From Paenibacillus sp. 32352 (GTDB lineage Bacteria; Bacillota; Bacilli; Paenibacillales; NBRC-103111), in NCBI RefSeq assembly GCF_002042965.1, contig NZ_MZNT01000018.1:1-64000 (forward strand): DNA of 64,000 bases. Direction: 5' to 3'. Position 1 is the stretch's first letter. Each line of letters opens with the position of its first letter. Of this stretch, positions 1-64,000 are shown in pieces. The translations under genes and the position numbers were made by a program. Under the pieces are notes generated by a model. That model saw nothing but the letters and a program-made list of their open reading frames with translations, was not told the origin of the DNA and did no database searches.

Positions 1-70
1 TTGGAACCGCCGTATGCGGACCCGCATGTACGGTGGTGTGAGAGGACGGGGGTTAATCACCCCCTCCTAC
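1..70 (+). mobile_element. 3' end of a group II intron (domains V and VI)
   Basis: The first 70 bases fold like the catalytic 3' end of a group II intron. Bases 6-14 pair with 29-37, a two-base bulge (TG, 27-28) follows, and 15-18 pair with 23-26 around a four-base loop: the domain V shape. Bases 43-52 pair with 60-68 as a G/C-rich domain VI hairpin, and the predicted intron end is the TAC at 68-70. The rest of the intron and any reverse transcriptase lie outside the window. The intron runs antisense to the regulator gene it abuts, so it could not be spliced from that gene's mRNA. Confidence 0.8.
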
Positions 71-448
71 TCGATTATCGAAAAAACGCAGGTTCTTACC
101 CGTCTGAAGCTTGCCGGTGCTGATCATCCACTCGAAGCCCTGCTCCACAATGCCTATCAAATATTCAACGGCTTTGGGGTCATGTTCATGCAGCGCACGC
201 AAGGATAGGGCAAGCTGCTCGATCCGGGCGCCTGCGTCATTCTCGATATACGGCTCGATCTCGTTGGTTTCGATCAACTGAAATTCGTTTTGCAGCTTGT
301 TGATGATTTCCAGCTGAAGCGTCCTTGTTTTGCCGGATTCAAGATTGCTTAAATAATCGGGCGATACACCGAGCTCCCTTGCAAAATCCATAATGTCCAC
401 GCCGCGCTGCTGCCGGATGGTTTTGATGTACAGGCCAATCTCATTCAT
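53..448 (-). CDS. XRE-family helix-turn-helix regulator, 3' end altered by intron
   Basis: 131-aa DNA-binding protein. Residues 4-60 form a Cro/C1-type HTH (IRQQRGVDIMDFARELGVS, then DYLSNLESGKTR), followed by a helical tail probably used for dimerisation. The ATG at 448 has a weak upstream ribosome site. The last exon-encoded residue is Arg (71-73); the final V-G-G-G-D and the stop codon at 53-55 come from group II intron sequence. The native C-terminus has therefore been replaced, and the lost length cannot be judged from this window. No target is evident. The adjacent methyltransferase promoter is of MerR type and not an obvious XRE operator. Confidence 0.8.
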   Translation of the reverse strand: MNEIGLYIKTIRQQRGVDIMDFARELGVSPDYLSNLESGKTRTLQLEIINKLQNEFQLIETNEIEPYIENDAGARIEQLALSLRALHEHDPKAVEYLIGIVEQGFEWMISTGKLQTGKNLRFFDNRVGGGD

Positions 449-568
449 CCAATCACCGCTCCTTCGTAAGGGTATATGTCCAGTATGGACCGGATGGCTA
501 ATGCATAACCGTTAGGACGCGTAGAGGCACGGAGTGACAGCAGCATTTCGGTTGGCGGCACTATGCTA

Positions 569-599
569 TTGACCTTCACGTTACGTTAAGCTTTATGAT
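569..599 (+). promoter_or_regulatory. MerR-type promoter with 19-bp spacer
   Basis: -35 TTGACC (569-574) and -10 TATGAT (594-599) are separated by 19 bp, too long for ordinary sigma-A promoters but the hallmark of MerR-activated ones. The spacer holds the dyad CTTCACGTTACGTTAAG (574-590), near-symmetric about its centre. It drives the methyltransferase gene at 639. A second promoter with the same architecture and core motif lies at 2909-2939. No MerR gene is present in the window. Confidence 0.65.
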
Positions 600-638
600 G
601 ATGGCGAACCGGTTCCACTACGATAAGGAGGATTCGAT

Positions 639-1325
639 ATGCCAAATCATTCTGTTATTTATCAGCAGCAAGCAGACCAGTACCACTTGTTGATTTCCAA
701 GCAAAAGCCGCTCCTTCCCGCCATAGAAGAGCTGATCAGCCCGGAGGGCCTGGACATTCTGGATATGGGGGCAGGCTCCGGCAGATTTACGGTTGAATTG
801 GCTGCCAAAGCCAAATCCATCGTTGCTGCCGATGCTTCGGAAGCCATGTTAAAGGTTGCAGCCGAACGTCTGAAGGAAGCGGGATTCGCTCATTGGAGAA
901 CGATCGCCGCAGATCACAGGCTGCTTCCGCTAGCGGACGACAGCGTCGATTTCATCATTGCAGGCTGGACGATCTGCTACCTTACGAATGCCGATGTTCC
1001 CGATGCCATGGGCAATTTGAGGAAGATCCTAGCCGAGATGAGACGGGTGCTGCGGCCTAACGGCACCATTCTTATCTTGGAAACGATGGGTACAGGGGAA
1101 GAACAGCCTAACCCGCCGGAGTTTTTGAAAGCATACTATGACGCGCTCGTTCAGGATTACGGATTTAACCACAAATGGATTCGGATGGATTATACCTTTG
1201 AGAATCTTCAGCAGGCGGAGCAGCTTGCGGGATTTTTCTTCGGGGATGCCATGGCGAAGCGGGTGGTTGAACGGAACTGGATTCAGCTGCCGGAATGTGC
1301 GGGAATGTGGTGGCTAAAAACATAG
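639..1325 (+). CDS. class I SAM-dependent methyltransferase
   Basis: 228 aa, Methyltransf_11-like Rossmann fold. Motif I (ILDMGAGSGRFTVELA, about residues 40-55) binds S-adenosylmethionine; an acidic residue follows in AADAS, and DFIIAGWTICYL (about 107-118) is motif IV/V. The substrate cannot be inferred. The start is fixed by AAGGAGG at 625-631 eight bases before the ATG. It is a single gene behind a MerR-type promoter, so induction by a small toxic molecule is plausible but unproven. The two-residue shift in GC and codon use relative to neighbours is not noticeable, and nothing looks truncated. Confidence 0.88.
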   Translation: MPNHSVIYQQQADQYHLLISKQKPLLPAIEELISPEGLDILDMGAGSGRFTVELAAKAKSIVAADASEAMLKVAAERLKEAGFAHWRTIAADHRLLPLADDSVDFIIAGWTICYLTNADVPDAMGNLRKILAEMRRVLRPNGTILILETMGTGEEQPNPPEFLKAYYDALVQDYGFNHKWIRMDYTFENLQQAEQLAGFFFGDAMAKRVVERNWIQLPECAGMWWLKT

Positions 1326-1409
1326 CAATCCATAAGAAGCTTGGAAGAGGTATGTACTCTATAATTAGCTTGTACCGATAAAGCTGAACTTTGAAAGGTG
1401 GAACATATT

Positions 1410-1811
1410 GTGGGACAAGTGAGACCTTTTCTTTTATCTGAGGATGCAAGAGCGCAAGCGGAGTTTTACACCCAATCCCTTGGCGGGGAAATCGTATCGG
1501 TCATGACACACGAACAAGCAACGGGGGCACAGCACGAGCATAAGGACAAGGTCATCCATTTATGTCTGGTTGTTGCCGGCGGATGCTCTATTTTTATGGC
1601 CGATTCCTTGGAGCCTTTTACTAGGGGAACGGGCGTATTACTCAATGTATCGTACAAAACGGAATCGGAAGCTGGCGAGGCATTTGCCAAGCTTGCAGCG
1701 GGCGGTCAAGTGAAGCAGCCTTTTGCGCTGCAGCCTTTCGGCCTGTATTACGGAGAGCTTACAGATCGATACGGTGTCGCGTGGATGGTTACATCCGAGC
1801 CTAACGAGTAA
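1410..1811 (+). CDS. VOC-family (glyoxalase/PhnB-like) protein
   Basis: 133 aa. The pattern VRPFLLSEDARAQAEFYTQS at the N-terminus and GLYYGELTDRYGVAWMV at the C-terminus is typical of PhnB/3-demethylubiquinone-methyltransferase-like members of the vicinal-oxygen-chelate superfamily, which bind small molecules or catalyse metal-dependent chemistry. An in-frame GTG also exists at 1398, but AAAGGTGG at 1394-1401 fits the GTG at 1410 with eight-base spacing, so the shorter form is chosen. The central HEHKDKVIHLCL segment supplies possible metal ligands. The substrate is unknown. Confidence 0.85.
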   Translation: MGQVRPFLLSEDARAQAEFYTQSLGGEIVSVMTHEQATGAQHEHKDKVIHLCLVVAGGCSIFMADSLEPFTRGTGVLLNVSYKTESEAGEAFAKLAAGGQVKQPFALQPFGLYYGELTDRYGVAWMVTSEPNE

Positions 1812-1848
1812 CATCATATTTATCTAACACCTTGCAATAACCCATAAG

Positions 1849-1876
1849 GCTGCCGCCAAAAACGGCGGTCTTTTGG
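1849..1876 (+). terminator. intrinsic terminator after the VOC gene
   Basis: CCGCC (1853-1857) pairs with GGCGG (1864-1868) around an A-rich loop and is followed by TCTTTT. The stem is short but well placed 40 bases after the stop codon. Confidence 0.6.
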
Positions 1877-1907
1877 TTCTGTCGACAAGCTGAACGGTTC
1901 ATATTTG

Positions 1908-1955
1908 AAAAATGAAGGGTTCAAAGTCCAGCGCTTCAGCTGGATTTTTGAACCC
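1908..1955 (-). terminator. long hairpin, likely terminator of the SDR gene
   Basis: Arms 1917-1932 and 1939-1955 pair almost perfectly (GGGTTCAAA...TTTGAACCC) around a short loop. Read on the minus strand it is followed by TTCATTTTTC, fitting termination of the convergent SDR gene that ends at 2024. Confidence 0.6.
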
Positions 1956-2023
1956 CGTTTCTATGACATTATTAATTTCGGGACTCTCGGAACGTCATAG
2001 CCATCCCGCTGTGTGGGGGCATT

Positions 2024-2788
2024 TTATAGATGAGAGCCTCCGCTTGCGTCAATCAATTGACCGGTCACCCAGCGGCTGTCCGATGAGGCCAAAAAGGCCG
2101 CAATATTCGCGACATCCTCTGGCTCACCCCAACGGTTGAAGGTGGAGAGGCCAGCGGCAAACTTCTGTCCTTCGAGACTCTGCAAGGTATCGGCATTCAT
2201 CTCTGTATTGATAAAGCCAGGGAGGATGGCGTTCACTGTAATGAGGCGTTTTCCAAGCTGCTGAGCGAGGACGCTTGTCAGAGTATTGACCGCCCCCTTC
2301 GAGATGCTGTAGGCGAAGACATTAGGAAGAGCCATCTTAGTAACAAACGATGAAATATTAATGATTCGCCCCTCATCCCTAAGACGCGGCAGAGCCTGCT
2401 GAATAACAAAAAGCGGTGCCTTTACATTAATGTTCATCACTTCATCGAAGGATTGCTCCGTCGTGTCTTCAATAGTCACCATTTGTCCGATTCCGGCATT
2501 ATTGATAAGAATATCGAATCGATTCTCCCCTGTTCGCTTGTAAAGGGCTTCATCCATTGCGTCATATAAATCCGTTACGCCTTTAAGAGAATGAAAATCC
2601 GCGTGGACGGTAAATGCGGAGCCTCCATGATTTTGAATCTGGCGGACGACTTCCTCTGCTTGACTTTGTCTTTTTCCATAATGAACTGCGACTAATGCGC
2701 CTTCCTCTGCGAGACGTAACGCGATGCTGCGGCCGATTCCCCGGCTTGCACCGGTGACTAATGCGATTTTACCTTGTAGCTTACTCAT
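2024..2788 (-). CDS. short-chain dehydrogenase/reductase (SDR)
   Basis: 254 aa, classical SDR. The N-terminal TGASRGIGRSIALRLAEEG (about 13-31) is the Gly-rich NAD(P)-binding motif; NNAG occurs near residue 97; catalytic Ser lies in INISS near 145 and the Tyr/Lys pair in YSISKGA near 160-164. The C-terminal PGFINTEM and WVTGQLIDASGG blocks are standard. An Arg in the region following the second strand (HYGKRQSQ) suggests NADP(H) preference. The specific substrate is unknown. The gene is monocistronic, divergent from the SRPBCC gene and convergent with the VOC gene. Confidence 0.92.
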   Translation of the reverse strand: MSKLQGKIALVTGASRGIGRSIALRLAEEGALVAVHYGKRQSQAEEVVRQIQNHGGSAFTVHADFHSLKGVTDLYDAMDEALYKRTGENRFDILINNAGIGQMVTIEDTTEQSFDEVMNINVKAPLFVIQQALPRLRDEGRIINISSFVTKMALPNVFAYSISKGAVNTLTSVLAQQLGKRLITVNAILPGFINTEMNADTLQSLEGQKFAAGLSTFNRWGEPEDVANIAAFLASSDSRWVTGQLIDASGGSHL

Positions 2789-2908
2789 GCTCTCTCATCT
2801 CCTTGTTTGAATTCATGTTAGTTATATCACAAGGGGATGTTCGAAATGTTGCGCTCTCATTCGGGGTGCAGTTACATACAAGCAAATTAGAAACTATCGC
2901 GATAACAC

Positions 2909-2939
2909 TTGCACCTTACGTAACGTAATGATTTATAGT
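2909..2939 (+). promoter_or_regulatory. MerR-type promoter with 19-bp spacer and TTACGT dyad
   Basis: -35 TTGCAC (2909-2914) and -10 TATAGT (2934-2939) are 19 bp apart. The spacer contains TTACGTAACGTAA (2916-2928), a perfect 6+1+6 palindrome. It precedes the SRPBCC gene at 2985. Architecture and core motif match the promoter at 569-599, so both genes probably answer to the same MerR-like regulator encoded elsewhere. Confidence 0.65.
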
Positions 2940-2984
2940 GAAATTACCCGCTGGAAGGCCATAATTTGAAAGGGAGGCATAAGT

Positions 2985-3425
2985 ATGAGCAAAGGTGAGA
3001 ATGAAGCAGTGGCTTCACGCGAATATGATGTACCAAGGGAGCTGGTGTTTCAAGCTTGGACAACCCCTGATTTGTTAGCTCAATGGTGGGGGCCGGAAGG
3101 ATTTACGAATACGTTTCACGAGTGTGATATTAGACCCGGGGGAACATGGAGGTTCACGATGCACGGCCCGAATGGAGCAGATTATCCCAATCATTGCGTC
3201 TTTGTTGAGATTGTGCCGTTTGAGCAGGTCGTGCTGGATCATGTATCCGGTCCTGAATTTCGGGTAACGGCTTCCTTTGAGGATCTGGGAGGCAGAACCA
3301 AGGTGACTTTTCGCCAGACTTTCAAGAAGGCGGAGGTGTTCGAACAGGTTAAGGCTTACTGTGTTGAAGGGAATGAACAGAACCTGGACCGGTTGGGCAG
3401 GGTGCTGACGGAAATAGCTTTTTAG
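2985..3425 (+). CDS. SRPBCC (AHSA1-like) domain protein
   Basis: 146 aa, helix-grip START/SRPBCC fold. Diagnostic blocks are SREYDVPRELVFQAWT (about 11-26), LAQWWGPEGFTNTF with the conserved WWGP, the DIRPGGTWRFTMHGPNG turn, and a C-terminal long helix (GNEQNLDRLGRVL). Such proteins bind hydrophobic ligands; the specific ligand is unknown. Ribosome site GGGAGG lies at 2971-2976. A MerR-type promoter precedes it, a pairing that fits a ligand-binding stress protein. Confidence 0.88.
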   Translation: MSKGENEAVASREYDVPRELVFQAWTTPDLLAQWWGPEGFTNTFHECDIRPGGTWRFTMHGPNGADYPNHCVFVEIVPFEQVVLDHVSGPEFRVTASFEDLGGRTKVTFRQTFKKAEVFEQVKAYCVEGNEQNLDRLGRVLTEIAF

Positions 3426-3437
3426 CTTTACTAAGAA

Positions 3438-3485
3438 ATGTCGTCGTTCATGCTCCTTGTGGGGGATGACGGCGATATTTTTTTT
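3438..3485 (+). terminator. intrinsic terminator after the SRPBCC gene
   Basis: ATGTCGTCGTTCAT (3438-3451) pairs with GATGACGGCGATAT (3465-3478), with several G-U pairs, followed by an eight-base T run. Confidence 0.7.
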
Positions 3486-3610
3486 GATGCGGAGGGAAGC
3501 AGTATGTGCAACAAGCCGCGGGATAGGGCGTTTATTAGGCGAATGGGTTTGCATAAATGAAACTTCATGTTATCATTTCCGTAAATATCAGATGACTTAT
3601 ACATAAAGAA

Positions 3611-4045
3611 GTGAGGATGAAAGCTTTGAAATTCATGAAGTCTATTTTGTTTGTATTCCTAAGCTGTTTGCTGCTTCTGGCCGGATGCGGAGTGAGCAAG
3701 GAAAAACCGCAATCAGAGGATTATACGACGTTTGAAAGTGTCGCCAAGTACATTCAAGCTCATAACAAATTGCCGGATAATTTTATTACCAAGAACGAAG
3801 CGACCAAGCGGGGCTGGGATCCTCAGAAAGGGAACTTGAATCAAGTTGCACCTGGTAAAAGCATAGGCGGCGATGTCTTCCAAAACCGTGAAAATAAATT
3901 GCCCTCGAAAAAGGGGAGAATATGGTACGAAGCCGATATCAATTACAAATCAGGCCACAGGGGAAAAGACCGCATCTTATTTTCCAACGACGGCTTAATC
4001 TATAAGACCGAGGATCATTACGAAACGTTTCAGCAAATCAAGTAA
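3611..4045 (+). CDS. barnase-type ribonuclease, predicted lipoprotein
   Basis: 144 aa. Residues about 37-144 match barnase (N1/T1-type guanyl ribonuclease) closely, including VAPGKSIGGDVFQNRE and IYKTEDHYETF. All active-site residues are visible: Lys61 (barnase K27), Glu107 (E73), Arg117 (R83), Arg121 (R87) and His136 (H102). The export signal differs from classical barnase: residues 9-26 form a lipoprotein signal ending in LLAGC with Cys26 as the lipidation site, so the enzyme should be membrane-tethered outside the cell. The start is uncertain: GTG 3611, ATG 3617, TTG 3626 and ATG 3635 are all in frame, and GTGAGG at 3611-3616 could itself be the ribosome site for TTG 3626. The inhibitor gene follows 17 bases downstream. 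Confidence 0.93.
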   Translation: MRMKALKFMKSILFVFLSCLLLLAGCGVSKEKPQSEDYTTFESVAKYIQAHNKLPDNFITKNEATKRGWDPQKGNLNQVAPGKSIGGDVFQNRENKLPSKKGRIWYEADINYKSGHRGKDRILFSNDGLIYKTEDHYETFQQIK

Positions 4046-4062
4046 ACACAGGGGGGATAGCC

Positions 4063-4335
4063 TTGCGCGAAATCATACTGGATGGCCGGAAATTTGATTC
4101 TAAAGACCAGCTGCATGCTGTCTTAAAAGAAGCCCTGTCGCTGCCGCACTATTACGGTAATAATTTGGACGCCTTATGGGATTGTCTGACCGGATGGGTT
4201 GAACTGCCGCTAACGCTTCGCTGGCAGCATTTTCAGGAAAGCGAGAAAAAGCTCGGGGAGTATACTGGGCTTTTGTTGCAGCTTTTTCAAGACGCGGAGA
4301 AGGAGATTGAAGGTTTTCATTTGCGGATCGAGTAA
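4063..4335 (+). CDS. barstar-family ribonuclease inhibitor
   Basis: 90 aa, same length as barstar. The helix-2 signature LPHYYGNNLDALWDCLTGW (28-45) is nearly identical to barstar, and Asp36 and Asp40 match barstar D35 and D39, which plug the barnase active site. The cytoplasmic inhibitor protects the cell from nuclease made before export. It starts with TTG at 4063 after a GGGGGG ribosome site and forms an operon with the nuclease gene. A structured-RNA candidate and a terminator follow. Confidence 0.93.
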   Translation: MREIILDGRKFDSKDQLHAVLKEALSLPHYYGNNLDALWDCLTGWVELPLTLRWQHFQESEKKLGEYTGLLLQLFQDAEKEIEGFHLRIE

Positions 4336-4381
4336 AAGCTTAATGAATAAGACGGAGGGGTATATCATAGACATGAGAGAG

Positions 4382-4493
4382 CCTCTATCGAAGCCTTTCT
4401 AAGACGTGCGGCCGGCGTCTAGAGGTAGGTTTTATCGCCAAATAAAATTTTTACATCCGATGACCTCGGAGTCTTATAAATTCTGTGGTAAAA
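4382..4493 (+). ncRNA. candidate structured RNA, copy 1
   Basis: Intergenic 112-nt element. Helix P1 pairs CCTCT (4382-4386) with AGAGG (4421-4425); P2 pairs AGACG (4402-4406) with CGTCT (4416-4420) around a GCGGCCG-containing loop; P3 pairs TTTTATCGCCA (4430-4440) with TGGTAAAA (4486-4493), enclosing CGATGACCTCGGAGTCTTATA. A second copy at 43621-43737 keeps the loop blocks (GCGGCCG, GGTTTTATCGCCA, GATGACCT, GTCTTATA) but swaps the helix sequences with pairing kept. This copy lies after barstar and is followed at once by a terminator. I cannot match it to a known RNA family. The function is unknown. Confidence 0.65.
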
Positions 4494-4529
4494 AAGGACA
4501 AGAGCAGAAGCTGCACTTGTCCTTTTATT
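4490..4529. terminator. bidirectional intrinsic terminator
   Basis: AAAAGGACAAG (4493-4503) pairs with CTTGTCCTTTT (4515-4525) with a T run on both strands. It can end the barnase/barstar/RNA transcript and the convergent EamA transcript. Confidence 0.85.
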
Positions 4530-4595
4530 AATTTAGAGCTTGTGTGGAAGCTGCAATAGACTGCACCGGTCAATGTTGACTAAACTTTTAACTTA

Positions 4596-5462
4596 CTAGG
4601 TCTTATTACCCCTGCTTGTTTCGCTTAGCAGCGTCGATCCCAACAATAAGGCAGCGCCAGCCAATTGAAGTAATGTCATCTTTTCGCCTATGACAAGAAC
4701 TGAAATAAACAAGGAAGTTAAAGGATCTATATAGCTTAATACAGCGACGCTCTGAGCCTTAAGCCCGCTCATTCCAGTAAAGAACAGGTAGAATCCTACT
4801 CCCGCATGAAATATTCCCAGGAGCAGCAGTAAAATAATAGAATTGCCCGATATCCGGAAAATAGGAGAGCCTTCTGTAATGAAAACATAAGGCAGTAGTA
4901 TGACAGAGGATAAGACAATCTGTATAAACGTATTCTCCAGCCCGTTCATGTTTCGGATGAACTTGTTAACCAGGGTCAAGACCGCATAAAAACCCGCCGC
5001 TATAAGCCCATAGATAATACCGAGCAGATTATGTTCGGCTGTGGCTGTTTTATTGCTCTGTACAATCAAAACCAATCCGATAAGGGCAATGACGACACAT
5101 ATTGCTTTTTTTAGCGAAAGCTTTTCTTTCAATACAACAGGCGACATCACGATAACCAGCACAGGAGCAAAATAATAGCTTATGGCTGCATTCGCAATCG
5201 TAGTTTCCTTATAGGACTGAAAAAGAAAAATCCAATTGCCGCACAAAGCGAGGCTCGCTATAAACAGCGGGACCACATTTCTTCTTATAATTTGCCGTGA
5301 TATTTTATGCTTCGTACTCATGCAGATGATGAATAAAAACATACTGCCAATAAGGCTCATGAAAAGAGCAATTACACTTGCACTCAAATCTATATATTTA
5401 GCAAAAACGCCAACTGCGCCAAATATGATCATCGACAAAATAAAATAAATCGTTTCTTTCAC
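4596..5462 (-). CDS. EamA/DMT-family transporter
   Basis: 288 aa with ten predicted membrane helices in two EamA repeats; the second repeat begins about residue 145 (GIIYGLIAAGFYAVLTLVNK). AISYYFAPVLVIVMSPVVLKEK at the end of repeat 1 and SVAVLSYIDPLTSLFISVL in repeat 2 are the standard family motifs. These drug/metabolite exporters move amino acids, nucleosides or similar small molecules; the substrate here is unknown. The ATG at 5462 follows a GAAAAAGAAG-type weak ribosome site. Two ACAGTAGA motifs lie in its upstream region (5525-5590). Confidence 0.88.
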   Translation of the reverse strand: MKETIYFILSMIIFGAVGVFAKYIDLSASVIALFMSLIGSMFLFIICMSTKHKISRQIIRRNVVPLFIASLALCGNWIFLFQSYKETTIANAAISYYFAPVLVIVMSPVVLKEKLSLKKAICVVIALIGLVLIVQSNKTATAEHNLLGIIYGLIAAGFYAVLTLVNKFIRNMNGLENTFIQIVLSSVILLPYVFITEGSPIFRISGNSIILLLLLGIFHAGVGFYLFFTGMSGLKAQSVAVLSYIDPLTSLFISVLVIGEKMTLLQLAGAALLLGSTLLSETSRGNKT

Positions 5463-5573
5463 TTCTTTTTCCCGCTTTCTACTAATATGATGGCGGACCT
5501 ATGCAGGCCGGCTGCCGAATGCATACAGTAGAATCTATGGAAAAGGTCTGACAAGCCTCTTGTAAGTACCCCG

Positions 5574-5590
5574 ACAGTAGATTCTACTGT
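5574..5590. promoter_or_regulatory. 17-bp palindrome, putative operator
   Basis: ACAGTAGATTCTACTGT is a perfect 8+1+8 palindrome in the divergent region between the EamA and AraC genes. A diverged half-copy, ACAGTAGAATCTA, lies at 5525-5537, 49 bp away. The pattern fits a repressor binding site for the EamA promoter, but no regulator is identified. Confidence 0.45.
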
Positions 5591-5811
5591 TAAGGCATTA
5601 CGGGAGGGGCGACAAAGTTAACCATGCGATATCTCCTCCATTTCGTTAATCACGTGAATCTTTATAAGAAAGCTGCATGTCATAAATTCATTATATAGCT
5701 AGAGTGAGTGACTGAAAAGTTCACTGAATATCTGAGAATTTTGAACATACTGGATATCACCCCCTTTGGTATAATAAGGAAGAAGACGTGAGAGATGAAA
5801 AGGTGAAAACC

Positions 5812-7173
5812 ATGAGCTATGCCGATTCTGTGCAAAGGGCGATCGACTATATCGAGGAGCGTCTGGACCAGGAGCTGGATCTTACCTGCATTGCCGAGGA
5901 AGCTTATCTGTCGGTCGCTCAGCTGTACCGGGTGTTTTATGCGCTTACCGGACATCCCGTCAAGGACTATATTCGCAAACGAAGAATAAGCGTTGCCGCC
6001 CATCAGTTGAGAAATACCGACCGGACGGTCGAGGAGCTCGCATGGGAGAGCGGGTTCGAATCCTACCATTCATTTGCCAAGGTATTCAAGAAGATCGTTG
6101 GGCTGACTCCCGCCAGCTATCGAAAGGCCGAGCTGTTCTTCAGCTTCGAACCGATCAGGCTGCATGACCAAATCTCGTACACGGAGGATAGGGAGCAAAC
6201 GGAGCGGTTCCCCGATGTCAAAGTGATTCGATTGCTGCCAGGCAAAATGTACAGCTATCTGCATATAGCCGATCATGAGGAGGGAATGGAGAACGAGGCG
6301 TTCCGGATCGTCGGACGGCTGCTGAGCACCCATGAGGTAACGCGAGACGTCAAGTCGAAGCTTCGCATTTTCGGTCATAATGTAGAGCTTACCGGCAAAG
6401 GACAGCCGCGAAAATACGGCTACAAGGTGTTGATAGCGGATACAGCGGACCAGACTATGGAGGATGCGTTTACCGGGGAGCCCTTCGCCGGAGGCTTGTA
6501 CGCCGTCAGAAGGATTCCTGCTGCATGTCCGAAGACCGTTCAGGATGCGTGGGACAGATTATTGTCCGAATGGCTGCCGAAGAGCACGTTTGACATCGGT
6601 ACACATCAATATATTGAGGAGTTCATTGCCTACAACGATAAAGTGACGAGAATGAACCTGTACCTCCCCGTGCAGCGGAAGCTTCATCCTGAACCGATAG
6701 AGATCGTTGAGCTGGGAGAAATCAAAGCATTCTTTTGCAGGGGAGATGGGGCAGAAGCTCAAAAGGCTGCGGAAATGCAGTTGATAGATTGGCATACTAA
6801 CGTGTCCCATGCGCGCTGGCGGAAGGGCCATGGTAAATATTATATGTCCTATCATTATGGAGCTAAAGATACGGAGGATTATTGGTGGGAGAACGGGATT
6901 TTGTCTGTTGGACCCGAAGCTCCGGCGCTGGAGGGACTGAAGGAAAAACGGCTGGGCTCCGGCACATATGCCTGCTGCGTGTCCAAGACGTACGGCTTGT
7001 TGACCGGGGTCTTGGATAAGATGCATCGTTGGATTATCGCCAATGACAGCTACAGATTGGATGAAGAGCGGCAATGGTTCGCTGAATATCATCTCATCGA
7101 GGGAAGCGATCTGGAGCAGGATACCGTGGTTAAAGTGTACATTCCCATCTCGAAAGGAGGGGGCTCGCTATGA
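5812..7173 (+). CDS. AraC-family regulator with GyrI-like effector domains
   Basis: 453 aa. An N-terminal AraC DNA-binding domain covers about residues 1-100 (AIDYIEERLDQELDLTCIAE, then ELAWESGFESYHSFAKVFKK), followed by two regions resembling the GyrI/SoxS-like effector-binding fold (about 135-285 and 290-450). It probably senses a small hydrophobic molecule and controls the operon. GTG 5788 is in frame, but an extended -10 (TGGTATAAT, 5767-5775) would put transcription start only a few bases before it; ATG 5812, with AAAGGTG eight bases upstream, is preferred. The stop overlaps the next start (ATGA at 7170). Confidence 0.85.
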   Translation: MSYADSVQRAIDYIEERLDQELDLTCIAEEAYLSVAQLYRVFYALTGHPVKDYIRKRRISVAAHQLRNTDRTVEELAWESGFESYHSFAKVFKKIVGLTPASYRKAELFFSFEPIRLHDQISYTEDREQTERFPDVKVIRLLPGKMYSYLHIADHEEGMENEAFRIVGRLLSTHEVTRDVKSKLRIFGHNVELTGKGQPRKYGYKVLIADTADQTMEDAFTGEPFAGGLYAVRRIPAACPKTVQDAWDRLLSEWLPKSTFDIGTHQYIEEFIAYNDKVTRMNLYLPVQRKLHPEPIEIVELGEIKAFFCRGDGAEAQKAAEMQLIDWHTNVSHARWRKGHGKYYMSYHYGAKDTEDYWWENGILSVGPEAPALEGLKEKRLGSGTYACCVSKTYGLLTGVLDKMHRWIIANDSYRLDEERQWFAEYHLIEGSDLEQDTVVKVYIPISKGGGSL

Positions 7174-7799
7174 AGCATTCAGCCAGGAATCCCGGGCGGC
7201 TGCAGCCCATGCATAGGATTCTGGAGAGCAGGCGCCCGGACAGCTATAAGCCGGAACGGGTTCCGGCGGCGCTTAGCATTGTGTATCGATCAACCCAAAG
7301 AGAGGTGTCAACCGAAGCGATGGAGGATATGAAGCCTTATATCGTTAAGCACGATGAATTGAAATTAATCGGCATTCCTTGCATAAGCCTGCAGGATATG
7401 AGCGGCAAATACCGCCATGCCAAAGAAGCGCTGTTATCTTCTGCAAAGCATCTGCCATCCGTCAAAAATCCTTCGGTCCATTATGGCGTTTGGCCAAAGG
7501 CTTCTACACAGCAGCAATCAGATATGCATGCCTATATTCTCTGTGTTGAGGTGGATTCCTTCGAAGATGTTCCGGAGTGGTATTTCCGGACCACATTGCC
7601 TCCTCAAACCTGCGTAGTCGTACCCAACCGGGACGGTGATTTTGACGCGGCGAGCCAGGCTGTGGAACACTATCTTAGTGAAGCCCGCCTGGAAACAGGC
7701 GCAGATGACCGGAAGTACATTATTTGTGAACGATACAGCTATGAAAAAAAGGGGTTCTCCCGGTACTCGCTTCCTATTCATTCAGGCCTGGAGGATTGA
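7170..7799 (+). CDS. GyrI-like small-molecule-binding protein
   Basis: 209 aa. Residues about 55-209 resemble the GyrI/effector-binding fold (KLIGIPCISLQDMSGKY, AYILCVEVDSFEDVPEWYF, KYIICERYSY), so the product probably binds a ligand and does not bind DNA. The ribosome site AAAGGAGGGGG is inside the end of the AraC gene, showing translational coupling. Residues about 23-36 carry a short Pro-rich motif (PDSYKPERVPAAL) that recurs near the start of the next gene. It could be a partner or competitor for the regulator's effector; this is inference. Confidence 0.72.
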   Translation: MKHSARNPGRLQPMHRILESRRPDSYKPERVPAALSIVYRSTQREVSTEAMEDMKPYIVKHDELKLIGIPCISLQDMSGKYRHAKEALLSSAKHLPSVKNPSVHYGVWPKASTQQQSDMHAYILCVEVDSFEDVPEWYFRTTLPPQTCVVVPNRDGDFDAASQAVEHYLSEARLETGADDRKYIICERYSYEKKGFSRYSLPIHSGLED

Positions 7800-7801
7800 T
7801 C

Positions 7802-8305
7802 ATGAGTACAAATCCAATGCGCAAGGAGCCGCCGGAAGGTTATCAGCCGGTGCGGGTACCGCAAGCGTTAACTACGATTATTGGAGGGAAAACGATGAAT
7901 CAACAGCACGCATCGGAAGCAGGTTCCGTACGTAATAGTCCGGTTAAGAACAAGGTCGGAAGCGTCTTTATCCCGGTCCGCGATATCGAAAGATCCCGCA
8001 GCTGGTATTGCCGGGTGCTTGGGCTGAATGAGGCGGATTGTACGAGTATGGCTGGTCATTTGTGCACCTTACCCATGCAAGGAACGGGCATTATTCTGGA
8101 TACGATGCCCATGTGGGGAGGGGATCAGCCTGGTGGGGCGCCATCTATCGAGACTCCCGCTTTTATGCTGTTGACGGATGATTTGCAGGGCTCTTACGAT
8201 TATATGAACAAGCTTGGCGTCGAGCTTGTAACGGCAATCGAGCACAATCATTGGTTCGTCGTTAAGGACCCGGACGGCAATAAGCTGATGATCTGCCGGG
8301 AATAG
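7802..8305 (+). CDS. VOC-family protein with N-terminal motif extension
   Basis: 167 aa. The glyoxalase/VOC domain covers about 55-167 (SVFIPVRDIERSRSWYCRVL, HNHWFVVKDPDGNKLMIC) with His and Glu metal-ligand candidates. The N-terminal 50 residues include PEGYQPVRVPQAL, matching the motif in the preceding gene. ATG 7802 has GGAGG at 7790-7794; a second in-frame ATG at 7895 has its own strong GGAGGG (7883-7888), so a short form starting just before the VOC domain may also be made. It is the last gene of the AraC operon. Confidence 0.82.
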   Translation: MSTNPMRKEPPEGYQPVRVPQALTTIIGGKTMNQQHASEAGSVRNSPVKNKVGSVFIPVRDIERSRSWYCRVLGLNEADCTSMAGHLCTLPMQGTGIILDTMPMWGGDQPGGAPSIETPAFMLLTDDLQGSYDYMNKLGVELVTAIEHNHWFVVKDPDGNKLMICRE

Positions 8306-8326
8306 GGCAATACACCGGCAATCTAA

Positions 8327-8357
8327 AGAGCAGACCGCGGGTTGCGCAGTCTGCTCT
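8327..8357. terminator. convergent terminator
   Basis: AGAGCAGAC (8327-8335) pairs with GTCTGCTCT (8349-8357) between two converging genes. T runs are poor on both sides, so efficiency is uncertain. Confidence 0.6.
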
Positions 8358-8372
8358 GAGATTTAATGCTGT

Positions 8373-8954
8373 TTATTCAGATAGATATCCCTTTTTAAAC
8401 ACCGTGTACCATTCCTCCAGCTTTTCACCCTCATACACGCCGAGCTTCTCCAAAATATGTCTGGAGAACTCCAAGGCAGCGGTTCCGTTGGCTGTTATGA
8501 TATTGCCGTCGCTGACGGATTGGACTGTCTGATAATAGCTTTCGCCGCGGTAGTTGGGCGCTCCTTCCTTCAAGAAACCCAAGGTATTGCCGGTGTGCTT
8601 GATATTGTCCAGGAATCCGTGGGTGGCCAGGAACGTTGTCGCATCGCAAATGGCTGCCACCGGAATGTCTTTGTCGATGCAGCTCCGTACCAGCCGGGCG
8701 GCCTGTTGATTTTTGGCCTCTCTCCATCCCGTACCTCCCGGAATAATCAGCATCGCCAATTTGTCCTGAGATGGTTCATCGTTCAGCTCATAATCGGGCA
8801 GCACCCGAAGTCCCCCCATGGAAACCTTGGGGTCTTTGTCAATAGCGATCGTTCTTACCTGAAACCCATTTTCCGGGTTATTCAATTCCGTTGAAACGTA
8901 GCTCGCCTCCCAATCGGCGAAGCCGTCAGTTATAAATATCCACACTTCCTTCAA
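8373..8954 (-). CDS. DJ-1/PfpI family protein
   Basis: 193 aa, class I glutamine-amidotransferase-like fold. The nucleophile elbow carries Cys in PVAAICDATTF (about 99-109) and the early acidic partner lies in ITDGFADWE. It resembles the YdeA/YoaZ-type subgroup of Bacillales, annotated as putative proteases or deglycases, though in vivo roles are poorly known. ATG 8954 follows AAGGAGG at about 8963-8969. It is monocistronic and convergent with the VOC gene. Confidence 0.87.
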   Translation of the reverse strand: MKEVWIFITDGFADWEASYVSTELNNPENGFQVRTIAIDKDPKVSMGGLRVLPDYELNDEPSQDKLAMLIIPGGTGWREAKNQQAARLVRSCIDKDIPVAAICDATTFLATHGFLDNIKHTGNTLGFLKEGAPNYRGESYYQTVQSVSDGNIITANGTAALEFSRHILEKLGVYEGEKLEEWYTVFKKGYLSE

Positions 8955-9187
8955 TGCAGATCCCTCCTTGGATAGTTTTTACATCCTTATAATCTATTAT
9001 AAAGCAGATATGCTGACAGAAACGGTCAGTGAAGTTGGTATAGTCTAGTGGAGAAAATTCAGTAGGGCTGATTGATTCATCTTGTTTTTATTTGAAATCA
9101 CCCTTGGGATAGTCAGCCTGAATCATGCAGAACCCCGCCTATTTTGTTATGATGGAAGTAAAATGAATAGCCCGTAAAGGTGGGACT

Positions 9188-10042
9188 ATGATGCTGTCGC
9201 CGAATAATAAATTATGGTATGGAAGACCTGCAGATCCGTTTCACATCGAATTTTCGAATCGGACGGGATATGTCACCATGAATCGTTATCATATCCATCA
9301 TCACTATGAGATTCTGTACTTGTTTTCGGGGGCCAGGGGATTCTTCATCAAGGATCGCTCCTACACGGTCCGGCAAGGTGATCTGGTGATCATTGGCTCC
9401 AACGAAATTCATAAATCATTTGACATCGGCGTTCCCGATTACGAAAGGGCCGTTGCCTACTATGATTCGCGATACTTCGAGAGCTTTAAGCGACAGGATG
9501 CCGCCCCGCTGCTGTCACTGTTTCGAGGCTACCCGGTCCTTCGGTTATCGATTCAGGAACGAATGCTGATGGAGGGCCTATTTAGCGAGTTCGCTCAGGA
9601 AATGACAAACAAGCCTCCCGCCTTCGAGTTGCGGCTTCAACAGCTATCTGCCGAGCTGCTGCTGCATGTGTTCCGGTTTATTGAAAAAAGAAACGCAACC
9701 CCCATCGAGCAAGACTCCACGATCAAGAAGAAGATCCTCGAGATTGTCCAATATATGAACAAGCATTACGATCAGCCGATCAGTTTAACGTCCGTGTCCG
9801 GGCAATTTTACATAAGTCCTAGCTATTTAAGTAAAATGTTTAAAAATGTAACCGGTTTCATGTTTACGGATTACGTCAATACCGTCAGAGTGAAGGAAGC
9901 GCAGCGGCTGCTGCGCGAAACGGATATGAAGATCATCGACATCTCTACCGCTGCCGGCTTTGGTAACGTATCCCATTTTGGCAAGGTGTTCAAGCAGATT
10001 GCCTCCGTATCTCCCCGTGATTATCGGCAAGGCTATCGCTAG
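9188..10042 (+). CDS. AraC-family regulator with cupin sensor
   Basis: 284 aa. The N-terminal cupin/AraC_binding domain (HHHYEILYLFSGARGFFIKD, about 36-55) probably binds a sugar-like ligand; the C-terminal HTH_18 pair covers about 180-284 (ISLTSVSGQFYISPSYLSKMF, then ISTAAGFGNVSHFGKVFK). AAAGGTGGG at 9176-9184 sits before the ATG at 9188; ATG 9191 is an equal alternative. No transporter is adjacent, so the target is unclear. Confidence 0.87.
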   Translation: MMLSPNNKLWYGRPADPFHIEFSNRTGYVTMNRYHIHHHYEILYLFSGARGFFIKDRSYTVRQGDLVIIGSNEIHKSFDIGVPDYERAVAYYDSRYFESFKRQDAAPLLSLFRGYPVLRLSIQERMLMEGLFSEFAQEMTNKPPAFELRLQQLSAELLLHVFRFIEKRNATPIEQDSTIKKKILEIVQYMNKHYDQPISLTSVSGQFYISPSYLSKMFKNVTGFMFTDYVNTVRVKEAQRLLRETDMKIIDISTAAGFGNVSHFGKVFKQIASVSPRDYRQGYR

Positions 10043-10157
10043 ATAGTAATTTGTGCGGAGCCGGTGGTACCCGGTATCCTTTGTTATAAGGCTGTCGCTG
10101 ACCACGAAGTAGCTGTTGAATCTCGCGAGCTGTCTGCCGGTCATGCTGAAACCACGG

Positions 10158-10412
10158 TCAATACGTTGTTTTGGATGTAGGAGATGCTTGTGTCGGGCAA
10201 TGGCAAGGCGGTATGCGTGGCAGACCGCGCTCTTTCACCTGTTCCATCAGCTCTGCCCAGTTCTGCGGAGAAGGAAGCTCGATGCCTTTAAACAGTGCTT
10301 TTACCTTATCCGATGTTGATAGTAGCTTGAGGCGACTTTGAACTGCACCGAGCCATGCAGGAGAAAAATTTTCTACCTGACCTATAGGTGGAATTTTGCC
10401 ATTTCCAGTCAT
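10158..10412 (-). CDS. hypothetical short ORF, possibly a gene fragment
   Basis: 84 aa with a plausible protein-like composition (LKLLSTSDKVKALFKGIELP, then NWAELMEQVKERGLPRIPP) but no recognisable domain. The ATG has no ribosome site and directly follows an in-frame stop codon, which suggests a remnant of a longer gene. It lies in an otherwise empty stretch from 10043 to 10483 between the AraC and SLH genes. Confidence 0.3.
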   Translation of the reverse strand: MTGNGKIPPIGQVENFSPAWLGAVQSRLKLLSTSDKVKALFKGIELPSPQNWAELMEQVKERGLPRIPPCHCPTQASPTSKTTY

Positions 10413-10483
10413 TTACGAGAGCGGAAGCAATGTGCTAATATGTGGGAACTAACACTATGAAACAGAAAAGGAAGATAATCAGT

Positions 10484-11272
10484 ATGAAGAAAATCGCACT
10501 TATCCTCACTCTCGCATTCTCTCTCGTATTCGGCGCGACTGCCGCAAGCGCACAAGGGACAACCTTCAGTGACGTGAGCGATACAAAACACTCCTGGGCG
10601 GTCAAAGCCATTGGTTTCATGAGCGAGCACGGGGTCATCAAGGGGTATTCGGACGGGACGTTCAAGCCTGACGCAGGGGTAACCAAGGCAGAGTTCGTAA
10701 GCATGTTCTCCCGCCTATTCGATAAGTACGCCACCAACGACTCCCGCACCCGCGAGTTCAAGGACGTGCCTGCCGACAACTGGGCATACGACTCGGTATC
10801 GAAGGTAATGTCGGACTACACGTACTTTACATACAGCAAGGACGACAGCGGGACGTACTTCCACCCGAATACAGAGCTAACCCGCCTGGGTGCCGTGAAT
10901 CTGATGCCCGTGCTGTATGATGAGTTGAAGGATAAAAAGGTAATATACAACACCCTACATAGCATGAACGACATCAAGGTATATGATAATGTCGGCGGGT
11001 ACGATAAGGACGGACGATTCGATGAGACCACCGACCGCACGAACGCCGAGTTCCCGATCATCTTTAAGGATGAAGTGCTGGACGACGACTACTCCGCTAT
11101 CGTAGGCACGAAGATCGCAAGCCTTCAGACTGAGGGACTGATGACCGCCTATGAAGGAAGCTTCAGCGCGAACAAGACGCTGACAAGAGCCGAAGCCGCA
11201 ACGACACTTTACCGCCTGTACACTCAGCTCAAGGGTGACGGTGACCTATCGAAGTACTCTACAATTCAATAA
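10484..11272 (+). CDS. S-layer-homology (SLH) domain protein
   Basis: 262 aa. Signal peptide MKKIALILTLAFSLVFGATA with cleavage likely after ASA. SLH repeat 1 is clear (FSDVSDTKHSWAVKAIGFMS, with VIKGYSDGTFKPDAGVTKAE); repeat 2 starts at FKDVPADNWAYDSVSKVM; repeat 3 is weaker (EGLMTAYEGSFSANKTLTRAE). Three SLH repeats bind pyruvylated secondary wall polymer. The protein is nearly all SLH, so it may be a cell-wall coat component. AAGGAAG at 10468-10474 chooses ATG 10484 over an upstream in-frame GTG at 10442. Confidence 0.88.
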   Translation: MKKIALILTLAFSLVFGATAASAQGTTFSDVSDTKHSWAVKAIGFMSEHGVIKGYSDGTFKPDAGVTKAEFVSMFSRLFDKYATNDSRTREFKDVPADNWAYDSVSKVMSDYTYFTYSKDDSGTYFHPNTELTRLGAVNLMPVLYDELKDKKVIYNTLHSMNDIKVYDNVGGYDKDGRFDETTDRTNAEFPIIFKDEVLDDDYSAIVGTKIASLQTEGLMTAYEGSFSANKTLTRAEAATTLYRLYTQLKGDGDLSKYSTIQ

Positions 11273-11280
11273 GCCAAAAA

Positions 11281-11318
11281 CAGGAGCGCGGGGGCTAACC
11301 TCTCGCTCTTGTCTTTTT
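11281..11318 (+). terminator. intrinsic terminator after the SLH gene
   Basis: CAGGAGCG (11281-11288) pairs with CGCTCTTG (11304-11311), followed by TCTTTTT. Confidence 0.75.
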
Positions 11319-11519
11319 AAGACAGAAGCGCACCGCACCAACCCCCTACGAAAATTTCTCCCGCGCCCGCAGCAACTTGACAATGATACCACCCACCCCT
11401 CCCTTCGATGACCTCGATTCCATGCAGGTTGGTTTGTTCCAAAATTCGATTATTGCTCCCCGTTAGGGAAGACCTTGAACATGAGGGGTATGCCTTTAAA
11501 TTTAAGTTTACTGCTAGTA

Positions 11520-11834
11520 CTATGAAATGATCTTCAGTCCAACCGCTGCGGTAAGCACCATAGCTATGAACAGCATACGCTTCCACTCCCTGGATTCCCC
11601 ATAAACGAACATCCCCAAAAGGGCGCTGCCTGCGGTTCCGATCCCTGTCCACACGGCATAGGCCGTCCCCATCGAGATCGTCTTCATGGAAAAGGACAGG
11701 AACAGGAAGCTTAACAGAAAGCCGCCGATAAGAATAGAGTAAGAGGCAATAGATTTGCTTTTGTGGATGCGGTTAATTCCCGACACCCCGATGATTTCGC
11801 AGCAGCCTGCCAAAATAAGTGCGATCCAATCCAT
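11520..11834 (-). CDS. ykkD: SMR transporter subunit, YkkD-like
   Basis: 104 aa with four membrane helices. Glu13 in ALILAGCCEIIGV is the conserved membrane acidic residue of small multidrug resistance proteins, and GTAYAVWTGIGTAGSALLG is the family core motif. Length and motifs match Bacillus YkkD. It starts two bases after the stop of the YkkC-like gene and is expressed with it behind a guanidine-I riboswitch, which makes guanidinium export the likely role. SMR pairs of this type usually act as heterodimers. Confidence 0.88.
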   Translation of the reverse strand: MDWIALILAGCCEIIGVSGINRIHKSKSIASYSILIGGFLLSFLFLSFSMKTISMGTAYAVWTGIGTAGSALLGMFVYGESREWKRMLFIAMVLTAAVGLKIIS

Positions 11835-11836
11835 CT

Positions 11837-12175
11837 TTATTGCACCTCCTCAGACTTTTTCCCCGCTGTTACCATCTTCAGTCCGACAACCCCGGCGATT
11901 AGCAGCAGGATAAGAAGCAGCTTGGTTATGCTGAACGGTTCCCCGAACACCAGCATCTCGGTAATGACGGTCCCTGTCGTCCCTATTCCGGTAAAGACCG
12001 CGTATGTCGTACCGACAGGCAGTTTCGACGAGGCTCGGATGAGCAAGTCCATGCTGATCAGGATGGCGATGATTGTACCGGTCCAATCCCACAGATGGTG
12101 AGAGTGCTTTAAGCCGATAACCCATGCAATTTCGAATAATCCAGCAATAAAGACCATAGCCCAATTTCGATTCAT
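11837..12175 (-). CDS. ykkC: SMR transporter subunit, YkkC-like
   Basis: 112 aa, same length as Bacillus YkkC. Glu in VFIAGLFEIAWVIGLK is the proton/substrate-coupling residue, and PVGTTYAVFTGIGTTGTVI is the SMR signature. A longer in-frame ATG at 12277 lies inside the riboswitch terminator; AGGAGG at about 12184-12189 fixes ATG 12175. First gene of the guanidine-regulated operon; partner of the downstream YkkD-like subunit in the cytoplasmic membrane. Confidence 0.9.
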   Translation of the reverse strand: MNRNWAMVFIAGLFEIAWVIGLKHSHHLWDWTGTIIAILISMDLLIRASSKLPVGTTYAVFTGIGTTGTVITEMLVFGEPFSITKLLLILLLIAGVVGLKMVTAGKKSEEVQ

Positions 12176-12251
12176 GATAAACATCCTCCTTTTGAATGGT
12201 TTAGAATGCGGCAGGAACAACAGGGGATACCCAGTCCCTGAATCAAACGAC

Positions 12252-12296
12252 AAAAAGCCCGGGATGATATCGTCCATGATATCCTCCCGGGCTTTT
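12252..12296 (-). terminator. riboswitch expression-platform terminator
   Basis: On the minus strand AAAAGCCCGGG pairs with CCCGGGCTTTTTG across a loop. The 5' arm overlaps the 3' end of the guanidine aptamer, so ligand binding can compete with terminator formation. Confidence 0.85.
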
Positions 12297-12389
12297 ATCC
12301 CTCCGTGTCCACAGAAAAGTCCTGTGTGTTTTCTCTCGGACCAGACCGAGCTTCTATGAAGAAGCCGCGGAACCCTAGAAAACCTCGGT
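12284..12389 (-). ncRNA. guanidine-I (ykkC) riboswitch aptamer
   Basis: Minus strand. The conserved blocks of the ykkC class are present in order: CTAGGGTTCCG (12378-12368), CTGGTCCGAGAG (12344-12333), the AAAACACAC stretch, and ACGGAGGGATAAAAGC (12306-12291). The class senses guanidinium and turns genes on by preventing termination. It sits about 110 bases before the SMR gene pair. Confidence 0.93.
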
Positions 12390-12417
12390 TATTCGTTTGT
12401 CTGAGTCATTACGGCTT

Positions 12418-12446
12418 ATCATAACGTATTCCCTGCTTTTTTTCAA
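12418..12446 (-). promoter_or_regulatory. sigma-A promoter of the guanidine operon
   Basis: Minus strand: TTGAAA (12446-12441), 17-bp spacer, TATGAT (12423-12418), about 30 bases upstream of the riboswitch aptamer. Confidence 0.75.
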
Positions 12447-12557
12447 GATACAAAACGTTCCGGAGGCTGGATTATAGTGTAGGCGGGGCCGCCGCTGTCG
12501 GACAAAACCAGAAGTCTCTGCTATAATGGTAGCAGAATCTAGAATGAGGTGACTAGA

Positions 12558-13337
12558 ATGATCAAGTTGGTAGCATTCGATGTGGACGGTACTTTGCGGG
12601 ACCGCGATTATTTGCCAGAGTCTACCCGGGCGGCTTTATTGAAGCTGAAGGAACAAGGGATCGCGCTCGCATTATGTACAGGCCGCAGCGAATTCGAGAT
12701 GGAATCGCTTCGCGAAGAACTGGGCATTGAATGGGCTGTCACATGTAATGGCAGTCATATCGGATATAAAGGAAAGACGGTATTCGGCAATCCTTTTCCT
12801 AAGGAAACCGTGCGGACGTGGCTTCAAGAGGCCGAGCGCAAAAGCCATACGCTGCTGCTGTACGGCTCGGAGCTGATGTTCATGAACCGCGAGAATGACG
12901 CTTATTTTCGCCAGGCGCAGCAGGAGATCGGCTTCATGGAACCGGTGCAGCTCCAATCGGTTGAGGAAGTCCCCGATATTTATCAATGCATCGTGTTCTG
13001 TAATGAGCAGGAGGAAGCCGCTTATATCGGTGAAGACCGGAGTCAGCTGTATATCCACCGGTGGAGACCGTGGGCTGTTGATATTAACCCGAACGGCATG
13101 AACAAAGCCGTAGGTCTTCGCAAGCTGATCGACCATCTAGGATTGACGACGGATGAAGTCGCTGCATTCGGCGACGGCCACAATGACTTTGAGATGATCG
13201 AAGCGGTCGGCAGCGGTATCGCCATGGGGAATGCGGCGGAAGAATTGAAGGTAAAGGCGCGCTATGTAACCAAGTCGTTGAACGAGGGCGGCATTGCTTA
13301 TGCCGTGGACAAGTGGATTTTATCCGGTGTAAACTAA
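12558..13337 (+). CDS. HAD-superfamily Cof-type hydrolase
   Basis: 259 aa. Motif I is FDVDGTLRDRDY (about 7-18), motif II LCTGRSEFE, and motif IV FGDGHNDFEMI (about 204-214), with the C2 cap between, as in Cof/YkrA-type sugar-phosphate or nucleotide-cofactor phosphatases. Substrate unknown. GAGGTG at 12545-12550 chooses ATG 12558 over GTG 12549. An extended -10 (TGCTATAAT, 12519-12527) is visible upstream. A long-hairpin repeat follows the stop codon. Confidence 0.9.
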   Translation: MIKLVAFDVDGTLRDRDYLPESTRAALLKLKEQGIALALCTGRSEFEMESLREELGIEWAVTCNGSHIGYKGKTVFGNPFPKETVRTWLQEAERKSHTLLLYGSELMFMNRENDAYFRQAQQEIGFMEPVQLQSVEEVPDIYQCIVFCNEQEEAAYIGEDRSQLYIHRWRPWAVDINPNGMNKAVGLRKLIDHLGLTTDEVAAFGDGHNDFEMIEAVGSGIAMGNAAEELKVKARYVTKSLNEGGIAYAVDKWILSGVN

Positions 13338-13350
13338 TTTTTTTATAAAA

Positions 13351-13597
13351 CAGGCTGCTGCGAAGCAGCTTCAGGATGTCGAGAAACCCTGTTTGCGTGA
13401 ACAATGCTGCATATGGAGGTGGGGGATGCCTCGGAGGAGTTTACGTCCTCCTTTGAAACCCGTGAAAATACCGCTAAATCTAATCCTATTCACGGGGTTC
13501 AACAGAGGCTGGAGGGGCATATCCCACCGGAGTATAACAGCAAAAGTTCAAGCTTCTATAGTTTCTCGACAACCTCAGGCTGCTGTGAAGCAGCCTG
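13351..13597. repeat. long imperfect-hairpin element, copy 1
   Basis: The whole 247-bp stretch is one long imperfect inverted repeat. Outer arms CAGGCTGCTGCGAAGCAGC (13351-13369) and its partner near 13576-13597, shared TGTCGAGAAAC blocks, a middle stem (GGAGGTGGG/CCCACCGGAG) and an apical stem around TGAAACCCGTGAA/TTCACGGGGTTCA are visible. An inverted, diverged copy lies at 57613-57820. No protein-coding frame is convincing. It may be a non-autonomous element, a structured RNA, or both; its outer hairpin followed by TTTTT can also act as a terminator. Confidence 0.7.
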
Positions 13598-13611
13598 TTT
13601 TTGCTGTCCTT

Positions 13612-13791
13612 CTATTGCTCCTGCAAGCTGCTTAAAGCAACGGTCTGCTCATTCTCAGGCTGATCGAGCGGATAGATCCTCGCCGTTTCGTTCTGTTCAT
13701 CCACATGCTGAATGTAGATGGGAACACCATCGCAGGTCACATGGACCATATCAGGCGAGCTCGCAATTTCTTGTGCACGTTGTTTGTTCAC
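13612..13791 (-). CDS. sspH: H-type small acid-soluble spore protein
   Basis: 59 aa. RAQEIASSPDMVHVTCDGVP with IYIQHVDEQNETARI is the SspH family pattern. These minor SASPs accumulate in the forespore. An ATG at 13806 is in frame, but the ribosome site GGAGGAT (13798-13804) falls inside that longer form and fits GTG 13791 instead; homologs also begin at (M/V)NxQRA. Transcription by a forespore sigma factor is expected from the family; the promoter was not assigned. Confidence 0.9.
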   Translation of the reverse strand: MNKQRAQEIASSPDMVHVTCDGVPIYIQHVDEQNETARIYPLDQPENEQTVALSSLQEQ

Positions 13792-13806
13792 TGGATTATC
13801 CTCCAC

Positions 13807-14145
13807 GTATCAGTGTGTAATTCCTGGTATTTATATGGACCAGAAGTTAGTATGCGTCGGTGAAGGGTGCGTTATACCGTCTTCGGAAAGAATAACCATA
13901 ATGGTTTTTTCCGGTAACACCGTCCCGGGTCCATGATACAATGTGCAAGTGTCACAGGCTTAAGGGCATACAGATCATTAAGAGCGCATCAGGATACAGG
14001 AAGAACAAGGGTTAAAAAACAATGTTTGGATGAAGCAACCTTTTGTATTCCGATGACGTATAAGAGTATGCGTTAAGTGCAGCTTGTGCTTATTGGCTCC
14101 TGGCAGATGGTTTTTAGTAAAGACTAGGGAAGGATGAGAAGATAG
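13807..14145. other. intergenic region without a supported gene
   Basis: 339 bases between sspH and the MFS gene. It holds an A/T-rich hairpin (CGGAAA...TTTCCG enclosing AACCATAATGGTT, about 13878-13910). A 33-codon plus-strand frame at 13835-13936 lacks a ribosome site and is not called. Promoters for both flanking genes must lie here but none is clear. Confidence 0.5.
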
Positions 14146-15390
14146 ATGTCATCGGCTCCACAAGGTATGGGCGGGTTATTCCGCAACCGTTTCGTACAAG
14201 CGATTTTATTGTCCGGGTTGTTTTTGCAGATTGGAATATGGGTACGGAATTTTTCCGTTCTTTTGTTTGTTATGGATCAAACAGGTGGCGATTCATTTGC
14301 GGTCTCCATGATTTCGGTAGCGGAGTTTGCTCCGATATTTATTTTTTCTTTCATCGGAGGGACGTTCGCTGACCGCTGGAAACCGAAGCGTACGATGGTT
14401 TGGTGTGACATTTTGAGCGCCATATCCGTATTTGCCGTGCTTTTGACGCTGGTATTCGCGACATGGAAGGCGGTATTTTTCGCAACGCTGGTCTCGGCTA
14501 TTTTGTCCCAGTTCTCGCAGCCTTCAGGGATGCGCTTGTTCAAGATTCACGTTCCCGCCGAATTGATACAAGCGGGGATGTCCATTTATCAGACGATGTT
14601 CGCGTTATTCATGGTGCTGGGGCCGATACTCGGAACGTTTGTCTACCAGCATTACGGTATTCAAGTCGCCATCGCCATTATGGGCGTAGCATTCCTGCTG
14701 TCGGCAGCTGTGCTGATGTTCCTGCCTCCGGATCGTGTGATTAATGAAGAGGATAAACCGGCAACAAAGCTTGGCGAGGAGATGGCAGCGGGCTTTCGGT
14801 ATGTATTATCCAAAAAAGTACTGTCAACGCTCGGGGGCTGTTTCTTGTCAGCCGGCCTCGCGCTTGGATTGATACAGCCGTTGGGCGTGTTCCTCGTTAC
14901 GGAGCGTTTGGGGCTGCCTAAAGAAAATATTCAATGGTTGATGACGGCCAATGGGGTGGCGATGATCATTGGCGGCGGATTAGCTATGGGGTTGTCCAAA
15001 AAGTTTGCACCGCAAACGATGTTGATTATCGGTATGGTCGTCAGTGCCATCGGGATGGTCATAACGGGACTTTCAACGTCGTTATGGGTAACCTTAATGG
15101 CGCAGTTCATTTCCGGGCTCGTACTTCCGGCGATTCAGATCGGGATTAATACGATGATTCTAAGCAATACGGATGAATCCTATGTAGGACGGGTGAATGG
15201 GATTCTGAATCCTCTGTTTATGGGAGGAATGGTAGTGACAATGAGTCTTGCAGGCTGGCTCAAAGAGATGTTCCATATCGTAGCGATGTATGAAGCGGCT
15301 GCGGTGCTGTTTGTGATCGGTGTCATCGTCATGCTTCCTCTGTATCGGAAAGAAGTGCGTCAGACCGGCTCTGCCGGCGAAGCCTCTTAA
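14146..15390 (+). CDS. MFS transporter
   Basis: 414 aa with about twelve membrane helices. The loop 2-3 motif is GGTFADRWKPKRTMVWCD (about 66-83), a form of the MFS A motif seen in the antiporter group that includes MefA-like and enterobactin-exporter-like proteins. The protein is probably a drug or siderophore exporter; substrate unknown. GGGAAGGATGAG precedes ATG 14146. A strong terminator follows, so it is monocistronic. Confidence 0.88.
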   Translation: MSSAPQGMGGLFRNRFVQAILLSGLFLQIGIWVRNFSVLLFVMDQTGGDSFAVSMISVAEFAPIFIFSFIGGTFADRWKPKRTMVWCDILSAISVFAVLLTLVFATWKAVFFATLVSAILSQFSQPSGMRLFKIHVPAELIQAGMSIYQTMFALFMVLGPILGTFVYQHYGIQVAIAIMGVAFLLSAAVLMFLPPDRVINEEDKPATKLGEEMAAGFRYVLSKKVLSTLGGCFLSAGLALGLIQPLGVFLVTERLGLPKENIQWLMTANGVAMIIGGGLAMGLSKKFAPQTMLIIGMVVSAIGMVITGLSTSLWVTLMAQFISGLVLPAIQIGINTMILSNTDESYVGRVNGILNPLFMGGMVVTMSLAGWLKEMFHIVAMYEAAAVLFVIGVIVMLPLYRKEVRQTGSAGEAS

Positions 15391-15416
15391 GTAAACTGTT
15401 TGATTCAGGCTTTCAA

Positions 15417-15442
15417 GGACCGCCCCAAGGGGCGGTCCTTTT
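15417..15442 (+). terminator. intrinsic terminator after the MFS gene
   Basis: GGACCGCCCC (15417-15426), two-base loop, GGGGCGGTCC (15429-15438), then TTTT. Confidence 0.9.
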
Positions 15443-15504
15443 CCATCATGGCCCCGCATTGCAGGTATCAGATGGAAGGTAGGGCCTCGCGGCCTGCCTG
15501 GCGA

Positions 15505-15735
15505 TTAAAGATTGTCTTTACGGAAATAAGGCTGTACGCTTCCTACAAATTCATCTTTTTCACAGCAAGTGTACGAATGCTGATAAACCGGGTAACAGTG
15601 ATGGCGGTTAATAACCTCTATCGGGTGAATCACCTGTACCAGCTGCGGGTGATAAAAATTTCTTATGACTCTGCGAGGATCCGTTACAATCGGATCGGCA
15701 GGCGGACAACAAAAATTACGATGTGAACGACTCAT
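15505..15735 (-). CDS. cotD: CotD-like spore coat protein
   Basis: 76 aa, rich in His, Cys, Pro and Tyr. FCCPPADPIVTDPRRVIRNF, then VIHPIEVINRHHCYPVYQHS, matches the CotD family of inner spore-coat proteins. GAGGAGCTGATAAGAAA before ATG 15735 supports this start over the much longer open frame that runs to 15885. Expected to be expressed late in the mother cell; the promoter is not resolved. Confidence 0.85.
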   Translation of the reverse strand: MSRSHRNFCCPPADPIVTDPRRVIRNFYHPQLVQVIHPIEVINRHHCYPVYQHSYTCCEKDEFVGSVQPYFRKDNL

Positions 15736-15821
15736 TTTCTTATCAGCTCCTCTCTTGATCTGAGATATTATACGACATTGGCGGAGATGCGGCTTGTGCC
15801 TTTGCCTAATTGCTGATAAAC

Positions 15822-15850
15822 AAAAAAATGCAGGTACCGGGTACCTGCAC
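15822..15850 (-). terminator. intrinsic terminator of the ParM-like gene
   Basis: TGCAGGTACC (15829-15838) and GTACCTGCA (15841-15849) form a tight hairpin; the minus strand continues with seven T. Confidence 0.88.
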
Positions 15851-15891
15851 GAATGTTTGTATGAAGTTGGGTGATAGAACCACACACCCGA

Positions 15892-16983
15892 TTAAACGAA
15901 GGCGTTCTGGTTCACTTTGCTTTTGGCAAGCTTCAAGTAGCCTTGAACGTTCAACAGCTCGCTTTCGTCCATGAACCGAAGCTTCATAGGACCGGCTGCT
16001 TCGACGATATAAGGGCGCAGCGCGGCGGCTCCGCCTCCAACCACATAAAAGCATTGGATGTCAGGGTGCTTTTTCCACCGTTTCTTGATCAAATCGACAA
16101 TCTTATTTGCAGCGCGGGTAAAGTACATATCGACGATCGGCTTCATGCTGGACTGCCCTTCCCCGATACGGCGGATAAGAAAGTCGCTGCGCTTAATTCG
16201 CTGTACAAGCTTCGCGCGGCTCGGAAAGCGGTAACCGAATTGATCCTCCACGTCCCGGATAATGCTGTCCAGGTAGGTAGCCATACCGATTTGTTCTCCG
16301 GAGCTGAATTGATTATCGATGCTCATTTTATTAATGACGGGAAAATCCGTTGTCAGCGCGCCCATCTCGCAAATACCGATACAGCCGTGATACAGCTCTT
16401 CGTCTTTCACCTGCAAATTGTCATGCGTCGCCATCTGGAACAGCGCAGCCGCGCCTTCGATAGATACGATAGCCCGGCGGATCGAAACCTTGATCTTCCG
16501 GTTTTTCAGATGGGGTGTGGATAGGAAGGTAACCTCATGCTCGCCTACAAGACGATCCTCGAAGGAGGAATGATAGTACGAATAGGTACGGACCGGCAGA
16601 CCGGTCCCAATGACGTACTCGACTTCTTCCATATTATTATAGCCGGTGTTGGTTACCGATTGGCTCACGATTCCCGCATAAGCAAGCGCGGTTACCGCTA
16701 CGATCAAGGATTGATCCGAGACCGCTTTGTTATCCGTCTCCTCCAGCTCGACGCTGTCTTCATTGTCCATGGCGAGCATGCCGACAAAGTACCTTTGATT
16801 GTTTCTTGTCAGGCGCGGGCTGTGTACGACAACATCCAGTGCTTTTAGAGGAGAATCCTCCTCCTGTAAAATATGTCTTTCGTACCCTGGTGCTATAATA
16901 TTCGGAATCATTAAAGGATCACGAACGCCGTCCAGCACGACCTTGATGCTGTCGTTGCCTATATCGATTCCCGCCAATTTCAT
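15892..16983 (-). CDS. ParM/StbA-like actin-family ATPase
   Basis: 363 aa. Phosphate-1 loop AGIDIGNDSIKVVLDG (4-19), phosphate-2 region CIGICEMGALTTDF (about 213-226) and the adenosine motif YVVGGGAAALRP (about 323-334) place it in the actin/Hsp70 fold, closest in pattern to ParM/StbA plasmid-segregation filaments. No ParR-like partner gene is adjacent, and the neighbours are ordinary chromosomal genes. It may therefore be a cytoskeletal protein or a domesticated plasmid gene. It is divergent from an M23 peptidase/bactofilin pair, a second envelope-cytoskeleton locus. Confidence 0.82.
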   Translation of the reverse strand: MKLAGIDIGNDSIKVVLDGVRDPLMIPNIIAPGYERHILQEEDSPLKALDVVVHSPRLTRNNQRYFVGMLAMDNEDSVELEETDNKAVSDQSLIVAVTALAYAGIVSQSVTNTGYNNMEEVEYVIGTGLPVRTYSYYHSSFEDRLVGEHEVTFLSTPHLKNRKIKVSIRRAIVSIEGAAALFQMATHDNLQVKDEELYHGCIGICEMGALTTDFPVINKMSIDNQFSSGEQIGMATYLDSIIRDVEDQFGYRFPSRAKLVQRIKRSDFLIRRIGEGQSSMKPIVDMYFTRAANKIVDLIKKRWKKHPDIQCFYVVGGGAAALRPYIVEAAGPMKLRFMDESELLNVQGYLKLAKSKVNQNAFV

Positions 16984-17180
16984 TGTAATAAATTCCCTCC
17001 AGTCATTTTCACCTACTTATTTAGTACTATGATTCGATTACTTTCTACAAAATCCCTTCGTACTTTTGAACTATTTTCCAAGAAAAACGTAAATCTTGGA
17101 AGGTTTTTTTGAAGTTTGCGACGAATAAGATCGTATTCCATCGAATAATGTTAATTTGTGCCAAGCTAAAAGGAGAAGTC

Positions 17181-18143
17181 ATGAAGCTCAAATGGGGCAG
17201 TAAACGGTTTACTTTTGTCATTATTCCCGATGCTAATAGCGCCGTTCGCCGTTTCGAGGTACCAAAGCCACTCCCCTATATTGCCGGTGTGGGACTTATT
17301 ACCTTAGTGTCGGCTACCTTGGTCCTGTACAGTGTCCATGTCAGAACGGCTTTAGTCGCAACGGAGCTGCAAACGCGCATAGCCCATCAGGACCAGCAAT
17401 TCAACAGTGCAGTGAAGGAAAAGAACGAGACCATCGAGCAGCTGCAGGGCGAAATCATACAGCTATCGCAGCAAACGATGGAAATGAAAAGCAAGATCGA
17501 AGATATTCGCAAGCTGGAGGATGAAGTGCGCTCCCTTACTGGCTCCGTTAAATCAACCGCGTCTTCGTCGGGGACCTTCTATGCATCAGGTGCGATGGGA
17601 GGCAGCGACCACCCGGTTACAGAGGAAGAAATCAAGCAGCTTCTGGAGCAGACGAAATCGCAGCTCAGTACAATGAGCAAAGAGGTAGTAGAACTGAAGG
17701 GCAATATAGCAGACACAAAAGAGAAGGCTTTGATCGCGCAGGAGGAGCTTCGTGTAACCCCTAGCATTTGGCCTGTTGATAGTAGAACCATCACCTCCGG
17801 GTTCGGCTTGAGACAGGACCCGTTCACGACCAAGCCGAGCTTTCATAGCGGATATGATATTGCCTCGCCGGCCAATACCCCTGTACATGTAACCGCAGAT
17901 GGGGTTGTCGCTTCTACTGGAAGCGATTCCTCGCATGGAAACAACATCATCGTTATGCATTCCAAAGGATTGCAGACATGGTACATGCATTTGAATAAAA
18001 TCAATGTTCAAAAAGGCGATCGCTTAAAAAAGGGCGATGTCATTGGACTGGTAGGGTCAACCGGAAGAAGCACGGGATATCATCTGCACTATGAAGTGCT
18101 GAAAAACGGGCAGCCTATCGATCCCAAGCCTTATTTAAAATAA
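17181..18143 (+). CDS. membrane-anchored M23 metallopeptidase
   Basis: 320 aa. A short cytoplasmic start, one membrane helix (about 36-56), a coiled coil (about 65-190) and a C-terminal LytM/M23 domain. Zinc ligands are seen in FHSGYD (H and D of HxxxD) and in YHLHYEV (HxH). The enzyme probably cuts peptidoglycan cross-links from the outer membrane face. AAAGGAG at 17169-17175 chooses ATG 17181 over an in-frame upstream start at 17109. The bactofilin gene follows 33 bases later, the common M23-bactofilin operon. Confidence 0.92.
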   Translation: MKLKWGSKRFTFVIIPDANSAVRRFEVPKPLPYIAGVGLITLVSATLVLYSVHVRTALVATELQTRIAHQDQQFNSAVKEKNETIEQLQGEIIQLSQQTMEMKSKIEDIRKLEDEVRSLTGSVKSTASSSGTFYASGAMGGSDHPVTEEEIKQLLEQTKSQLSTMSKEVVELKGNIADTKEKALIAQEELRVTPSIWPVDSRTITSGFGLRQDPFTTKPSFHSGYDIASPANTPVHVTADGVVASTGSDSSHGNNIIVMHSKGLQTWYMHLNKINVQKGDRLKKGDVIGLVGSTGRSTGYHLHYEVLKNGQPIDPKPYLK

Positions 18144-18176
18144 TATAAAAACCACTGAATGGAAGAGGGCGAATTA

Positions 18177-18629
18177 ATGTTTAAAGCAAGAAAAGCCGGA
18201 CGCGATCTGCAGACGACCGATACGCTGATCGGAGAAGGGACCTTGTTTGAAGGACGTATCAAGTCGGAAGCCAGCATTCGGATTGAAGGACAAATTACCG
18301 GCGACGTCGATTGTGCCGGTGATGTGACGATCGGCGAGCATGGTGTTGTAAAGTCCAATGTGATTGCGAGGAATGTCATTCTGGCCGGTACGGTTAACGG
18401 GAATGTACTGTGTAAGGGTAAGCTGACGATCCGTGCAACCGGCAAGCTCTTCGGCAATACGACGGCGCAGTCACTAATTATCGATGAAGGCGGCATTTTC
18501 CAGGGCACCAGCAAAATGGATAACGGTACGAACTCTCAGCCGGATCGAATGGAAAAGGAGACTCAGCCGAATAACCCGTTCCAATCGGGCTTTAACAGCG
18601 GCAGCAGCGGGAATATGGCCATGATGTAA
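18177..18629 (+). CDS. bactofilin (polymer-forming cytoskeletal protein)
   Basis: 150 aa. The central beta-helical repeat region (LIGEGTLFEGRIKSEASIRI through VNGNVLCKGKLTIRATGK, about 17-105) is the DUF583/bactofilin fold, flanked by short disordered tails; the C-tail is Asn/Gly/Ser-rich. Bactofilins self-assemble into nucleotide-free filaments at the membrane and commonly scaffold an M23 hydrolase encoded next door, as here. AGAGGG before ATG 18177 favours it over ATG 18159. Confidence 0.92.
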   Translation: MFKARKAGRDLQTTDTLIGEGTLFEGRIKSEASIRIEGQITGDVDCAGDVTIGEHGVVKSNVIARNVILAGTVNGNVLCKGKLTIRATGKLFGNTTAQSLIIDEGGIFQGTSKMDNGTNSQPDRMEKETQPNNPFQSGFNSGSSGNMAMM

Positions 18630-18669
18630 CATGCAGGTTCTAAAACAATTCGGACAAAAGATCTTTGAT

Positions 18670-18688
18670 GATAATAATTCTCATTATT
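18670..18688. promoter_or_regulatory. Fur-box-like sequence
   Basis: GATAATAATTCTCATTATT matches 15 of 19 positions of the Fur consensus. A -10-like TATACT follows at 18695-18700. No plus-strand gene begins within 390 bases and the nearby minus-strand gene ends here, so its target is unclear. Confidence 0.4.
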
Positions 18689-18726
18689 ATTGGCTATACT
18701 AAGAAAGGAAACGGGAAAGAACACAA

Positions 18727-18757
18727 AAAAAGAAAGGCACCCTGGAAGGATGCCTAT
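18727..18757 (-). terminator. terminator of the DUF1540 gene
   Basis: On the minus strand AGGCATCC pairs with GGGTGCCT across four bases, followed by TTCTTTTTTT. Confidence 0.8.
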
Positions 18758-18765
18758 AGTCAAAA

Positions 18766-18921
18766 TTAAAGCTTGGATTCAAACGTCTTGCAATCCGTTT
18801 CATGAGAATCGCGGGCTTTGCTTGCTTGGTTGCTGACAACATAAATGGATGAAGCATTGCATTCATTGCCTGCGGCCCAGTACTTACAGGCGCTCACTTC
18901 GCATTTCACGTCTCTTGCCAT
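18766..18921 (-). CDS. DUF1540 domain protein
   Basis: 51 aa, Cys-rich. Translation from ATG 18921 reads MARDVKCEVSACKYWAAGNE, continuing with Cys and ending FESKL. The spacing of four Cys (VKC, SAC, NEC, TDC) matches DUF1540, a small Firmicute family often encoded in spore formers with no established function; metal binding is probable from the Cys pattern. AAGGGGGGTG lies seven bases before the start and a terminator follows. Confidence 0.85.
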   Translation of the reverse strand: MARDVKCEVSACKYWAAGNECNASSIYVVSNQASKARDSHETDCKTFESKL

Positions 18922-19091
18922 AGCATTTCACCCCCCTTCCTCACTAGGATGGTCAAGGGGGCTGCTTTTTTATACCCAGGTCCGGTTTATGCAGCCGGAC
19001 TTTTTTTGTTCTTGAGCTGGTAAAAACGGATAATTGTCGCTGCCTTCAGGAACAATACCTATCGAAACATAAGGATATGGAGGCGCTGCAG

Positions 19092-19388
19092 ATGATCATT
19101 GTTCACGCTGCTATGAAGGTAAACCCCGCAAAGGAAGTGGAGTTTCTGCAAGAGATCCAATCGCTTATCACTGCATCACGACAGGAAAGCGGGAATCTAT
19201 CGTATCATCTGTATAAAGATACCGAAGAAGAACATTCCTTTATCATGATTGAAATATGGAAGGACCAGGAAGCCGTGATGCATCATAATGCCAGCGAGCA
19301 TTTTACGTCATTTGTCGGTACGGCCAAGCAATATTTAACGTCACCTCTGGACATCAAGGCTTTTAACGGAGAGCCCATAAAGGGATAA
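19092..19388 (+). CDS. antibiotic-biosynthesis-monooxygenase (ABM) family protein
   Basis: 98 aa, dimeric ferredoxin-like fold. IIVHAAMKVNPAKEVEFLQE, SGNLSYHLYKDTEEEHSFIM and WKDQEAVMHHNASEHF match YgiN-like putative quinol monooxygenases. The substrate is unknown. GGAGG at 19079-19083 chooses ATG 19092 over ATG 19077. Confidence 0.85.
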   Translation: MIIVHAAMKVNPAKEVEFLQEIQSLITASRQESGNLSYHLYKDTEEEHSFIMIEIWKDQEAVMHHNASEHFTSFVGTAKQYLTSPLDIKAFNGEPIKG

Positions 19389-19410
19389 TGATATCTAGGT
19401 AGATTGAAGT

Positions 19411-19455
19411 AAAAAAAAGAGAAAAGCATCCGCCTGGATTCCGGGGCCGATGCTT
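19411..19455. terminator. convergent terminator
   Basis: AAGCATC (19424-19430) pairs with GATGCTT (19449-19455). The minus strand has a long T run after it, so it mainly serves the RHH-methyltransferase gene. Confidence 0.7.
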
Positions 19456-19524
19456 ATATTTATTTACTGGTTACGATTGAACGCCTTCTTGATTATTGAA
19501 TCACTCCCTCGCTCTTTGCTTCCG

Positions 19525-20406
19525 TTAAACGGCCGTATACGAGACATACCAGAAGCTCCCGCCGACAAAGATCCGGAGATCGGCCGCATAAGGCTTGAAT
19601 ATATCGCTCAGCTCGTTGTAGTCATAATAGTTTTTGAGCACTTCATGCTTGGAGCCATCCGCCAGCTCTCTTAGCTTATACGTGTCCTCGCTATGCTCCT
19701 TAACGATCAGCTCGCCGCCTCTTCCGGGAACATACACGTTGTCCGCCATGAAGATTTCGGCCCCCGGAGCGAGCTTCCGATGGAACCCTGTTAAAAACTG
19801 ATCGATTTTGTTCTTCGGCACATGCGAAAACCAGAAGTTCGCCAGCCCGAAATCAAATTGCCCCTCAATAGGCTCCAAATGATAGGCGTCGCCTTCCAGG
19901 AATGTGACTTTGCCGGAAGGCAGGTGCTTGGCTCTGGCAATCTGAATGACCTCCGGACGAATGTCGACGCCTACCAATCTTTCGGCCGATTCAGCTATGA
20001 CTTGAGACCAATAGCCGGTTCCGCAGGCGATCTCCAGAACGCTTCGATCCTTGGTCAGAGACGCAAGGGTTGAACGAAGCAGGGCAAGCTCCTGCTGATA
20101 ATTCGGATCGTCCCTTCGGTAGATACGTTCATACTCATCGGCCCTTGCGCCGTAATAGTCCCGCATCTTGGTGTCGTCCGCTTTTGCGGCTGCGAGCTTA
20201 TCGGCCCATGTCTCACTGCGCTTGGACGACACGAGATCGCCAAAGATGCTGCCTCCGTAGGATTGATAGTTGGACAGCAGGCCGTGTGTTGCCATAACGA
20301 TAAGCTGTGTCATGGATAGTCCCGTATCGTTGGCCATAGCTTCCAACTCCGATTTCACCTTGTCAGGCAAGTATACGGAAAGCCGTTTGGTTTTATCCTC
20401 TGCCAT
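19525..20406 (-). CDS. ribbon-helix-helix / SAM methyltransferase fusion
   Basis: 293 aa with two domains. Residues 6-48 look like a ribbon-helix-helix DNA-binding domain (KRLSVYLPDKVKSELEAMAN, then TGLSMTQLIVMATHGLL). Residues about 80-293 form a class I methyltransferase: motif I VLEIACGTGYWSQVIAE (about 123-139), acidic VGVDIRPEV, and DFGLANFWFSHVP. The fusion suggests a methyltransferase that is also its own repressor; two palindromes overlap its promoter (20437-20477). GGGAGG precedes ATG 20406. The methyl acceptor is unknown. Confidence 0.85.
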   Translation of the reverse strand: MAEDKTKRLSVYLPDKVKSELEAMANDTGLSMTQLIVMATHGLLSNYQSYGGSIFGDLVSSKRSETWADKLAAAKADDTKMRDYYGARADEYERIYRRDDPNYQQELALLRSTLASLTKDRSVLEIACGTGYWSQVIAESAERLVGVDIRPEVIQIARAKHLPSGKVTFLEGDAYHLEPIEGQFDFGLANFWFSHVPKNKIDQFLTGFHRKLAPGAEIFMADNVYVPGRGGELIVKEHSEDTYKLRELADGSKHEVLKNYYDYNELSDIFKPYAADLRIFVGGSFWYVSYTAV

Positions 20407-20436
20407 TGTTCAACCTCCCTTAATCTTCAAAATAAA

Positions 20437-20477
20437 ATAACATAAAATATATGTTATTACAACATAAACTTTATGTT
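20437..20477. promoter_or_regulatory. tandem palindromes, putative RHH operator
   Basis: Dyad 1 (20437-20457) has arms ATAACATA/TATGTTAT around five bases; dyad 2 (20461-20477), AACATAAACTTTATGTT, is a perfect 8+1+8 palindrome. Both use the half-site AACATAA. They lie 30-70 bases upstream of the RHH-methyltransferase gene, overlapping its likely promoter. RHH repressors typically bind tandem operators, so autoregulation is likely. Confidence 0.65.
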
Positions 20478-20524
20478 ATTTATTCTGATTCATCAATTCG
20501 GAAGACGCCGGCAGGATCTCCATT

Positions 20525-20785
20525 TCAATCAGCTGCTTCATCATTTTCGAGCTGCTGTGGCTGCTTCGAATCATTAGGATTCATCCCCGGGTTAGTCTGC
20601 TTATCCATCTTCTCCAGTATTTTTCGCAAAGTCGTATTAATGTTTAATAACGCCATGAAAACGAAGCCCAGCATAATAAAAGTAATGATTTCACCTGTAT
20701 AAACAGATACACACGCCAGGAAAATAGCATAAAGCACATACATGACATTGTTGTACTCCTTTCGGAGGAAATTCAAGATCGGCAC
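20525..20785 (-). CDS. small membrane protein of unknown function
   Basis: 86 aa. Two hydrophobic segments (about 14-30 and 33-48) are followed by a charged, Gln/Asn-rich tail (TLRKILEKMDKQTNPGMNPN). No family recognised. AAAGGATGT precedes ATG 20785. It is monocistronic between the RHH-methyltransferase operator and the alkaline phosphatase gene. Confidence is moderate that the frame is real, because of the ribosome site and membrane topology. Confidence 0.65.
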   Translation of the reverse strand: MPILNFLRKEYNNVMYVLYAIFLACVSVYTGEIITFIMLGFVFMALLNINTTLRKILEKMDKQTNPGMNPNDSKQPQQLENDEAAD

Positions 20786-20848
20786 ATCCTTTCAATGATA
20801 ATTTGGTTTATTTTACCATACACATTGGACTGACTTCACTAAAGGTTT

Positions 20849-20876
20849 GTTTACGTTCGTTTAACATTATTCGTGA
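20849..20876 (+). promoter_or_regulatory. possible Pho box
   Basis: GTTTAC, TTTAAC and TCGTGA lie at 11-bp steps, resembling the TTAACA direct repeats bound by PhoP in Bacillus. The -10 TATAAT (20929-20934) lacks a good -35, as expected for activation. The distance to the promoter is larger than usual, so the assignment is tentative. Confidence 0.35.
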
Positions 20877-20984
20877 ATTTTGATATGCGGAAAACATTTC
20901 TTCTCATTCCAGCAAATCTTTCCTTCCTATAATGAACCATGTATTCATCGAACATTTTGAATCGTATAAACGGAGGGGAATTTT

Positions 20985-22712
20985 TTGAAAAAGGTGTTCA
21001 AGCAAATAGTCGTATCCGGAATGGCGCTATCCCTGCTTCCGGCATTAACCGTAGGCTCAGCTTTTGCTGCTGACACGGCTGCTCCTGCTCAAGCGGCCAA
21101 ATCGAAAAATGTTATCGTTTTGATCGGCGATGGAATGGGTCCTGCCCAAGTATCGGCGGCTAGAGATTATTCCCGTCACTTTTTGAACAAAAATCATTTG
21201 GAGCTGGACTCCTACTTCGTGGGTCAAGCCACCACATATGCAGACCGCGGTGAAGACGGCGGCGTGATGGTGTCCGGAGAGGTTACGGACTCGGCATCGG
21301 CCGGTACCGCCTTTGCTACGGGACATAAAACCTATAACGCGGGGATCAGCGTATCGAATGAAGACGTCTCCAAGCCTTTCGCTTCCGTTATCGAGGCTTC
21401 GGAGAAGGTCGGAAAGTCGACCGGTCTGGTGACAACCGCAAGAATTACCCATGCTACTCCTGCGGTGTACGCTTCCCACGTAAGAAATAGAGATAATGAG
21501 AGCGCCATTGCTTCTCAATATTTGACGGACCAAGAAGTGGATGTGCTGTTCGGCGGCGGTAAGCAGTTTTTCCTGAGTAAGGAAGAGAAGGGCAAGCGTA
21601 CGGACAAAACGATCATCCCGGACTTCGAGGCGAAGGGCTATAAAGTCGTGTATGACAAGCAGGGCCTGGAAGGTCTGAACGCCAAGGACGGCAAAGCGCT
21701 CGGCCTGTTCGGCAATTCCCATGTCGACTATGTGCTCGACCGCAATGAGTCGGTACCTAGCTTGGCAGATATGGCTTCCAAAGCGATCGAGATTTTATCC
21801 CAAAACCCTAAGGGCTTCACGATGATGATCGAGGGGGGACGGATCGACCATGCCGGTCATGCGAACGATCTTCCGTCTGTCGTGCAGGAAGCGCTGGATT
21901 TTGACGCAGCGGTTAAGGTTGCTATGGATTTCGCGAAAAAAGACGGCAACACTTCCGTTGTGATCACGGCTGACCATGAAACCGGCGGATTGTCCCTATC
22001 CCGTGACGGTGTATATGAAATTAATGTAGATGCATGGAATAAGGAAAAGCAATCGTCCGAAGTGTTCGCACCTAAGCTGAAAGCAGCCAAAAGCATCGAA
22101 GAAATTAAACAACTGGTATTCGAAAACACGGGCTTTAACGATTTGACCGATGAAGAGGCGGCTTACATCATGGCTGGCGACGGTACCTCCTACGCTCAAG
22201 AAGGAGCATACAATGCGGTCATGGCTAAAAGATTCATGGTCGGCTTTACCGGTCACGGCCACTCTGCAGTAGACGTTGGCGTATGGGCCTACGGACCGAT
22301 TGCCGATATGGTAAAAGGCCAAATCGACAATACGGACATCGCGAAGGCGGTTGCCAAGGTAGCTAACGTGGACATTGACGGAACTACGACCGAGATGCAG
22401 GCTCAATACGTATACCCTAAGTTTAAAGTTACCCGTGACAATACGGTGCTGTATCCGGCTAGAGCGTTGTCCGAAGCATTGGGCGTCAACGTATCCTGGG
22501 ATGAAGCGTCCAAATCGGTCGTGCTGACCAAAGACGCTAACAAGGTCTCCATCAATGTAGAAACATTGGAAACAGCTAGCAACGGTTCGGCAAGCAGCTT
22601 CAAGGCCAATATGGATAACGGACTGCTGTGGCTGTCTCTGGATGCATTCCAGCAATTAACGGGCAAGCAGCTGACTTGGGACGCTTTGTCCGAGCGCATC
22701 AGCTTGAAGTAA
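20985..22712 (+). CDS. secreted alkaline phosphatase with C-terminal stalk-like domain
   Basis: 575 aa. Signal peptide of about 28 residues ends at SAFA. The alkaline phosphatase domain (about 40-460) shows VIVLIGDGMGPAQ (metal Asp), the nucleophile Ser in VTDSASAGTAFATG, IEGGRIDHAGH and TADHETGG (zinc ligands), and FTGHGHSAVDV. The last about 105 residues (YVYPKFKVTRDNTVLYPARA onward) resemble the copper-amine-oxidase N-terminal domain used as an accessory or wall module in Paenibacillus. It frees phosphate from esters outside the cell. TTG start with GGAGGGG at 20972-20978. Confidence 0.93.
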   Translation: MKKVFKQIVVSGMALSLLPALTVGSAFAADTAAPAQAAKSKNVIVLIGDGMGPAQVSAARDYSRHFLNKNHLELDSYFVGQATTYADRGEDGGVMVSGEVTDSASAGTAFATGHKTYNAGISVSNEDVSKPFASVIEASEKVGKSTGLVTTARITHATPAVYASHVRNRDNESAIASQYLTDQEVDVLFGGGKQFFLSKEEKGKRTDKTIIPDFEAKGYKVVYDKQGLEGLNAKDGKALGLFGNSHVDYVLDRNESVPSLADMASKAIEILSQNPKGFTMMIEGGRIDHAGHANDLPSVVQEALDFDAAVKVAMDFAKKDGNTSVVITADHETGGLSLSRDGVYEINVDAWNKEKQSSEVFAPKLKAAKSIEEIKQLVFENTGFNDLTDEEAAYIMAGDGTSYAQEGAYNAVMAKRFMVGFTGHGHSAVDVGVWAYGPIADMVKGQIDNTDIAKAVAKVANVDIDGTTTEMQAQYVYPKFKVTRDNTVLYPARALSEALGVNVSWDEASKSVVLTKDANKVSINVETLETASNGSASSFKANMDNGLLWLSLDAFQQLTGKQLTWDALSERISLK

Positions 22713-22730
22713 TTATGGTTGTGGAGGATA

Positions 22731-22759
22731 GGCAGGGGACCCGTTTCCCCTGCCTATTT
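22731..22759 (+). terminator. intrinsic terminator after the phosphatase gene
   Basis: GGCAGGGGA (22731-22739) pairs with TTCCCCTGCC (22745-22754), followed by TATTTT. Confidence 0.85.
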
Positions 22760-22811
22760 TACCCTATAGGGGAAGCTTAGCTTCAATACAGTAAAGGGGT
22801 TGAAGGTCCAG

Positions 22812-23546
22812 ATGATCACTTTGACGAATGTGCGTAAATCTTTTCTTTTGGACGGAGTGGAATCTCCTATTTTGCATATTCCTCATTGGTTCGTGGATAA
22901 AGGCCAGCGAATCGCGCTAATCGGCCCGAGCGGCAGCGGCAAGAGCACCTTGCTGCATTTGCTGGGGGGCGTTCTTGCTCCGGACAGCGGGGAAATGACT
23001 ATAGCCAGTCACCCTCTGCACCGGTATTCCGAAGCGCAAAGGGACCAGTACCGGGCCAAGCAGGTAGGGTATATTTTTCAAGACTTTCATCTCATTTCAT
23101 CTCTGACCGCGAAGCAAAATGTGGAGCTGGTGCTGCCGAGGGAGTGGAGCAAGCAGGAGCGGGAGTCCCAGGTGAACGACTGGTTTGAGAGAGTGGGCTT
23201 ATCTCACAGGAAGCAGCATTTGCCCTCCCAGCTGTCCAGAGGCCAGCAGCAGCGGGTGGCGATCATCCGTGCATTGATTCATCGGCCTCCTTTTATATTG
23301 GCGGATGAGCCGACAGGAAGCCTGGACTGGGAAGCGGCCGGCTCCATCATGCAGCTGCTGCTGTCCTTATGCGAGGAGGAAGAGTCAACGCTCGTGACGG
23401 TGACGCATGATTTGCACTTGGCAGAGCTGTACCCGGTTCAGGTCCATATGGGCGAAATCAATATGCTGCTTCGTCCCGGACAGGGACGGCCGTTCAATGG
23501 GGAAGGAGGGGAGCCGATTGAGTCTGCTTCACTTGCTATGGCGTAA
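22812..23546 (+). CDS. ABC transporter ATPase (LolD/MacB type)
   Basis: 244 aa. Walker A GPSGSGKST (about 39-47), Q-loop YIFQDFHL, signature LSRGQQQRVAI (about 142-152), Walker B FILADEPTGSLDWE, and H-loop VTVTHD. It powers the FtsX-like permease encoded next; the two genes overlap by 29 bases. TTG 22800 is in frame, but GAAGG fits ATG 22812. MacB/LolD-type systems move substrates at the membrane surface or transduce mechanical force and usually do not pump through a channel. Confidence 0.9.
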   Translation: MITLTNVRKSFLLDGVESPILHIPHWFVDKGQRIALIGPSGSGKSTLLHLLGGVLAPDSGEMTIASHPLHRYSEAQRDQYRAKQVGYIFQDFHLISSLTAKQNVELVLPREWSKQERESQVNDWFERVGLSHRKQHLPSQLSRGQQQRVAIIRALIHRPPFILADEPTGSLDWEAAGSIMQLLLSLCEEEESTLVTVTHDLHLAELYPVQVHMGEINMLLRPGQGRPFNGEGGEPIESASLAMA

Positions 23547-24735
23547 TATGCTGCATCGCAAGACGCTGTCGCTGCTGACGATGTTTTCCGTCGCGATGAC
23601 GGTTGCGCTTCTGGTGTTTCTGATTCTTTGCAGCCAGGGCGTGGAGCAGGGGGCGGAAAAAGGCTACGGACCGTTCGAGCTGACCGTCGGGGCCAAAGGC
23701 AGCCAGACGCAGCTGGCCATGAACACGTATTATCATGTAGGTGCACCGACGGGAAACATTCCCTATGAGGTGTTTGAACAGCTCCAAAAGGAGGAGCAGG
23801 CGGAAGCGGCTTACGCAATGACGACCGGAGATAACCTAAACGGCTACCCGATTGTCGGTATTGATGCCCGGTATTTCCTGACCCGTTACGGCGATAAGAA
23901 GCTGGAAGCAGGCACAGTGTACGGAAAAACGGGGGAAGCAGTCATCGGCTCCCATGTCGCCAAAACGCTCGGTCTTCATGTCGGGGACACATTCCATGGA
24001 GGTCACGGTCTGGTCCATGAAGCGGAGCATGAAGGGGACGAGGACGAAGAGTCCCATGAGGAGCATGAAGCGCATCACAGCTTTGCTTACAAGATCGTCG
24101 GCATCTTGCCTCCGCTTCATACCTCGGATGACCGGGCCGTATTTACTACGCTGGATTACGCTTGGGCGGTGCACGAAAGCCAGCAGGGGGCGCATAAGGA
24201 TGTTACGGCCGTGCTGATCAAGCCCAAGACGCTGCTTGGCGCACAGACCCTGAAAAACAAATACGATCGGATCGACAACGTTCAGGCGATTTATACGAGC
24301 AAGGCAGTTGCAGACGTTGTGAATATGGTGGATAAAGGCTCGCAGGTGATCAGCATCGTGACGCTATTATGCGTTGTGCTCGCAGCCATTTCGATCCTGC
24401 TTTCTTTAACGGCGGCGGTCAACGAGCGCAAGAAGGATGTCGGCCTGCTCCGGCTTATCGGCAAATCCAAATCGTTCGTATGGATGTCGCTCTTGGGAGA
24501 AGGACTTCTGTTGACGGCAATAGGGCTTGTTATCGGGCTGGTGCTCGGCCACGCAGGCAGCTATGTAGGCAGGGATCTGTTGTTTGATTTCTCGGGAATT
24601 GCGTTGGATGTATGGAGCGTGTCTGCCTCCGAATGGCTGCTGATGCTGGGGACGTTGGCGGTAGGAGCGGCAGCTTCCGTAGGACCGGCGTTAAAAATGT
24701 ACCGTGTCGATCCGCTGCAGCTGTTCCGTTCGTGA
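23518..24735 (+). CDS. FtsX-like ABC permease with His/acid-rich external loop
   Basis: 405 aa with four membrane helices: one near the N-terminus (about 20-40) and three at the C-terminus (about 268-400), the MacB/FtsX layout, with a large external domain between. That domain holds an unusual His/Glu/Asp stretch (HGGHGLVHEAEHEGDEDEE, then SHEEHEAHH, about 160-190), a likely divalent-metal-binding loop. TTG 23518 follows GGAGGGG inside the ATPase gene. With the downstream lipoprotein it may form a metal-related envelope complex; inference. Confidence 0.87.
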   Translation: MSLLHLLWRNMLHRKTLSLLTMFSVAMTVALLVFLILCSQGVEQGAEKGYGPFELTVGAKGSQTQLAMNTYYHVGAPTGNIPYEVFEQLQKEEQAEAAYAMTTGDNLNGYPIVGIDARYFLTRYGDKKLEAGTVYGKTGEAVIGSHVAKTLGLHVGDTFHGGHGLVHEAEHEGDEDEESHEEHEAHHSFAYKIVGILPPLHTSDDRAVFTTLDYAWAVHESQQGAHKDVTAVLIKPKTLLGAQTLKNKYDRIDNVQAIYTSKAVADVVNMVDKGSQVISIVTLLCVVLAAISILLSLTAAVNERKKDVGLLRLIGKSKSFVWMSLLGEGLLLTAIGLVIGLVLGHAGSYVGRDLLFDFSGIALDVWSVSASEWLLMLGTLAVGAAASVGPALKMYRVDPLQLFRS

Positions 24736-24792
24736 TCGCCGACAACGGCCCATGATCAGATTGAGGGAGAGACAAGAAAGGAGAGATCTATA

Positions 24793-25719
24793 ATGGAAGT
24801 GAACGAAGGTGGCGTGAAAGTGCAGAATCACGCCATGGCTAGGGGCGCGCGCGGACGCAAGCGCGCCGGGGCGAAGGCTGCGGCCGCCGTGCTGGTCGCG
24901 GCAGCGATGCTGGCCGGCTGCGGCTCGAAGCCGGCAGCGGACCCGTCGGCGGCGTCCTTCTCCGCCGCCGCGCCCGCCCCTTCTGCGGTGCCCGCCGCAG
25001 AAGGCAAACCCGCGGACTCGGGCGCTGCGCCGAGTCCGGCTGCCCCGGCCGCCACGCCAGCGGCGGCCGAAGCAGCACCGCCCCCCGCGCCGCAGGCGGG
25101 GGGCGAAGCGAGCCCATCCCCGGCGCCGCAGGGGATGGCAGCTCCCGCAGCGGCAGAGGCAGCGCCTGCCGCAAGCGCAACCCCGGCTCCCGCGCAGCAG
25201 GAGCCGAAGGTCGCCGCCGCCGCGCAGCAGCCTGCGGCGGAGCCCGCGCCCACGCCGGGGGCTGAGCCAGCCCCGGCCGTGGAGCCGACACCGGCGGCGG
25301 TCGAGTCGCAGCCAGCCGCCACGCCGACGCCGGCGCCTGCCTCCAAGCCAGCCTCGAACGAGCTCAAGTGGTCGGAGTTCTTCGATGATGACAAGCAGAC
25401 GACACCGTCCAACAAGTTCTGGGACTTGAACGGCAAGACGGTGCAGATCAAGGGCTTTATGGGCGAAGTATTGTCCTTCGACAAGCATTGGTTCCTGCTT
25501 ATCCCGCAGCCTGGAGCGGAATGTCCGTTCGATAACGGTGACGAGACGTATTGGAACAAAATTATGATTGTATTCGTTCCGAAGGATACGAAGCTGCGCT
25601 ATACGTCCGGGCCGCTGCAAATAACAGGCAGACTTGATGTCGGTATTAAAATCGACGAGTCCGGCTACAAAACGATGTTCCGGCTGTATGATGCCAAATT
25701 CGAAAAAATCAAAGAATAG
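24793..25719 (+). CDS. lipoprotein with Ala/Pro linker and DUF3299-like domain
   Basis: 308 aa. The lipobox is MLAGC with Cys43. Residues about 45-195 are a low-complexity Ala/Pro/Glu spacer whose DNA is very GC-rich (about 24840-25360), far above its neighbours. The C-terminal domain (about 200-308: FWDLNGKTVQIKGFMGEVLS, HWFLLIPQPGAECPF) resembles DUF3299. Third gene of the ABC/FtsX operon, so it is probably the extracellular partner on a long flexible tether. GGAGAG precedes ATG 24793. The Arg-rich frame on the other strand is a GC artefact. Confidence 0.83.
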   Translation: MEVNEGGVKVQNHAMARGARGRKRAGAKAAAAVLVAAAMLAGCGSKPAADPSAASFSAAAPAPSAVPAAEGKPADSGAAPSPAAPAATPAAAEAAPPPAPQAGGEASPSPAPQGMAAPAAAEAAPAASATPAPAQQEPKVAAAAQQPAAEPAPTPGAEPAPAVEPTPAAVESQPAATPTPAPASKPASNELKWSEFFDDDKQTTPSNKFWDLNGKTVQIKGFMGEVLSFDKHWFLLIPQPGAECPFDNGDETYWNKIMIVFVPKDTKLRYTSGPLQITGRLDVGIKIDESGYKTMFRLYDAKFEKIKE

Positions 25720-25736
25720 CTATGCCGCAGCTGCAG

Positions 25737-25771
25737 CCTTCGAGGAGCGTTTCCTTGAAGGTTGTTTTTTT
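25737..25771 (+). terminator. terminator of the ABC/FtsX/lipoprotein operon
   Basis: CCTTCGAGGA pairs with TCCTTGAAGG, followed by TTGTTTTTTT. Confidence 0.8.
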
Positions 25772-25854
25772 GCAAATTGAAGCCAAAGTCTTTGTGGAGC
25801 AGTTGGTTGAAAGCACCTGTTTTGTGCGAGCGATGCAAAATAGGAGGAGGGGCT

Positions 25855-25956
25855 ATGCCACGGAAAGGGAGACACCGCCGGATTATATTGGCAGCAGTTC
25901 AAGCTTTGAAGTTTCTCCAACAGATTCCCCTATGGTGGGGATTTTGTTGTGTTTGA
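25855..25956 (+). CDS. possible 33-aa small protein
   Basis: An ATG at 25855 follows an excellent ribosome site (AGGAGGAGGGG, 25843-25852) and opens a 33-codon frame: a basic start (MPRKGRHRRIILAAVQALKF) and a hydrophobic, Trp/Cys-containing end. The rest of 25772-26040 shows no gene. The strong ribosome site is the only real support; no family is recognised. Confidence 0.3.
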   Translation: MPRKGRHRRIILAAVQALKFLQQIPLWWGFCCV

Positions 25957-26076
25957 CGGTTGGGTTCTGGTCCTGACTCTGCATTTGCAAAAAAATAATA
26001 TGGGCGTGCTCTTAAACAGAACAGGGAAATGGTATAATGCTCATAAGCTGATTTTTATCGTTGGAGGTATTCTCAA

Positions 26077-26862
26077 GTGTCATTAGTCGGAGAGGAACGG
26101 AAGGACTTTATTCTTAACTTGCTGAATCTGGAAGGAAAGGTCAAAACCGGAGATCTGGTAGATAAACTGAAGGTTTCCTCCGAGACGATTCGCAGATACT
26201 TGGAGGAGCTTGAGGAAGAGCATAAGCTGAAGCGGGTATACGGCGGAGCGGTGAAATACAATTTGCACCGGGAGGAAGCGTCCCATATCCATCGGGAAGT
26301 AACCCGCGCCGAGGAAAAGAGGCTGATTGGACGAGCCGCTGCGACCCTGGTAGAGGATAACGACGTCATTTTCATCGATGACGGCTCGACGACGCTGCAA
26401 ATGATACCGTATTTGCAAAATAAGAAGCATATTACGGTGCTGACCAACTCCATTGCTGCACTTACTTTGCTGATTGAATATAAGAACAAGGATTTGTATT
26501 CGGGCAGCATTTATTTTATCGGCGGCAAGGTCGATTCCAAGCAGTTCCGAACGACCGGCACGACAGCCGAGAACACCGTGGAATCCTTTTATGCGGATAA
26601 AGCATTCATTACGATCGACGGCATTATGATGGGCAAAGGCATTACAAGCTTTGACGAGGAACGCGGTCGGCTTGCAAAGAAGCTGATCGAGCATTCCAAG
26701 CGGAGCATCGTCCTGACGGATCATTCCAAATTCGGCAATGTGCGGTTCTACAAAATGGCTGATTTGAAAGAGATCGACATTATCATTAGCGATGTGAAGG
26801 CTCCAAGGGAATGGGAGAGCTATTTATCGGAAAACGGCGTGGCGTGGATTCACGCGGAATAG
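26077..26862 (+). CDS. DeoR/GlpR-family regulator
   Basis: 261 aa. The N-terminal DeoR helix-turn-helix (GKVKTGDLVDKLKVSSETIR, about 18-37, ending in the KRVYGGAV wing) is followed by a sugar-phosphate-sensing domain (about 75-250) with DDGSTTLQM and VLTDHSKFG. Such repressors respond to phosphorylated sugars. No sugar gene is adjacent on the same strand; the target is unknown. GTG 26077 follows GGAGG; an extended -10 (TGGTATAAT) lies at 26029-26037. Confidence 0.9.
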   Translation: MSLVGEERKDFILNLLNLEGKVKTGDLVDKLKVSSETIRRYLEELEEEHKLKRVYGGAVKYNLHREEASHIHREVTRAEEKRLIGRAAATLVEDNDVIFIDDGSTTLQMIPYLQNKKHITVLTNSIAALTLLIEYKNKDLYSGSIYFIGGKVDSKQFRTTGTTAENTVESFYADKAFITIDGIMMGKGITSFDEERGRLAKKLIEHSKRSIVLTDHSKFGNVRFYKMADLKEIDIIISDVKAPREWESYLSENGVAWIHAE

Positions 26863-26875
26863 CTTTGAAATAGAG

Positions 26876-26911
26876 CAGCAGGGCTGCCGACACAAGCCGG
26901 CAGCCTTGCTG
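26876..26911. terminator. convergent terminator
   Basis: CAGCAGGGCTGCCG (26876-26889) pairs with CGGCAGCCTTGCTG (26898-26911) between the DeoR gene and the WsfD-like gene. Confidence 0.75.
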
Positions 26912-26914
26912 TGC

Positions 26915-28351
26915 CTAATGGCCGGATTTCCCGGACCGGAAGGCTCTCAGATTTACCAGCCGATTAACCAGCCACGTTACGGACGCAACCAGCATCATGT
27001 CGAAGCAGACGTTGAACAGGAACAGATGCTTTCCTATATCCGCCATACCGTCACCTACAACCGGCACCATAAACCCGATGATGCCTACGAAGCCTATCAG
27101 CATCATAAGCTCCGTTCGGATTCGGGCGACTCGGTTCTTGCGGCGAATGTATTCATAAATCGCGACAGCGTAATAGGCGGCGTAGAACAGGGCTATAAAC
27201 AGCAGGGAATTCGGTATATGGGCATTCTTGAATTGACTCCAGCTGCTGAACCGGTAGTCCAGCGCTCCCGGCGGCTTGTTCTCCTGCTTCAAATAATTTC
27301 CCAGATAGTACGGCCGGATGCTCATACTGTTGTTCGCCGCAAATTCCAATTTATCTATGAACCGGGAGGTATGCTGAAGATAAAACAACAGCACATCCTT
27401 GTGCGATATCCGGTCATAAAAATCCGGCTTCATGGAAGGAGCGTCCTGCTTGATCGGCGTATCCGTCTGAAAATAGTTCGTACCGGCCAGCACAGACAAA
27501 TGCTCGGGTAGACCGAGCGCTTTAAGATCTCCTTTGACATCGGGAGACGCGTTCAAAATTCCATAGAACACGGTCTGGTACATATTGATGTTTTTCAGCC
27601 CCTTGGGGGCAGCCATATACATTCCTGCCGAAATGACGAGCAGAGAAACCGACAGCCAGATCGTTAGACGGCGCCAGCTCGGATCATGACGGAGCGTCAG
27701 GAAGCGAAATCCGAGCATCCCGAACAGAATCCCTACAGGGGCGTTCTGGATTTTGGAGCACGTCAGGAAGAAGAACGAGACGAAGCTCAGCCAGAGCAGC
27801 TTCCTTGAAGGCTGCTCCTGATTCAGTAGGGCCAGGCTAAGACCAGCTGACAGAAGCAGGAACACCAGCGAGACAGGCTCGCCATACAGCGAATGGAAAT
27901 AGGCGATATAAGCGATATCGTAGAATACATACAACAGGGCAGCGGCAAGCACTATGCCGACGACAGCGGACTTATACTTATTGTGTCTGACAATAATATA
28001 GGTCGCAGCGAGCAGCAGGAGAGCAAACAAGGTCCCAAGCACACGAATATCAAACGACGCCGGCGAGACAACCAATCCTATCAGACATGCCGCAGCAACC
28101 AGAATGATTTGGGTGGATGCGTAAAAGCCGCGGAACCATTGCTCATACGCAAAATACCGGTGGGCAAAGGAGAAAAAGCGTTCGTCATCAGACTCCCCTG
28201 GGACTCCGTAATCGAGTCCTATGCTCCCCATCACCCGCAGAAAATCCCCGTTATCCGCAACGCCGATAAACGGCCCGGTATACAACAAATAAAGGAGAAT
28301 ACATAAGCCTGCCAGAACGGCGCACCATTCGCAGGTTACCCATCTTTTCAT
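26915..28351 (-). CDS. wsfD: WsfD-like glycan hexose transferase
   Basis: 478 aa, polytopic (about ten helices) with the GT-C-like first-loop motif GVADNGDFLRVMGSIGLDYG (about 30-49) bearing the acidic residues expected at the active site, and a large extracellular loop (about 260-380). It matches the WsfD family that adds hexose side branches to S-layer or wall glycans in Paenibacillus using a lipid-linked sugar. Its GT2 partner is only a truncated remnant (28348-28659), overlapping by four bases, so it may lack its local donor-making enzyme. Confidence 0.82.
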   Translation of the reverse strand: MKRWVTCEWCAVLAGLCILLYLLYTGPFIGVADNGDFLRVMGSIGLDYGVPGESDDERFFSFAHRYFAYEQWFRGFYASTQIILVAAACLIGLVVSPASFDIRVLGTLFALLLLAATYIIVRHNKYKSAVVGIVLAAALLYVFYDIAYIAYFHSLYGEPVSLVFLLLSAGLSLALLNQEQPSRKLLWLSFVSFFFLTCSKIQNAPVGILFGMLGFRFLTLRHDPSWRRLTIWLSVSLLVISAGMYMAAPKGLKNINMYQTVFYGILNASPDVKGDLKALGLPEHLSVLAGTNYFQTDTPIKQDAPSMKPDFYDRISHKDVLLFYLQHTSRFIDKLEFAANNSMSIRPYYLGNYLKQENKPPGALDYRFSSWSQFKNAHIPNSLLFIALFYAAYYAVAIYEYIRRKNRVARIRTELMMLIGFVGIIGFMVPVVGDGMADIGKHLFLFNVCFDMMLVASVTWLVNRLVNLRAFRSGKSGH

Positions 28352-28659
28352 GCTTTATTCGACACTTCCTTTAATTGTGCCTGGAGGGCGGAGTGGCTTC
28401 CTTTCTCCGATTCATCTTGGGCATTGTTCTTTGTGGCAGCCTTGGTCTTCATGATGCCGTTGGCCGCGGAACCAAGCTCTTGCTCGATTAAGTAAAGCGA
28501 TCTACGCTTAACCTCCTTATAGATTTTGCCAATATATTCCCCAATCAAACCAAGGGATATTAATAGGATTCCCCTGATCAGCCAGAACGGGAGCATGAAC
28601 GAAGTCCAGCCGGAGACTACATGTCCAGAACAATTGGAGAACAAGGAGTAAATAGTAAG
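28348..28659 (-). pseudogene. truncated GT2 glycosyltransferase (C-terminal remnant)
   Basis: About 100 codons matching only the end of a bactoprenol-glucosyltransferase-type GT2 enzyme: one membrane segment (WLIRGILLISLGLIGEYIGK) followed by IYKEVKRRSLYLIEQE. The homologous reading continues upstream of the first possible start (TTG 28644) as LTIYSLFSNCSGHVVSGWTS and then meets a stop codon, so the catalytic domain of about 220 residues is missing. It overlaps wsfD (ATGA), as intact pairs do. The deletion point is near 28660. Confidence 0.75.
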
Positions 28660-28779
28660 GTTCCGTGCCTCCTATATCGATAACGAATCTTTGATAGGTT
28701 TATTACAAAAAAATGAAACAATTGTTGCATTTTATTTTCTAGAATAGTAATCTGAAATCAACGGAAGGGGGAGCCGATA

Positions 28780-29343
28780 TTGAAGCCGGTTTGTTCATGG
28801 ATTGTTTTGTCTTATAAAGTGCCGTCCGAGCCATCGACCCTTCGAGTCCGGGTGTGGCGTACCTTAAAGTCGCTTGGAGTCGTTTATCTTCAACAGTCCG
28901 TTTGCGCAGCACCGGATACGGTTGAGGTGAGGAAAAAAATTCAATCGCTGACAAAGCTCATCGAAGCAAGTGAGGGAGAGGCGCTCCTGCTGGAGGTCCG
29001 TCAGTTTTCCGCGTTAACGGAGGAGGAGCTCATCGGAATGTTTAACCGGCAGCGTACGGCGGAATATGAGGAATTTCTGGAGGGCTGCCGTCACTTTGTA
29101 CAAGAAATAGAGACAGAAACCCTCAAAGGAAAGTTCGCCTACCATGAAGTGGAGGAGAACGAGGCGGAGCTGGGAAAGCTGAAGAGATGGCATAAAAAAA
29201 TTGCCAAAAGAGATTTCTTCTCCTGTGCCGCTTCTGTGGAAGCAGTGAAAATGCTGGATAAATGCGAACGAACCTTTGCCGCATTTGTGCAGACTGTTTA
29301 TGCTACGGAAGGCCATGCCGAAGGGGAAATAGGCAAACAATAG
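28780..29343 (+). CDS. ChrB N-terminal-domain protein
   Basis: 187 aa. SWIVLSYKVPSEPSTLRVRV and WRTLKSLGVVYLQQSVCAAP (7-48) match the N-terminal domain of ChrB chromate-resistance proteins, a fold also present in transcriptional regulators of the PaaX type. The ChrB C-terminal domain and a chrA transporter are absent, so chromate resistance cannot be claimed. TTG 28780 follows GGAAGGGGG. A YkvA-like gene follows 20 bases downstream. Confidence 0.8.
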   Translation: MKPVCSWIVLSYKVPSEPSTLRVRVWRTLKSLGVVYLQQSVCAAPDTVEVRKKIQSLTKLIEASEGEALLLEVRQFSALTEEELIGMFNRQRTAEYEEFLEGCRHFVQEIETETLKGKFAYHEVEENEAELGKLKRWHKKIAKRDFFSCAASVEAVKMLDKCERTFAAFVQTVYATEGHAEGEIGKQ

Positions 29344-29362
29344 GTGCGGGAGGCAAAGGGGA

Positions 29363-29773
29363 ATGGATATGGGAGAAGCCAGAGTGTTAGGGAAGTTGAA
29401 ACAGAAGGCAAGGCAGATCAAGCTTCATCTATTCGTCCTGTGGCTAGCCTACAAGGATCCGAGGGTTCCTTGGTATGCCAAGTGGTTTGCGGCATTGGTA
29501 CTGGCCTACGCTTTCAGTCCGATAGATTTGATTCCGGACTTTATTCCTGTCCTGGGCTATGTGGACGACTTGATACTCGTTCCGCTGGGCATTGTTCTCG
29601 CACTCCGGATGATACCGGCGCCTGTTCTAGAGGAATGCAGGGAAAAGGCGGAGGAAATAAGAAAGCACGGCAAGCCGAAAAATTGGTGGACGGGGGCGCT
29701 GTTCCTTTGCGTGTGGGCTCTGGTTCTCCTATGGATCGGAAAATACGGCTACAGCCTGTTCTTTGCCCGATAG
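29363..29773 (+). CDS. YkvA/DUF1232 family membrane protein
   Basis: 136 aa. The DUF1232 core is AYAFSPIDLIPDFIPVLGYV (about 48-67), with a membrane segment at its N-side and a C-terminal helix (about 112-130). The function is unknown. It lies 20 bases after the ChrB-like gene and is probably cotranscribed. Confidence 0.88.
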   Translation: MDMGEARVLGKLKQKARQIKLHLFVLWLAYKDPRVPWYAKWFAALVLAYAFSPIDLIPDFIPVLGYVDDLILVPLGIVLALRMIPAPVLEECREKAEEIRKHGKPKNWWTGALFLCVWALVLLWIGKYGYSLFFAR

Positions 29774-29893
29774 CCGCCCGGACAAGGCTTGATCTCGAAA
29801 ATCGTCAAAAAAACTTGATTCATGGAGAACTTTTCCTTATGATAATGTAAAATCATGAATTGTCCATCCGTCCGCGGATTGAAGTGAGGGAAC

Positions 29894-31249
29894 ATGCTGC
29901 AAAAGAAAACACATAGACCGAGATCAGCGGTGCATTCCATTGTCATCGCTTATTTCATCGTTATTTTTATCGTCACGGTCCTCCTGGTACTGCCGATCAG
30001 CCTGAAGCCCGGGGCGACGCTCTCTTTCATGGATTCCTTGTTTATCGCGGCAAGCGCTGTGAGTGTTACGGGGCTGACTACGGTAAATACAGCGGATACG
30101 TTCAGTCATTTCGGGACGGTAGTGCTGATGATCGCTTTCCAATTGGGCGGTATCGGGGTTATGGCAATGGGCAGCTTCTATTGGATCTTGTTCGGCAAGC
30201 CAATAGGGCTATCCCAGCGCAAGCTGATGATGATCGACCAGAACCGGTATCATTTGTCAGGAATGGTCCAGCTGATGAAGCTTATTATAGGCATGACGCT
30301 GCTATTTGAAGGGATTGGCGCGATCTTATTCGGGTTTTACTTCTACTTCAGAGGTTACTATGCTTCGCTGGCGACAGCGTTGTATCACGGGTTGTTCCAT
30401 TCCGTTTCGTCCTATACGAATGCGGGCTTCGATCTGTTCGGCAATTCGCTGCTCGATTACTCCAATGACGTGTACGTACAGCTGATTACTATGCTGCTTA
30501 TCGTTCTCGGGGCCATCGGCTTCCCGGTATTGGCCGAGGTGAAGGAATACCTGTTTGGCGGGCACAAGAAGTTCCGCTTTACCTTGTACACGAAGTTGAC
30601 AACGACGACCTTCGCCATCTTGCTGCTTTTGGGTGCCGCGGGCGTATGCATAACGGAGGGCTCGAATTATTTTGCGGGGATGCCTTGGTACGAGATGGTG
30701 CTGCATTCTGTGTTTACTTCCGTGACCTCGCGCAGCGCAGGGCTTGCGACCATGAATCCGGCGGATATGACGGAGGCAAGTCAATTGCTGGTCTCGATGC
30801 TCATGTTTATCGGGGCGAGCCCGTCGAGCATGGGGGGAGGCGTACGAACGACGACGGTAGCTATCATCGTGCTCATGATTATAACGTTTATGCGCGGAGA
30901 AGAGGAAATTCGGGTGTTCGGGCGTTCGGTACGCCGCGACGACATTATCAGAAGCTTCGTGTATTTTATGACAGGCCTGCTGCTGTCCGTCACAGGGGTG
31001 TTTATTATCCTTATATCGGAATCGCACCGCATCAATCTGGTATCCGTTATCTTCGAGATCTGCTCCGCATTCGGGACCTGCGGGTTATCAACGGGAATCA
31101 CGAGCGATCTATCCGGGGTGAGCAAGCTGACGCTGATTGTTTTAATGTATATAGGAAGAATAGGCATGACCCTGTTCCTGACGACCTTCACTCCGACCAA
31201 AGCCAAAGCGGACGTCCATTATCCGGAGGAGAAGTTGATTATAGGGTAG
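29894..31249 (+). CDS. ktrB: TrkH/KtrB-family potassium uptake subunit
   Basis: 451 aa, four M1-P-M2 repeats. The four selectivity-filter loops are visible: SVTGLTTV (about 57), SYTNAGFD (about 176), SRSAGLAT (about 279) and AFGTCGLSTG (about 391), each with its conserved Gly. Length and pattern fit KtrB, which pairs with the cytosolic nucleotide-binding KtrA. No ktrA is adjacent, so the partner is elsewhere. GTGAGGG precedes ATG 29894. Confidence 0.9.
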   Translation: MLQKKTHRPRSAVHSIVIAYFIVIFIVTVLLVLPISLKPGATLSFMDSLFIAASAVSVTGLTTVNTADTFSHFGTVVLMIAFQLGGIGVMAMGSFYWILFGKPIGLSQRKLMMIDQNRYHLSGMVQLMKLIIGMTLLFEGIGAILFGFYFYFRGYYASLATALYHGLFHSVSSYTNAGFDLFGNSLLDYSNDVYVQLITMLLIVLGAIGFPVLAEVKEYLFGGHKKFRFTLYTKLTTTTFAILLLLGAAGVCITEGSNYFAGMPWYEMVLHSVFTSVTSRSAGLATMNPADMTEASQLLVSMLMFIGASPSSMGGGVRTTTVAIIVLMIITFMRGEEEIRVFGRSVRRDDIIRSFVYFMTGLLLSVTGVFIILISESHRINLVSVIFEICSAFGTCGLSTGITSDLSGVSKLTLIVLMYIGRIGMTLFLTTFTPTKAKADVHYPEEKLIIG

Positions 31250-31290
31250 AGGTTCGTAGGAAGCCTATTTGAAGGTGGATAGAGCAGTTA

Positions 31291-31322
31291 AAGGAAGGGC
31301 AAAATTGTCCTTCCTTTTTTGG
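31291..31322 (+). terminator. intrinsic terminator after the potassium transporter
   Basis: AAGGAAGG (31291-31298) pairs with CCTTCCTT (31309-31316), followed by six T. Confidence 0.9.
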
Positions 31323-31330
31323 TTTCTATT

Positions 31331-31389
31331 TTCGGGGCTCCCCGCAAGCAGCTGAAGCAGCTTTGAAGCCAAAGCTCCACTTTGTGGGG
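31331..31389. repeat. 59-bp terminator-like repeat, copy 1
   Basis: TTCGGGGCTCCCCGCAAGCA through TTTGTGGGG. CCCCGCAA pairs with TTTGTGGGG. The same unit occurs at 42161-42220 with conserved ends and a varied centre. Located after an operon end and before the Spo0E-like gene end. Confidence 0.7.
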
Positions 31390-31437
31390 TTAACAGATGC
31401 GGTCGAACCGAAGTGAATGGAAGGGGGGCGATGTGGT

Positions 31438-31602
31438 TTATGTTCTGCATTCCGCTTGTTTGGAATTGAACTGCAGCAGGAGCAGAAGAACGTCCAGTTC
31501 CTGGCTAAGAGCAATCACTTCTTGATCGCAAAAATTGTTCTTTACGTTTACGAGCTCTACCAGCCTCGCCCTGAGTATCTCCACTTGTTCTGCCAAGTCC
31601 AT
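31438..31602 (-). CDS. Spo0E-like aspartyl-phosphatase
   Basis: 54 aa. Translation from ATG 31602 reads MDLAEQVEILRARLVELVNV, then KNNFCDQEVIALSQELDVLL. The SQELD core is the Spo0E family signature; these two-helix proteins dephosphorylate Spo0A-P and delay sporulation. An AGGGGA ribosome site lies ten bases upstream. The C-tail is short. Monocistronic. Confidence 0.85.
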   Translation of the reverse strand: MDLAEQVEILRARLVELVNVKNNFCDQEVIALSQELDVLLLLLQFNSKQAECRT

Positions 31603-31825
31603 GATCAATAAATCCCCTAACCTTCAAAAATCTTACATCCATTTTATCATGACTGCTGTGAATAGGAAATCCGGTTAATGGAGAACATCCATTTAACTGT
31701 TTTTCCATAACTAGGATATCGGCATTTGGATGCAAAAATTTTATTAAAAAACTCACATTTGCTAAGATTTTGATATAATCAGTCCGTTTCCCTTGTTTCC
31801 AATCGTTGATGCAGGACCATAATGC

Positions 31826-31872
31826 AAAAATAAAAACAGCTTGGCACCCCGCGCAAAGGGTACCAAGCTGTT
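31826..31872 (-). terminator. terminator of the Rbs-like operon
   Basis: AACAGCTTGGCACCC (31835-31849) pairs with GGGTACCAAGCTGTT (31858-31872); the minus strand continues TTTTATTTTTG. Confidence 0.9.
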
Positions 31873-31886
31873 GGGTCTATAAGGGC

Positions 31887-32876
31887 TTAGGAAGTGCGTC
31901 TTCGTGTCAAATGAATGAATGTAATGGCAAGCGCCAGAACGAGGACGGTCCCTTTAATGATATCGAAGGCGTAATAAGGCAGATTGAGCATGGTCAGCCC
32001 GTTCAGCAGAACCCCGATCAGCACGGCCCCGAAGAACGTACCGATCACGTTGGGCTTTCCGGCCCCGAAGACGGAGAAGCCGACGAACACGGCCGCCACG
32101 GATTCCATAAGAAGCGGGGACCCTGCGTCAATCTGTCCGGAGCCGACGCGTGCAGCGAACAGGATGCCGCCGATAGCCGCGAAGATGCCGGAGAGCACGT
32201 AGGCCAATGTCCGCACGCGGCTGACGGAAATACCGGAGAGGCGTGCTGCTTCCTTGTTGCCGCCAGTTACATACAATTGACGGCCCCAACGGGTGTAGGT
32301 TAAAAAGATATGAACGACGATAACAGCGACGATCATCAGCACCACCGGTACCGGAAGCCCGAACAGCTTGCCTTGACCGATCCAGAGGAAGGATTCGGTA
32401 AATTTGCCGGGAGCCTTCGTGCCATCCTGCATCTGCATGTTGTTATAGATGGAGAAGCCTTTGGTGTACGTCTTATGCACGCCGCCGATGATGTACATGA
32501 CGGCCAGCGTGGCGAGCAAGTCGGGGATCCGCACCTTGACGATCAGCAGGGCGTTCAATAGCCCGATGACGACGCCGATCAGCAGAGGCACCGTCAGCAC
32601 GACAACCAGCGGAAGCTGGTACCATACCATCATTGATGCGACCACGACGGTCGTTAGTGACACGGTGGAGCCGACTGAGAGATCGAATCCGTCCACGATC
32701 TGCGAGAACGTCACTCCGATCGCGACGAAGGTCACGATAGAGATCGACCGGAGAATGTCGGCCATATTATCATAGGATAAGAAATTTTCGTTGACGACGG
32801 AGAACACGACGATAACCGCCGCAATAATGATTAACGCTCCATATTTATAGGAATAATCGAGCAGCTTGTCTTTCAC
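31887..32876 (-). CDS. sugar ABC permease, RbsC family
   Basis: 329 aa with about ten membrane helices. DLSVGSTVSLTTVVVASMMV and the later GKPNVIGTFFGAVLIGVLLN are typical of RbsC/XylH-type permeases. It forms the membrane channel of the importer encoded with the ATPase (overlap of four bases) and the lipoprotein. The sugar is not identifiable; the absence of a kinase or isomerase nearby leaves ribose, galactose, autoinducer-2 and others open. Confidence 0.9.
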   Translation of the reverse strand: MKDKLLDYSYKYGALIIIAAVIVVFSVVNENFLSYDNMADILRSISIVTFVAIGVTFSQIVDGFDLSVGSTVSLTTVVVASMMVWYQLPLVVVLTVPLLIGVVIGLLNALLIVKVRIPDLLATLAVMYIIGGVHKTYTKGFSIYNNMQMQDGTKAPGKFTESFLWIGQGKLFGLPVPVVLMIVAVIVVHIFLTYTRWGRQLYVTGGNKEAARLSGISVSRVRTLAYVLSGIFAAIGGILFAARVGSGQIDAGSPLLMESVAAVFVGFSVFGAGKPNVIGTFFGAVLIGVLLNGLTMLNLPYYAFDIIKGTVLVLALAITFIHLTRRRTS

Positions 32877-34390
32877 TGTACCACAGCCTCCCCTGCACTG
32901 GCATAATACAAAATTTGCTCCTGCGTAGCTTCATCGCGCCGCAATTCTTTGACAATCTGCCCGTAGCTCATGACAAGAATCCGATCGGCAATCCCTAATA
33001 TTTCGGGGATTTCACACGATAAGTACAGAATCCCCTTGCCTTCCTGGGCAAGCCGGCCGATGAGACGGAAGATATCGCTCTTGGCGCCGACGTCGACCCC
33101 TTTGGTCGGCTCGTCGAACAGGTAGACCTGCGCATCGGTCGGCAGCCATTTGCCTACGGCAACCTTCTGCTGGTTGCCTCCGCTTAAATATTGAACCGCC
33201 TGCTCCATATTCGGCGGTTGAATGCCCAACTGCCGTATCATTTCGGCAGCATTGGCGACCTCCTTGGCCCGCTGTACGAAGCCAAGGGAGCTGAAGAGCT
33301 TCAGCAGCGGCAGAGACAGGTTATGCTTGATGCTTTGCTCCACCAGAATGCCCTGCTTGCGGCGTTCCTCCGGGATGAGGGCGATGCCTTCCCGGACGGC
33401 TGCGGTAGGGCTGGACAGCCTGACCGGCTTGCCCTGAATCCGAATTTCCCCGCGGTCCATCGGATCGGCGCCGAACAGGACGCGGGACAGTTCGGTTTTA
33501 CCCGCGCCGACCAGTCCTACGACGCCGACGATTTCGCCCCGGTGAACGGTCAAGTTGACGCCGCGGACCTTGGTCGAGAACGTAATGTCCTTGGCCTCGA
33601 GCAGCGGCTCGCCGATGGCGACCTGTACCTTGGGGAATTCCTCCTCGAACGTTCTCCCGAGCATTTGCTCGATGACCGCCTGCGCGTTCGTCTCCGCCGC
33701 AGGCACGGTGGTGATCCGCTGACCGTCCCGCATCACCGTTACCCGGTCGCTGATGCGGAATACCTCGTTCAGACGGTGTGAAATAAAGATGCAGCCGACA
33801 CCTTCCGATTTGAGACGCTCCATAATGCGGAACAGCTGATCGGCCTCTTCATTGCTGAGAGGAGCCGTCGGTTCGTCGAAAATAATGAATTTGGCTTTTT
33901 GCGCCAAGGCGCGGGCAATAAGGACAAGCTGCTTCTGCGCAATGCTGAGCTCGGCGACTTGGCGGCGGACATCGATAGCAAGACCGATCTCGCGCAATAT
34001 GCGATCGGCTTCCTTATTCAGGCTGCCCCAATGTACCCAGCCGCTTCCGGTCCGCCGGGTCATCCGGTCGAGCATAATATTCTCGGCTACGGTCAATCTC
34101 GACACCAATGCGGTATCCACCTCTTGGTAGACGCATTGAATACCGCTGTTCATCGCGTCGCTCGGTCCATGAATGGCAAGAGGCTTCCCGTCGATGGAGA
34201 TTTGCCCTTCATCCGGGATGTAGGCGCCGGCCAGCACTTTAATCAGCGTGCTTTTCCCGGCTCCGTTGGCGCCGAGCAGTGCATGAATCTCGCCGCCGCG
34301 CACCTCAAAGTCCACCTGCTGAAGCGCCTTAACGCCGGGAAACGATTTGGATATCCGGTTCATTTGCAGTAAGGCGGTGGATAGGGACAT
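32873..34390 (-). CDS. sugar ABC ATPase, RbsA family (two nucleotide-binding domains)
   Basis: 505 aa with two fused ATPase domains. N-half: Walker A GANGAGKST (about 38-46), Walker B FIIFDEPTAPLS. C-half: degenerate Walker A GLVGAGKTE (about 290), signature LSGGNQQKVAVGKW (about 400), Walker B VYLFDEPTKGVD. Typical for the monosaccharide importer family. Stop overlaps the permease start (ATGA). A weak terminator separates it from the upstream lipoprotein gene. Confidence 0.92.
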   Translation of the reverse strand: MSLSTALLQMNRISKSFPGVKALQQVDFEVRGGEIHALLGANGAGKSTLIKVLAGAYIPDEGQISIDGKPLAIHGPSDAMNSGIQCVYQEVDTALVSRLTVAENIMLDRMTRRTGSGWVHWGSLNKEADRILREIGLAIDVRRQVAELSIAQKQLVLIARALAQKAKFIIFDEPTAPLSNEEADQLFRIMERLKSEGVGCIFISHRLNEVFRISDRVTVMRDGQRITTVPAAETNAQAVIEQMLGRTFEEEFPKVQVAIGEPLLEAKDITFSTKVRGVNLTVHRGEIVGVVGLVGAGKTELSRVLFGADPMDRGEIRIQGKPVRLSSPTAAVREGIALIPEERRKQGILVEQSIKHNLSLPLLKLFSSLGFVQRAKEVANAAEMIRQLGIQPPNMEQAVQYLSGGNQQKVAVGKWLPTDAQVYLFDEPTKGVDVGAKSDIFRLIGRLAQEGKGILYLSCEIPEILGIADRILVMSYGQIVKELRRDEATQEQILYYASAGEAVVQ

Positions 34391-34414
34391 CGTTCATCAC
34401 ACTCCTTATTTCAA

Positions 34415-34446
34415 TGGAAAATCCCATCGGGAGGTTCCGATGGGAT
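34415..34446 (-). terminator. intra-operon hairpin (partial terminator)
   Basis: ATCCCATCGG (34421-34430) pairs with CCGATGGGAT (34437-34446); the minus strand continues TTTTCC. Placed between the binding-protein gene and the ABC genes, it likely keeps the lipoprotein more abundant than the transporter by partial termination or mRNA protection. Confidence 0.75.
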
Positions 34447-34464
34447 CAATAGCTCATTACCGAA

Positions 34465-35556
34465 TTACTTCGCGGCAGGCTGCTTCTCAGCTTGCTTCAG
34501 CCAATCGGTGTAACCTTGCTGACTGTTGCCCCAGCCCTTCACATGCTCGCTAAGCTGAGCAGTGGAGATTTGGCTGCTTGGCAATTGGTCGCGGGATACG
34601 AACACGGGGTCCAGTACGATTTTGTCCGGCGTTTGGTCGCCGTGCAGCTTCTGGTACAGGTAGCGGACTTGAATTCGGCCGATATCCTTAGGATCTACGG
34701 CTGCGGAAGCTACCCAAGGGCTTTTGGTATCTTGAATCATTTGCAAGTCTTCATCGCTCATATCGATGCCGTATACTTTGATTTCGGTACGTCCGGCTTG
34801 CTGGATTGCGCGGGAAGCGCCTTTTGCGAATTCATCCCATGCAGCCCATACTGCAGTAATATCGCCTTTGTTCGGGTATTTTTTCAAGATTGCTTCCATT
34901 TGGGATTGCGTATCCAGTGCCGTGTTTTGAGAAGCGGCGCCGAATGCGGCGATCTCCTTGATATCTTTGTTTTTATCCATGAATTCTTTGTAAGCGACTT
35001 GTCTGCGCTCCATCGGAGCGAAGCCGGCTACCCAGATCTTGACGATGTTGCCTTTGCCGCCGATGTCTTTGCTCATTTTATCCAGAGTCACTTCGGCCAT
35101 TTTTTGGTCGCCTTGCTCCAGTACGGTTATGCCTGGCTTCTGGATGTCGGCGTCAAACGCGACAACCGGAATTTTTTTATCCAATGCCTTCTGCACGCCT
35201 TGATCCAATGCTTCGGCTGTACCGTGGTCGATCAGAATACCGTCGAATTTCTGGTTGATCGCAGCGTCCAGATGCGAAGACATTTTAGCCAAGTCGCCGT
35301 CGGCTGTAAATACAGTAACCTTGCCGCCGAGCTTTTCTACTTGCTCCTTCACGCCCTCTATGTACTGCGCGGAGAATGTACCCAGATTGATTTGCATAAT
35401 CAATGCGATTTTTTTATTCTCTAACGAGCTTCCGCCAGCACTGGCATTAGATCCGTTATCTGCAGGCTTCGCTTCCGGTTTGGCCCCGCATGCCGCCAAG
35501 CTGATGGCGAGAATCAGGACGAGCACGAGAGCTATACTTTGTTTCAAACGCTTCAC
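34465..35556 (-). CDS. sugar-binding lipoprotein, RbsB-like
   Basis: 363 aa. Lipobox LAACG with Cys23, an Asn/Ser linker, then a periplasmic-binding-protein type I fold (about 48-345). Motifs include KKIALIMQINLGTFSAQYIEG, DGILIDHGTAEALDQG and KIPVVAFDADI. It delivers a sugar-like ligand to the transporter encoded downstream. The ATG at 35556 follows GGGGGAGG. First gene of the operon. Confidence 0.92.
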   Translation of the reverse strand: MKRLKQSIALVLVLILAISLAACGAKPEAKPADNGSNASAGGSSLENKKIALIMQINLGTFSAQYIEGVKEQVEKLGGKVTVFTADGDLAKMSSHLDAAINQKFDGILIDHGTAEALDQGVQKALDKKIPVVAFDADIQKPGITVLEQGDQKMAEVTLDKMSKDIGGKGNIVKIWVAGFAPMERRQVAYKEFMDKNKDIKEIAAFGAASQNTALDTQSQMEAILKKYPNKGDITAVWAAWDEFAKGASRAIQQAGRTEIKVYGIDMSDEDLQMIQDTKSPWVASAAVDPKDIGRIQVRYLYQKLHGDQTPDKIVLDPVFVSRDQLPSSQISTAQLSEHVKGWGNSQQGYTDWLKQAEKQPAAK

Positions 35557-35860
35557 GATGAGTTGCCTCCCCCGAATAATTAATTATTTATAATTCCAAT
35601 AAGAATACTTGGTAAACATATTTTATCACCACGCTATGAAAATAGCAATGATTTTTGCAGGTTTCGACATATTGCGACTCAGCTAGTCCATATGTTATCA
35701 CAGCAGCCACAGAATGAGAATAACCAATTTTTTTAGGAGCAGGCTCATTTCAGCCGAAGCGCCATTTTAATAAAAAAGATTTCCAATCTAGTGACAACTA
35801 TGTGACAAAACAACTAGAATAGAATTATAGAAAGGTGTCTCTCAAGGAGGGATCCGTTTG
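35557..35860. other. divergent intergenic region
   Basis: 304 bases between the RbsB-like gene and the membrane AraC gene. The AraC side has the direct repeat GTGACAactatGTGACA (about 35793-35809) overlapping a plausible -35, with a -10-like TATAGA at about 35827-35832. No gene or cre site was seen. Confidence 0.45.
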
Positions 35861-38239
35861 ATGTTTTGGAGAACGATTCGGTCTAGACGTCGCAGTGTCG
35901 TGCTGACATGGCTGCTTTCTTATTTGGCTGTGTTGCTGCTGCCTGTCCTTATTAGCATTATCGTGTATAACTCTTCGAGCAAAACATTGGAAAGTGAGAT
36001 CCACCAGGCTAACGACGCCCTGTTGAAGCAGGTACGAGAGATTATGGATAACCAGTTTCAGTCGATGGAGCGGCTGAGCTTTGAGATGACCTGGAACGTC
36101 AAGGTGCAGGACTTGCTGTATTCGAACAAATACCGGTTTCCGAATGATCAGCGGTACGACATGTTTCAAGTGACTCAGGATTTGAAGTTGTACAAATCGT
36201 CGTATCCTTCCATCGACTATTTCTACATTTATTATGCGGCGGATGACGTCCTGCTGCTGCCCACGTTTACGAGGGATTTGGGCTTGGGCTACGAGCTTCT
36301 GCATAAAGGCGGGACCTTGACCTATGATCAATGGCTCCGGACTTTGCAGCAAAAAAACTATAAAGGCTTTATTCCGATGCCTTGGATCGGAGAAGACGGC
36401 AAATTAAGGAAAGCGGTTGCATATGTCAGCTCCTATGCGACAGACCCCGGGGAGCAGCCGATTGGGGCTAATGTCATCTTACTAGATCAGGCGCGCATTC
36501 TTGGAGCTATTGCGAATATGCAGTTTTACCGCGAGGGCCAGGTGCTGATTCTTAATAAGGATAACCAGGTGCTTGTGTCGAGCACGAACGATACGCTGCC
36601 GGATGCGTTCCCCTACTCCCAGCTGGAGGGAAATACGGGACTGTTTTATTTCAATAACAAGGACGGGGAGAAGATGGAAGGCTTCTATATTCATTCCGCC
36701 CGGTCCGAATTGAAGTATGTATCCATCGTTCCAAGCAAGCTGTATTGGAAAAAGGCGGAGCAGGTCCGCAACTTGACTTATATGAGCATTCTGATCAGCT
36801 TGCTCGGCGGGATTACGCTCACCTATTTCTTCCTGCGCAAAAATTATGTGCCTGTTCGCCAGCTGGTGCAAGCCTTTGCCGGGAAAAGCGCGGTGTCCAT
36901 GAATGAAGGGGGCAACGAGTTTCATTATATTGAGCAATCGATACAGAACACTTTAAGGGAGATGGATAAATTCACGGCTCAGATGAGGCAGCAGCGCCAA
37001 GTGCTGAAATCGAATTTTATCGTGAAGCTGCTCAAGGGCAAGCTGGACAGCCAGGTACCAATCGATGAGGCATTGACGGCCTATCATATGCAGCCTCTGT
37101 CGGACAGCTATGCGGTCATGCTCTTGTATGTCAAGGAAAGAGGGCCGTTCTTCGAACGCATTCAGGGGATGGAAACCGGAGATAAGCATATGCTGCTCCA
37201 GTTTATTGTAGCGAATGTCGTAGAAGAGCTGGTGAACCGGCAGCACCGCGGCTATGTCGCGGAAATCGACGAGACGTTCGCTTGCCTGATCAATTTCAAT
37301 CCGAAGGATGATAACGGGCGATTGGAGCAGCTGTTCCAGATTGCGGGCGAAGCACAGGCGTTTCTGCTGGAGCGTTATCAGATTCATATGACTTTAGCGA
37401 TCAGCGGCATCCACGGTTCTCTCAATGGAATAGCGCAGGCCTACTCGGAAGCGCTGGATGCGATGGAATATAAGCTGGTGATGGGCAATAGCGATATCCT
37501 GGCTTACCCGATGCTCCGCCAAGAGGCCGGGCAGGACGATAATGCCGGCTACTACTATCCGCTCTCGGTCGAGCAGCAGTGGATGAATGCAATGAAAATC
37601 GGTGATCTTGGCCGGGCCAAGCAGACGCTGGAGGAGATTATCGAGCGCAACTTCAACCGTCAGCCCGCGCTGTCCATACCGCTTGCCAAGTGTCTGATGT
37701 TTAATTTGGCCAGCACGATGATCAAAACGACGCAGGAAATCGGCAGCGGCCAGGGGCCGTTCTTACGCAACAATCCAGTGTCCGTTGAACGGCTGCTAAG
37801 CTGTGAAACGGTAAAAGAAATGCAGGTCGAGCTCATCGGCATGCTGGAGAAGGTATGCAAGTACACGTCCGACAAGCGGCAGCAAAATATACAGCAGGCT
37901 CGTCAGGAGGCGCTTAGAGAGCTGGTCGACAGCGTGGTTGCATTCATCGAAGAGCACTATCACGACGTGAACCTGAACATCACCATGATCGGCGATTATT
38001 TGGATATGAAGCCGGCCTACGTGTCCAAGCTGTTCAAGGATCAGACAGGCGGCGGCTTGCTCGATTACATTAACAAGGTTCGTATCGAGAAGGCAAAGGC
38101 CATGATTGTGGAGCAGAAGAAAAGCATAAGCGATGTCTCCGCACTCGTCGGTTTTAATGATCCGAATGCGTTTATCCGCACGTTTAAAAAATATGAAGGC
38201 ATCACTCCAGGCAAATTTAAGGAAACCTGGAGCGCCTAA
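35861..38239 (+). CDS. membrane-anchored AraC regulator
   Basis: 792 aa. Membrane helix 1 (about 14-36) and helix 2 (about 305-325) enclose an extracellular Cache-like sensor domain (about 38-300); a cytoplasmic linker follows, and the C-terminal AraC HTH lies at about 690-790 (ITMIGDYLDMKPAYVSKLFK, then ISDVSALVGFNDPNAFIRTF). This single-protein sensor architecture is common in Paenibacillus and usually activates the adjacent sugar importer, here the SBP/permease operon 210 bases downstream. AAGGAGGG (35844-35851) fits ATG 35861; TTG 35858 is possible. Confidence 0.9.
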   Translation: MFWRTIRSRRRSVVLTWLLSYLAVLLLPVLISIIVYNSSSKTLESEIHQANDALLKQVREIMDNQFQSMERLSFEMTWNVKVQDLLYSNKYRFPNDQRYDMFQVTQDLKLYKSSYPSIDYFYIYYAADDVLLLPTFTRDLGLGYELLHKGGTLTYDQWLRTLQQKNYKGFIPMPWIGEDGKLRKAVAYVSSYATDPGEQPIGANVILLDQARILGAIANMQFYREGQVLILNKDNQVLVSSTNDTLPDAFPYSQLEGNTGLFYFNNKDGEKMEGFYIHSARSELKYVSIVPSKLYWKKAEQVRNLTYMSILISLLGGITLTYFFLRKNYVPVRQLVQAFAGKSAVSMNEGGNEFHYIEQSIQNTLREMDKFTAQMRQQRQVLKSNFIVKLLKGKLDSQVPIDEALTAYHMQPLSDSYAVMLLYVKERGPFFERIQGMETGDKHMLLQFIVANVVEELVNRQHRGYVAEIDETFACLINFNPKDDNGRLEQLFQIAGEAQAFLLERYQIHMTLAISGIHGSLNGIAQAYSEALDAMEYKLVMGNSDILAYPMLRQEAGQDDNAGYYYPLSVEQQWMNAMKIGDLGRAKQTLEEIIERNFNRQPALSIPLAKCLMFNLASTMIKTTQEIGSGQGPFLRNNPVSVERLLSCETVKEMQVELIGMLEKVCKYTSDKRQQNIQQARQEALRELVDSVVAFIEEHYHDVNLNITMIGDYLDMKPAYVSKLFKDQTGGGLLDYINKVRIEKAKAMIVEQKKSISDVSALVGFNDPNAFIRTFKKYEGITPGKFKETWSA

Positions 38240-38250
38240 AGCTTGCTTGG

Positions 38251-38296
38251 AAAGCGGCCGTTTCGTTAATTCAGCGCGTGAACGGCCGCTTTTTGG
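38251..38296 (+). terminator. intrinsic terminator after the AraC gene
   Basis: AAGCGGCCGTT pairs with AACGGCCGCTTTTTGG across a 25-base loop. Confidence 0.85.
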
Positions 38297-38379
38297 ATAA
38301 ATTGAAGATTGATTTGGCCATTTTGCAGATCGTCTGGTCACTATTGAGGATGAAAATAGAGAAATTGCATATATCTATT

Positions 38380-38393
38380 TGTAAGCGTTGCCA
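38380..38393. promoter_or_regulatory. cre (CcpA) site
   Basis: TGTAAGCGTTGCCA matches 13 of 14 positions of the Bacillus cre consensus TGWAANCGNTNWCA. It lies 60 bases before the solute-binding-protein gene, suggesting carbon catabolite repression of the importer. Confidence 0.65.
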
Positions 38394-38452
38394 TTATGAT
38401 CGGGTTAGGAATTGCAGCACATACCTAATCGAGAAATGGGAGGTCACTAGCG

Positions 38453-40090
38453 ATGAAGAAAAGAAGGAAACTCATCCCTATTGTAACGATCGCCACCATG
38501 ATGGGCAGCTTGATTGCAGCTTGCTCCAATCAATCTTCCGCACCAACGGACACAGGCAAGCAGCCTCAAGGAGGAGCAACAGCTCCAGCGTCTGCAACGA
38601 CGTATCCGATAAAAACGGACAAAACCTTAACCTATTGGGCCGAAATCAACGGAAACACAGTAGGGATCAAATCCGCCCTGGGCGATATCCCATTCTTTCA
38701 GGAATGGCAAAAAAGAACCGGCGTGCCTATGAAGTTCTCTTCACCCGTGGTGAACCAGGCGAAGGAAGGCTTGAACGTTCTTCTCGCTTCAGGCGAGCTG
38801 CCGGATATGATTGAATACAACTGGCTTGATTTTCCGGGAGGTCCGGAGAAGGCCATTAAAGACGGTTATATATTGAAGCTTAATGATCTGATCGATAAGA
38901 ACGCCCCGAACCTGAAGAAATATTTGAAGGAGCACCCGGACGTCGACAAGATGGTCAAGACGGATAACGGCAACTATTTCGCCTTCCCGTTCATCCGCGG
39001 CGACGAATATTTGAAGGTATTCCAAGGACCGATCGTCCGCAAGGATTGGCTCGATGAGCTGGGCCTGGAGGTTCCGACCACCATTGACGAATGGTATACG
39101 GTACTGAAGGCGTTCAAGGAGAAAAAAGGCGCTGCCGCCCCGCTGTCCTTCTTCAGCGTACCGCGGCCGCTTGAGCAAATTTACAACGGAGCCTTTATCG
39201 GTGCCTTCGGCATCAACCGGTTGTTCTATTCGGACAACGGGCAAATCAAGTTCGGTCCCGCCCAGCCGGAATACAAGGAATTTCTTGCTACCTTCCGCAA
39301 GTGGTACGCAGAAGGCTTGATCGACAAAAATATCGCGACGGTGGACAGCAAAACGCTGGATGCCAATCTCGCTTCCAATGCGACCGGTGCCACCATCGGC
39401 AACACCGGCGGGGGTATCGGCAAATGGATGCCTATCCTGACGGCCAAAGATCCTAAAGCGAATCTGGTAGCCGCCCCCTATCCGGTATTGAAAAAGGGCG
39501 ATGTCCCTCGCTTCGGGCAAAAAGACCCTGCCTTCGCTCCAGGCGGCATGGTTGCCATTACGGCCAATTCCAAGAACGCGGAGCTGGCCGCCAAGCTGCT
39601 CGATTATGGCTATAGCGACGAGGGCCATATGTTCTTCAACTTCGGAACCGAAGGCGTCAGCTACAAGATGGAGAACGGCTATCCGAAGTATACCGATCTG
39701 CTGATGAAAAACCCGGATAAGCTGGCTCCTTCCCAAGCCATGTCCCTGTACATTCGCGGTAACTACAACGGGCCGTTTGTTCAGGATAAGCGCTATATTG
39801 AGCAATATTTGACTTTGCAGCAGCAAAAGGACGCCATTCCTGTCTGGTCCAAAACCGATGTAGACAAATATGCGCTGCCTCCGATTACGGCTACGCCTCA
39901 AGAAAGCACGGAGCTGGCTAAAATCATGACGGACGTGAACACGCTGGTAGATGAAATGACACTCAAAATCATTCTTGGCAACGAGCCGCTGGAAAACTTC
40001 GATAAGTATATGGCGAAGCTCAAAACGCTGAACCTGGACCGCGCCATCGAGATCGAGAAGGCCGCCCTGGATCGCTATAACAAACGTTAA
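38453..40090 (+). CDS. extracellular solute-binding lipoprotein, LipO/family 1 type
   Basis: 545 aa. Lipoprotein signal with lipobox IAACS (Cys23), a Ser/Thr/Pro linker, then a large type II binding fold (about 55-545). KTLTYWAEINGN, KDWLDELGLEVPTTIDEWYT and MVAITANSKNAELAAKLLDY are typical of the Paenibacillus family that binds oligosaccharides or their breakdown products. Operon with two permeases; no ATPase gene is present, as usual, because a shared MsmK-like ATPase is used. AAATGGGAGG precedes ATG 38453. Confidence 0.92.
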   Translation: MKKRRKLIPIVTIATMMGSLIAACSNQSSAPTDTGKQPQGGATAPASATTYPIKTDKTLTYWAEINGNTVGIKSALGDIPFFQEWQKRTGVPMKFSSPVVNQAKEGLNVLLASGELPDMIEYNWLDFPGGPEKAIKDGYILKLNDLIDKNAPNLKKYLKEHPDVDKMVKTDNGNYFAFPFIRGDEYLKVFQGPIVRKDWLDELGLEVPTTIDEWYTVLKAFKEKKGAAAPLSFFSVPRPLEQIYNGAFIGAFGINRLFYSDNGQIKFGPAQPEYKEFLATFRKWYAEGLIDKNIATVDSKTLDANLASNATGATIGNTGGGIGKWMPILTAKDPKANLVAAPYPVLKKGDVPRFGQKDPAFAPGGMVAITANSKNAELAAKLLDYGYSDEGHMFFNFGTEGVSYKMENGYPKYTDLLMKNPDKLAPSQAMSLYIRGNYNGPFVQDKRYIEQYLTLQQQKDAIPVWSKTDVDKYALPPITATPQESTELAKIMTDVNTLVDEMTLKIILGNEPLENFDKYMAKLKTLNLDRAIEIEKAALDRYNKR

Positions 40091-40209
40091 TAGGCCAATC
40101 GCAGCGGGGCGGGGCTAACGCAGTCCCTCCCTGCTGTGAACCGGCTGTCCGGCTATTCCTGTCATGGTTTCTATTGAGGTTACGGACTTTGAGGAAGGAG
40201 GGGAATGAT

Positions 40210-41172
40210 ATGGCCAAGACGATGGCTGTACAAACGACCGAATCTGCCGCTATGCGCCGCCGGAGCTTTTCCTCCCGGGTTGTCAGGGATTTTTTGCTCA
40301 ATAAATATTTGTATTTGATGATGGTGCCTGTTATCGTCTACTACGCTATTTTTCATTACGCACCGATGTACGGGGCCATCATTGCCTTTAAGGACTATAC
40401 CCCGATGAAAGGCATTCTGGGCAGCCCCTGGGTCGGCCTGGACAATTTCAAGGATTTTTTCAGCAGCTATTATTTTTGGCGTATTTTGAAAAATACTCTG
40501 ATTATCAGCCTATACTCCTTATGCTTTGAGTTCCCTGCGCCTATTATTTTGGCGATTCTCATCAATGAGGTCCGCAATGCGGCATTCAAGCGGGTTGTCC
40601 AATCCATTACGTATATGCCTTATTTCATATCCATGATTGTCATATGCGGAATGATCAAGGATTTCACGAACAGCGGGGGCGTCATCAACTCGATATTCGC
40701 CTTTTTCGGCGGAGACGGTCAAGCGATGCTGCAGAAGCCGGAGATGTTCCGGGGCATCTATATCGTATCGGAGATTTGGCAGAAAATCGGATGGGAATCG
40801 ATCATCTATATTGCTGCATTAATGAGCATCGACCAGGAACAGTACGAGGCGGCACGGATAGACGGCGCCGGGCGATGGAAGCAGATCCTGCACATTACGC
40901 TGCCGGGCATATTACCGACCATTACGATCCTGTTCATTCTTCGTATGGGCAATATGCTGAACGTAGGGTTCGAGAAAATTATTTTGCTGTACAATCCGGT
41001 TACTTACGACACGGCGGACGTTATTAATACGTTCGTATACCGGAAGGGCTTGCTTGAATTCGGCTGGAGCTACAGTTCGGCGGTCGGCTTGTTCAACTCG
41101 GTCTTTAATTTGGTGTTATTGATCTCCGCGAACTGGATCAGCCGCAAGGTCAATGAAAACAGCCTTTGGTGA
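40210..41172 (+). CDS. sugar ABC permease, LplB family
   Basis: 320 aa, six membrane helices. The EAA loop is YEAARIDGAGRWKQILHITL (about 213-232). N-terminal YLMMVPVIVYYAIFHYAPMY is the LplB/YteP hallmark. AAGGAGGGG (40193-40201) chooses ATG 40210 over the in-frame start at 40174. Pairs with the next permease. Confidence 0.92.
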   Translation: MAKTMAVQTTESAAMRRRSFSSRVVRDFLLNKYLYLMMVPVIVYYAIFHYAPMYGAIIAFKDYTPMKGILGSPWVGLDNFKDFFSSYYFWRILKNTLIISLYSLCFEFPAPIILAILINEVRNAAFKRVVQSITYMPYFISMIVICGMIKDFTNSGGVINSIFAFFGGDGQAMLQKPEMFRGIYIVSEIWQKIGWESIIYIAALMSIDQEQYEAARIDGAGRWKQILHITLPGILPTITILFILRMGNMLNVGFEKIILLYNPVTYDTADVINTFVYRKGLLEFGWSYSSAVGLFNSVFNLVLLISANWISRKVNENSLW

Positions 41173-41184
41173 GGAGGAACCGCT

Positions 41185-42066
41185 ATGAAACGGGATAACG
41201 ACCTTTCGGAACGCATTTTTGACTGGTGCATCCATATCGTACTGCTGCTGCTGGTTGTCGTTGCGCTGTATCCTCTGCTGCATGTTGCCTTCTCGTCCTT
41301 TAGCGACGCTAACCAGATCATCGCTCACCGGGGCGTGCTATGGAAGCCTCTAGGCTTTAGCGTAGAAGCTTATAAGAGCGTGTTCGATAATCCGGATATA
41401 TTAAAAGGGTACGGCAATACGCTGTTTATCGTTATCGTCGGAGTCATCATCAATTTGTTCGTGACCTCCCTCGGTGCCTATGTGCTCTCCCGCAAAAATG
41501 TGATGTGGAACAAGGTCTTCATCTTCGTTATAGTTCTTACGATGTTTTTTAACGGCGGGATGATCCCGTTGTATCTGATTGTCAAAAATGTCGGTCTCAT
41601 GAACTCCCTATGGGCGACGATCATACCGTTTGCGGTAAACACCTTCAACCTGATCATCATGCGCACCGCCTTCATGTCCGTACCGGACAGCCTGGAGGAG
41701 TCGGCCAAGATCGACGGGGCGAATCATTTTACCATCCTGTTCAAAATCATTATTCCGTTATCCATGCCGGTCATCGCCGTTATGATCCTGTATTATGCGG
41801 TGGAAAAATGGAACGGCTGGTTCTGGGCCTCGTTATTTTTGAAGGATCGTGAACTGTATCCGCTGCAGCTGATTCTCCGGGAAATACTGCTCGCCAATTC
41901 GACGGACAGCATGGCCTCGGGTGCTGCGGCAGCCGACAGGTTCCAGATTGGCGAGACCATCAAGTATGCGACCATCATGGTAGCCACGGTGCCGATCTTG
42001 TGCGTATACCCCTTTGTGCAAAAATACTTTGTCAAAGGCGTCATGGTGGGTGCTTTGAAGGGTTAA
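41185..42066 (+). CDS. sugar ABC permease, YtcP family
   Basis: 293 aa, six membrane helices. The EAA loop is LEESAKIDGANHFTILFKII (about 172-191); the C-terminal QKYFVKGVMVGALKG is the YtcP/carbohydrate permease ending. It starts 12 bases after the LplB-like gene with GAGGAGG. A terminator follows, ending the operon. Confidence 0.92.
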   Translation: MKRDNDLSERIFDWCIHIVLLLLVVVALYPLLHVAFSSFSDANQIIAHRGVLWKPLGFSVEAYKSVFDNPDILKGYGNTLFIVIVGVIINLFVTSLGAYVLSRKNVMWNKVFIFVIVLTMFFNGGMIPLYLIVKNVGLMNSLWATIIPFAVNTFNLIIMRTAFMSVPDSLEESAKIDGANHFTILFKIIIPLSMPVIAVMILYYAVEKWNGWFWASLFLKDRELYPLQLILREILLANSTDSMASGAAAADRFQIGETIKYATIMVATVPILCVYPFVQKYFVKGVMVGALKG

Positions 42067-42086
42067 CAGAGGTTTTGGAAAAAGAT

Positions 42087-42140
42087 CGTACGACAGTCCA
42101 CGGAGGGATCTCTCCCTCCTGGGCGGTACGGTCTATTTTT
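42087..42140 (+). terminator. terminator of the sugar importer operon
   Basis: CGTAC/GTACG and GGAGGGA/TCCCTCC pair in a two-part stem (42087-42130), followed by TCTATTTTT. Confidence 0.75.
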
Positions 42141-42160
42141 ACATTATAGGGCTTATAAAT

Positions 42161-42220
42161 TTCGGGGCTCCCCGCAAAGTACCTGAATCTGCTTCGAAGA
42201 CATGGCCCCGCTTTGTGGGG
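42161..42220. repeat. 60-bp terminator-like repeat, copy 2
   Basis: TTCGGGGCTCCCCGCAAAGT through CCCCGCTTTGTGGGG; CCCCGCAAAG pairs with CTTTGTGGGG and TTTTTC follows. Sister of 31331-31389, also placed after an operon. Confidence 0.75.
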
Positions 42221-42350
42221 TTTTTCTTGCGTTTTTTGGTAGTTGCAGCAACCTTTTGCCAATCGTCTTCGTCAGAAGGGTAACTCCGGAGTTGAAAAAG
42301 GAAATAATAGGCTTGCAGCTTAGTTGATACCAAAGAAAGGTGGCTTCATT

Positions 42351-43331
42351 ATGAAAAAAATCGTTACTCTTATGACCTCAGCCGCTATCCTGTGCAGTCT
42401 GTCTGCCGGTTCGGTCTATGCCTTTACCGATCTTGATTCTGCCGAGCAGGAGCCGGTTACCGCGCTTAAAGACAGGGGAATTGTAAGCGGCGTGGACAGC
42501 CAGCACTTCGTGCCCCGCGGGCAGATCAGCTACGCACAGAGCATCAGCATGCTTGTTAAAGGGCTGAAGCTTTCGCTCGATCACGTCAAATTTGTGAAAA
42601 AGCCGGAAGCCTCCGACTATTTCAAGAACGTTCCTAACGATGCCTGGTATGCCGAGGCGTTTATTATAGCCAAGGTGAACGGACTGGACATTCCTGAAGA
42701 TGTGGATCCGAACGCCCCGATTACCAGGGAAAAGTACGCCAATCTGCTGAACGATGCGATGGATGCGAAGGCTCAGCTTCCGCTTATCAAAATGGCGGTT
42801 ATCCTTGCGGATGAGGACGATGTCGCTCTCGAGTACAGGGTGGACATGCAGCGAATTTATCTGCTCAAAATTGCCAAGCTAGGTGAAGACCGCAAGGCGT
42901 ATCCGAAACGGGAGATGACTCGCGGAGAAGCAGCGACCTGGCTGTATAACGGCATCAAATTAGTGGAAGCTCACACCTCCAAGCCAAATCCGCCTCAGCA
43001 AGCGGATATTACGGTTGACGTTCAGAAGGTGAACGAAGAGGTGAATAAGGTGATCCTGTCCCGTGAGGTGCCGAACCCAGGGTACGGGTTGAACATTACG
43101 GGCATCCGTTTCGAAGCGGATGATACTGCCGTGATTCAGTATGAAGTGGTGAGTCCGAAGCCGGGCATGATGTATCCGCAGGTGATTACGAACGCGAAGG
43201 CGGAAACCTTCGTCGCTTCCAAATACAAGCCTGTGGCTGAGCTTGCAGGCGGGTCCGTTTCGGGCGCTGCCGGAGACTCTGCCGCGTCGGAGGTTGTTAC
43301 GCCGGAAGCTGCCGCTGTGCAGATTCAATAA
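42351..43331 (+). CDS. SLH-like domain exported protein
   Basis: 326 aa. Signal peptide about residues 1-25 (ILCSLSAGSVYA). SLH-like units at about 25-75 (FTDLDSAEQEPVTALKDRGI, VSGVDSQHFVPRGQISYAQS), 90-145 (YFKNVPNDAWYAEAFIIAKV) and 165-205 (YPKREMTRGEAATWLYNGIK). A C-terminal domain of about 100 residues is unassigned (ILSREVPNPGYGLNITGIRF). Probably wall-associated. AAAGGTGG at 42336-42343 sets ATG 42351. Confidence 0.83.
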   Translation: MKKIVTLMTSAAILCSLSAGSVYAFTDLDSAEQEPVTALKDRGIVSGVDSQHFVPRGQISYAQSISMLVKGLKLSLDHVKFVKKPEASDYFKNVPNDAWYAEAFIIAKVNGLDIPEDVDPNAPITREKYANLLNDAMDAKAQLPLIKMAVILADEDDVALEYRVDMQRIYLLKIAKLGEDRKAYPKREMTRGEAATWLYNGIKLVEAHTSKPNPPQQADITVDVQKVNEEVNKVILSREVPNPGYGLNITGIRFEADDTAVIQYEVVSPKPGMMYPQVITNAKAETFVASKYKPVAELAGGSVSGAAGDSAASEVVTPEAAAVQIQ

Positions 43332-43406
43332 CGATCCATTTGCTTTGAATTCGCTTATTGGAACTTTGTTTCCTTTTCCGTGACAGGCAGTGCTTCGCGT
43401 CGGGCG

Positions 43407-43596
43407 GAACGGATGCGGACTTACCCGACAGTCGCGACGGGTACCCTCTCTTTAACATCCGTGCAGCCGGCCGGCGTCCGTTCAAGAAGCACCGCTCTAC
43501 TAATCAGGAACTGTGCGTAAATGTTACCCTATGCTGAGTATTGCTCCGGAGCATCAAGCTCCCGGGGAAGGACGCAGGCATAGGGTATTTTGTTTA
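43407..43596 (+). other. structured intergenic region with terminator-like hairpin
   Basis: GAACGGATGC (43407-43416) pairs with GCGTCCGTTC (43474-43483), enclosing a TACCCG/CGGGTA hairpin. Downstream TACCCTATGC (43525-43534) pairs with GCATAGGGTA (43578-43587) around a GC-rich inner hairpin, followed by TTTTGTTT. It may end the SLH transcript or attenuate the hydrolase leader. No gene is seen here. Confidence 0.5.
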
Positions 43597-43620
43597 GGAG
43601 ATGCTAAGATGTGGTAAGAA

Positions 43621-43737
43621 AACTATATCGGGCTTTTTCAAGGACGAGCGGCCGTGTTCAATGGTTGGTTTTATCGCCAGAATAGCATTTTCAAGCCCCG
43701 ATGACCTTGGGTCTTATAGATGCTATTGTGGTAAAAT
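43621..43737 (+). ncRNA. candidate structured RNA, copy 2
   Basis: 117-nt relative of 4382-4493. P1 pairs AACTAT (43621-43626) with ATGGTT (43661-43666); P2 pairs GGACG (43642-43646) with TGTTC (43655-43659) around GCGGCC; P3 pairs TTTTATCGCCAGAATAGCAT (43669-43688) with its complement at 43720-43737. P1, P2 and P3 differ in sequence from copy 1 but pair equally well. It ends 49 bases before the alpha/beta hydrolase ATG, as a leader or riboswitch would. The open frame that runs through it into the hydrolase is not coding. Confidence 0.68.
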
Positions 43738-43786
43738 AAACCTGCACGGGCTGGACATAACTACGCGGTTAATGAGAGGAGCTGCT

Positions 43787-44584
43787 ATGATGGATAAACA
43801 ATATGTGGAGTTGAACGGGCTTCGAATGGCCTATCGGGAGAAGGGGCAGGGACAGGCTGTAGTGCTGCTGCACGGATTTTGCGGGAGCTCGGCTTACTGG
43901 GACAAGCTGCTTCCGCTGCTGCCCGAGAGCAGCCGACTCATTGTGCCTGACCTGCGCGGTCATGGGGATTCGGGAGCGCCGGATGGAGTTTATTCGATGG
44001 AGACTCTGGCGGACGATATAGCCCAGCTGGTTCAGCAGCTTGGCCTGGGCAAGGCCATTCTGCTTGGCCATTCACTCGGCGGATACGCCGCCTTGGCGGT
44101 TGCCGAGCATTATCCGGAGCTGCTGGCCGGCTTCGGCTTGATTCATTCGACGGCTTTTCCTGACAGCGAGGAAGCGAAGCAGGGACGTTTGAAAAGCCAG
44201 GAGACGATCAAGGAGAAAGGGCTTCCGGTATTCATCGACGGCTTGATACCGAAGCTGTTCGCACCGGCGCATCTGCAATCGATGCCTGATGAGGTGCAGG
44301 AGGCGGTTCGCATCGGCTACGGCACAAGCCCTGAGGGCGCTGTCAACACGCTGGAAGGCATGCGCTTGCGGCCGGACCGCAACCGGGTTCTGGAGACGGC
44401 GCGCGTCCCCGTGCTGCTTGTTGCAGGCAAGCACGATCAGATCGTGCCGGTCGAGCGCACGTTCACGGTCAGCGGCGATAGGTTCACTCAATGCCTGATC
44501 GAGGACGCCGGCCACATGAGCATGATGGAATCGCCGCAAAAGCTGGCCGATGCCATCAGCAGCTTCGCCGCAAGGGTGAAGTAG
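43787..44584 (+). CDS. alpha/beta hydrolase
   Basis: 265 aa. The oxyanion region is VVLLHGFCGSSAYW (about 26-39), nucleophile elbow GHSLGGYAAL with Ser (about 93-102), acid in VAGKHDQIVP and catalytic His in EDAGHMSMME (about 246). Substrate unknown; the family includes esterases, haloperoxidase-like and C-C hydrolases. GAGAGGAG (43774-43781) sets ATG 43787 (ATG 43790 equally possible). A structured-RNA candidate forms its leader. Confidence 0.9.
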   Translation: MMDKQYVELNGLRMAYREKGQGQAVVLLHGFCGSSAYWDKLLPLLPESSRLIVPDLRGHGDSGAPDGVYSMETLADDIAQLVQQLGLGKAILLGHSLGGYAALAVAEHYPELLAGFGLIHSTAFPDSEEAKQGRLKSQETIKEKGLPVFIDGLIPKLFAPAHLQSMPDEVQEAVRIGYGTSPEGAVNTLEGMRLRPDRNRVLETARVPVLLVAGKHDQIVPVERTFTVSGDRFTQCLIEDAGHMSMMESPQKLADAISSFAARVK

Positions 44585-44589
44585 CAGAA

Positions 44590-44638
44590 AGAGTCACTGG
44601 ACATCGCTTAGAGCAGCGACGCCAGTGACTCTTTTTTT
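44590..44638 (+). terminator. intrinsic terminator after the hydrolase gene
   Basis: AGAGTCACTGG (44590-44600) pairs with CCAGTGACTCT (44622-44632), then seven T. Confidence 0.9.
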
Positions 44639-44725
44639 GATCGGGCCTGCCTTGCAGCGCTTACAGCAAGACGAAGCTGCTCAAGCAATTCGTCGTCCGA
44701 AGCCAACTCGCCGTATTGGCAGTCG

Positions 44726-45409
44726 TTACGGCTGATCCAACGGCTCTACGCCGATGGTGATCCCTGTATCGCCGGGATCCTTCATGCCGATCCGGGTGAT
44801 GTACCAGCCTTCCCCAAGGTCTGGGGCCTGATTAAATTTCTGAATGGTGACGACAGCCGAGCCCTGCTCGTCATACTCGGTGGCTACGACCCGGTAGTCA
44901 AACGAGTATTGAACCGTATCCTCATCCGGCGATGACGATTCTAAATTCTCGATAGCTCCCATATGGGGGCTCGACCCTCCAGTTACCCAAAAAAACGATT
45001 CGAACTCACTTTTGGTGCGCTCCTTTAATTCCGGAGAGAACACGGCGTACTGCAGAGCGCCGTTTCGGGTCCGGATACCTTTGATCCAAGTGTTCAAAGC
45101 CTCTTCGGGTGTATCGGCAAGCAGCGCATCCTGCAGCCGGTTTACCTGTACGGCAAGTCTTGCTGCGTCGGGAAGCGTTACCCGAACCTCCTGTGATTGA
45201 GAATCGTAGGACGCTGACCCTCTAAACTCTTTTGCAACCAGCTCGATGGGGGCCATTACCTTGCCGTCCTCCACTTTTAGGCCAAGCACAGTCGGGACAT
45301 AAGGAATATCATTAATATACAAGCTAAGCTTGGATTCGGCGTATGCGGAGCCTGCTATAGCGGCTGCAGCGACAAGAGAACAAATTGTTATTTTCGGAAT
45401 GAGCTTCAT
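44726..45409 (-). CDS. exported protein with copper-amine-oxidase N-terminal-like domain
   Basis: 227 aa. Signal peptide about 1-24 (AAAAIAGSAYA). Residues about 27-90 resemble the copper amine oxidase N-terminal domain (LSLYINDIPYVPTVLGLKVE, APIELVAKEFRGSASYD), a common accessory fold in Paenibacillus. Residues about 95-227 (EEALNTWIKGIRTRNGALQY) look like a separate NTF2/DUF-type domain of unknown role. GGAGG precedes ATG 45409. No obvious operon partner. Confidence 0.78.
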   Translation of the reverse strand: MKLIPKITICSLVAAAAIAGSAYAESKLSLYINDIPYVPTVLGLKVEDGKVMAPIELVAKEFRGSASYDSQSQEVRVTLPDAARLAVQVNRLQDALLADTPEEALNTWIKGIRTRNGALQYAVFSPELKERTKSEFESFFWVTGGSSPHMGAIENLESSSPDEDTVQYSFDYRVVATEYDEQGSAVVTIQKFNQAPDLGEGWYITRIGMKDPGDTGITIGVEPLDQP

Positions 45410-45511
45410 GGTATGTTTTTACCTCCAATTATTTTAGTAAAGAAAAGACGAGGCAAAGTGAGAGAAGGTTGTAAATTTTTACTATAATTCGTGAAGATTT
45501 CCGAGAGTGAT

Positions 45512-45610
45512 TTGAATTATTTCCTAGGCAATTAGTATAAGGAAGCTGTGAACTACAGAGGCTGGCGATAACGGGAGTAAGGCTCTCGCCAGCAGCCGCT
45601 GTTTTTTTTC
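45512..45610 (+). ncRNA. candidate small RNA or attenuated leader
   Basis: A promoter (TTGAAT 45512-45517, 18-bp spacer, TATAAG 45536-45541) is followed after about 20 bases by a strong terminator: GGCTGGCGA (45560-45568) with TCGCCAGC (45586-45593) and eight T (45602-45609). No open frame lies between, so the unit would make an RNA of about 60 nt. The flippase gene begins 310 bases later; 45611-45919 otherwise shows no gene. Confidence 0.5.
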
Positions 45611-45919
45611 TTGCCATATTCCGTTTTATAATTATAATCAACACAAGAGAACTGTTATCCGATAACGCACTAATGGATAGAATTACTGTAGCCTGAACAC
45701 AAGCGAAAGCGCAAACAAATCGGCCCCGGATGTACGCGAAGCATTCAGATGTATTTGAAAGGCCGGCAGGATAGAACCATAAGCTTATGATTTCGTAAGA
45801 ATGCAAACTCAATTTATTCTCGAAATTTCATACGGTCTCATCATCCGTATTTCATGTATACAAGATCTTGTCACCGGAACGGGCATGACCTACAACCAGA
45901 ACATAAGAAGGTGCTTGTA

Positions 45920-47431
45920 ATGCATAAGCTCAGGCTTACATTGAACTCAAATCAGCGGTTTTTGCTTCGAAATGTATCGATTATTGTGCTCGGCTTATTT
46001 ATTAACCAGCTTCTGCAGACCGTGGGGAGCATTGTATTAGCGCGCGTGTTGAACGATCCTAGTCAATTCGGGGAAATTAATCTGCTCCTGCAAATTTTCG
46101 GCATGGTAACCTTATTCCTTAATGTGGGCTTTAACGCCGCTTTGGTTTACGGCTTTTCTACGGACAGGCAGGAAGCCGTTCGCAATAAATTTCGGCTGGC
46201 GATGGTCGGAAGCGTGTTTTTCGGCATCGTCATCAGCGTGATTTTGTCCGCTCTGTCCCCTTTTCTTGCGCATACGTATCAGCTGCCTTCCCTGAAGGGA
46301 GCGCTGATTATCAGCTCGCTGATGCTCGTATTCAATTCGGTCATCAACGTGGGGGTAGCGTCCTTTTCCGGTAACAGGGACTTCGGGACACAGGCATTCT
46401 TTATGGTTATAACGACCATTTTCTCCACGATGGGGATGGTGCTGGGCGTACTGGTGCCGATAGGCCATCATTTTTTGTGGGGTGTGGCATTCTGGATGGG
46501 CGTCGGCTCTGTGCTGACGGCTCTTTGCATTTGCTGGAAAGCGGAGAAGGTGCATCATCCCAAATGGCTGGGTGCCGTAACAATGGATCCCATGCGGGAC
46601 ATGCTGAAGTACGGCGTTCCGCTATGGGCGGGCAATATCGCCAAAGCGTTCCAGCAGCCTTTTCTCGTCATGGTCGTCGGGGCGAGCTCCGTCATTGCGG
46701 TAGGCCATCTGGCCAATGCCTTTCGGATAACCGGTTTTATCGGGATTGTCACCTGGGCGTTCATGATCGTGACGTTTCCCTTTGTTGCCGAAAGCTCCCG
46801 CGATTTGGAGGAAAGCAGACGGAGAGGCACCTTGTGCGTGCGCTACAACAACATTATTTTGTATCCGTTGACCCTGGCCATTTGTTTGTATCCCGACGAA
46901 ATTAACGGGTTCCTGTTCGGCTCCAGCTATACGACCGGGGATTCGGGAATGTATATTCGGTTGTTGGCGTTAGGCGTATTCTTCTCCTCCGTCGGCCGTC
47001 TGGGCGGTAATATATTGGCAGGTATGGGGAAGACGCGGGCTAATTTCTGGGTAATGATCGTTGCGGGAATTTTCGTCATTGCCATCGTGCCGTTCGTCGC
47101 TGCAAGCAGCCCTGTGCTCGCGGTATGGATTTATACGGGCGGCTGGGCCGTATCGGCCATCTCGATGATATGGTTCTTCTTTGTAGAAGGATTTCCGCTG
47201 CACTGGTGGAAGGCCTACGGGGAGCCTTTGATACCGACGCTGGCTATGGGAGCCTTCATGGAGATCGGGCGATTTACAGGACCTCTGTACGTATGGTTTA
47301 TCATAGCAGGTGTTGCGTCGCTTATTCTGTTGACCTATTTGATAGAAAACGATTGGCTGCATCAGCGAAAGCCGGCTGTCCAATGGAGCTCAGCCGAACG
47401 GGATGAGCAGGGCAAATTTCATAATGGGTAG
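45920..47431 (+). CDS. oligosaccharide flippase (MATE/MVF superfamily)
   Basis: 503 aa with about 12-14 membrane helices. The N-terminal FLLRNVSIIVLGLFINQLLQ and the pattern of paired helices match Wzx-like polysaccharide flippases. It probably moves lipid-linked sugar repeats across the membrane for wall polymer or capsule. AAGAAGGTG (45905-45913) sets ATG 45920. Its neighbours include the glycosylation module at 49.8-54.5 kb. Confidence 0.87.
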   Translation: MHKLRLTLNSNQRFLLRNVSIIVLGLFINQLLQTVGSIVLARVLNDPSQFGEINLLLQIFGMVTLFLNVGFNAALVYGFSTDRQEAVRNKFRLAMVGSVFFGIVISVILSALSPFLAHTYQLPSLKGALIISSLMLVFNSVINVGVASFSGNRDFGTQAFFMVITTIFSTMGMVLGVLVPIGHHFLWGVAFWMGVGSVLTALCICWKAEKVHHPKWLGAVTMDPMRDMLKYGVPLWAGNIAKAFQQPFLVMVVGASSVIAVGHLANAFRITGFIGIVTWAFMIVTFPFVAESSRDLEESRRRGTLCVRYNNIILYPLTLAICLYPDEINGFLFGSSYTTGDSGMYIRLLALGVFFSSVGRLGGNILAGMGKTRANFWVMIVAGIFVIAIVPFVAASSPVLAVWIYTGGWAVSAISMIWFFFVEGFPLHWWKAYGEPLIPTLAMGAFMEIGRFTGPLYVWFIIAGVASLILLTYLIENDWLHQRKPAVQWSSAERDEQGKFHNG

Positions 47432-47485
47432 GATATATGTTGAAAGCTTGATGGTGACAGCAAGCGCAGCATATTATCCCAATCG

Positions 47486-47517
47486 AACAGCGTTCCGGTT
47501 ATGGGGCGCTGTTTTTT
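47486..47517 (+). terminator. intrinsic terminator after the flippase gene
   Basis: AACAGCG (47486-47492) pairs with CGCTGTT (47507-47513), followed by a T run. Confidence 0.8.
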
Positions 47518-47634
47518 AATTCTGGAACTATTTTCTAAGCTGATGATTATTCCAGGACCTAGATGGATTATGCCTTGGGGCTAAATAGTTAAATCGTGTT
47601 TATTGCTGTAACGCCCGGATCGAGATACGTTTAA

Positions 47635-47749
47635 GGGGTTCCCCGGAACAGCAGGCGAAGCCTGGCAGGATGATTCCTTATTGAAAATGAAACGGGAGGT
47701 GATACTAGGCATTCGCGCATCCTGCACACGCCTGCAGCAGTTTAACCCC
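47635..47749 (+). promoter_or_regulatory. nested three-helix leader before the PL9 gene
   Basis: Three helices nest in order: GGGGTT (47635-47640) with AACCCC (47744-47749); GCAGGCG (47651-47657) with CGCCTGC (47729-47735); GCAGGATG (47665-47672) with CATCCTGC (47718-47725). All are perfect. The outer helix ends two bases before the ribosome site AAAGGAGG (47752-47759). The fold could control translation of the pectate lyase. I cannot match it to a known riboswitch. Confidence 0.6.
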
Positions 47750-47770
47750 AAAAAGGAGGTAATTGTACGA

Positions 47771-49654
47771 ATGAGATGGATGAAAAGAAAATACGCCGCT
47801 CTCATGGTCGGCATATCGCTGATCGCGGCCATGATGATGCTCGGCACCGCCTCGGCCGCCACCCTATTCAGTGATAACTTCGAGGACGGGAACGCAGACG
47901 GCTGGACGACGCAGTATGGGACATGGTCCGTTGTGAAGGACGGGGCCTCGTACGTGTACTATCAGTCCAGTACGGATGAGGGACGCGCCTCGGCCGGCAG
48001 CCAGAGCTGGACGGATTACAGTGTTACGGCCGACGTGAAGGTCGACAACTGGAACGGCTCCAACCGGACCTATGTTGCGGGCCGATATAAGGACGGCAAC
48101 AACTATTATGCAGCATCCTTGTATAACAGCAGCGGAGGCACTTTGGAAATCCGTAAAAAAGTAAGCGGCTCCACAACAACCTTGGCCACAAAACCGAACT
48201 TCGGACTGGCGGCAGGCACATGGTATACGGTAAAACTTGAAATCATTGGAACTTCTATTAAAATGTATATTAACGGTACTTTGCAGTTGTCCGCCACGGA
48301 TTCGAGTTTAACGTCTGGCGGGATTGGGCTGATCGCCTATAAAACGGTCTCGAAGTTTGATAACGTTTCCGTCTCGGACAGCTCGGCGTCGACACCGACT
48401 CCATCTCCAACGTCGACACCGACGCCTACGCCGACACCAACGGCAACGCCAACGGCAACGCCGACCGCGACGCCGACAACGGGCACGATTTATGTGGCGC
48501 CGAACGGTCTGGACAGCAACTCGGGAGCTATCGGCAGTCCGACGACACTTACTTCCGCGATTACGCGTGTGGCACCGGGCGGAACGATCTATTTGCGGGG
48601 AGGCACTTATGCTTACTCCACTCAAATTACCATAGACCGCACGAACAGCGGTACGGCCAGCGCCAAGAAGCAAATCGTGGCTTACGGCTCCGAGAAGCCG
48701 GTGCTCGATTTCTCCTCTCAGCCTTATAACGCTTCCGACGTTTCGAAAAACGCCAGAGGCTTGCAAATCAACGGCAGCTATTGGGTTGTCAAGGGGCTGG
48801 AGATCAAAGGCTCTGCCGACAACGGCGTCTATGTCGCAGGCAATTATAATCGAATCGAGAACCTGGATATCCACAATAACAGGGATACAGGGCTGCAGCT
48901 AGGCAGATACGCTTCCTCGGCTGCCAAGAGCGAGTGGCCGAGCTACAACGAAATCATCAATACGTATTCGCACGATAACTTTGATCCGGATAACGGGGAG
49001 GATGCGGACGGATTTGCTGCCAAGCTGACGGTCGGTCCAGGCAACGTATTTGATGGCTGCATCTCCGCCTACAATACGGATGACGGCTGGGATTTGTATA
49101 CCAAGTCGGACACGGGAGCCATCAGTCCGGTAACCATCAAGAACAGCATCGCTCATCATAACGGTCAAACCTCGACCGGCAGCAGCACAAGCAACAGTGA
49201 CGGAAACGGCTTCAAGCTGGGCGGAGAACAAATCGCCGTCAATCACATCGTCATCAATTCTGTAGCTTATCTCAACAAAAAGCACGGCTTTACGTATAAC
49301 AGCAATCCGGGCTCGATAACGTTGAAAAACAATACGTCCTATAGCAACGGACAAAGCAATTTTGCATTTGACTCCGGTACGCATCAATTTACGAACAATT
49401 TGTCCTATAAGGGCGGTTCCAGCGACAAGACGAGCGGAACCGATGTGGACAGCTCGAACGTATGGTGGAAAAACAATAAAAGCACCAATGCCAAGGGCTT
49501 GGTTGCGGCAGATGATGATTTTGTCAGCCTGACGCCTACATTAACCCGCAATGCAGACGGTTCACCGAACCTGGGCAGCTTCCTGAAGCTCGCTTCCGGC
49601 AGCGACATGAAGGGAGCGGGAACGCCGAGCGGCACGGATATCGGTCGTAACTAA
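47771..49654 (+). CDS. PL9-type pectate lyase with N-terminal LamG-like domain
   Basis: 627 aa. Signal peptide about 1-29 (GTASA). N-terminal beta-sandwich domain about 30-200, a Thr/Pro-rich linker about 201-237, then a right-handed beta-helix to the end. The PL9 core EDADGFAAKLTVGPGNVFDG with NTDDGWDLYTK carries the clustered Asp that bind calcium, and GNGFKLGG contains the likely catalytic Lys. It cleaves pectate by beta-elimination outside the cell. AAAGGAGG chooses ATG 47771 over ATG 47681. The N-terminal domain is about 80% identical to that of the PL1 lyase at 54549. Confidence 0.9.
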   Translation: MRWMKRKYAALMVGISLIAAMMMLGTASAATLFSDNFEDGNADGWTTQYGTWSVVKDGASYVYYQSSTDEGRASAGSQSWTDYSVTADVKVDNWNGSNRTYVAGRYKDGNNYYAASLYNSSGGTLEIRKKVSGSTTTLATKPNFGLAAGTWYTVKLEIIGTSIKMYINGTLQLSATDSSLTSGGIGLIAYKTVSKFDNVSVSDSSASTPTPSPTSTPTPTPTPTATPTATPTATPTTGTIYVAPNGLDSNSGAIGSPTTLTSAITRVAPGGTIYLRGGTYAYSTQITIDRTNSGTASAKKQIVAYGSEKPVLDFSSQPYNASDVSKNARGLQINGSYWVVKGLEIKGSADNGVYVAGNYNRIENLDIHNNRDTGLQLGRYASSAAKSEWPSYNEIINTYSHDNFDPDNGEDADGFAAKLTVGPGNVFDGCISAYNTDDGWDLYTKSDTGAISPVTIKNSIAHHNGQTSTGSSTSNSDGNGFKLGGEQIAVNHIVINSVAYLNKKHGFTYNSNPGSITLKNNTSYSNGQSNFAFDSGTHQFTNNLSYKGGSSDKTSGTDVDSSNVWWKNNKSTNAKGLVAADDDFVSLTPTLTRNADGSPNLGSFLKLASGSDMKGAGTPSGTDIGRN

Positions 49655-49679
49655 AGCAACGGGAGTAACATTCATTCAC

Positions 49680-49718
49680 GCGTTCGGATGATACGGCTCA
49701 TCCGAACGCCTGCTTTTG
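49680..49718 (+). terminator. intrinsic terminator after the PL9 gene
   Basis: GCGTTCGGATG (49680-49690) pairs with CATCCGAACGC (49699-49709), followed by CTGCTTTT. Confidence 0.85.
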
Positions 49719-49793
49719 CAATAAGATGCGGCAATCAGGAACTACACTTGTAAATGGGGGGCGAAGGATATCAATACAACTTGGATTTATTGC

Positions 49794-52700
49794 ATGCTCT
49801 TCATGCTGCTGTTTTTCCTGGTTTCCCGCTATGGGATGAGGAGAGGGACGATTCGCCGGGAAACAGCTCCGGCCCATGGAATCGTTATGGCGGTTCTGGG
49901 CGCAGGACTGGTGCTTCGGCTTGTGATTGCTTGGAACGTGTACGGGTATGACGCAGACGTCAATACGTTCAAGGCTTGGGCGGACCATGCCGCTTCCGCA
50001 GGACTGATGCGGTTCTATACTACCGATATGTTCGTCGACTATCCGCCGGGATATATTTATGTCTTATACATCATAGGATTCATCCGCAGCGCTCTCCATA
50101 TCTCATGGGATTCGTCATGGGCTCTGCTCCTTTTGAAAAGTCCCGCAATGCTCACCGATCTGCTGACTTCTTACCTCATCTTCCGATGGGGATCCCGTCA
50201 TGCAGGGGGCGCTGCGGCACTCGGGGCCGCCGTGTTGTACTTGCTGAATCCGGCGATTATCGTCAATTCGGCGGGATGGGGTCAGGTCGATTCTTTTTTC
50301 ATGCTGTGGATGCTCTTGTTTATCGAGGCTGTCCTGGGCGGCAGACTGCGGCAGGCGTCCGCATATTATGCGGTGGCGCTTCTGATTAAACCGCAAGCGC
50401 TGCTGTTTGCCCCGCTGCTCCTGCTGGTCTTCATCCGCAGAGGCAGCTGGAAATCCTTTCTTGCCAGCTTTGCAAGCGGCTTGGCTGTGTTCAGCCTGTT
50501 GGCGGCTCCCTTTCTTCTATTGAAGGGTCCGCTCTGGATCTTTAGCCTGTATTTTGGAACCTTATCATCCTATCCATACGCAAGCTTGAATGCGTACAAT
50601 ATCATGACCTTATTGGGAGGCAATTTCGCCCTGATCACGGGTCAAACGCTGTTCCTTACCTTCCAGTCATGGAGCGTCATCCTGATGGCCTGCGTGCTTC
50701 TGTATACGGTGTATTTGTATCTGAAAAGCAGCAAGGACGAGAAGCAGCTTGCCATCATTGCCGGCATTCTAATGACAGGGACTTTCGTTGTGCTGACCAA
50801 AATGCACGAAAGGTATTTATACTACGCGCTGCTTTTTATCCTGCTGGGGTTCCTGCATCTTCGCGACAGGCGGCTCTTGTACTGCTTTCTCGGATTAAGC
50901 CTGACTCACTTCATCAATGTGGACCAAGTACTGCTGGGCAGCCTGGAGCAGCTATACCATATCCCTCCGGATGATGCCGTGTTGACCGTCGTTTCACTGG
51001 CCAACGTGATGCTGTTTTTATATTTATGCAGATGGGCATGGCAAACGATTGTACTCCGTCAGATGTCCAGTATGGGGTCCCTGCAAGAAGACGAAGCCGC
51101 TCGAAGCGATGACGTCGAGGCTAGAATTCAAACCGGCGCTGCTGCGGAGAACGAATCGGCTAGCGCTGTCGGTTGGAGACTGCCAGAGCCCAAGCCTCTC
51201 AATTGGGGAAGGAAGGATACGCTGCTGCTGGGCGGTCTGGTGCTTGTGTACTCCGTATTGGCTTTGTACCATCTCGGCTCTGCCAAAGCGCCGGAAACAG
51301 GATGGCTCGCATCCAGGGAAGGAGAGCAGGTCCTACTGGATTTGGGAGAGAGCAAGCCGATTGAGAGAATCAACAGCTTTTCGGGTGTTGGCGACGGAAG
51401 CTTCATTTATGAGATCAGTGAGGATGGACAAACTTGGAGCCGCCCGATTCATGTATCGAATGACATCGTCAAGGTGTTCATGTGGCAGGTGGTTTCCGTC
51501 CATGAAACCGGACGCTATGTTAAGCTGACTGTGGAACGGCCTTCATTTACGCTTAATGAACTTGCCGTATACACATTGGGCAGCGAAATCCCGGTACCCG
51601 TAGCGTCGATCAAGGGGGAGAATATGGATCCTCCATCCAAAGCGGATACCGTTGGCCGGCTGATCGATGAGCCTTCTCAGGCTTCATACCGGTCTACGTA
51701 TATGAACGGAACGTACTTCGATGAAATTTATCATGCGCGCACCGCTTACGAGCATTTGCATCACCTCGAGCCGTATGAATGGACCCACCCGCCGTTGGGT
51801 AAACTATTGATTTCCATCGGAATTATGGTTTTCGGGATGAATCCGTTCGGCTGGCGCATCGTCGGAACGCTGTTCGGGATCGCTATGATTCCGCTGATGT
51901 ATTTGCTTGGTAAGCGAATGTTCGGAAGAAGCGAGTATGCGTTTGTATCCAGCTTCCTGCTGACGGTAGACGGGTTGCATTTCGTACAGACACGCATCGC
52001 CACTATAGATGTGTACGGGGTTTTCTTTATCCTGCTGATGTTTTATTTCATGTACCGTTATGTCTGTACAAGAATGTTTGCGGAAGATTGGCGGAAATCC
52101 CTGGTTCTGCTTGCGCTTTGCGGTCTGTTCTTCGGTATCGGGGCAGCCTCCAAGTGGATTGTATTGTATGCGGGGAGCGGCTTGGCGCTGATATTCTTCC
52201 TCTGGCTGTTCTGGCATTATCGCGTCTACGCAGCAGCAGGGAAAGGGTTAGCGGCAATGAATAGCACCGATCCGGGCCTTGTTGCCGAATGGAAGCATAT
52301 TCGGAATGTATTTCCGCGGCGGACGCTGGTTACGTTGGCCGTATGTATCGTATTTTATATCCTCATTCCGACGGTCACCTATGTCTTGTCCTACATCCCG
52401 TTTATGCTTGTTCCGGGTACAGGACACGGACTGGCCGAAGTATGGTCGTACCAAAAGCAGATGCTAGATTATCACAGCCAGCTGAAGGGTACGCACCCGT
52501 TCAGCTCCTCCTGGTGGCAGTGGCCGGTCATGAGCAGGCCCGTGTGGTATTACGGAGCGGCAGAGCTGCCGCCGGGTACCATATCGAGTATCGTTGCGAT
52601 AGGCAATCCTTTGGTATGGTGGGGCGGATTTCTGGCGATCCTTCTGTTCATTTTCAGAATGATCAAGTCGAGAGAAGCGACGGTTGTTTTTATCGTCATC

Positions 52701-52976
52701 GCCTTTTTCTCGCAATATATCCCGTGGATGTTCGTTCCGCGAATGACGTTTATTTATCATTATTTTGGAATGGTTCCTTTTTCCATATTGGCGGTTACTT
52801 ACTATTACAGGCAAATAAAAGAATCGCAGCAGGGAAAAATAGGATGGATGTATGGTTATTTGGCCGCCGCTGCACTCTGTTTCGTCTTGTTTTATCCTAT
52901 CCTGTCCGGACTTGTCATTGATCGGTCATACGCCGAGCATGTGCTGAAATGGTTTCCGCAGTGGCAGTTTTTCTAG
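49794..52976 (+). CDS. double GT-C glycosyltransferase (PMT type) with inserted discoidin-like domain
   Basis: 1060 aa, polytopic. The N-half (about 1-420) is a GT-C-like unit with acidic first loop (GYDADVNTF, about 51-59), YPPGYIYVLY and GWGQVDS. A discoidin-like beta-sandwich spans about 505-595 (EQVLLDLGESKPIERINSFS). The C-half (about 635-1060) is a PMT domain with FDEIYHARTAYEH (Asp/Glu pair about 643) and EWTHPPLGK. It should transfer a sugar from polyprenyl phosphate to an acceptor outside the membrane. The next genes make and flip that donor. The start is uncertain: ATG 49794 lacks a near ribosome site, while GGGGGG at 49756-49761 is eight bases before an in-frame ATC at 49770. Confidence 0.85.
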   Translation: MLFMLLFFLVSRYGMRRGTIRRETAPAHGIVMAVLGAGLVLRLVIAWNVYGYDADVNTFKAWADHAASAGLMRFYTTDMFVDYPPGYIYVLYIIGFIRSALHISWDSSWALLLLKSPAMLTDLLTSYLIFRWGSRHAGGAAALGAAVLYLLNPAIIVNSAGWGQVDSFFMLWMLLFIEAVLGGRLRQASAYYAVALLIKPQALLFAPLLLLVFIRRGSWKSFLASFASGLAVFSLLAAPFLLLKGPLWIFSLYFGTLSSYPYASLNAYNIMTLLGGNFALITGQTLFLTFQSWSVILMACVLLYTVYLYLKSSKDEKQLAIIAGILMTGTFVVLTKMHERYLYYALLFILLGFLHLRDRRLLYCFLGLSLTHFINVDQVLLGSLEQLYHIPPDDAVLTVVSLANVMLFLYLCRWAWQTIVLRQMSSMGSLQEDEAARSDDVEARIQTGAAAENESASAVGWRLPEPKPLNWGRKDTLLLGGLVLVYSVLALYHLGSAKAPETGWLASREGEQVLLDLGESKPIERINSFSGVGDGSFIYEISEDGQTWSRPIHVSNDIVKVFMWQVVSVHETGRYVKLTVERPSFTLNELAVYTLGSEIPVPVASIKGENMDPPSKADTVGRLIDEPSQASYRSTYMNGTYFDEIYHARTAYEHLHHLEPYEWTHPPLGKLLISIGIMVFGMNPFGWRIVGTLFGIAMIPLMYLLGKRMFGRSEYAFVSSFLLTVDGLHFVQTRIATIDVYGVFFILLMFYFMYRYVCTRMFAEDWRKSLVLLALCGLFFGIGAASKWIVLYAGSGLALIFFLWLFWHYRVYAAAGKGLAAMNSTDPGLVAEWKHIRNVFPRRTLVTLAVCIVFYILIPTVTYVLSYIPFMLVPGTGHGLAEVWSYQKQMLDYHSQLKGTHPFSSSWWQWPVMSRPVWYYGAAELPPGTISSIVAIGNPLVWWGGFLAILLFIFRMIKSREATVVFIVIAFFSQYIPWMFVPRMTFIYHYFGMVPFSILAVTYYYRQIKESQQGKIGWMYGYLAAAALCFVLFYPILSGLVIDRSYAEHVLKWFPQWQFF

Positions 52977-53069
52977 AGTCCGCGGGAGCTATCCGCAAGT
53001 TTCCATGCTGCTGCGGCAGGCTGGCTTCTATAGAGACACACTCCATTACTGAAACGAGGGACTTCTTTT

Positions 53070-54065
53070 ATGCAGGAAACTATACGGTATTCCATTATCG
53101 TTCCTATGTTCAACGAACAGGAAGTGATCGAGGAGACTTACCGCAGACTCAAGCGGGTGATGGATACGCTCGACGAGCGGTATGAGCTGCTGTTTGTTAA
53201 CGACGGGAGCAAGGACCGGACAGCCGATATCGTAAAGGAGCTCTGCGCGGAGGATGCGAATGTGCGTCTGTTGAATTTTGCCCGCAATTTCGGCCATCAG
53301 ATAGCGATTACGGCCGGGATGGATCATGCGGAGGGCCAAGCCATTGTCGTCATTGATGCGGACCTGCAGGATCCCCCGGAGGTCATTCTGGAAATGATTG
53401 AGCTGTGGAAGAACGGCTATGACGTCGTGTACGGCAAACGTCTGGAGCGGAAGGGGGAAACATGGTTCAAAAAATGGAGCGCCCACCTGTTCTACCGTCT
53501 GTTAAAATCGATGACCAGCGTGGATATTCCCGTGGATGCGGGGGATTTCCGCTTAATCGACCGCAAAGTATGCGATGTTATGAAATCGATGACGGAGAAG
53601 AACCGTTATGTACGGGGGCTTGTCAGCTGGACCGGATTCAATCAGACTTTCGTCGAATACACGAGAGAAGAGCGGTGGGCCGGGGTTACCAAGTACCCGC
53701 TGCGCAAGATGCTCCGTTTTGCTGTAGATGCCATTGCCTCCTTCTCCTACAAACCGTTAAAGGCAGCGGCTTATCTTGGGTTTCTGGTGTCTGCCGTCAG
53801 CTTTATTTATATTCTGGTCGTTGTGTACCAGAGGCTATTCACCAATACGACGATAACCGGATGGGCCTCGACGGTAGCAATCAATTTGTTCTTTAACGGT
53901 ATCGTGCTGATCATTCTGGGGATTATCGGTGAATACATCGGGCGCATTTACGATGAAACGAAAGGGCGGCCGCTGTATATTATTTGGGAGCGGGCAGGGT
54001 ATGGACAGGAACGGAAGAACAGGTCGCGCACAGAACCGCAGGATCGCCATGAAGCTATCCGATAA
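53070..54065 (+). CDS. GT2 polyprenyl-phosphate sugar synthase (GtrB/DPM1 type)
   Basis: 331 aa. The GT2 fold (about 8-235) has SIIVPMFNEQEVIEETYRRL, the donor Asp in FVNDGSKDRT and DADLQDPPE (metal). Two C-terminal membrane helices (about 235-260 and 272-297) end with GIIGEYIGRIYDETKGRP. It loads a sugar from a nucleotide donor onto undecaprenyl phosphate at the inner face. The start ATG 53070 lies 90 bases after the PMT gene with GAGGGAC nearby. It overlaps the gtrA-like gene by 17 bases. Confidence 0.92.
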   Translation: MQETIRYSIIVPMFNEQEVIEETYRRLKRVMDTLDERYELLFVNDGSKDRTADIVKELCAEDANVRLLNFARNFGHQIAITAGMDHAEGQAIVVIDADLQDPPEVILEMIELWKNGYDVVYGKRLERKGETWFKKWSAHLFYRLLKSMTSVDIPVDAGDFRLIDRKVCDVMKSMTEKNRYVRGLVSWTGFNQTFVEYTREERWAGVTKYPLRKMLRFAVDAIASFSYKPLKAAAYLGFLVSAVSFIYILVVVYQRLFTNTTITGWASTVAINLFFNGIVLIILGIIGEYIGRIYDETKGRPLYIIWERAGYGQERKNRSRTEPQDRHEAIR

Positions 54066-54468
54066 ATCGGCTCGAACGATCGGCCAATTCATTAAATTTA
54101 ACTTGGTAGGGGTTGCCAATACGGCCATTGACTTGTGCGTCTTCCTGGTCCTGTATTCGGCATGCGGAATTTCAGTCTATGCAGCCCATATTCTGGCTTA
54201 TTTGGCGGGAACGATCAACAGCTTTTACTGGAACGGGCGATGGACCTTCGGTCAATGGGGAGGACGGGGCAAGGCATGGGCTTTTCTCCGCTTCGCCATA
54301 CTGAACGGGATAAGCTTGGGTTTATCTACCCTTGGCATCCTGCTGCTTACCCGGTATGGACATTGGGAGGTACTGTGGTCGAAGCTGGCGGTTACCTGCT
54401 GTATGATGGTGGTCAATTTTCTTGCCAGTCGAATGTGGGTTTTCGTCAAAGCTTCAGAGAAAGGGTAA
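54049..54468 (+). CDS. GtrA-family flippase
   Basis: 139 aa, four membrane helices. FIKFNLVGVANTAIDLCVFL (about 13-32) and the later FLASRMWVF are GtrA/DPMS_TMD signatures. GtrA proteins are believed to flip polyprenyl-phosphate sugar to the outer face. ATG 54049 follows a weak GCAGGA inside the GT2 gene, indicating translational coupling. With GT2 and PMT it forms a complete make-flip-transfer module. Confidence 0.9.
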   Translation: MKLSDKSARTIGQFIKFNLVGVANTAIDLCVFLVLYSACGISVYAAHILAYLAGTINSFYWNGRWTFGQWGGRGKAWAFLRFAILNGISLGLSTLGILLLTRYGHWEVLWSKLAVTCCMMVVNFLASRMWVFVKASEKG

Positions 54469-54548
54469 AAGGGGAGCGAACCGCTTCCCATACAAGTTTT
54501 TTTAGCGATAGAAAGAGGCAGGGAAAATCATTTATTGGGAGGTACGTT

Positions 54549-56636
54549 ATGAGTTTATTAAAGAGCCTCGGCTTCGGGCGGAGAAATGCCGCATTCATTC
54601 TTTGTTTATCCCTCATGCTATCGTTGTTTGTGATATATCCGGCAAGCGCAGCGACCTTGTTCAGCGATAATTTCAATAGCGGCAGCGCGAACAATTGGAC
54701 AGCGACTACAGGGACCTGGTCCGTTGTTCAGGACAACGGCAATTATGTGTATTATCAATCCGGCACGGACGAAGGCCGCACTTCGGCAGGCAGCTCCGCC
54801 TGGACGGATTACAGCGTAGAAGCGAATGTCAAGATTGATAATTTCAACGGCTCCAACCGCACTTACGTGGCCGGCCGGTATAAGGACGGCAACAACTTCT
54901 ATGCCGCCTCGTTATATAACAGCAGCGGGGGCACTTTGGAAATCCGCAAAAAAGTAAACGGTTCCACCACGACACTGGCAACGAAAACGAACTATGGGCT
55001 AACCGCTGGAACCTGGTACACCGTGAAGCTGGAATTCATTGGCTCCTCTATTAAAATGTATGTGAACGGTACCCTTCAGCTTTCTGCAACGGATACAAGC
55101 CTGACTTCGGGGGCAGTAGGGCTGGTGGCCTTCAAAACGGTTGCGAAATTCGATAATATTACCGTTTCCGACAGCTCTTCATCGACACCAACACCTACTC
55201 CGACGGCAACTCCGACACCAACGCCAACGCCAACACCTTCACCTACAGCGACTCCGACACCAACACCAACACCAACACAAACACCGACTCCGACACCAGG
55301 GACACTCAGCCAATATAATGTGGCAGGCTTTTCTGCAGGCAATACGGGAGGCGGCAACATTCCAGAGACCGACTCGCGGTATAAAAAAGTATACAACGCA
55401 GCCGATTTGGCGGCAGCCCTCAAGAAGGGCTCCGGAGTGAAGGTCATTGAGATTATGAATGATCTGAATCTGGGATGGAACGAGATCCCGGACGCTGCCA
55501 AGGTGACTCCTTTTGTTGCCAACAACACGCCATTAACCCATCCGGTTCTCCTGAAGACCGGGGTCAGCAAGATCTACATCGACGGCTTCGACGGCCTGAC
55601 GATTTTTTCCGCTAACGGGGCCAAAATCAAGCATGCTTCCTTCGACATCAAGTACTGCTCCAACATCATCATCCGCAATCTGGAATTCGATGAGCTGTGG
55701 GAGTGGGATGAGTCGACCAAAGGAAATTACGATAAAAATGACTGGGATTATATCACTATTGAAGGAGCCAGCTCCAAGGTATGGATCGACCACTGCACCT
55801 TCAATAAAGCGTACGACGGACTTGTCGATGTGAAGAAGGGCAGCAACGGGGTTACGATATCCTGGTCCACCTTCAGGGGGGACGACCGCAGCTCCAACAG
55901 CTGGGTAACGCAGCAGATTAACGCCATGGAGGCGAATATGTCGGCTTATCCGATGTATGCCTATCTGCGAAGCAGTGCTATAGGTCTCACCAAGGCTGAT
56001 ATTATCGCCATTGCGGCCTCCCAAAAGAAAGGCCATCTCGTGGGGGCCACGGAATTCGCTTCGGACAATGCCAACCTTCAAGTGACTCTGCATCATAATT
56101 ATTATCAGGATATTCAAGACCGGATGCCTCGCTTAAGAGGCGGCAATGCCCATGTATACAATATCGTCATGGATAATGCCGCGGCATGGGCGGCGAAGCA
56201 AAAGATCACCTCCGCGATGGAATCGGCACTCTCCTCCAAAGGCTATCACTTCGGAGTGACAAGCAACGGAGCTATCTCCACCGAGAATGGAGCCTTGCTG
56301 CTCGAAAAATCACAGATCATCGATGTAGCCTCTCCAGTACGCAATAATCAGGCGGATGCGTCAGACGCAAGCTATACGGGGAAAATTCGGGTACTGGATA
56401 CGATGTATTCTCTGAACGGCTCGTCCTTCAGAGGCGGCAGCGACACGTCCGGAAGTCCGTTGGCTCCAGTGCCTGCAGCCGTTAAGGCATTTTCGTGGAA
56501 TGGCTTTAGCTCGCTGCCTTACAGCTATACAACGGATGATCCGTCGACACTGAAAGCGAGATTGACCGCTTCCAACGGCTCGGGTGCCGGCAAGCTGACT
56601 TGGACCAAAACCAACTGGCTGCTGACGAGCTATTAA
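54549..56636 (+). CDS. PL1-type pectate lyase with N-terminal LamG-like domain
   Basis: 695 aa. Signal peptide about 1-35 (YPASA). Beta-sandwich domain about 36-205, a long Thr/Pro linker about 207-252 (STPTPTPTATPTPTPTPTP), and a PL1 beta-helix to the end. NIIIRNLEF, VWIDHCTF (about 409) and QDRMPRLRGGNAHVYN (about 522-537; catalytic Arg region) are PL1 hallmarks. Secreted calcium-dependent pectate lyase. GGGAGG (54538-54543) sets ATG 54549; a longer frame starting inside gtrA is not used. It lies 80 bases after gtrA with no terminator between, so co-transcription with the glycosylation genes is likely. Confidence 0.92.
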   Translation: MSLLKSLGFGRRNAAFILCLSLMLSLFVIYPASAATLFSDNFNSGSANNWTATTGTWSVVQDNGNYVYYQSGTDEGRTSAGSSAWTDYSVEANVKIDNFNGSNRTYVAGRYKDGNNFYAASLYNSSGGTLEIRKKVNGSTTTLATKTNYGLTAGTWYTVKLEFIGSSIKMYVNGTLQLSATDTSLTSGAVGLVAFKTVAKFDNITVSDSSSSTPTPTPTATPTPTPTPTPSPTATPTPTPTPTQTPTPTPGTLSQYNVAGFSAGNTGGGNIPETDSRYKKVYNAADLAAALKKGSGVKVIEIMNDLNLGWNEIPDAAKVTPFVANNTPLTHPVLLKTGVSKIYIDGFDGLTIFSANGAKIKHASFDIKYCSNIIIRNLEFDELWEWDESTKGNYDKNDWDYITIEGASSKVWIDHCTFNKAYDGLVDVKKGSNGVTISWSTFRGDDRSSNSWVTQQINAMEANMSAYPMYAYLRSSAIGLTKADIIAIAASQKKGHLVGATEFASDNANLQVTLHHNYYQDIQDRMPRLRGGNAHVYNIVMDNAAAWAAKQKITSAMESALSSKGYHFGVTSNGAISTENGALLLEKSQIIDVASPVRNNQADASDASYTGKIRVLDTMYSLNGSSFRGGSDTSGSPLAPVPAAVKAFSWNGFSSLPYSYTTDDPSTLKARLTASNGSGAGKLTWTKTNWLLTSY

Positions 56637-56652
56637 TAGTTGATGAAGTAAG

Positions 56653-56686
56653 AAGGCCGTTCGCAGCATTCGCTGTGAACGGCCTT
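56653..56686. terminator. convergent terminator
   Basis: AAGGCCGTTC (56653-56662) pairs with GAACGGCCTT (56677-56686) between the PL1 gene and the copper operon's last gene. Confidence 0.8.
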
Positions 56687-56710
56687 GTGATATTTGCAGG
56701 GAAAAAAGGA

Positions 56711-57553
56711 TTAAGGGACTTTAACGACAAACGGAACGGTCACAACTTTCCCTTCATGCTGGAATTGCCCCCAGATCTTATAGATGCCGGACTTCGGGAA
56801 CGTAGTCATAAACTTGGCATCCGGTCCGGTTGCCTTCTCCTCCATCGGATGAACATGCAGGTACTGCTCAGCATCGTCGCTCAAAGTAACGACATGTCCT
56901 ACAGCGCCGAGATACTGCTGCAAATTCGTAATGGGCTTTTTGGTAGCGGCATCCTTGATCGTAAAGGTCAAGGTGGCTTCCTTGCCGGCTTTCAGCGGCT
57001 CGTAAGCAAGTGTGATTTCCTTGCCGTCCACCGTCTTGGTCATATTGGCATCCGGTTGAATAGGCTCCGGTTTTGCGGGATCGCCCTGTACCGTGATCCA
57101 TTGGCTCTTGGTTGTAGAGCTCTTGCCTGACGGAACAAAATCAGCGAACAGCTTGTATTGGCCGCCTGCGGGGAATTGCGTCGTAATATCGAACAGTCCC
57201 TTGCTCTTGTAGTCCGGGTGAATGTGATTAAAGTAAGACAAGTCTTTGCTTACGACGATTAAATGCATCTTTTTCTCGTGCGAGACTTCAAAGCTTTCAA
57301 CGGCCTTTTCGCTGCTGTCGGTAATTTGTATGCCGACCTTGGCATCCTGCTTCGATTGGGGTTTGTCCGGGGTCAGCAAGAAGGCGGCCTTGACGTCTTC
57401 CGTCTTGGCCGTTTCCGCACCGTGTCCCGCGTGACCGCCAGGGGCGGCCGCTCCCATATTCATGCCTTCATGCCCGGATGAGGCGGGAGCGTTCTTGCCG
57501 CAAGCCGATAACAGCGCGGCGGTTACTATAATGGCTATTGCAGCTTTTTTCAT
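56711..57553 (-). CDS. Met/His-rich lipoprotein of the copper operon
   Basis: 280 aa. Lipobox LLSAC with Cys18, then a Met/His/Gly-rich segment (HEGMNMG, GGHAGHGA) suited to Cu(I)/Cu(II). Residues about 70-280 form two beta-sandwich repeats with HLIVVSKDLSYFNHIHPDY and VVTLSDDAEQYLHVHPMEE, resembling YtkA/FixH-like modules; each repeat keeps an HxHP motif. A role in copper binding outside the membrane is likely. AAGGAGG sets ATG 57553 over the in-frame start at 57586. Last gene of the operon. Confidence 0.83.
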   Translation of the reverse strand: MKKAAIAIIVTAALLSACGKNAPASSGHEGMNMGAAAPGGHAGHGAETAKTEDVKAAFLLTPDKPQSKQDAKVGIQITDSSEKAVESFEVSHEKKMHLIVVSKDLSYFNHIHPDYKSKGLFDITTQFPAGGQYKLFADFVPSGKSSTTKSQWITVQGDPAKPEPIQPDANMTKTVDGKEITLAYEPLKAGKEATLTFTIKDAATKKPITNLQQYLGAVGHVVTLSDDAEQYLHVHPMEEKATGPDAKFMTTFPKSGIYKIWGQFQHEGKVVTVPFVVKVP

Positions 57554-57571
57554 GAGGGGGATCCTCCTTAG

Positions 57572-57590
57572 AGTTTTGCGAAGCAAAACT
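57572..57590. repeat. 19-bp palindrome next to a ribosome site
   Basis: AGTTTTGCGAAGCAAAACT. On the minus strand it ends three bases before the AAGGAGG of the copper lipoprotein gene. Same family as 57822-57840 and the tandem units at 58614-58706. Confidence 0.75.
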
Positions 57591-57612
57591 TGCTTCGAAA
57601 GGGTAGGCTAGA

Positions 57613-57820
57613 GTTGAGACTATTGAAAAACATGTGAAGCTTGAACTATTGCTAACATACTCCGGTGGGTATACCTCTCCAGCCGCTGTTGAAACCCGTG
57701 AAAGTTGATTCTATTAAGCGGTATTTTCACGGGTTTCAAAGGCGGACGTAAACTCTTCCGAGGCATACCCCACCTCCGTATTTAGCATAGTTCACGCAAA
57801 GCTAGGTTTTTCAAGAGCCT
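57613..57820. repeat. long imperfect-hairpin element, copy 2 (inverted)
   Basis: Reverse complement of the 13351-13597 element, somewhat shorter at its outer ends. The shared central part, read on the minus strand, runs from TTTGCGTGAACTATGCT through GAAACCCGTGAAAATACCGC to AGCAATAGTTCAAGCTTC and is about 85% identical. It lies between the reductase-like and lipoprotein genes of the copper operon, a 429-base gap with no gene. Confidence 0.7.
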
Positions 57821-57821
57821 G

Positions 57822-57840
57822 AGTTTTGCGAAGCAAAACT
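57822..57840. repeat. 19-bp palindrome, second copy
   Basis: AGTTTTGCGAAGCAAAACT, identical to 57572-57590. The two copies bracket the hairpin element at 57613-57820, as if the element had inserted into or beside a palindrome unit. Confidence 0.7.
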
Positions 57841-57982
57841 TGCTACATTCATTTTCGACAGCAGTGCGTCGTTTAAATCCTTTGACCGCACATGGATGAT
57901 GATTAACAGTTGACTGATGATCAATGCTCGCAAGGCGAGCAGCTGAGTGCTGAAGCGGCGGCGCTACCACTTGGCAGCCTTT

Positions 57983-58597
57983 CTATACTGCGCTTCGCAG
58001 AGCGTCGATGGAAACCCGTTGGATAAACCTCGCGAATTTCTCCTTCTTCTTGGCATTCTGCTGATAATACTCGATCAGCCCGGTTACGATAGGAATGATG
58101 CGTTCCGGAGGAATATCCGACAGAAACAGCTCGGCGATCGTTGGTTTTACAGATTTGGGCTCGCCGCCTATATAGATGTCGTAGCGGTCTTTCATTTTGA
58201 CGACTCCGATATCCTTTAGCAGAGGCTCGCTGGTTCCGAGAGCACAGCCGGCATAGCCGATTTTGAGCGGGCTCGGAACAGGAAGTCCCGCAACCGCATC
58301 GTTTAATGCGGTCGCCATATCCAAGCCGGCTTCCTCGGCCCCCCGGCAAAAGTTGCAGGAAATGAGGCTCTTCGTATAAAATCCCGCAGGGTAGATGTGA
58401 AGCCCATGCTGCTTAAGCTGACTTTGAACCTCCGCCATACGTTCCTCATCCATTTCAACGTACAGCTGCTTGAAGGTCGTGAATTCGATCTTGGCATCCG
58501 GTCCGACAATGGAGCCAAGCAGGGCGAGCTGCTCCGGCTTGAACAGGCTTCCTCCCACTTCAAAGCCTGGGGATACGGCAAATTTACTGGTTTTCAT
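57983..58597 (-). CDS. sulfite/nitrite-reductase-like half-domain protein
   Basis: 204 aa. Contains the ferredoxin-like half domain of sulfite/nitrite reductases and a Cys-bearing region: ISCNFCRGAEEAGLD (about 79-93) and KIGYAGCALGTSEPLL (about 112-127). The usual C-x5-C / C-x3-C cluster spacing is incomplete, so siroheme catalysis is doubtful. Bacillales encode similar stand-alone proteins next to copper or redox genes without known activity. AAGGAGG (minus strand, next to a palindrome unit) sets ATG 58597. It follows copA by 110 bases. Confidence 0.7.
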   Translation of the reverse strand: MKTSKFAVSPGFEVGGSLFKPEQLALLGSIVGPDAKIEFTTFKQLYVEMDEERMAEVQSQLKQHGLHIYPAGFYTKSLISCNFCRGAEEAGLDMATALNDAVAGLPVPSPLKIGYAGCALGTSEPLLKDIGVVKMKDRYDIYIGGEPKSVKPTIAELFLSDIPPERIIPIVTGLIEYYQQNAKKKEKFARFIQRVSIDALRSAV

Positions 58598-58613
58598 TGG
58601 GGAACCTCCTTAA

Positions 58614-58706
58614 AGTTTCGCGAAGCGAAACTGACTTCGAAAGCATAAGCTGAGTTTCGCGAAGCGAAACTGACTTCGAAAGCATAAGCTGAGTTTCGTG
58701 AAGCGA
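58614..58706. repeat. 39-bp tandem palindromic repeats (2.4 units)
   Basis: Unit: palindrome AGTTTCGCGAAGCGAAACT plus a 20-base spacer, starting at 58614, 58653 and 58692 (partial). On the minus strand the first unit ends three bases before the AAGGAGG of the reductase-like gene, the same placement as at 57572. Between copA and the next gene. Confidence 0.85.
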
Positions 58707-58707
58707 T

Positions 58708-61143
58708 TTACAGCTTAACCCGCTGCAGCCGCAGCGCATTGAGTACAACCGATACGGAGCTGAGCGCCATGGCGGCTCCTGCAACCCATGGGGCAAGCAG
58801 ACCAATGGCCGCGATAGGAATGCCAAGCGAGTTATAGGCCAGTGCCCAGAACAAGTTTTGCTTAATGTTAGCCATCGTTTTTTTACTCATCACCATCGCA
58901 TCCGGGATGCTCGTAAGCTCGCCGCGCATCAAAGTGACGTCGGCGGCTTCCATTGCGATATCCGTTCCGGTTCCGATGGCGATTCCGACATCCGCTGTAG
59001 CCAGCGCCGGCGCATCGTTAATGCCGTCGCCGACCATAGCGACTTTTTTGCCTTCGGCCTGCAGCTTTTTCACTTCGTCCGCTTTGCCTTCAGGCAGCAC
59101 TTCCGCCAGCACGCGGCTGATGCCGACCTGATTGGCAATGGCGCGGGCGGTCCGCTCGTTATCACCGGTAATCATGATAACCTCGATTCCCATTTGCTTC
59201 AGCCGCGAAATCGCTTCGCGGGATGTTTCCTTGATCGTATCGGCGACGGCAACCATCCCTGCGAATCGTCCGTCAATGGCGATCAGCATCGCTGTTTTGC
59301 CCTCGGCCTCGAGCTGTTCCATCTCTTTAAGAGCTTCGGCATAGGAGACGCCTTCGCGTTCCAGAAGCTTGCGGGTGCCGACTAGGATTTCTTTGCCGGT
59401 CACTATGGCACGGATACCGTAGCCGGGTACCGCCTCGAACTTTTCAGGCTCAAACAGCTCCAATCCTTTCTCGCGGATGCCTTCCACGATAGCTTCCGCT
59501 AACGGATGCTCGGATTGCTTTTCGGCAGAGCCGATAAGCTGAAGCGCTTCGCGTTCATCCATCCCGACAATCCGAACGTCGGTCAATGCTGGTTTCCCTT
59601 TGGTCACTGTGCCGGTTTTGTCGAGCACAATCGTCTGAATGTTGTGCATCGATTCCAGATGCTCTCCGCCTTTGAAGAGGATACCGAATTCCGCTGCGCG
59701 GCCGGAGCCCGCCATAATGGAGGTCGGAGTGGCCAGGCCTAGGGCACATGGGCAGGCGATAACGAGAACGGCGATCGCTTTTTCCAAAGCGCTGGCAAAA
59801 TCACCAGGAACTACGGCGAAGTACCAAACCAGAAATACGACAATAGCAATACCTACCACGATAGGAACAAAAATGCCGGAAATGCGGTCCGCAACTCGTT
59901 GAATAGGGGCTTTGGAGCCCTGGGCGTCTTCCACGACCTTGATGATCTGGGCAAGAGCGGTTTCTTTCCCTACCTTGGTCGCTTGAATCCTCAAGCTGCC
60001 GTTTTTGTTTACCGTAGCGCCAATCACAGAATCCCCGGCTTTTTTCTCGACAGGAAGACTTTCACCGGTCAGCATCGATTCATCTACGGAGGAGATACCA
60101 TCCAGCACCTCGCCGTCCACAGGGATTTTCTCACCGGGTTTCACCAGAACAATATCGCCGGCAATGACCTCTTCGACCGGAATGCTAACTTCACGGCCGT
60201 CCCTTATGACGAGCGCGGTTTTGGCCTGGAGGCCCATGAGCTTTTTAATCGCTTCGGAAGTGCGGCCTTTGGCGAGTACCTCGAACAATTTGCCCAGCAA
60301 AATGAGCGTGATCAGGATCGCACTTGTTTCATAGTACATTTCCGGAGCATGGTGGCCGCTGGTGCCCAGAGCCCATTGAACCGTCAAATAAAGACTGTAG
60401 AAGTAAGCGGCAGAGGTTCCCAGTGCGACCAGAACGTCCATATTCGCGCTTTTATTGCGGAGAGCCTTATAGGCTCCGACATAAAACTGGCTACCGATGA
60501 TGAATTGCACAGGGGTAGCCAGGGCCAGCTGAACCCAAGGGTTCATCAGGAAATCGGGCAGGTAAATCCAGGAGGTGAAGGAGAAATGGCTCACCATGGC
60601 CCATAGAAGAGGCACCGAAAGGATAGCGGAAACCCATAGCTTTCTTTTTTGAGCCGTTATTTCTTTTTGTTTGTGATCCGAATCCTCGCCGCTGCTATCC
60701 TGCTTGACGCGCGCCTCGTACCCGATCTTTTTTACCCGATTGATCATGTCTTCGATGGTCACTTCAGCTGCGGAATATTGTACATGAGCCGTTTCGAGAG
60801 CGAAGTTCACCGTAGCCGAGCTGACGCCGGGAAGCTTATTCAGGACCTTTTCGATTTTGTTCGCACAAGCGGCACAGGTCATTCCGCTCAGGTCGAAATC
60901 AACCGAATCCTTCACGGTATCGTAGCCCAAGGCTTGAATTTTTTGTTCCAGGCTGTTGAGGTTGACTTTATTGGGATCGAAAGTAACCGAGGCTCTTTCC
61001 AAAGCGAAATTGACATTCGCATCGGCTACGCCGTCCATTTTCTTCAAGCCCTTTTCGATCCGGTTAGCACAGGCCGCACAGGTCATACCGGATATTTGTA
61101 AAGTGGATTGATGCTGCTCTTGCTGTTGTTGCATAGAGTCCAA
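58708..61143 (-). CDS. copA: copper-exporting P1B-type ATPase
   Basis: 811 aa. Two N-terminal metal domains with [15 protein letters not shown] (about 19-33) and [15 protein letters not shown] (about 86-100). Membrane CPC in [14 protein letters not shown], phosphorylation motif [12 protein letters not shown]-binding [11 protein letters not shown] and [10 protein letters not shown] hinge. Exports Cu(I) from the cytoplasm. Starts at ATG 61143 behind a CsoR-type operator (61155-61173). Receives copper from the CopZ chaperone encoded upstream. Confidence 0.96.
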
Positions 61144-61154
61144 CTCCTTTATTA

Positions 61155-61173
61155 TATACCCTTAGGGGGTATA
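61155..61173. promoter_or_regulatory. CsoR-type operator before copA
   Basis: TATACCCTTAGGGGGTATA: a dyad with TATACCC/GGGTATA arms, the pattern of Cu(I)-sensing CsoR sites. It lies 12-30 bases before the copA start. Confidence 0.8.
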
Positions 61174-61222
61174 TTTTGATGAAAAAAAATAGGCCATCCA
61201 TCATTTTGCCGGGCAGTGCCGA

Positions 61223-61423
61223 TTATTTCACGTCGTAGCCTTGAGCTTCAATAGCATCTTTAATGGAAGCAAGGGTCACGTTCGTTTCTTCATATTGAAT
61301 CGAAACGGATTTGGATGCCAAATCGACCTTTCCTTGTACGCCAATCTCCTTTAACGCGCCTTCTATCGACCCCACGCAATGCCCGCAGGACATTCCTTCA
61401 ACTTGTAAAATAGTTTGCTTCAT
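61223..61423 (-). CDS. copZ: CopZ copper chaperone
   Basis: 66 aa HMA domain. Metal motif GMSCGHC (about 10-16), then VGSIEGALKEIGV and a C-terminal AIEAQGYDV. Carries Cu(I) to CopA. AAGGAGAGG (61431-61439 on the minus strand) sets ATG 61423 over the longer frame from 61459. Promoter with CsoR operator at 61493-61522. copA starts 80 bases downstream with its own operator. Confidence 0.95.
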   Translation of the reverse strand: MKQTILQVEGMSCGHCVGSIEGALKEIGVQGKVDLASKSVSIQYEETNVTLASIKDAIEAQGYDVK

Positions 61424-61492
61424 ATTTATCCTCTCCTTGAACACATCATAAAATGTCATTTTTTATTATGCCAACCTGTTGCTGATACATAC

Positions 61493-61522
61493 ACTATAAT
61501 ATACCCCCATGGGGTATGTCAA
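61493..61522 (-). promoter_or_regulatory. copZ promoter with CsoR operator in the spacer
   Basis: Minus strand: -35 TTGACA (61522-61517), 18-bp spacer, -10 TATAGT (61498-61493). The spacer holds ATACCCCCATGGGGTAT (61501-61517), a CsoR-type dyad placed to block RNA polymerase until copper is bound. No csoR gene is in the window. 61523-61690 shows no gene. Confidence 0.85.
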
Positions 61523-61690
61523 TGGGCGCATAATAAAAAAATTCGCTGATAAGGAGAATGTCGGGATGTAGCCTCATTTCTTGATAAATCCAGGCTGATT
61601 GAGAAACCTGCTTTTTTGGGAGCTACGTTATATACGGAGGAGGGGTATACCTTGAAGGAGTGTTTTTCAATTTGCAAGCCTATTAGGTTC

Positions 61691-61729
61691 AAAAAACAAA
61701 CTCCCTTCCGCCAATATGGCGAAAGGGGG
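61691..61729 (-). terminator. terminator of the aas-lplT operon
   Basis: On the minus strand CCCCTTTCGCCA pairs with TGGCGGAAGGG, followed by AGTTTGTTTTTTG. Confidence 0.8.
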
Positions 61730-61743
61730 AACGAAGGAACGTA

Positions 61744-62973
61744 TCAGGCTCCGAGCTTCCGCATTCGGAAGCTTAACAACAAAAGGAAGAGAAGCAGGAT
61801 GCCGCCTTGAAGTGCGATGGCACCAGAGATGGATAGCCCCAGATCGACGGCGACATAGTACAAACCGGACCCGGCCAGCATCAAGCTGTTCTCCACCAAG
61901 TTTTGTACGGCTATCGTTTTCCCGGCTCCGGTGATGCGCAAGCCTTCCTCTTGGAGTACCGTATTCATGGGGACGATAAAGATGCCTCCCATACAGCCTA
62001 CGGCCAGCAGTAAAACGATGGCAACCGGAGTGCTGTGAATCCAGGGGAAAACGAAGATCAGCGCCGCCATAATATAGCCGAAATGAACGGACCTGAAAAA
62101 TTGCTTGAGTTGAACGAGCTTGGGCGCCAGGAAAGCACCGGCAATGATGCCTATGGATGTCGTGGCAAGGATTAGGGATACTTGAACGTCATCGGAGCGA
62201 AAGCCTAGCGAGATTGGAATCCAGGCTAAGACAGCAGTCCGGAGAACAGCGGAGCTCATCCAGAAGGCTCCTGTCCCGATAAGGGAAAATTGCGTCACCG
62301 GGTTGCGGAACAATTGCGCAGCGCTTTTGTAAAACCGCAATGCTTCTTGAGAATATTGAATCGTCGAGTCCCCTTGAATTCTGGGGATCCGGAACGTCAT
62401 GCACAGCGATATGGCGTACAGACCGGCACACACCAGAGCCGATACGATGGATGGGGCGGCGGCAACGATGGCTCCGCCTCCGCCGATCCCTGTGAGAATG
62501 GCCAGAATGGTATAGGCTTCAATTCGGGAGTTCGCCTTGAACAGCTCCTGCTCATTGGCAGTAAGCTCAGGCAGAATCCCGTACTTGGCGGGTGAATAGA
62601 CGACGGCTCCGATGCCGACGGTAAAATAACATAGCATAAGCATCACGATGCTGGAGGAATCTACTATGAGGAGCAGGGCAATGCCGAGCAGCTTAAGGGC
62701 ATTGCCGGCCACAAGAACCATAGCCTTAGGATATTTATCCGCAAAGGGCCCGACGAAGGGAGCAAGCAGAATGTAAGGGAGAAAGAAGGCCATACTCACC
62801 AAGGCCAGTGATTCGGCGGAAAAGCCGTTATGAGTCAGCAGCCCGGATATTACGAGCAGAGACATATTATCGGCGAAGGCTGATAAAAACTGGGTGACGT
62901 ACAGCGCATTTAAGGCTTTAGGCCGGGTTAGCTTCGCTGCCGGTTCCTTGGTCATTGGCAGGCTGGGATTCAT
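61744..62973 (-). CDS. lplT: LplT-like lysophospholipid transporter (MFS)
   Basis: 409 aa, about twelve membrane helices. Blocks shared with E. coli LplT include NALYVTQFLSAFADNM at the start and GIFIVPMNTVLQEEGLRITG with GKTIAVQNLVENSLML near the C-terminus. LplT flips lysophospholipids inward for re-acylation by Aas. AAAGGAG about nine bases upstream sets ATG 62973, giving a 56-base overlap with aas. Last gene of the operon. Confidence 0.88.
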   Translation of the reverse strand: MNPSLPMTKEPAAKLTRPKALNALYVTQFLSAFADNMSLLVISGLLTHNGFSAESLALVSMAFFLPYILLAPFVGPFADKYPKAMVLVAGNALKLLGIALLLIVDSSSIVMLMLCYFTVGIGAVVYSPAKYGILPELTANEQELFKANSRIEAYTILAILTGIGGGGAIVAAAPSIVSALVCAGLYAISLCMTFRIPRIQGDSTIQYSQEALRFYKSAAQLFRNPVTQFSLIGTGAFWMSSAVLRTAVLAWIPISLGFRSDDVQVSLILATTSIGIIAGAFLAPKLVQLKQFFRSVHFGYIMAALIFVFPWIHSTPVAIVLLLAVGCMGGIFIVPMNTVLQEEGLRITGAGKTIAVQNLVENSLMLAGSGLYYVAVDLGLSISGAIALQGGILLLFLLLLSFRMRKLGA

Positions 62974-64000
62974 GGGATTCCACTCCTTTGTGTAGAGAAG
63001 CATTGAATTGCTTGGTTAAGTTTACGTAGTCGGTTTTGCCGCTGCCGAGCAGCGGGAGCTTATCTATCGTTTCCATACGCGACGGGCACAGCAGCGGAGA
63101 AGAGCCTTTGGACGCCATATAGGTCTTCAGCTGCTGAAGGCTGCAGCCCGGCTTCGTCACGAACAGCACGATCCGTTCGCCCTTGCGTCCATCAGGCGCG
63201 CTTATCGCTGCAAGAGACAGCGCCGGATCGTCGAAGCATGCAGCGGCCAGCTCCTCCACCTGTTGGAGAGAGACCATCTCTCCGCCGATTTTGGCGAATC
63301 GCTTCAATCTGGCTTGTATCGTTACGAAGCCTTGTGCGTCCAGCTCCACAATATCGCCGCAGTCATACCATTCCGGGCAGGGGACAAAGCCTTTGCCGTG
63401 AATCATATAGCCCTTCATTACGTTAGGTCCTTGAATATGAAGGCTGCCTCCCGTTTCAATTCCGGGTACGGGCTCGACCTTACAGCGCAAGCCCGGCAGA
63501 ATCCGGCCCACCGTTCCCTCCTTATAGGCGAGAGGGGAATTGATCGAAATGACCGGCGACGCCTCGGTCGTGCCGTAGCCTTCCAGGATCCGGATGCCGA
63601 ATTTGCGGCCCCACATCTCCCTTACTTCCTCCTTCAGCTTCTCCGCCCCGGCTACGACGTAGCGCAGGGTATGAAAATCATACGGATGTGCAGCCCGGCC
63701 GTAACCGGCCAAAAAGGTGGAGGTTCCGAACAGGATCGTCGCCTTGCGGTCGTATACGATTTCCGGAATAACACGGTAATGCAGGGGACTCGGGTATAGA
63801 ATGACCGGCACGCCGGTAAGCAGCGGCAGCAAAGTCCCTACGGTAAGGCCAAAGCTGTGAAACATCGGCATCGCATTGAACAACATATCCGATGAGTTGA
63901 AATCAAAGACGGCTTTGGCCTGATGAATGTTGGCATACAGCTGCTCGTGTCCGAGAACGACGCCCTTGGGCTTGCTCTCGCTGCCTGAGGTGAACAGGAT
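62918..64000 (-). CDS. aas: acyl-ACP synthetase / AMP-ligase (Aas-like), 5' end outside window
   Basis: 360 codons seen; the gene continues past 64000. At the edge the AMP-binding signature ILFTSGSESKPKGVV is visible, followed by ALPLFHSFGLT-like FNAMPMFHSFGLTVGTLLP, FGTSTFLAGYGRAAHPYDF, LEGYGTTEASPVISIN, the WYDCGDIVELD hinge and GSGKTDYV. The order and wording match the C-terminal half of E. coli Aas, which activates fatty acids and re-acylates lysophospholipid. Whether an N-terminal acyltransferase domain is fused cannot be seen. Overlaps lplT. Confidence 0.92.
   Translation of the reverse strand: MLFTSGSESKPKGVVLGHEQLYANIHQAKAVFDFNSSDMLFNAMPMFHSFGLTVGTLLPLLTGVPVILYPSPLHYRVIPEIVYDRKATILFGTSTFLAGYGRAAHPYDFHTLRYVVAGAEKLKEEVREMWGRKFGIRILEGYGTTEASPVISINSPLAYKEGTVGRILPGLRCKVEPVPGIETGGSLHIQGPNVMKGYMIHGKGFVPCPEWYDCGDIVELDAQGFVTIQARLKRFAKIGGEMVSLQQVEELAAACFDDPALSLAAISAPDGRKGERIVLFVTKPGCSLQQLKTYMASKGSSPLLCPSRMETIDKLPLLGSGKTDYVNLTKQFNASLHKGVESHESQPANDQGTGSEANPA

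Follow-up and report, generated by a model that had tools for sequence, protein, structure and literature searches.

The two related sequences in the window (the whole 64,000-nucleotide stretch of Paenibacillus sp. 32352 DNA analysed here) are probably copies of a non-autonomous mobile structured repeat that may travel in the form of a folded single strand or a circle, a reading to which we assign a probability of roughly 0.6. The repeat forms a dispersed family whose occurrence in the order of Paenibacillus-like bacteria is patchy. A first-pass annotation had described the two sequences as a covarying structured RNA of unknown class in two copies, one followed by a terminator and the other in a gene leader. 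Both sequences and their named shared blocks are indeed present, and the covarying structured element outside Rfam was borne out; a regulatory RNA in two copies, with a terminator of its own or a leader role, was not, and a regulatory function is unlikely for the copies examined.

Each unit spans about 115-130 bp (by eye), from T(A/G)A(G/A)AAAAC to ...GTGG, ...ATTA or ...CGT. The ends of unit 1 were placed from the tandem junctions and the empty sites of other copies, and the element limits proposed at first, 4382-4493 and 43621-43737, give way to those in Table 1. Unit 1 was one of the six sequences that seeded the covariance model R1, so that its own R1 score is not independent.

Table 1. 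Features of the window that belong to the repeat units or lie near them.
Feature	Position	Strand	Remarks
Unit 1 (TGAG...GTGG), 115 bp	4374..4488	+	R1 match 4371-4494, 127.7 bits, E 4.6e-26
P1 5' arm of unit 1, TGAGAGAGCC	4374..4383	+	partner 4428-4437; P1 supported by shuffle test, 41 distinct arm pairs
P1 3' arm of unit 1, GGTTTTATCG	4428..4437	+	partner 4374-4383; same shuffle test
P2 local hairpin of unit 1, CCTC-TATC-GAAG	4382..4393	+	one C-A mismatch; P2 shuffle test
P3-P4 hairpin domain of unit 1, conserved CTTATA internal loop	4438..4488	+	compensatory changes in P3 and P4
A-tract TAAAAAA and hairpin GGACAAG...CTTGTCC, right of unit 1	4489..4523	.	sequence
Unit 2 (TAAG...GTGG), 117 bp	43615..43731	+	R1 match 43612-43737, 80.4 bits, E 6.5e-15; outside R1 seed
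P1 3' arm of unit 2, GGTTTTATCG	43667..43676	+	partner 43615-43624; A-C and G-A mismatches at TAAG/ATCG end
Host sequence right of unit 2, TAAAATAAACC	43732..43742	.	found in empty site too
Family-2 repeat copy	42136..42225	-	dispersed repeat; elsewhere can abut a family-1 unit; other family-2 loci: L073, L296, L297, L300, L305-L320
Barnase-type ribonuclease gene, then barstar gene	3611-4335	+	PF00545, PF01337; just upstream of unit 1
Group II intron domain	5-75	+	RF00029, 47.6 bits; at window edge
Guanidine-I riboswitch	12282-12389	-	RF00442, 83.7 bits

A pattern made from the shared blocks gave five copies in the source genome, and R1, built from six copies, gave at least 23 matches at E≤0.01 and at least 31 at E≤1 (at least one of these 31 being an antisense self-hit), which disposes of the claim that there are two copies. 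Because at most 150 (source genome, genus), 33 (family) or 17 (order) candidates per genome were scored, all copy numbers are lower bounds. Within the genus, matches at E≤0.01 were present in 11 of 13 genomes, with the highest numbers in G003 (at least 81), G010 (at least 71) and G001 (at least 50) and none in G006 and G008. At the family level, 74 of 104 genomes from 12 of 22 genera had matches at E≤1e-4, and in the order 76 of the 198 genomes drawn, from 19 of 43 genera, had matches at E≤1e-5. A covariance-model search of Paenibacillaceae, as proposed together with the first reading, recovered further homologs, with compensatory changes present. An exact pattern run over contigs returned 51 stretches; 11 were inspected, of which six were chance-like and five were real members, from P. 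rigui and Paenibacillus sp. H1-7, the same copies being in G001 and G010. No member was found in viral contigs with two exact patterns or in phages with one copy as the query. Among plasmids, 10 places were matched in two records of Paenibacillus cellulosilyticus, the best of them carrying no annotated feature.

That the element belongs to no Rfam class could be confirmed, as neither window unit reached any gathering score of Rfam 15. At E≤5, unit 1 gave four weak minus-strand matches, all over the terminator hairpin and one of them overlapping the unit end, and unit 2 gave none; another copy, which has a repeat of a second family beside it, gave no match over the element. The group II intron catalytic domain RF00029 had no match at either unit and was matched only at the window start. 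A search of the mainly open-access literature found no description of such a family in Paenibacillus-type bacteria.

Each unit contains two adjacent hairpin domains on one strand. In the 5' domain, helix P1 pairs TRAGAAAACC with GGTTTT(ATCG or CTTG) and encloses helix P2 (CCTC-TATC-GAGG) together with a conserved segment, GATGAGCGACCGCG; P1 and P2 compete over one or two bases. The long hairpin P3, with a conserved (A/T)CTTATA on its 3' side, and the inner hairpin P4 make up the 3' domain. The sequences CGACCG, TATCGA and CTTATA are conserved in loops. In unit 1, the non-Watson-Crick contacts of P1 are T-G, two more G-T and one G-A, the first two P2 bases compete with P1 and P3 has a right arm that is shorter by about three bases. 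In one subfamily (L007, L107), the 5' domain is longer by about 30 bases, which lie after GAGCGACC and include a small hairpin (about AAAGTTTTGCT..AGCAAAAC); the matches L133 and L134 are of similar length.

The long 3' hairpin covaries strongly. This was measured on A6, an alignment of 29 copies fitted to the R1 structure (P3, P4 and the two short helices of the first-pass annotation). On A6, the P1-P4 structure has 93.7% of its cells paired and both sides changed in 10 pairs; as in all our shuffle tests, relatedness among the copies is ignored in the comparisons that follow. The P1-P4 structure shows 66 double-change cells against 25.0 ± 3.9 after shuffling, its covariation score of 0.220 (shuffled 0.089 ± 0.008) was reached in none of 500 shuffles, and slid versions of the structure score at most 0.064; one of the five measures, the 19 further pair types, was within chance (118 of 500 shuffles). 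Double changes affect two of four pairs in P2, six of 13 in P3, two of five in P4 and none of seven in P1. An alignment-free shuffle test, independent of A6, used 132 units that were picked, like those of the wobble and A-run tests below, by patterns of their own with divergent units left out. P3 forms 8.14 of nine Watson-Crick pairs compared to 6.76 ± 0.09 by chance (maximum 7.08 in 2000 shuffles; 78 distinct left arms), P1 6.56 compared to 6.06 ± 0.12 (0 of 2000 shuffles reach the observed value; 41 distinct arm pairs) and P2 2.74 of four compared to 2.39 ± 0.09 (maximum 2.72 in 2000 shuffles; 50 distinct variants). A narrower version with 49 units placed P2 and P3 above all shuffles and P1 within chance (12 combinations).

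The long helix P3 of the first reading is thus real. Examples of compensated arms are AATAGAATT/AATTCTATT, AATATCAGA/TCTGATATT, AATGATAGA/TCTATCATT, AACATAAGA/TCTTATGTT and ATAGGAAAG/CTTTCCTAT, and P2 occurs as CCTC/GAGG, CTTC/GAAG, CGTC/GACG and CTCC/GGAG. Support for P1 comes from comparison between subfamilies, with no double change inside the A6 class: its variants include TAAG...CTTG, TGAG...ATCG, AAGC/GCTT and GATAAACC/GGTTTATTC, the last being compensatory, as is AAGAAAACC/GGTTTTCTT versus AAGAAAAGC/GCTTTTCTT. The two short helices that had been proposed, CCTCT/AGAGG and AGACG/CGTCT, were rejected as a conserved fold, since they have no double-change pairs and no excess covariation (0.032 compared to 0.038, 434 of 500 shuffles being as high) although they were built into the model of A6, and P1 and P2 fit better. 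CCTCT/AGAGG is slightly above chance in the alignment-free test (3.61 compared to 3.41 ± 0.06, maximum 3.67, 1000 shuffles). An outer helix GTTTTA/TAAAAC, at first included in R1, was discarded as weak, with 17 of 500 shuffles scoring as high. Mismatches in P3 are G-T about as often as A-C (17 and 15 after cleaning, 22 and 18 before), which either fails to support a single folded strand or is due to decay after insertion; the wobble count of P1, 106 compared to 12, rests largely on one constant T-G position.

Strong covariation, conserved loops and the position of some copies just upstream of genes would be expected of a structured RNA family, duplicated many times, that regulates in cis or acts in trans (a riboswitch, an attenuator or an sRNA). 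We nevertheless regard this explanation as highly improbable, because the gene contexts are unrelated, copies form head-to-tail arrays, orthologous sites are empty and one unit sits inside a transposase gene. In the window, the neighbours identified by Pfam are barnase/barstar, EamA, an S-layer domain protein and an alpha/beta hydrolase, and elsewhere a sugar ABC transporter, a HIT protein and a radical SAM protein were recognised by eye; no constant downstream gene class was seen across the contexts examined, and the riboswitch reading was rejected on that ground. Orientation was scored against stop-to-stop frames at 16 of the 23 loci of the source genome, with at least one neighbour misassigned (L084). 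Among the 13 scorable copies, eight are antisense to both neighbours, which argues against the leader role once suggested, two are sense to both, two lie between divergent genes and one between convergent genes.

Sequence comparison provides good evidence of mobility. Empty counterparts exist for three genomic sites, and one further unit interrupts a tnpA gene. Unit 2 is absent in G004 and G011, where the same two flanking genes are present; the empty site reads GTGTGG|TAAAATAA(A/C)CC and the window ATGTGG|TAAG...GTGG|TAAAATAAACC. A unit of G011 is absent from G004 and from the G000 homologue, and the empty G004 site, GCATAAAAAGCC, runs into a terminator-like hairpin that is also found to the right of the G011 unit and in the G000 homologue. 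At this site, the terminator therefore stands in two relatives without the element, and the proposal that the element encodes it was dropped. At L001, between sugar ABC transporter genes (by eye), the G001 counterpart lacks the unit and has a similar hairpin (CTCTGCTGC...GCAGAG) with no clear A-tract, and the junction could not be resolved. In G003, an IS605-type tnpA is split by a unit, while an intact paralogue of this gene exists elsewhere in the same genome, and the host site, CATAAGAAAATCTCTATGG, resembles the left end of the inserted unit, TATAAGAAAACCTCTATCG.

At the three resolved sites, a TAAAA or TAAGAAAA tract directly follows the unit on its 3' side, and the tract is there without the unit as well. 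No target duplication is evident at the G011/G004 site. Unit 2 has GTGG(TAA) on both sides, explained by host GTGTGG plus the unit's own end, or conceivably by a duplication of 7-8 bp. The side that provides TRA differs among the resolved sites: TGA is found on the left at G011 where G004 and G000 have TAA, TCA on the right at L147 where the paralogue has TAA, and TAA on both sides of unit 2. Insertion appears to be clean, with no long target-site duplication evident. We infer that the empty state is the ancestral one; precise excision would look alike.

The lack of an evident target duplication would also fit IS200/IS605-type or REP-like derivatives, in which a Y1 HUH transposase acts on a folded single strand, insertion takes place 3' of a short flank motif and this motif is read by pairing with an internal guide. 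Published descriptions of this class include hairpins, tetranucleotides that serve as guide and target, and single-strand intermediates in the form of circles (PMC6006769). The Paenibacillus units have hairpins near both ends on one strand (P1/P2 and P3/P4), and the second base of the left end matches an internal partner in 121 of 132 units (77 G-C, 44 A-T; the remaining 11 are six G-T and five A-C), with the sites disagreeing on whether the left TRA belongs to the host or to the element. This explanation is unlikely, given that PF01797 (Y1_Tnp, E≤0.001) was found in just three of 13 genus genomes and that G006 has four PF01797 matches yet no repeat match at E≤0.01. Nine of the 11 carrier genomes of the genus are without a PF01797 match, so that a Y1 transposase was rejected as the present-day mover; the source genomes of the unit could have lost the gene. 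Y1 fragments beside two G003 copies were considered as the element's own gene and rejected, as they belong to the IS605-type gene, one copy of which is interrupted by a unit. Two loci of this genome, L149 (G003:C7) and L147 (G003:C34), are truncated IS605-type tnpA copies with tnpB-like sequence and a family-1 unit at the left side; they share TCGTTCAG before the tnpA part, and their units are only about 75% identical. The open reading frames between two pairs of neighbouring copies are ordinary genes (by eye) and include no autonomous element. In this small search, which covered a Y1 profile in 13 genus genomes and the two sets of inter-copy frames, neither a mobilising enzyme nor an autonomous copy was found.

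The association with A-tracts extends beyond the resolved sites. From 110 units, 84 with a parsed right end remained after filtering and removal of repeats, and 62 of these, a few of them poorly parsed or spurious, have no other unit following them; an A-run follows the unit in 52 of the 62, a pattern-biased count. A minimum free energy of -10 kcal/mol or lower in the 45 nt after the tract was predicted for 33 of the 62 copies, compared to 25.5% of 615 control A-runs taken from the loci of these units (Fisher p 1.1e-5; Mann-Whitney p 1.2e-7), a contrast that may be inflated as the control runs are mostly genic, and part of which may be a plain intergenic preference. A strong hairpin is absent in 29 of the 62. 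Read on the opposite strand, the order is hairpin, T-run, unit. The tract and hairpin to the right of unit 1 form a terminator that flanks the EamA-family gene (4596-5462, minus strand) on its 3' side. They presumably served as the insertion target of unit 1, as suggested by the empty site of another copy and by the hairpin excess after the 62 copies.

A retro-element in the style of SINEs, whose RNA, transcribed as the structured strand and ending in ...GGUAAAA, would prime on the T-run of a terminator on the other strand with a reverse transcriptase supplied in trans, would be in keeping with the A-run that meets the 3' side of so many parsed copies and the hairpins that often come next. The reverse transcriptase might come from intron enzymes, and the start of the window contains a group II intron domain. 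The A-tract at the resolved empty sites is, however, that of the host, so no element-encoded tail is shown, and no series of 5'-truncated copies was established; this route appears quite unlikely.

All 21 arrays among the matches listed are head-to-tail, each on one strand (counted by eye), and hold two or three units, adjoining units sharing one boundary. Single arrays mix subfamilies, and in L073 a family-1 unit and a repeat of a second family (from about 1621) stand in one array. Family 2 consists of (T)AACCCCACAAAGTGGGGCCTTGGCTTCGAAGCTGATTCAGGTACTTTGCGGGGAGCCCCGAAATTTATAAATTCTATAATG followed by TAAAAAA and often a hairpin; its 3' end and landing site resemble those of family 1, and it has no Rfam match. 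At least 16 copies are listed in the source genome besides the one in L073, with more in G002, G004 and G011. Yet another recurring sequence, the third, was noticed by eye beside several repeats (approximately GGTTTCTCGACAGACTGA, or TGTCGAGAAACCTATAGAACTTGAA as its complement), in the left flanks of L305 and L312 and the right flanks of L309, L315, L100 and L007.

The one shared boundary per unit in the arrays, and host targets that resemble the unit junction (best in the tnpA case), recall an integron-like folded-strand recombination target, in which a tyrosine or serine recombinase would recombine circles at a short core rich in A. We hold this to be rather doubtful: the crossover position is resolved in no site and the candidate recombinase is hypothetical. 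Both this and the Y1 explanation are narrower forms of the mobile structured repeat that we prefer, so that the likelihoods expressed here do not sum to one.

For this mobile repeat, excision or copying may yield a unit in the form of a folded single strand, the ends of which are joined to give the junction GTGG|TRAGAAAACC. An enzyme supplied in trans might then recombine the joined junction with a host A-tract in one orientation. The resemblance of the junction to an A-rich tract of the host would lead to clean insertions in one orientation and to arrays, the latter whenever the chosen tract is the junction of a unit already in place. The hairpins would be kept for the enzyme or the folded circle and not for regulating each neighbour, and any effects on adjacent transcription would be side effects. 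The single strand, the circle and the enzyme are what we infer in this scheme. More specifically, the units might form a protein-free lineage of Paenibacillales, a folded single-stranded or RNA circle with an undescribed trans-acting system that integrates at the A-tracts of terminators, at least two families sharing landing sites and mixed arrays; we consider this version doubtful.

Our analysis adds a widespread, structured and array-forming family of putatively mobile repeats to the Paenibacillales. The match to a transposon end, raised at the outset, is borne out in part, in that the whole unit behaves like a small mobile element. Covarying structure that appears tied to mobility and not to gene control is a warning for RNA-discovery work in which covariation is equated with regulatory RNA. 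Should the enzyme be found, it would reveal the means by which a protein-free element of about 120 bp reaches dozens of locations, many of which adjoin terminators.

Group IIC introns also insert beside transcription terminators. The Paenibacillus unit differs from them in having no Rfam intron match and in that its structured strand runs toward the hairpin, not away from it. The comparisons that follow are by description. BOX, RUP and SPRITE of Streptococcus pneumoniae are small many-copy repeats with extensive secondary structure, often located downstream of genes; the boxB modules of BOX stand in tandem and vary in number, SPRITE is terminator-like, and BOX and RUP have terminal inverted repeats and are linked for their mobilisation to IS elements, target duplications being a mark of MITEs in general (PMC3049150). 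The Paenibacillus repeat is likewise small, dispersed, structured and present in many copies. Unlike BOX and RUP as described there, it has no terminal inverted repeat, its ends TRAGAAAACC and ...GTGG or ...ATTA not being complementary (by eye), and no evident duplication, and it is whole units, not modules such as boxB, that stand in tandem. The repeats bcr1-bcr18 of the Bacillus cereus group, from different bacteria, are similarly interspersed in Gram-positive genomes; some are MITE-like, some have conserved secondary structure, and 40-51% are found in transcripts (PMC3446304). REP elements with TnpA_REP are short hairpins of 21-65 nt with a GTAG or GTGG foot (PMC6006769). With these and with IS200/IS605 ends, where hairpins are recognised on one strand and a flank motif is read with a guide, the Paenibacillus unit shares its many intergenic copies and its hairpins; unlike REP, it has two longer domains in 115-130 bp and mostly occurs in carriers without a Y1 match (nine of 11). 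As far as these partial descriptions go, none of BOX/RUP/SPRITE, bcr and REP/IS200 unites all the features seen here: two domains that covary, ends without terminal inverted repeats, arrays of whole units and landing sites at A-tracts. Small non-autonomous interspersed repeats are a known kind of element; the Paenibacillus family with its covarying domains appears to be a new one of this kind.
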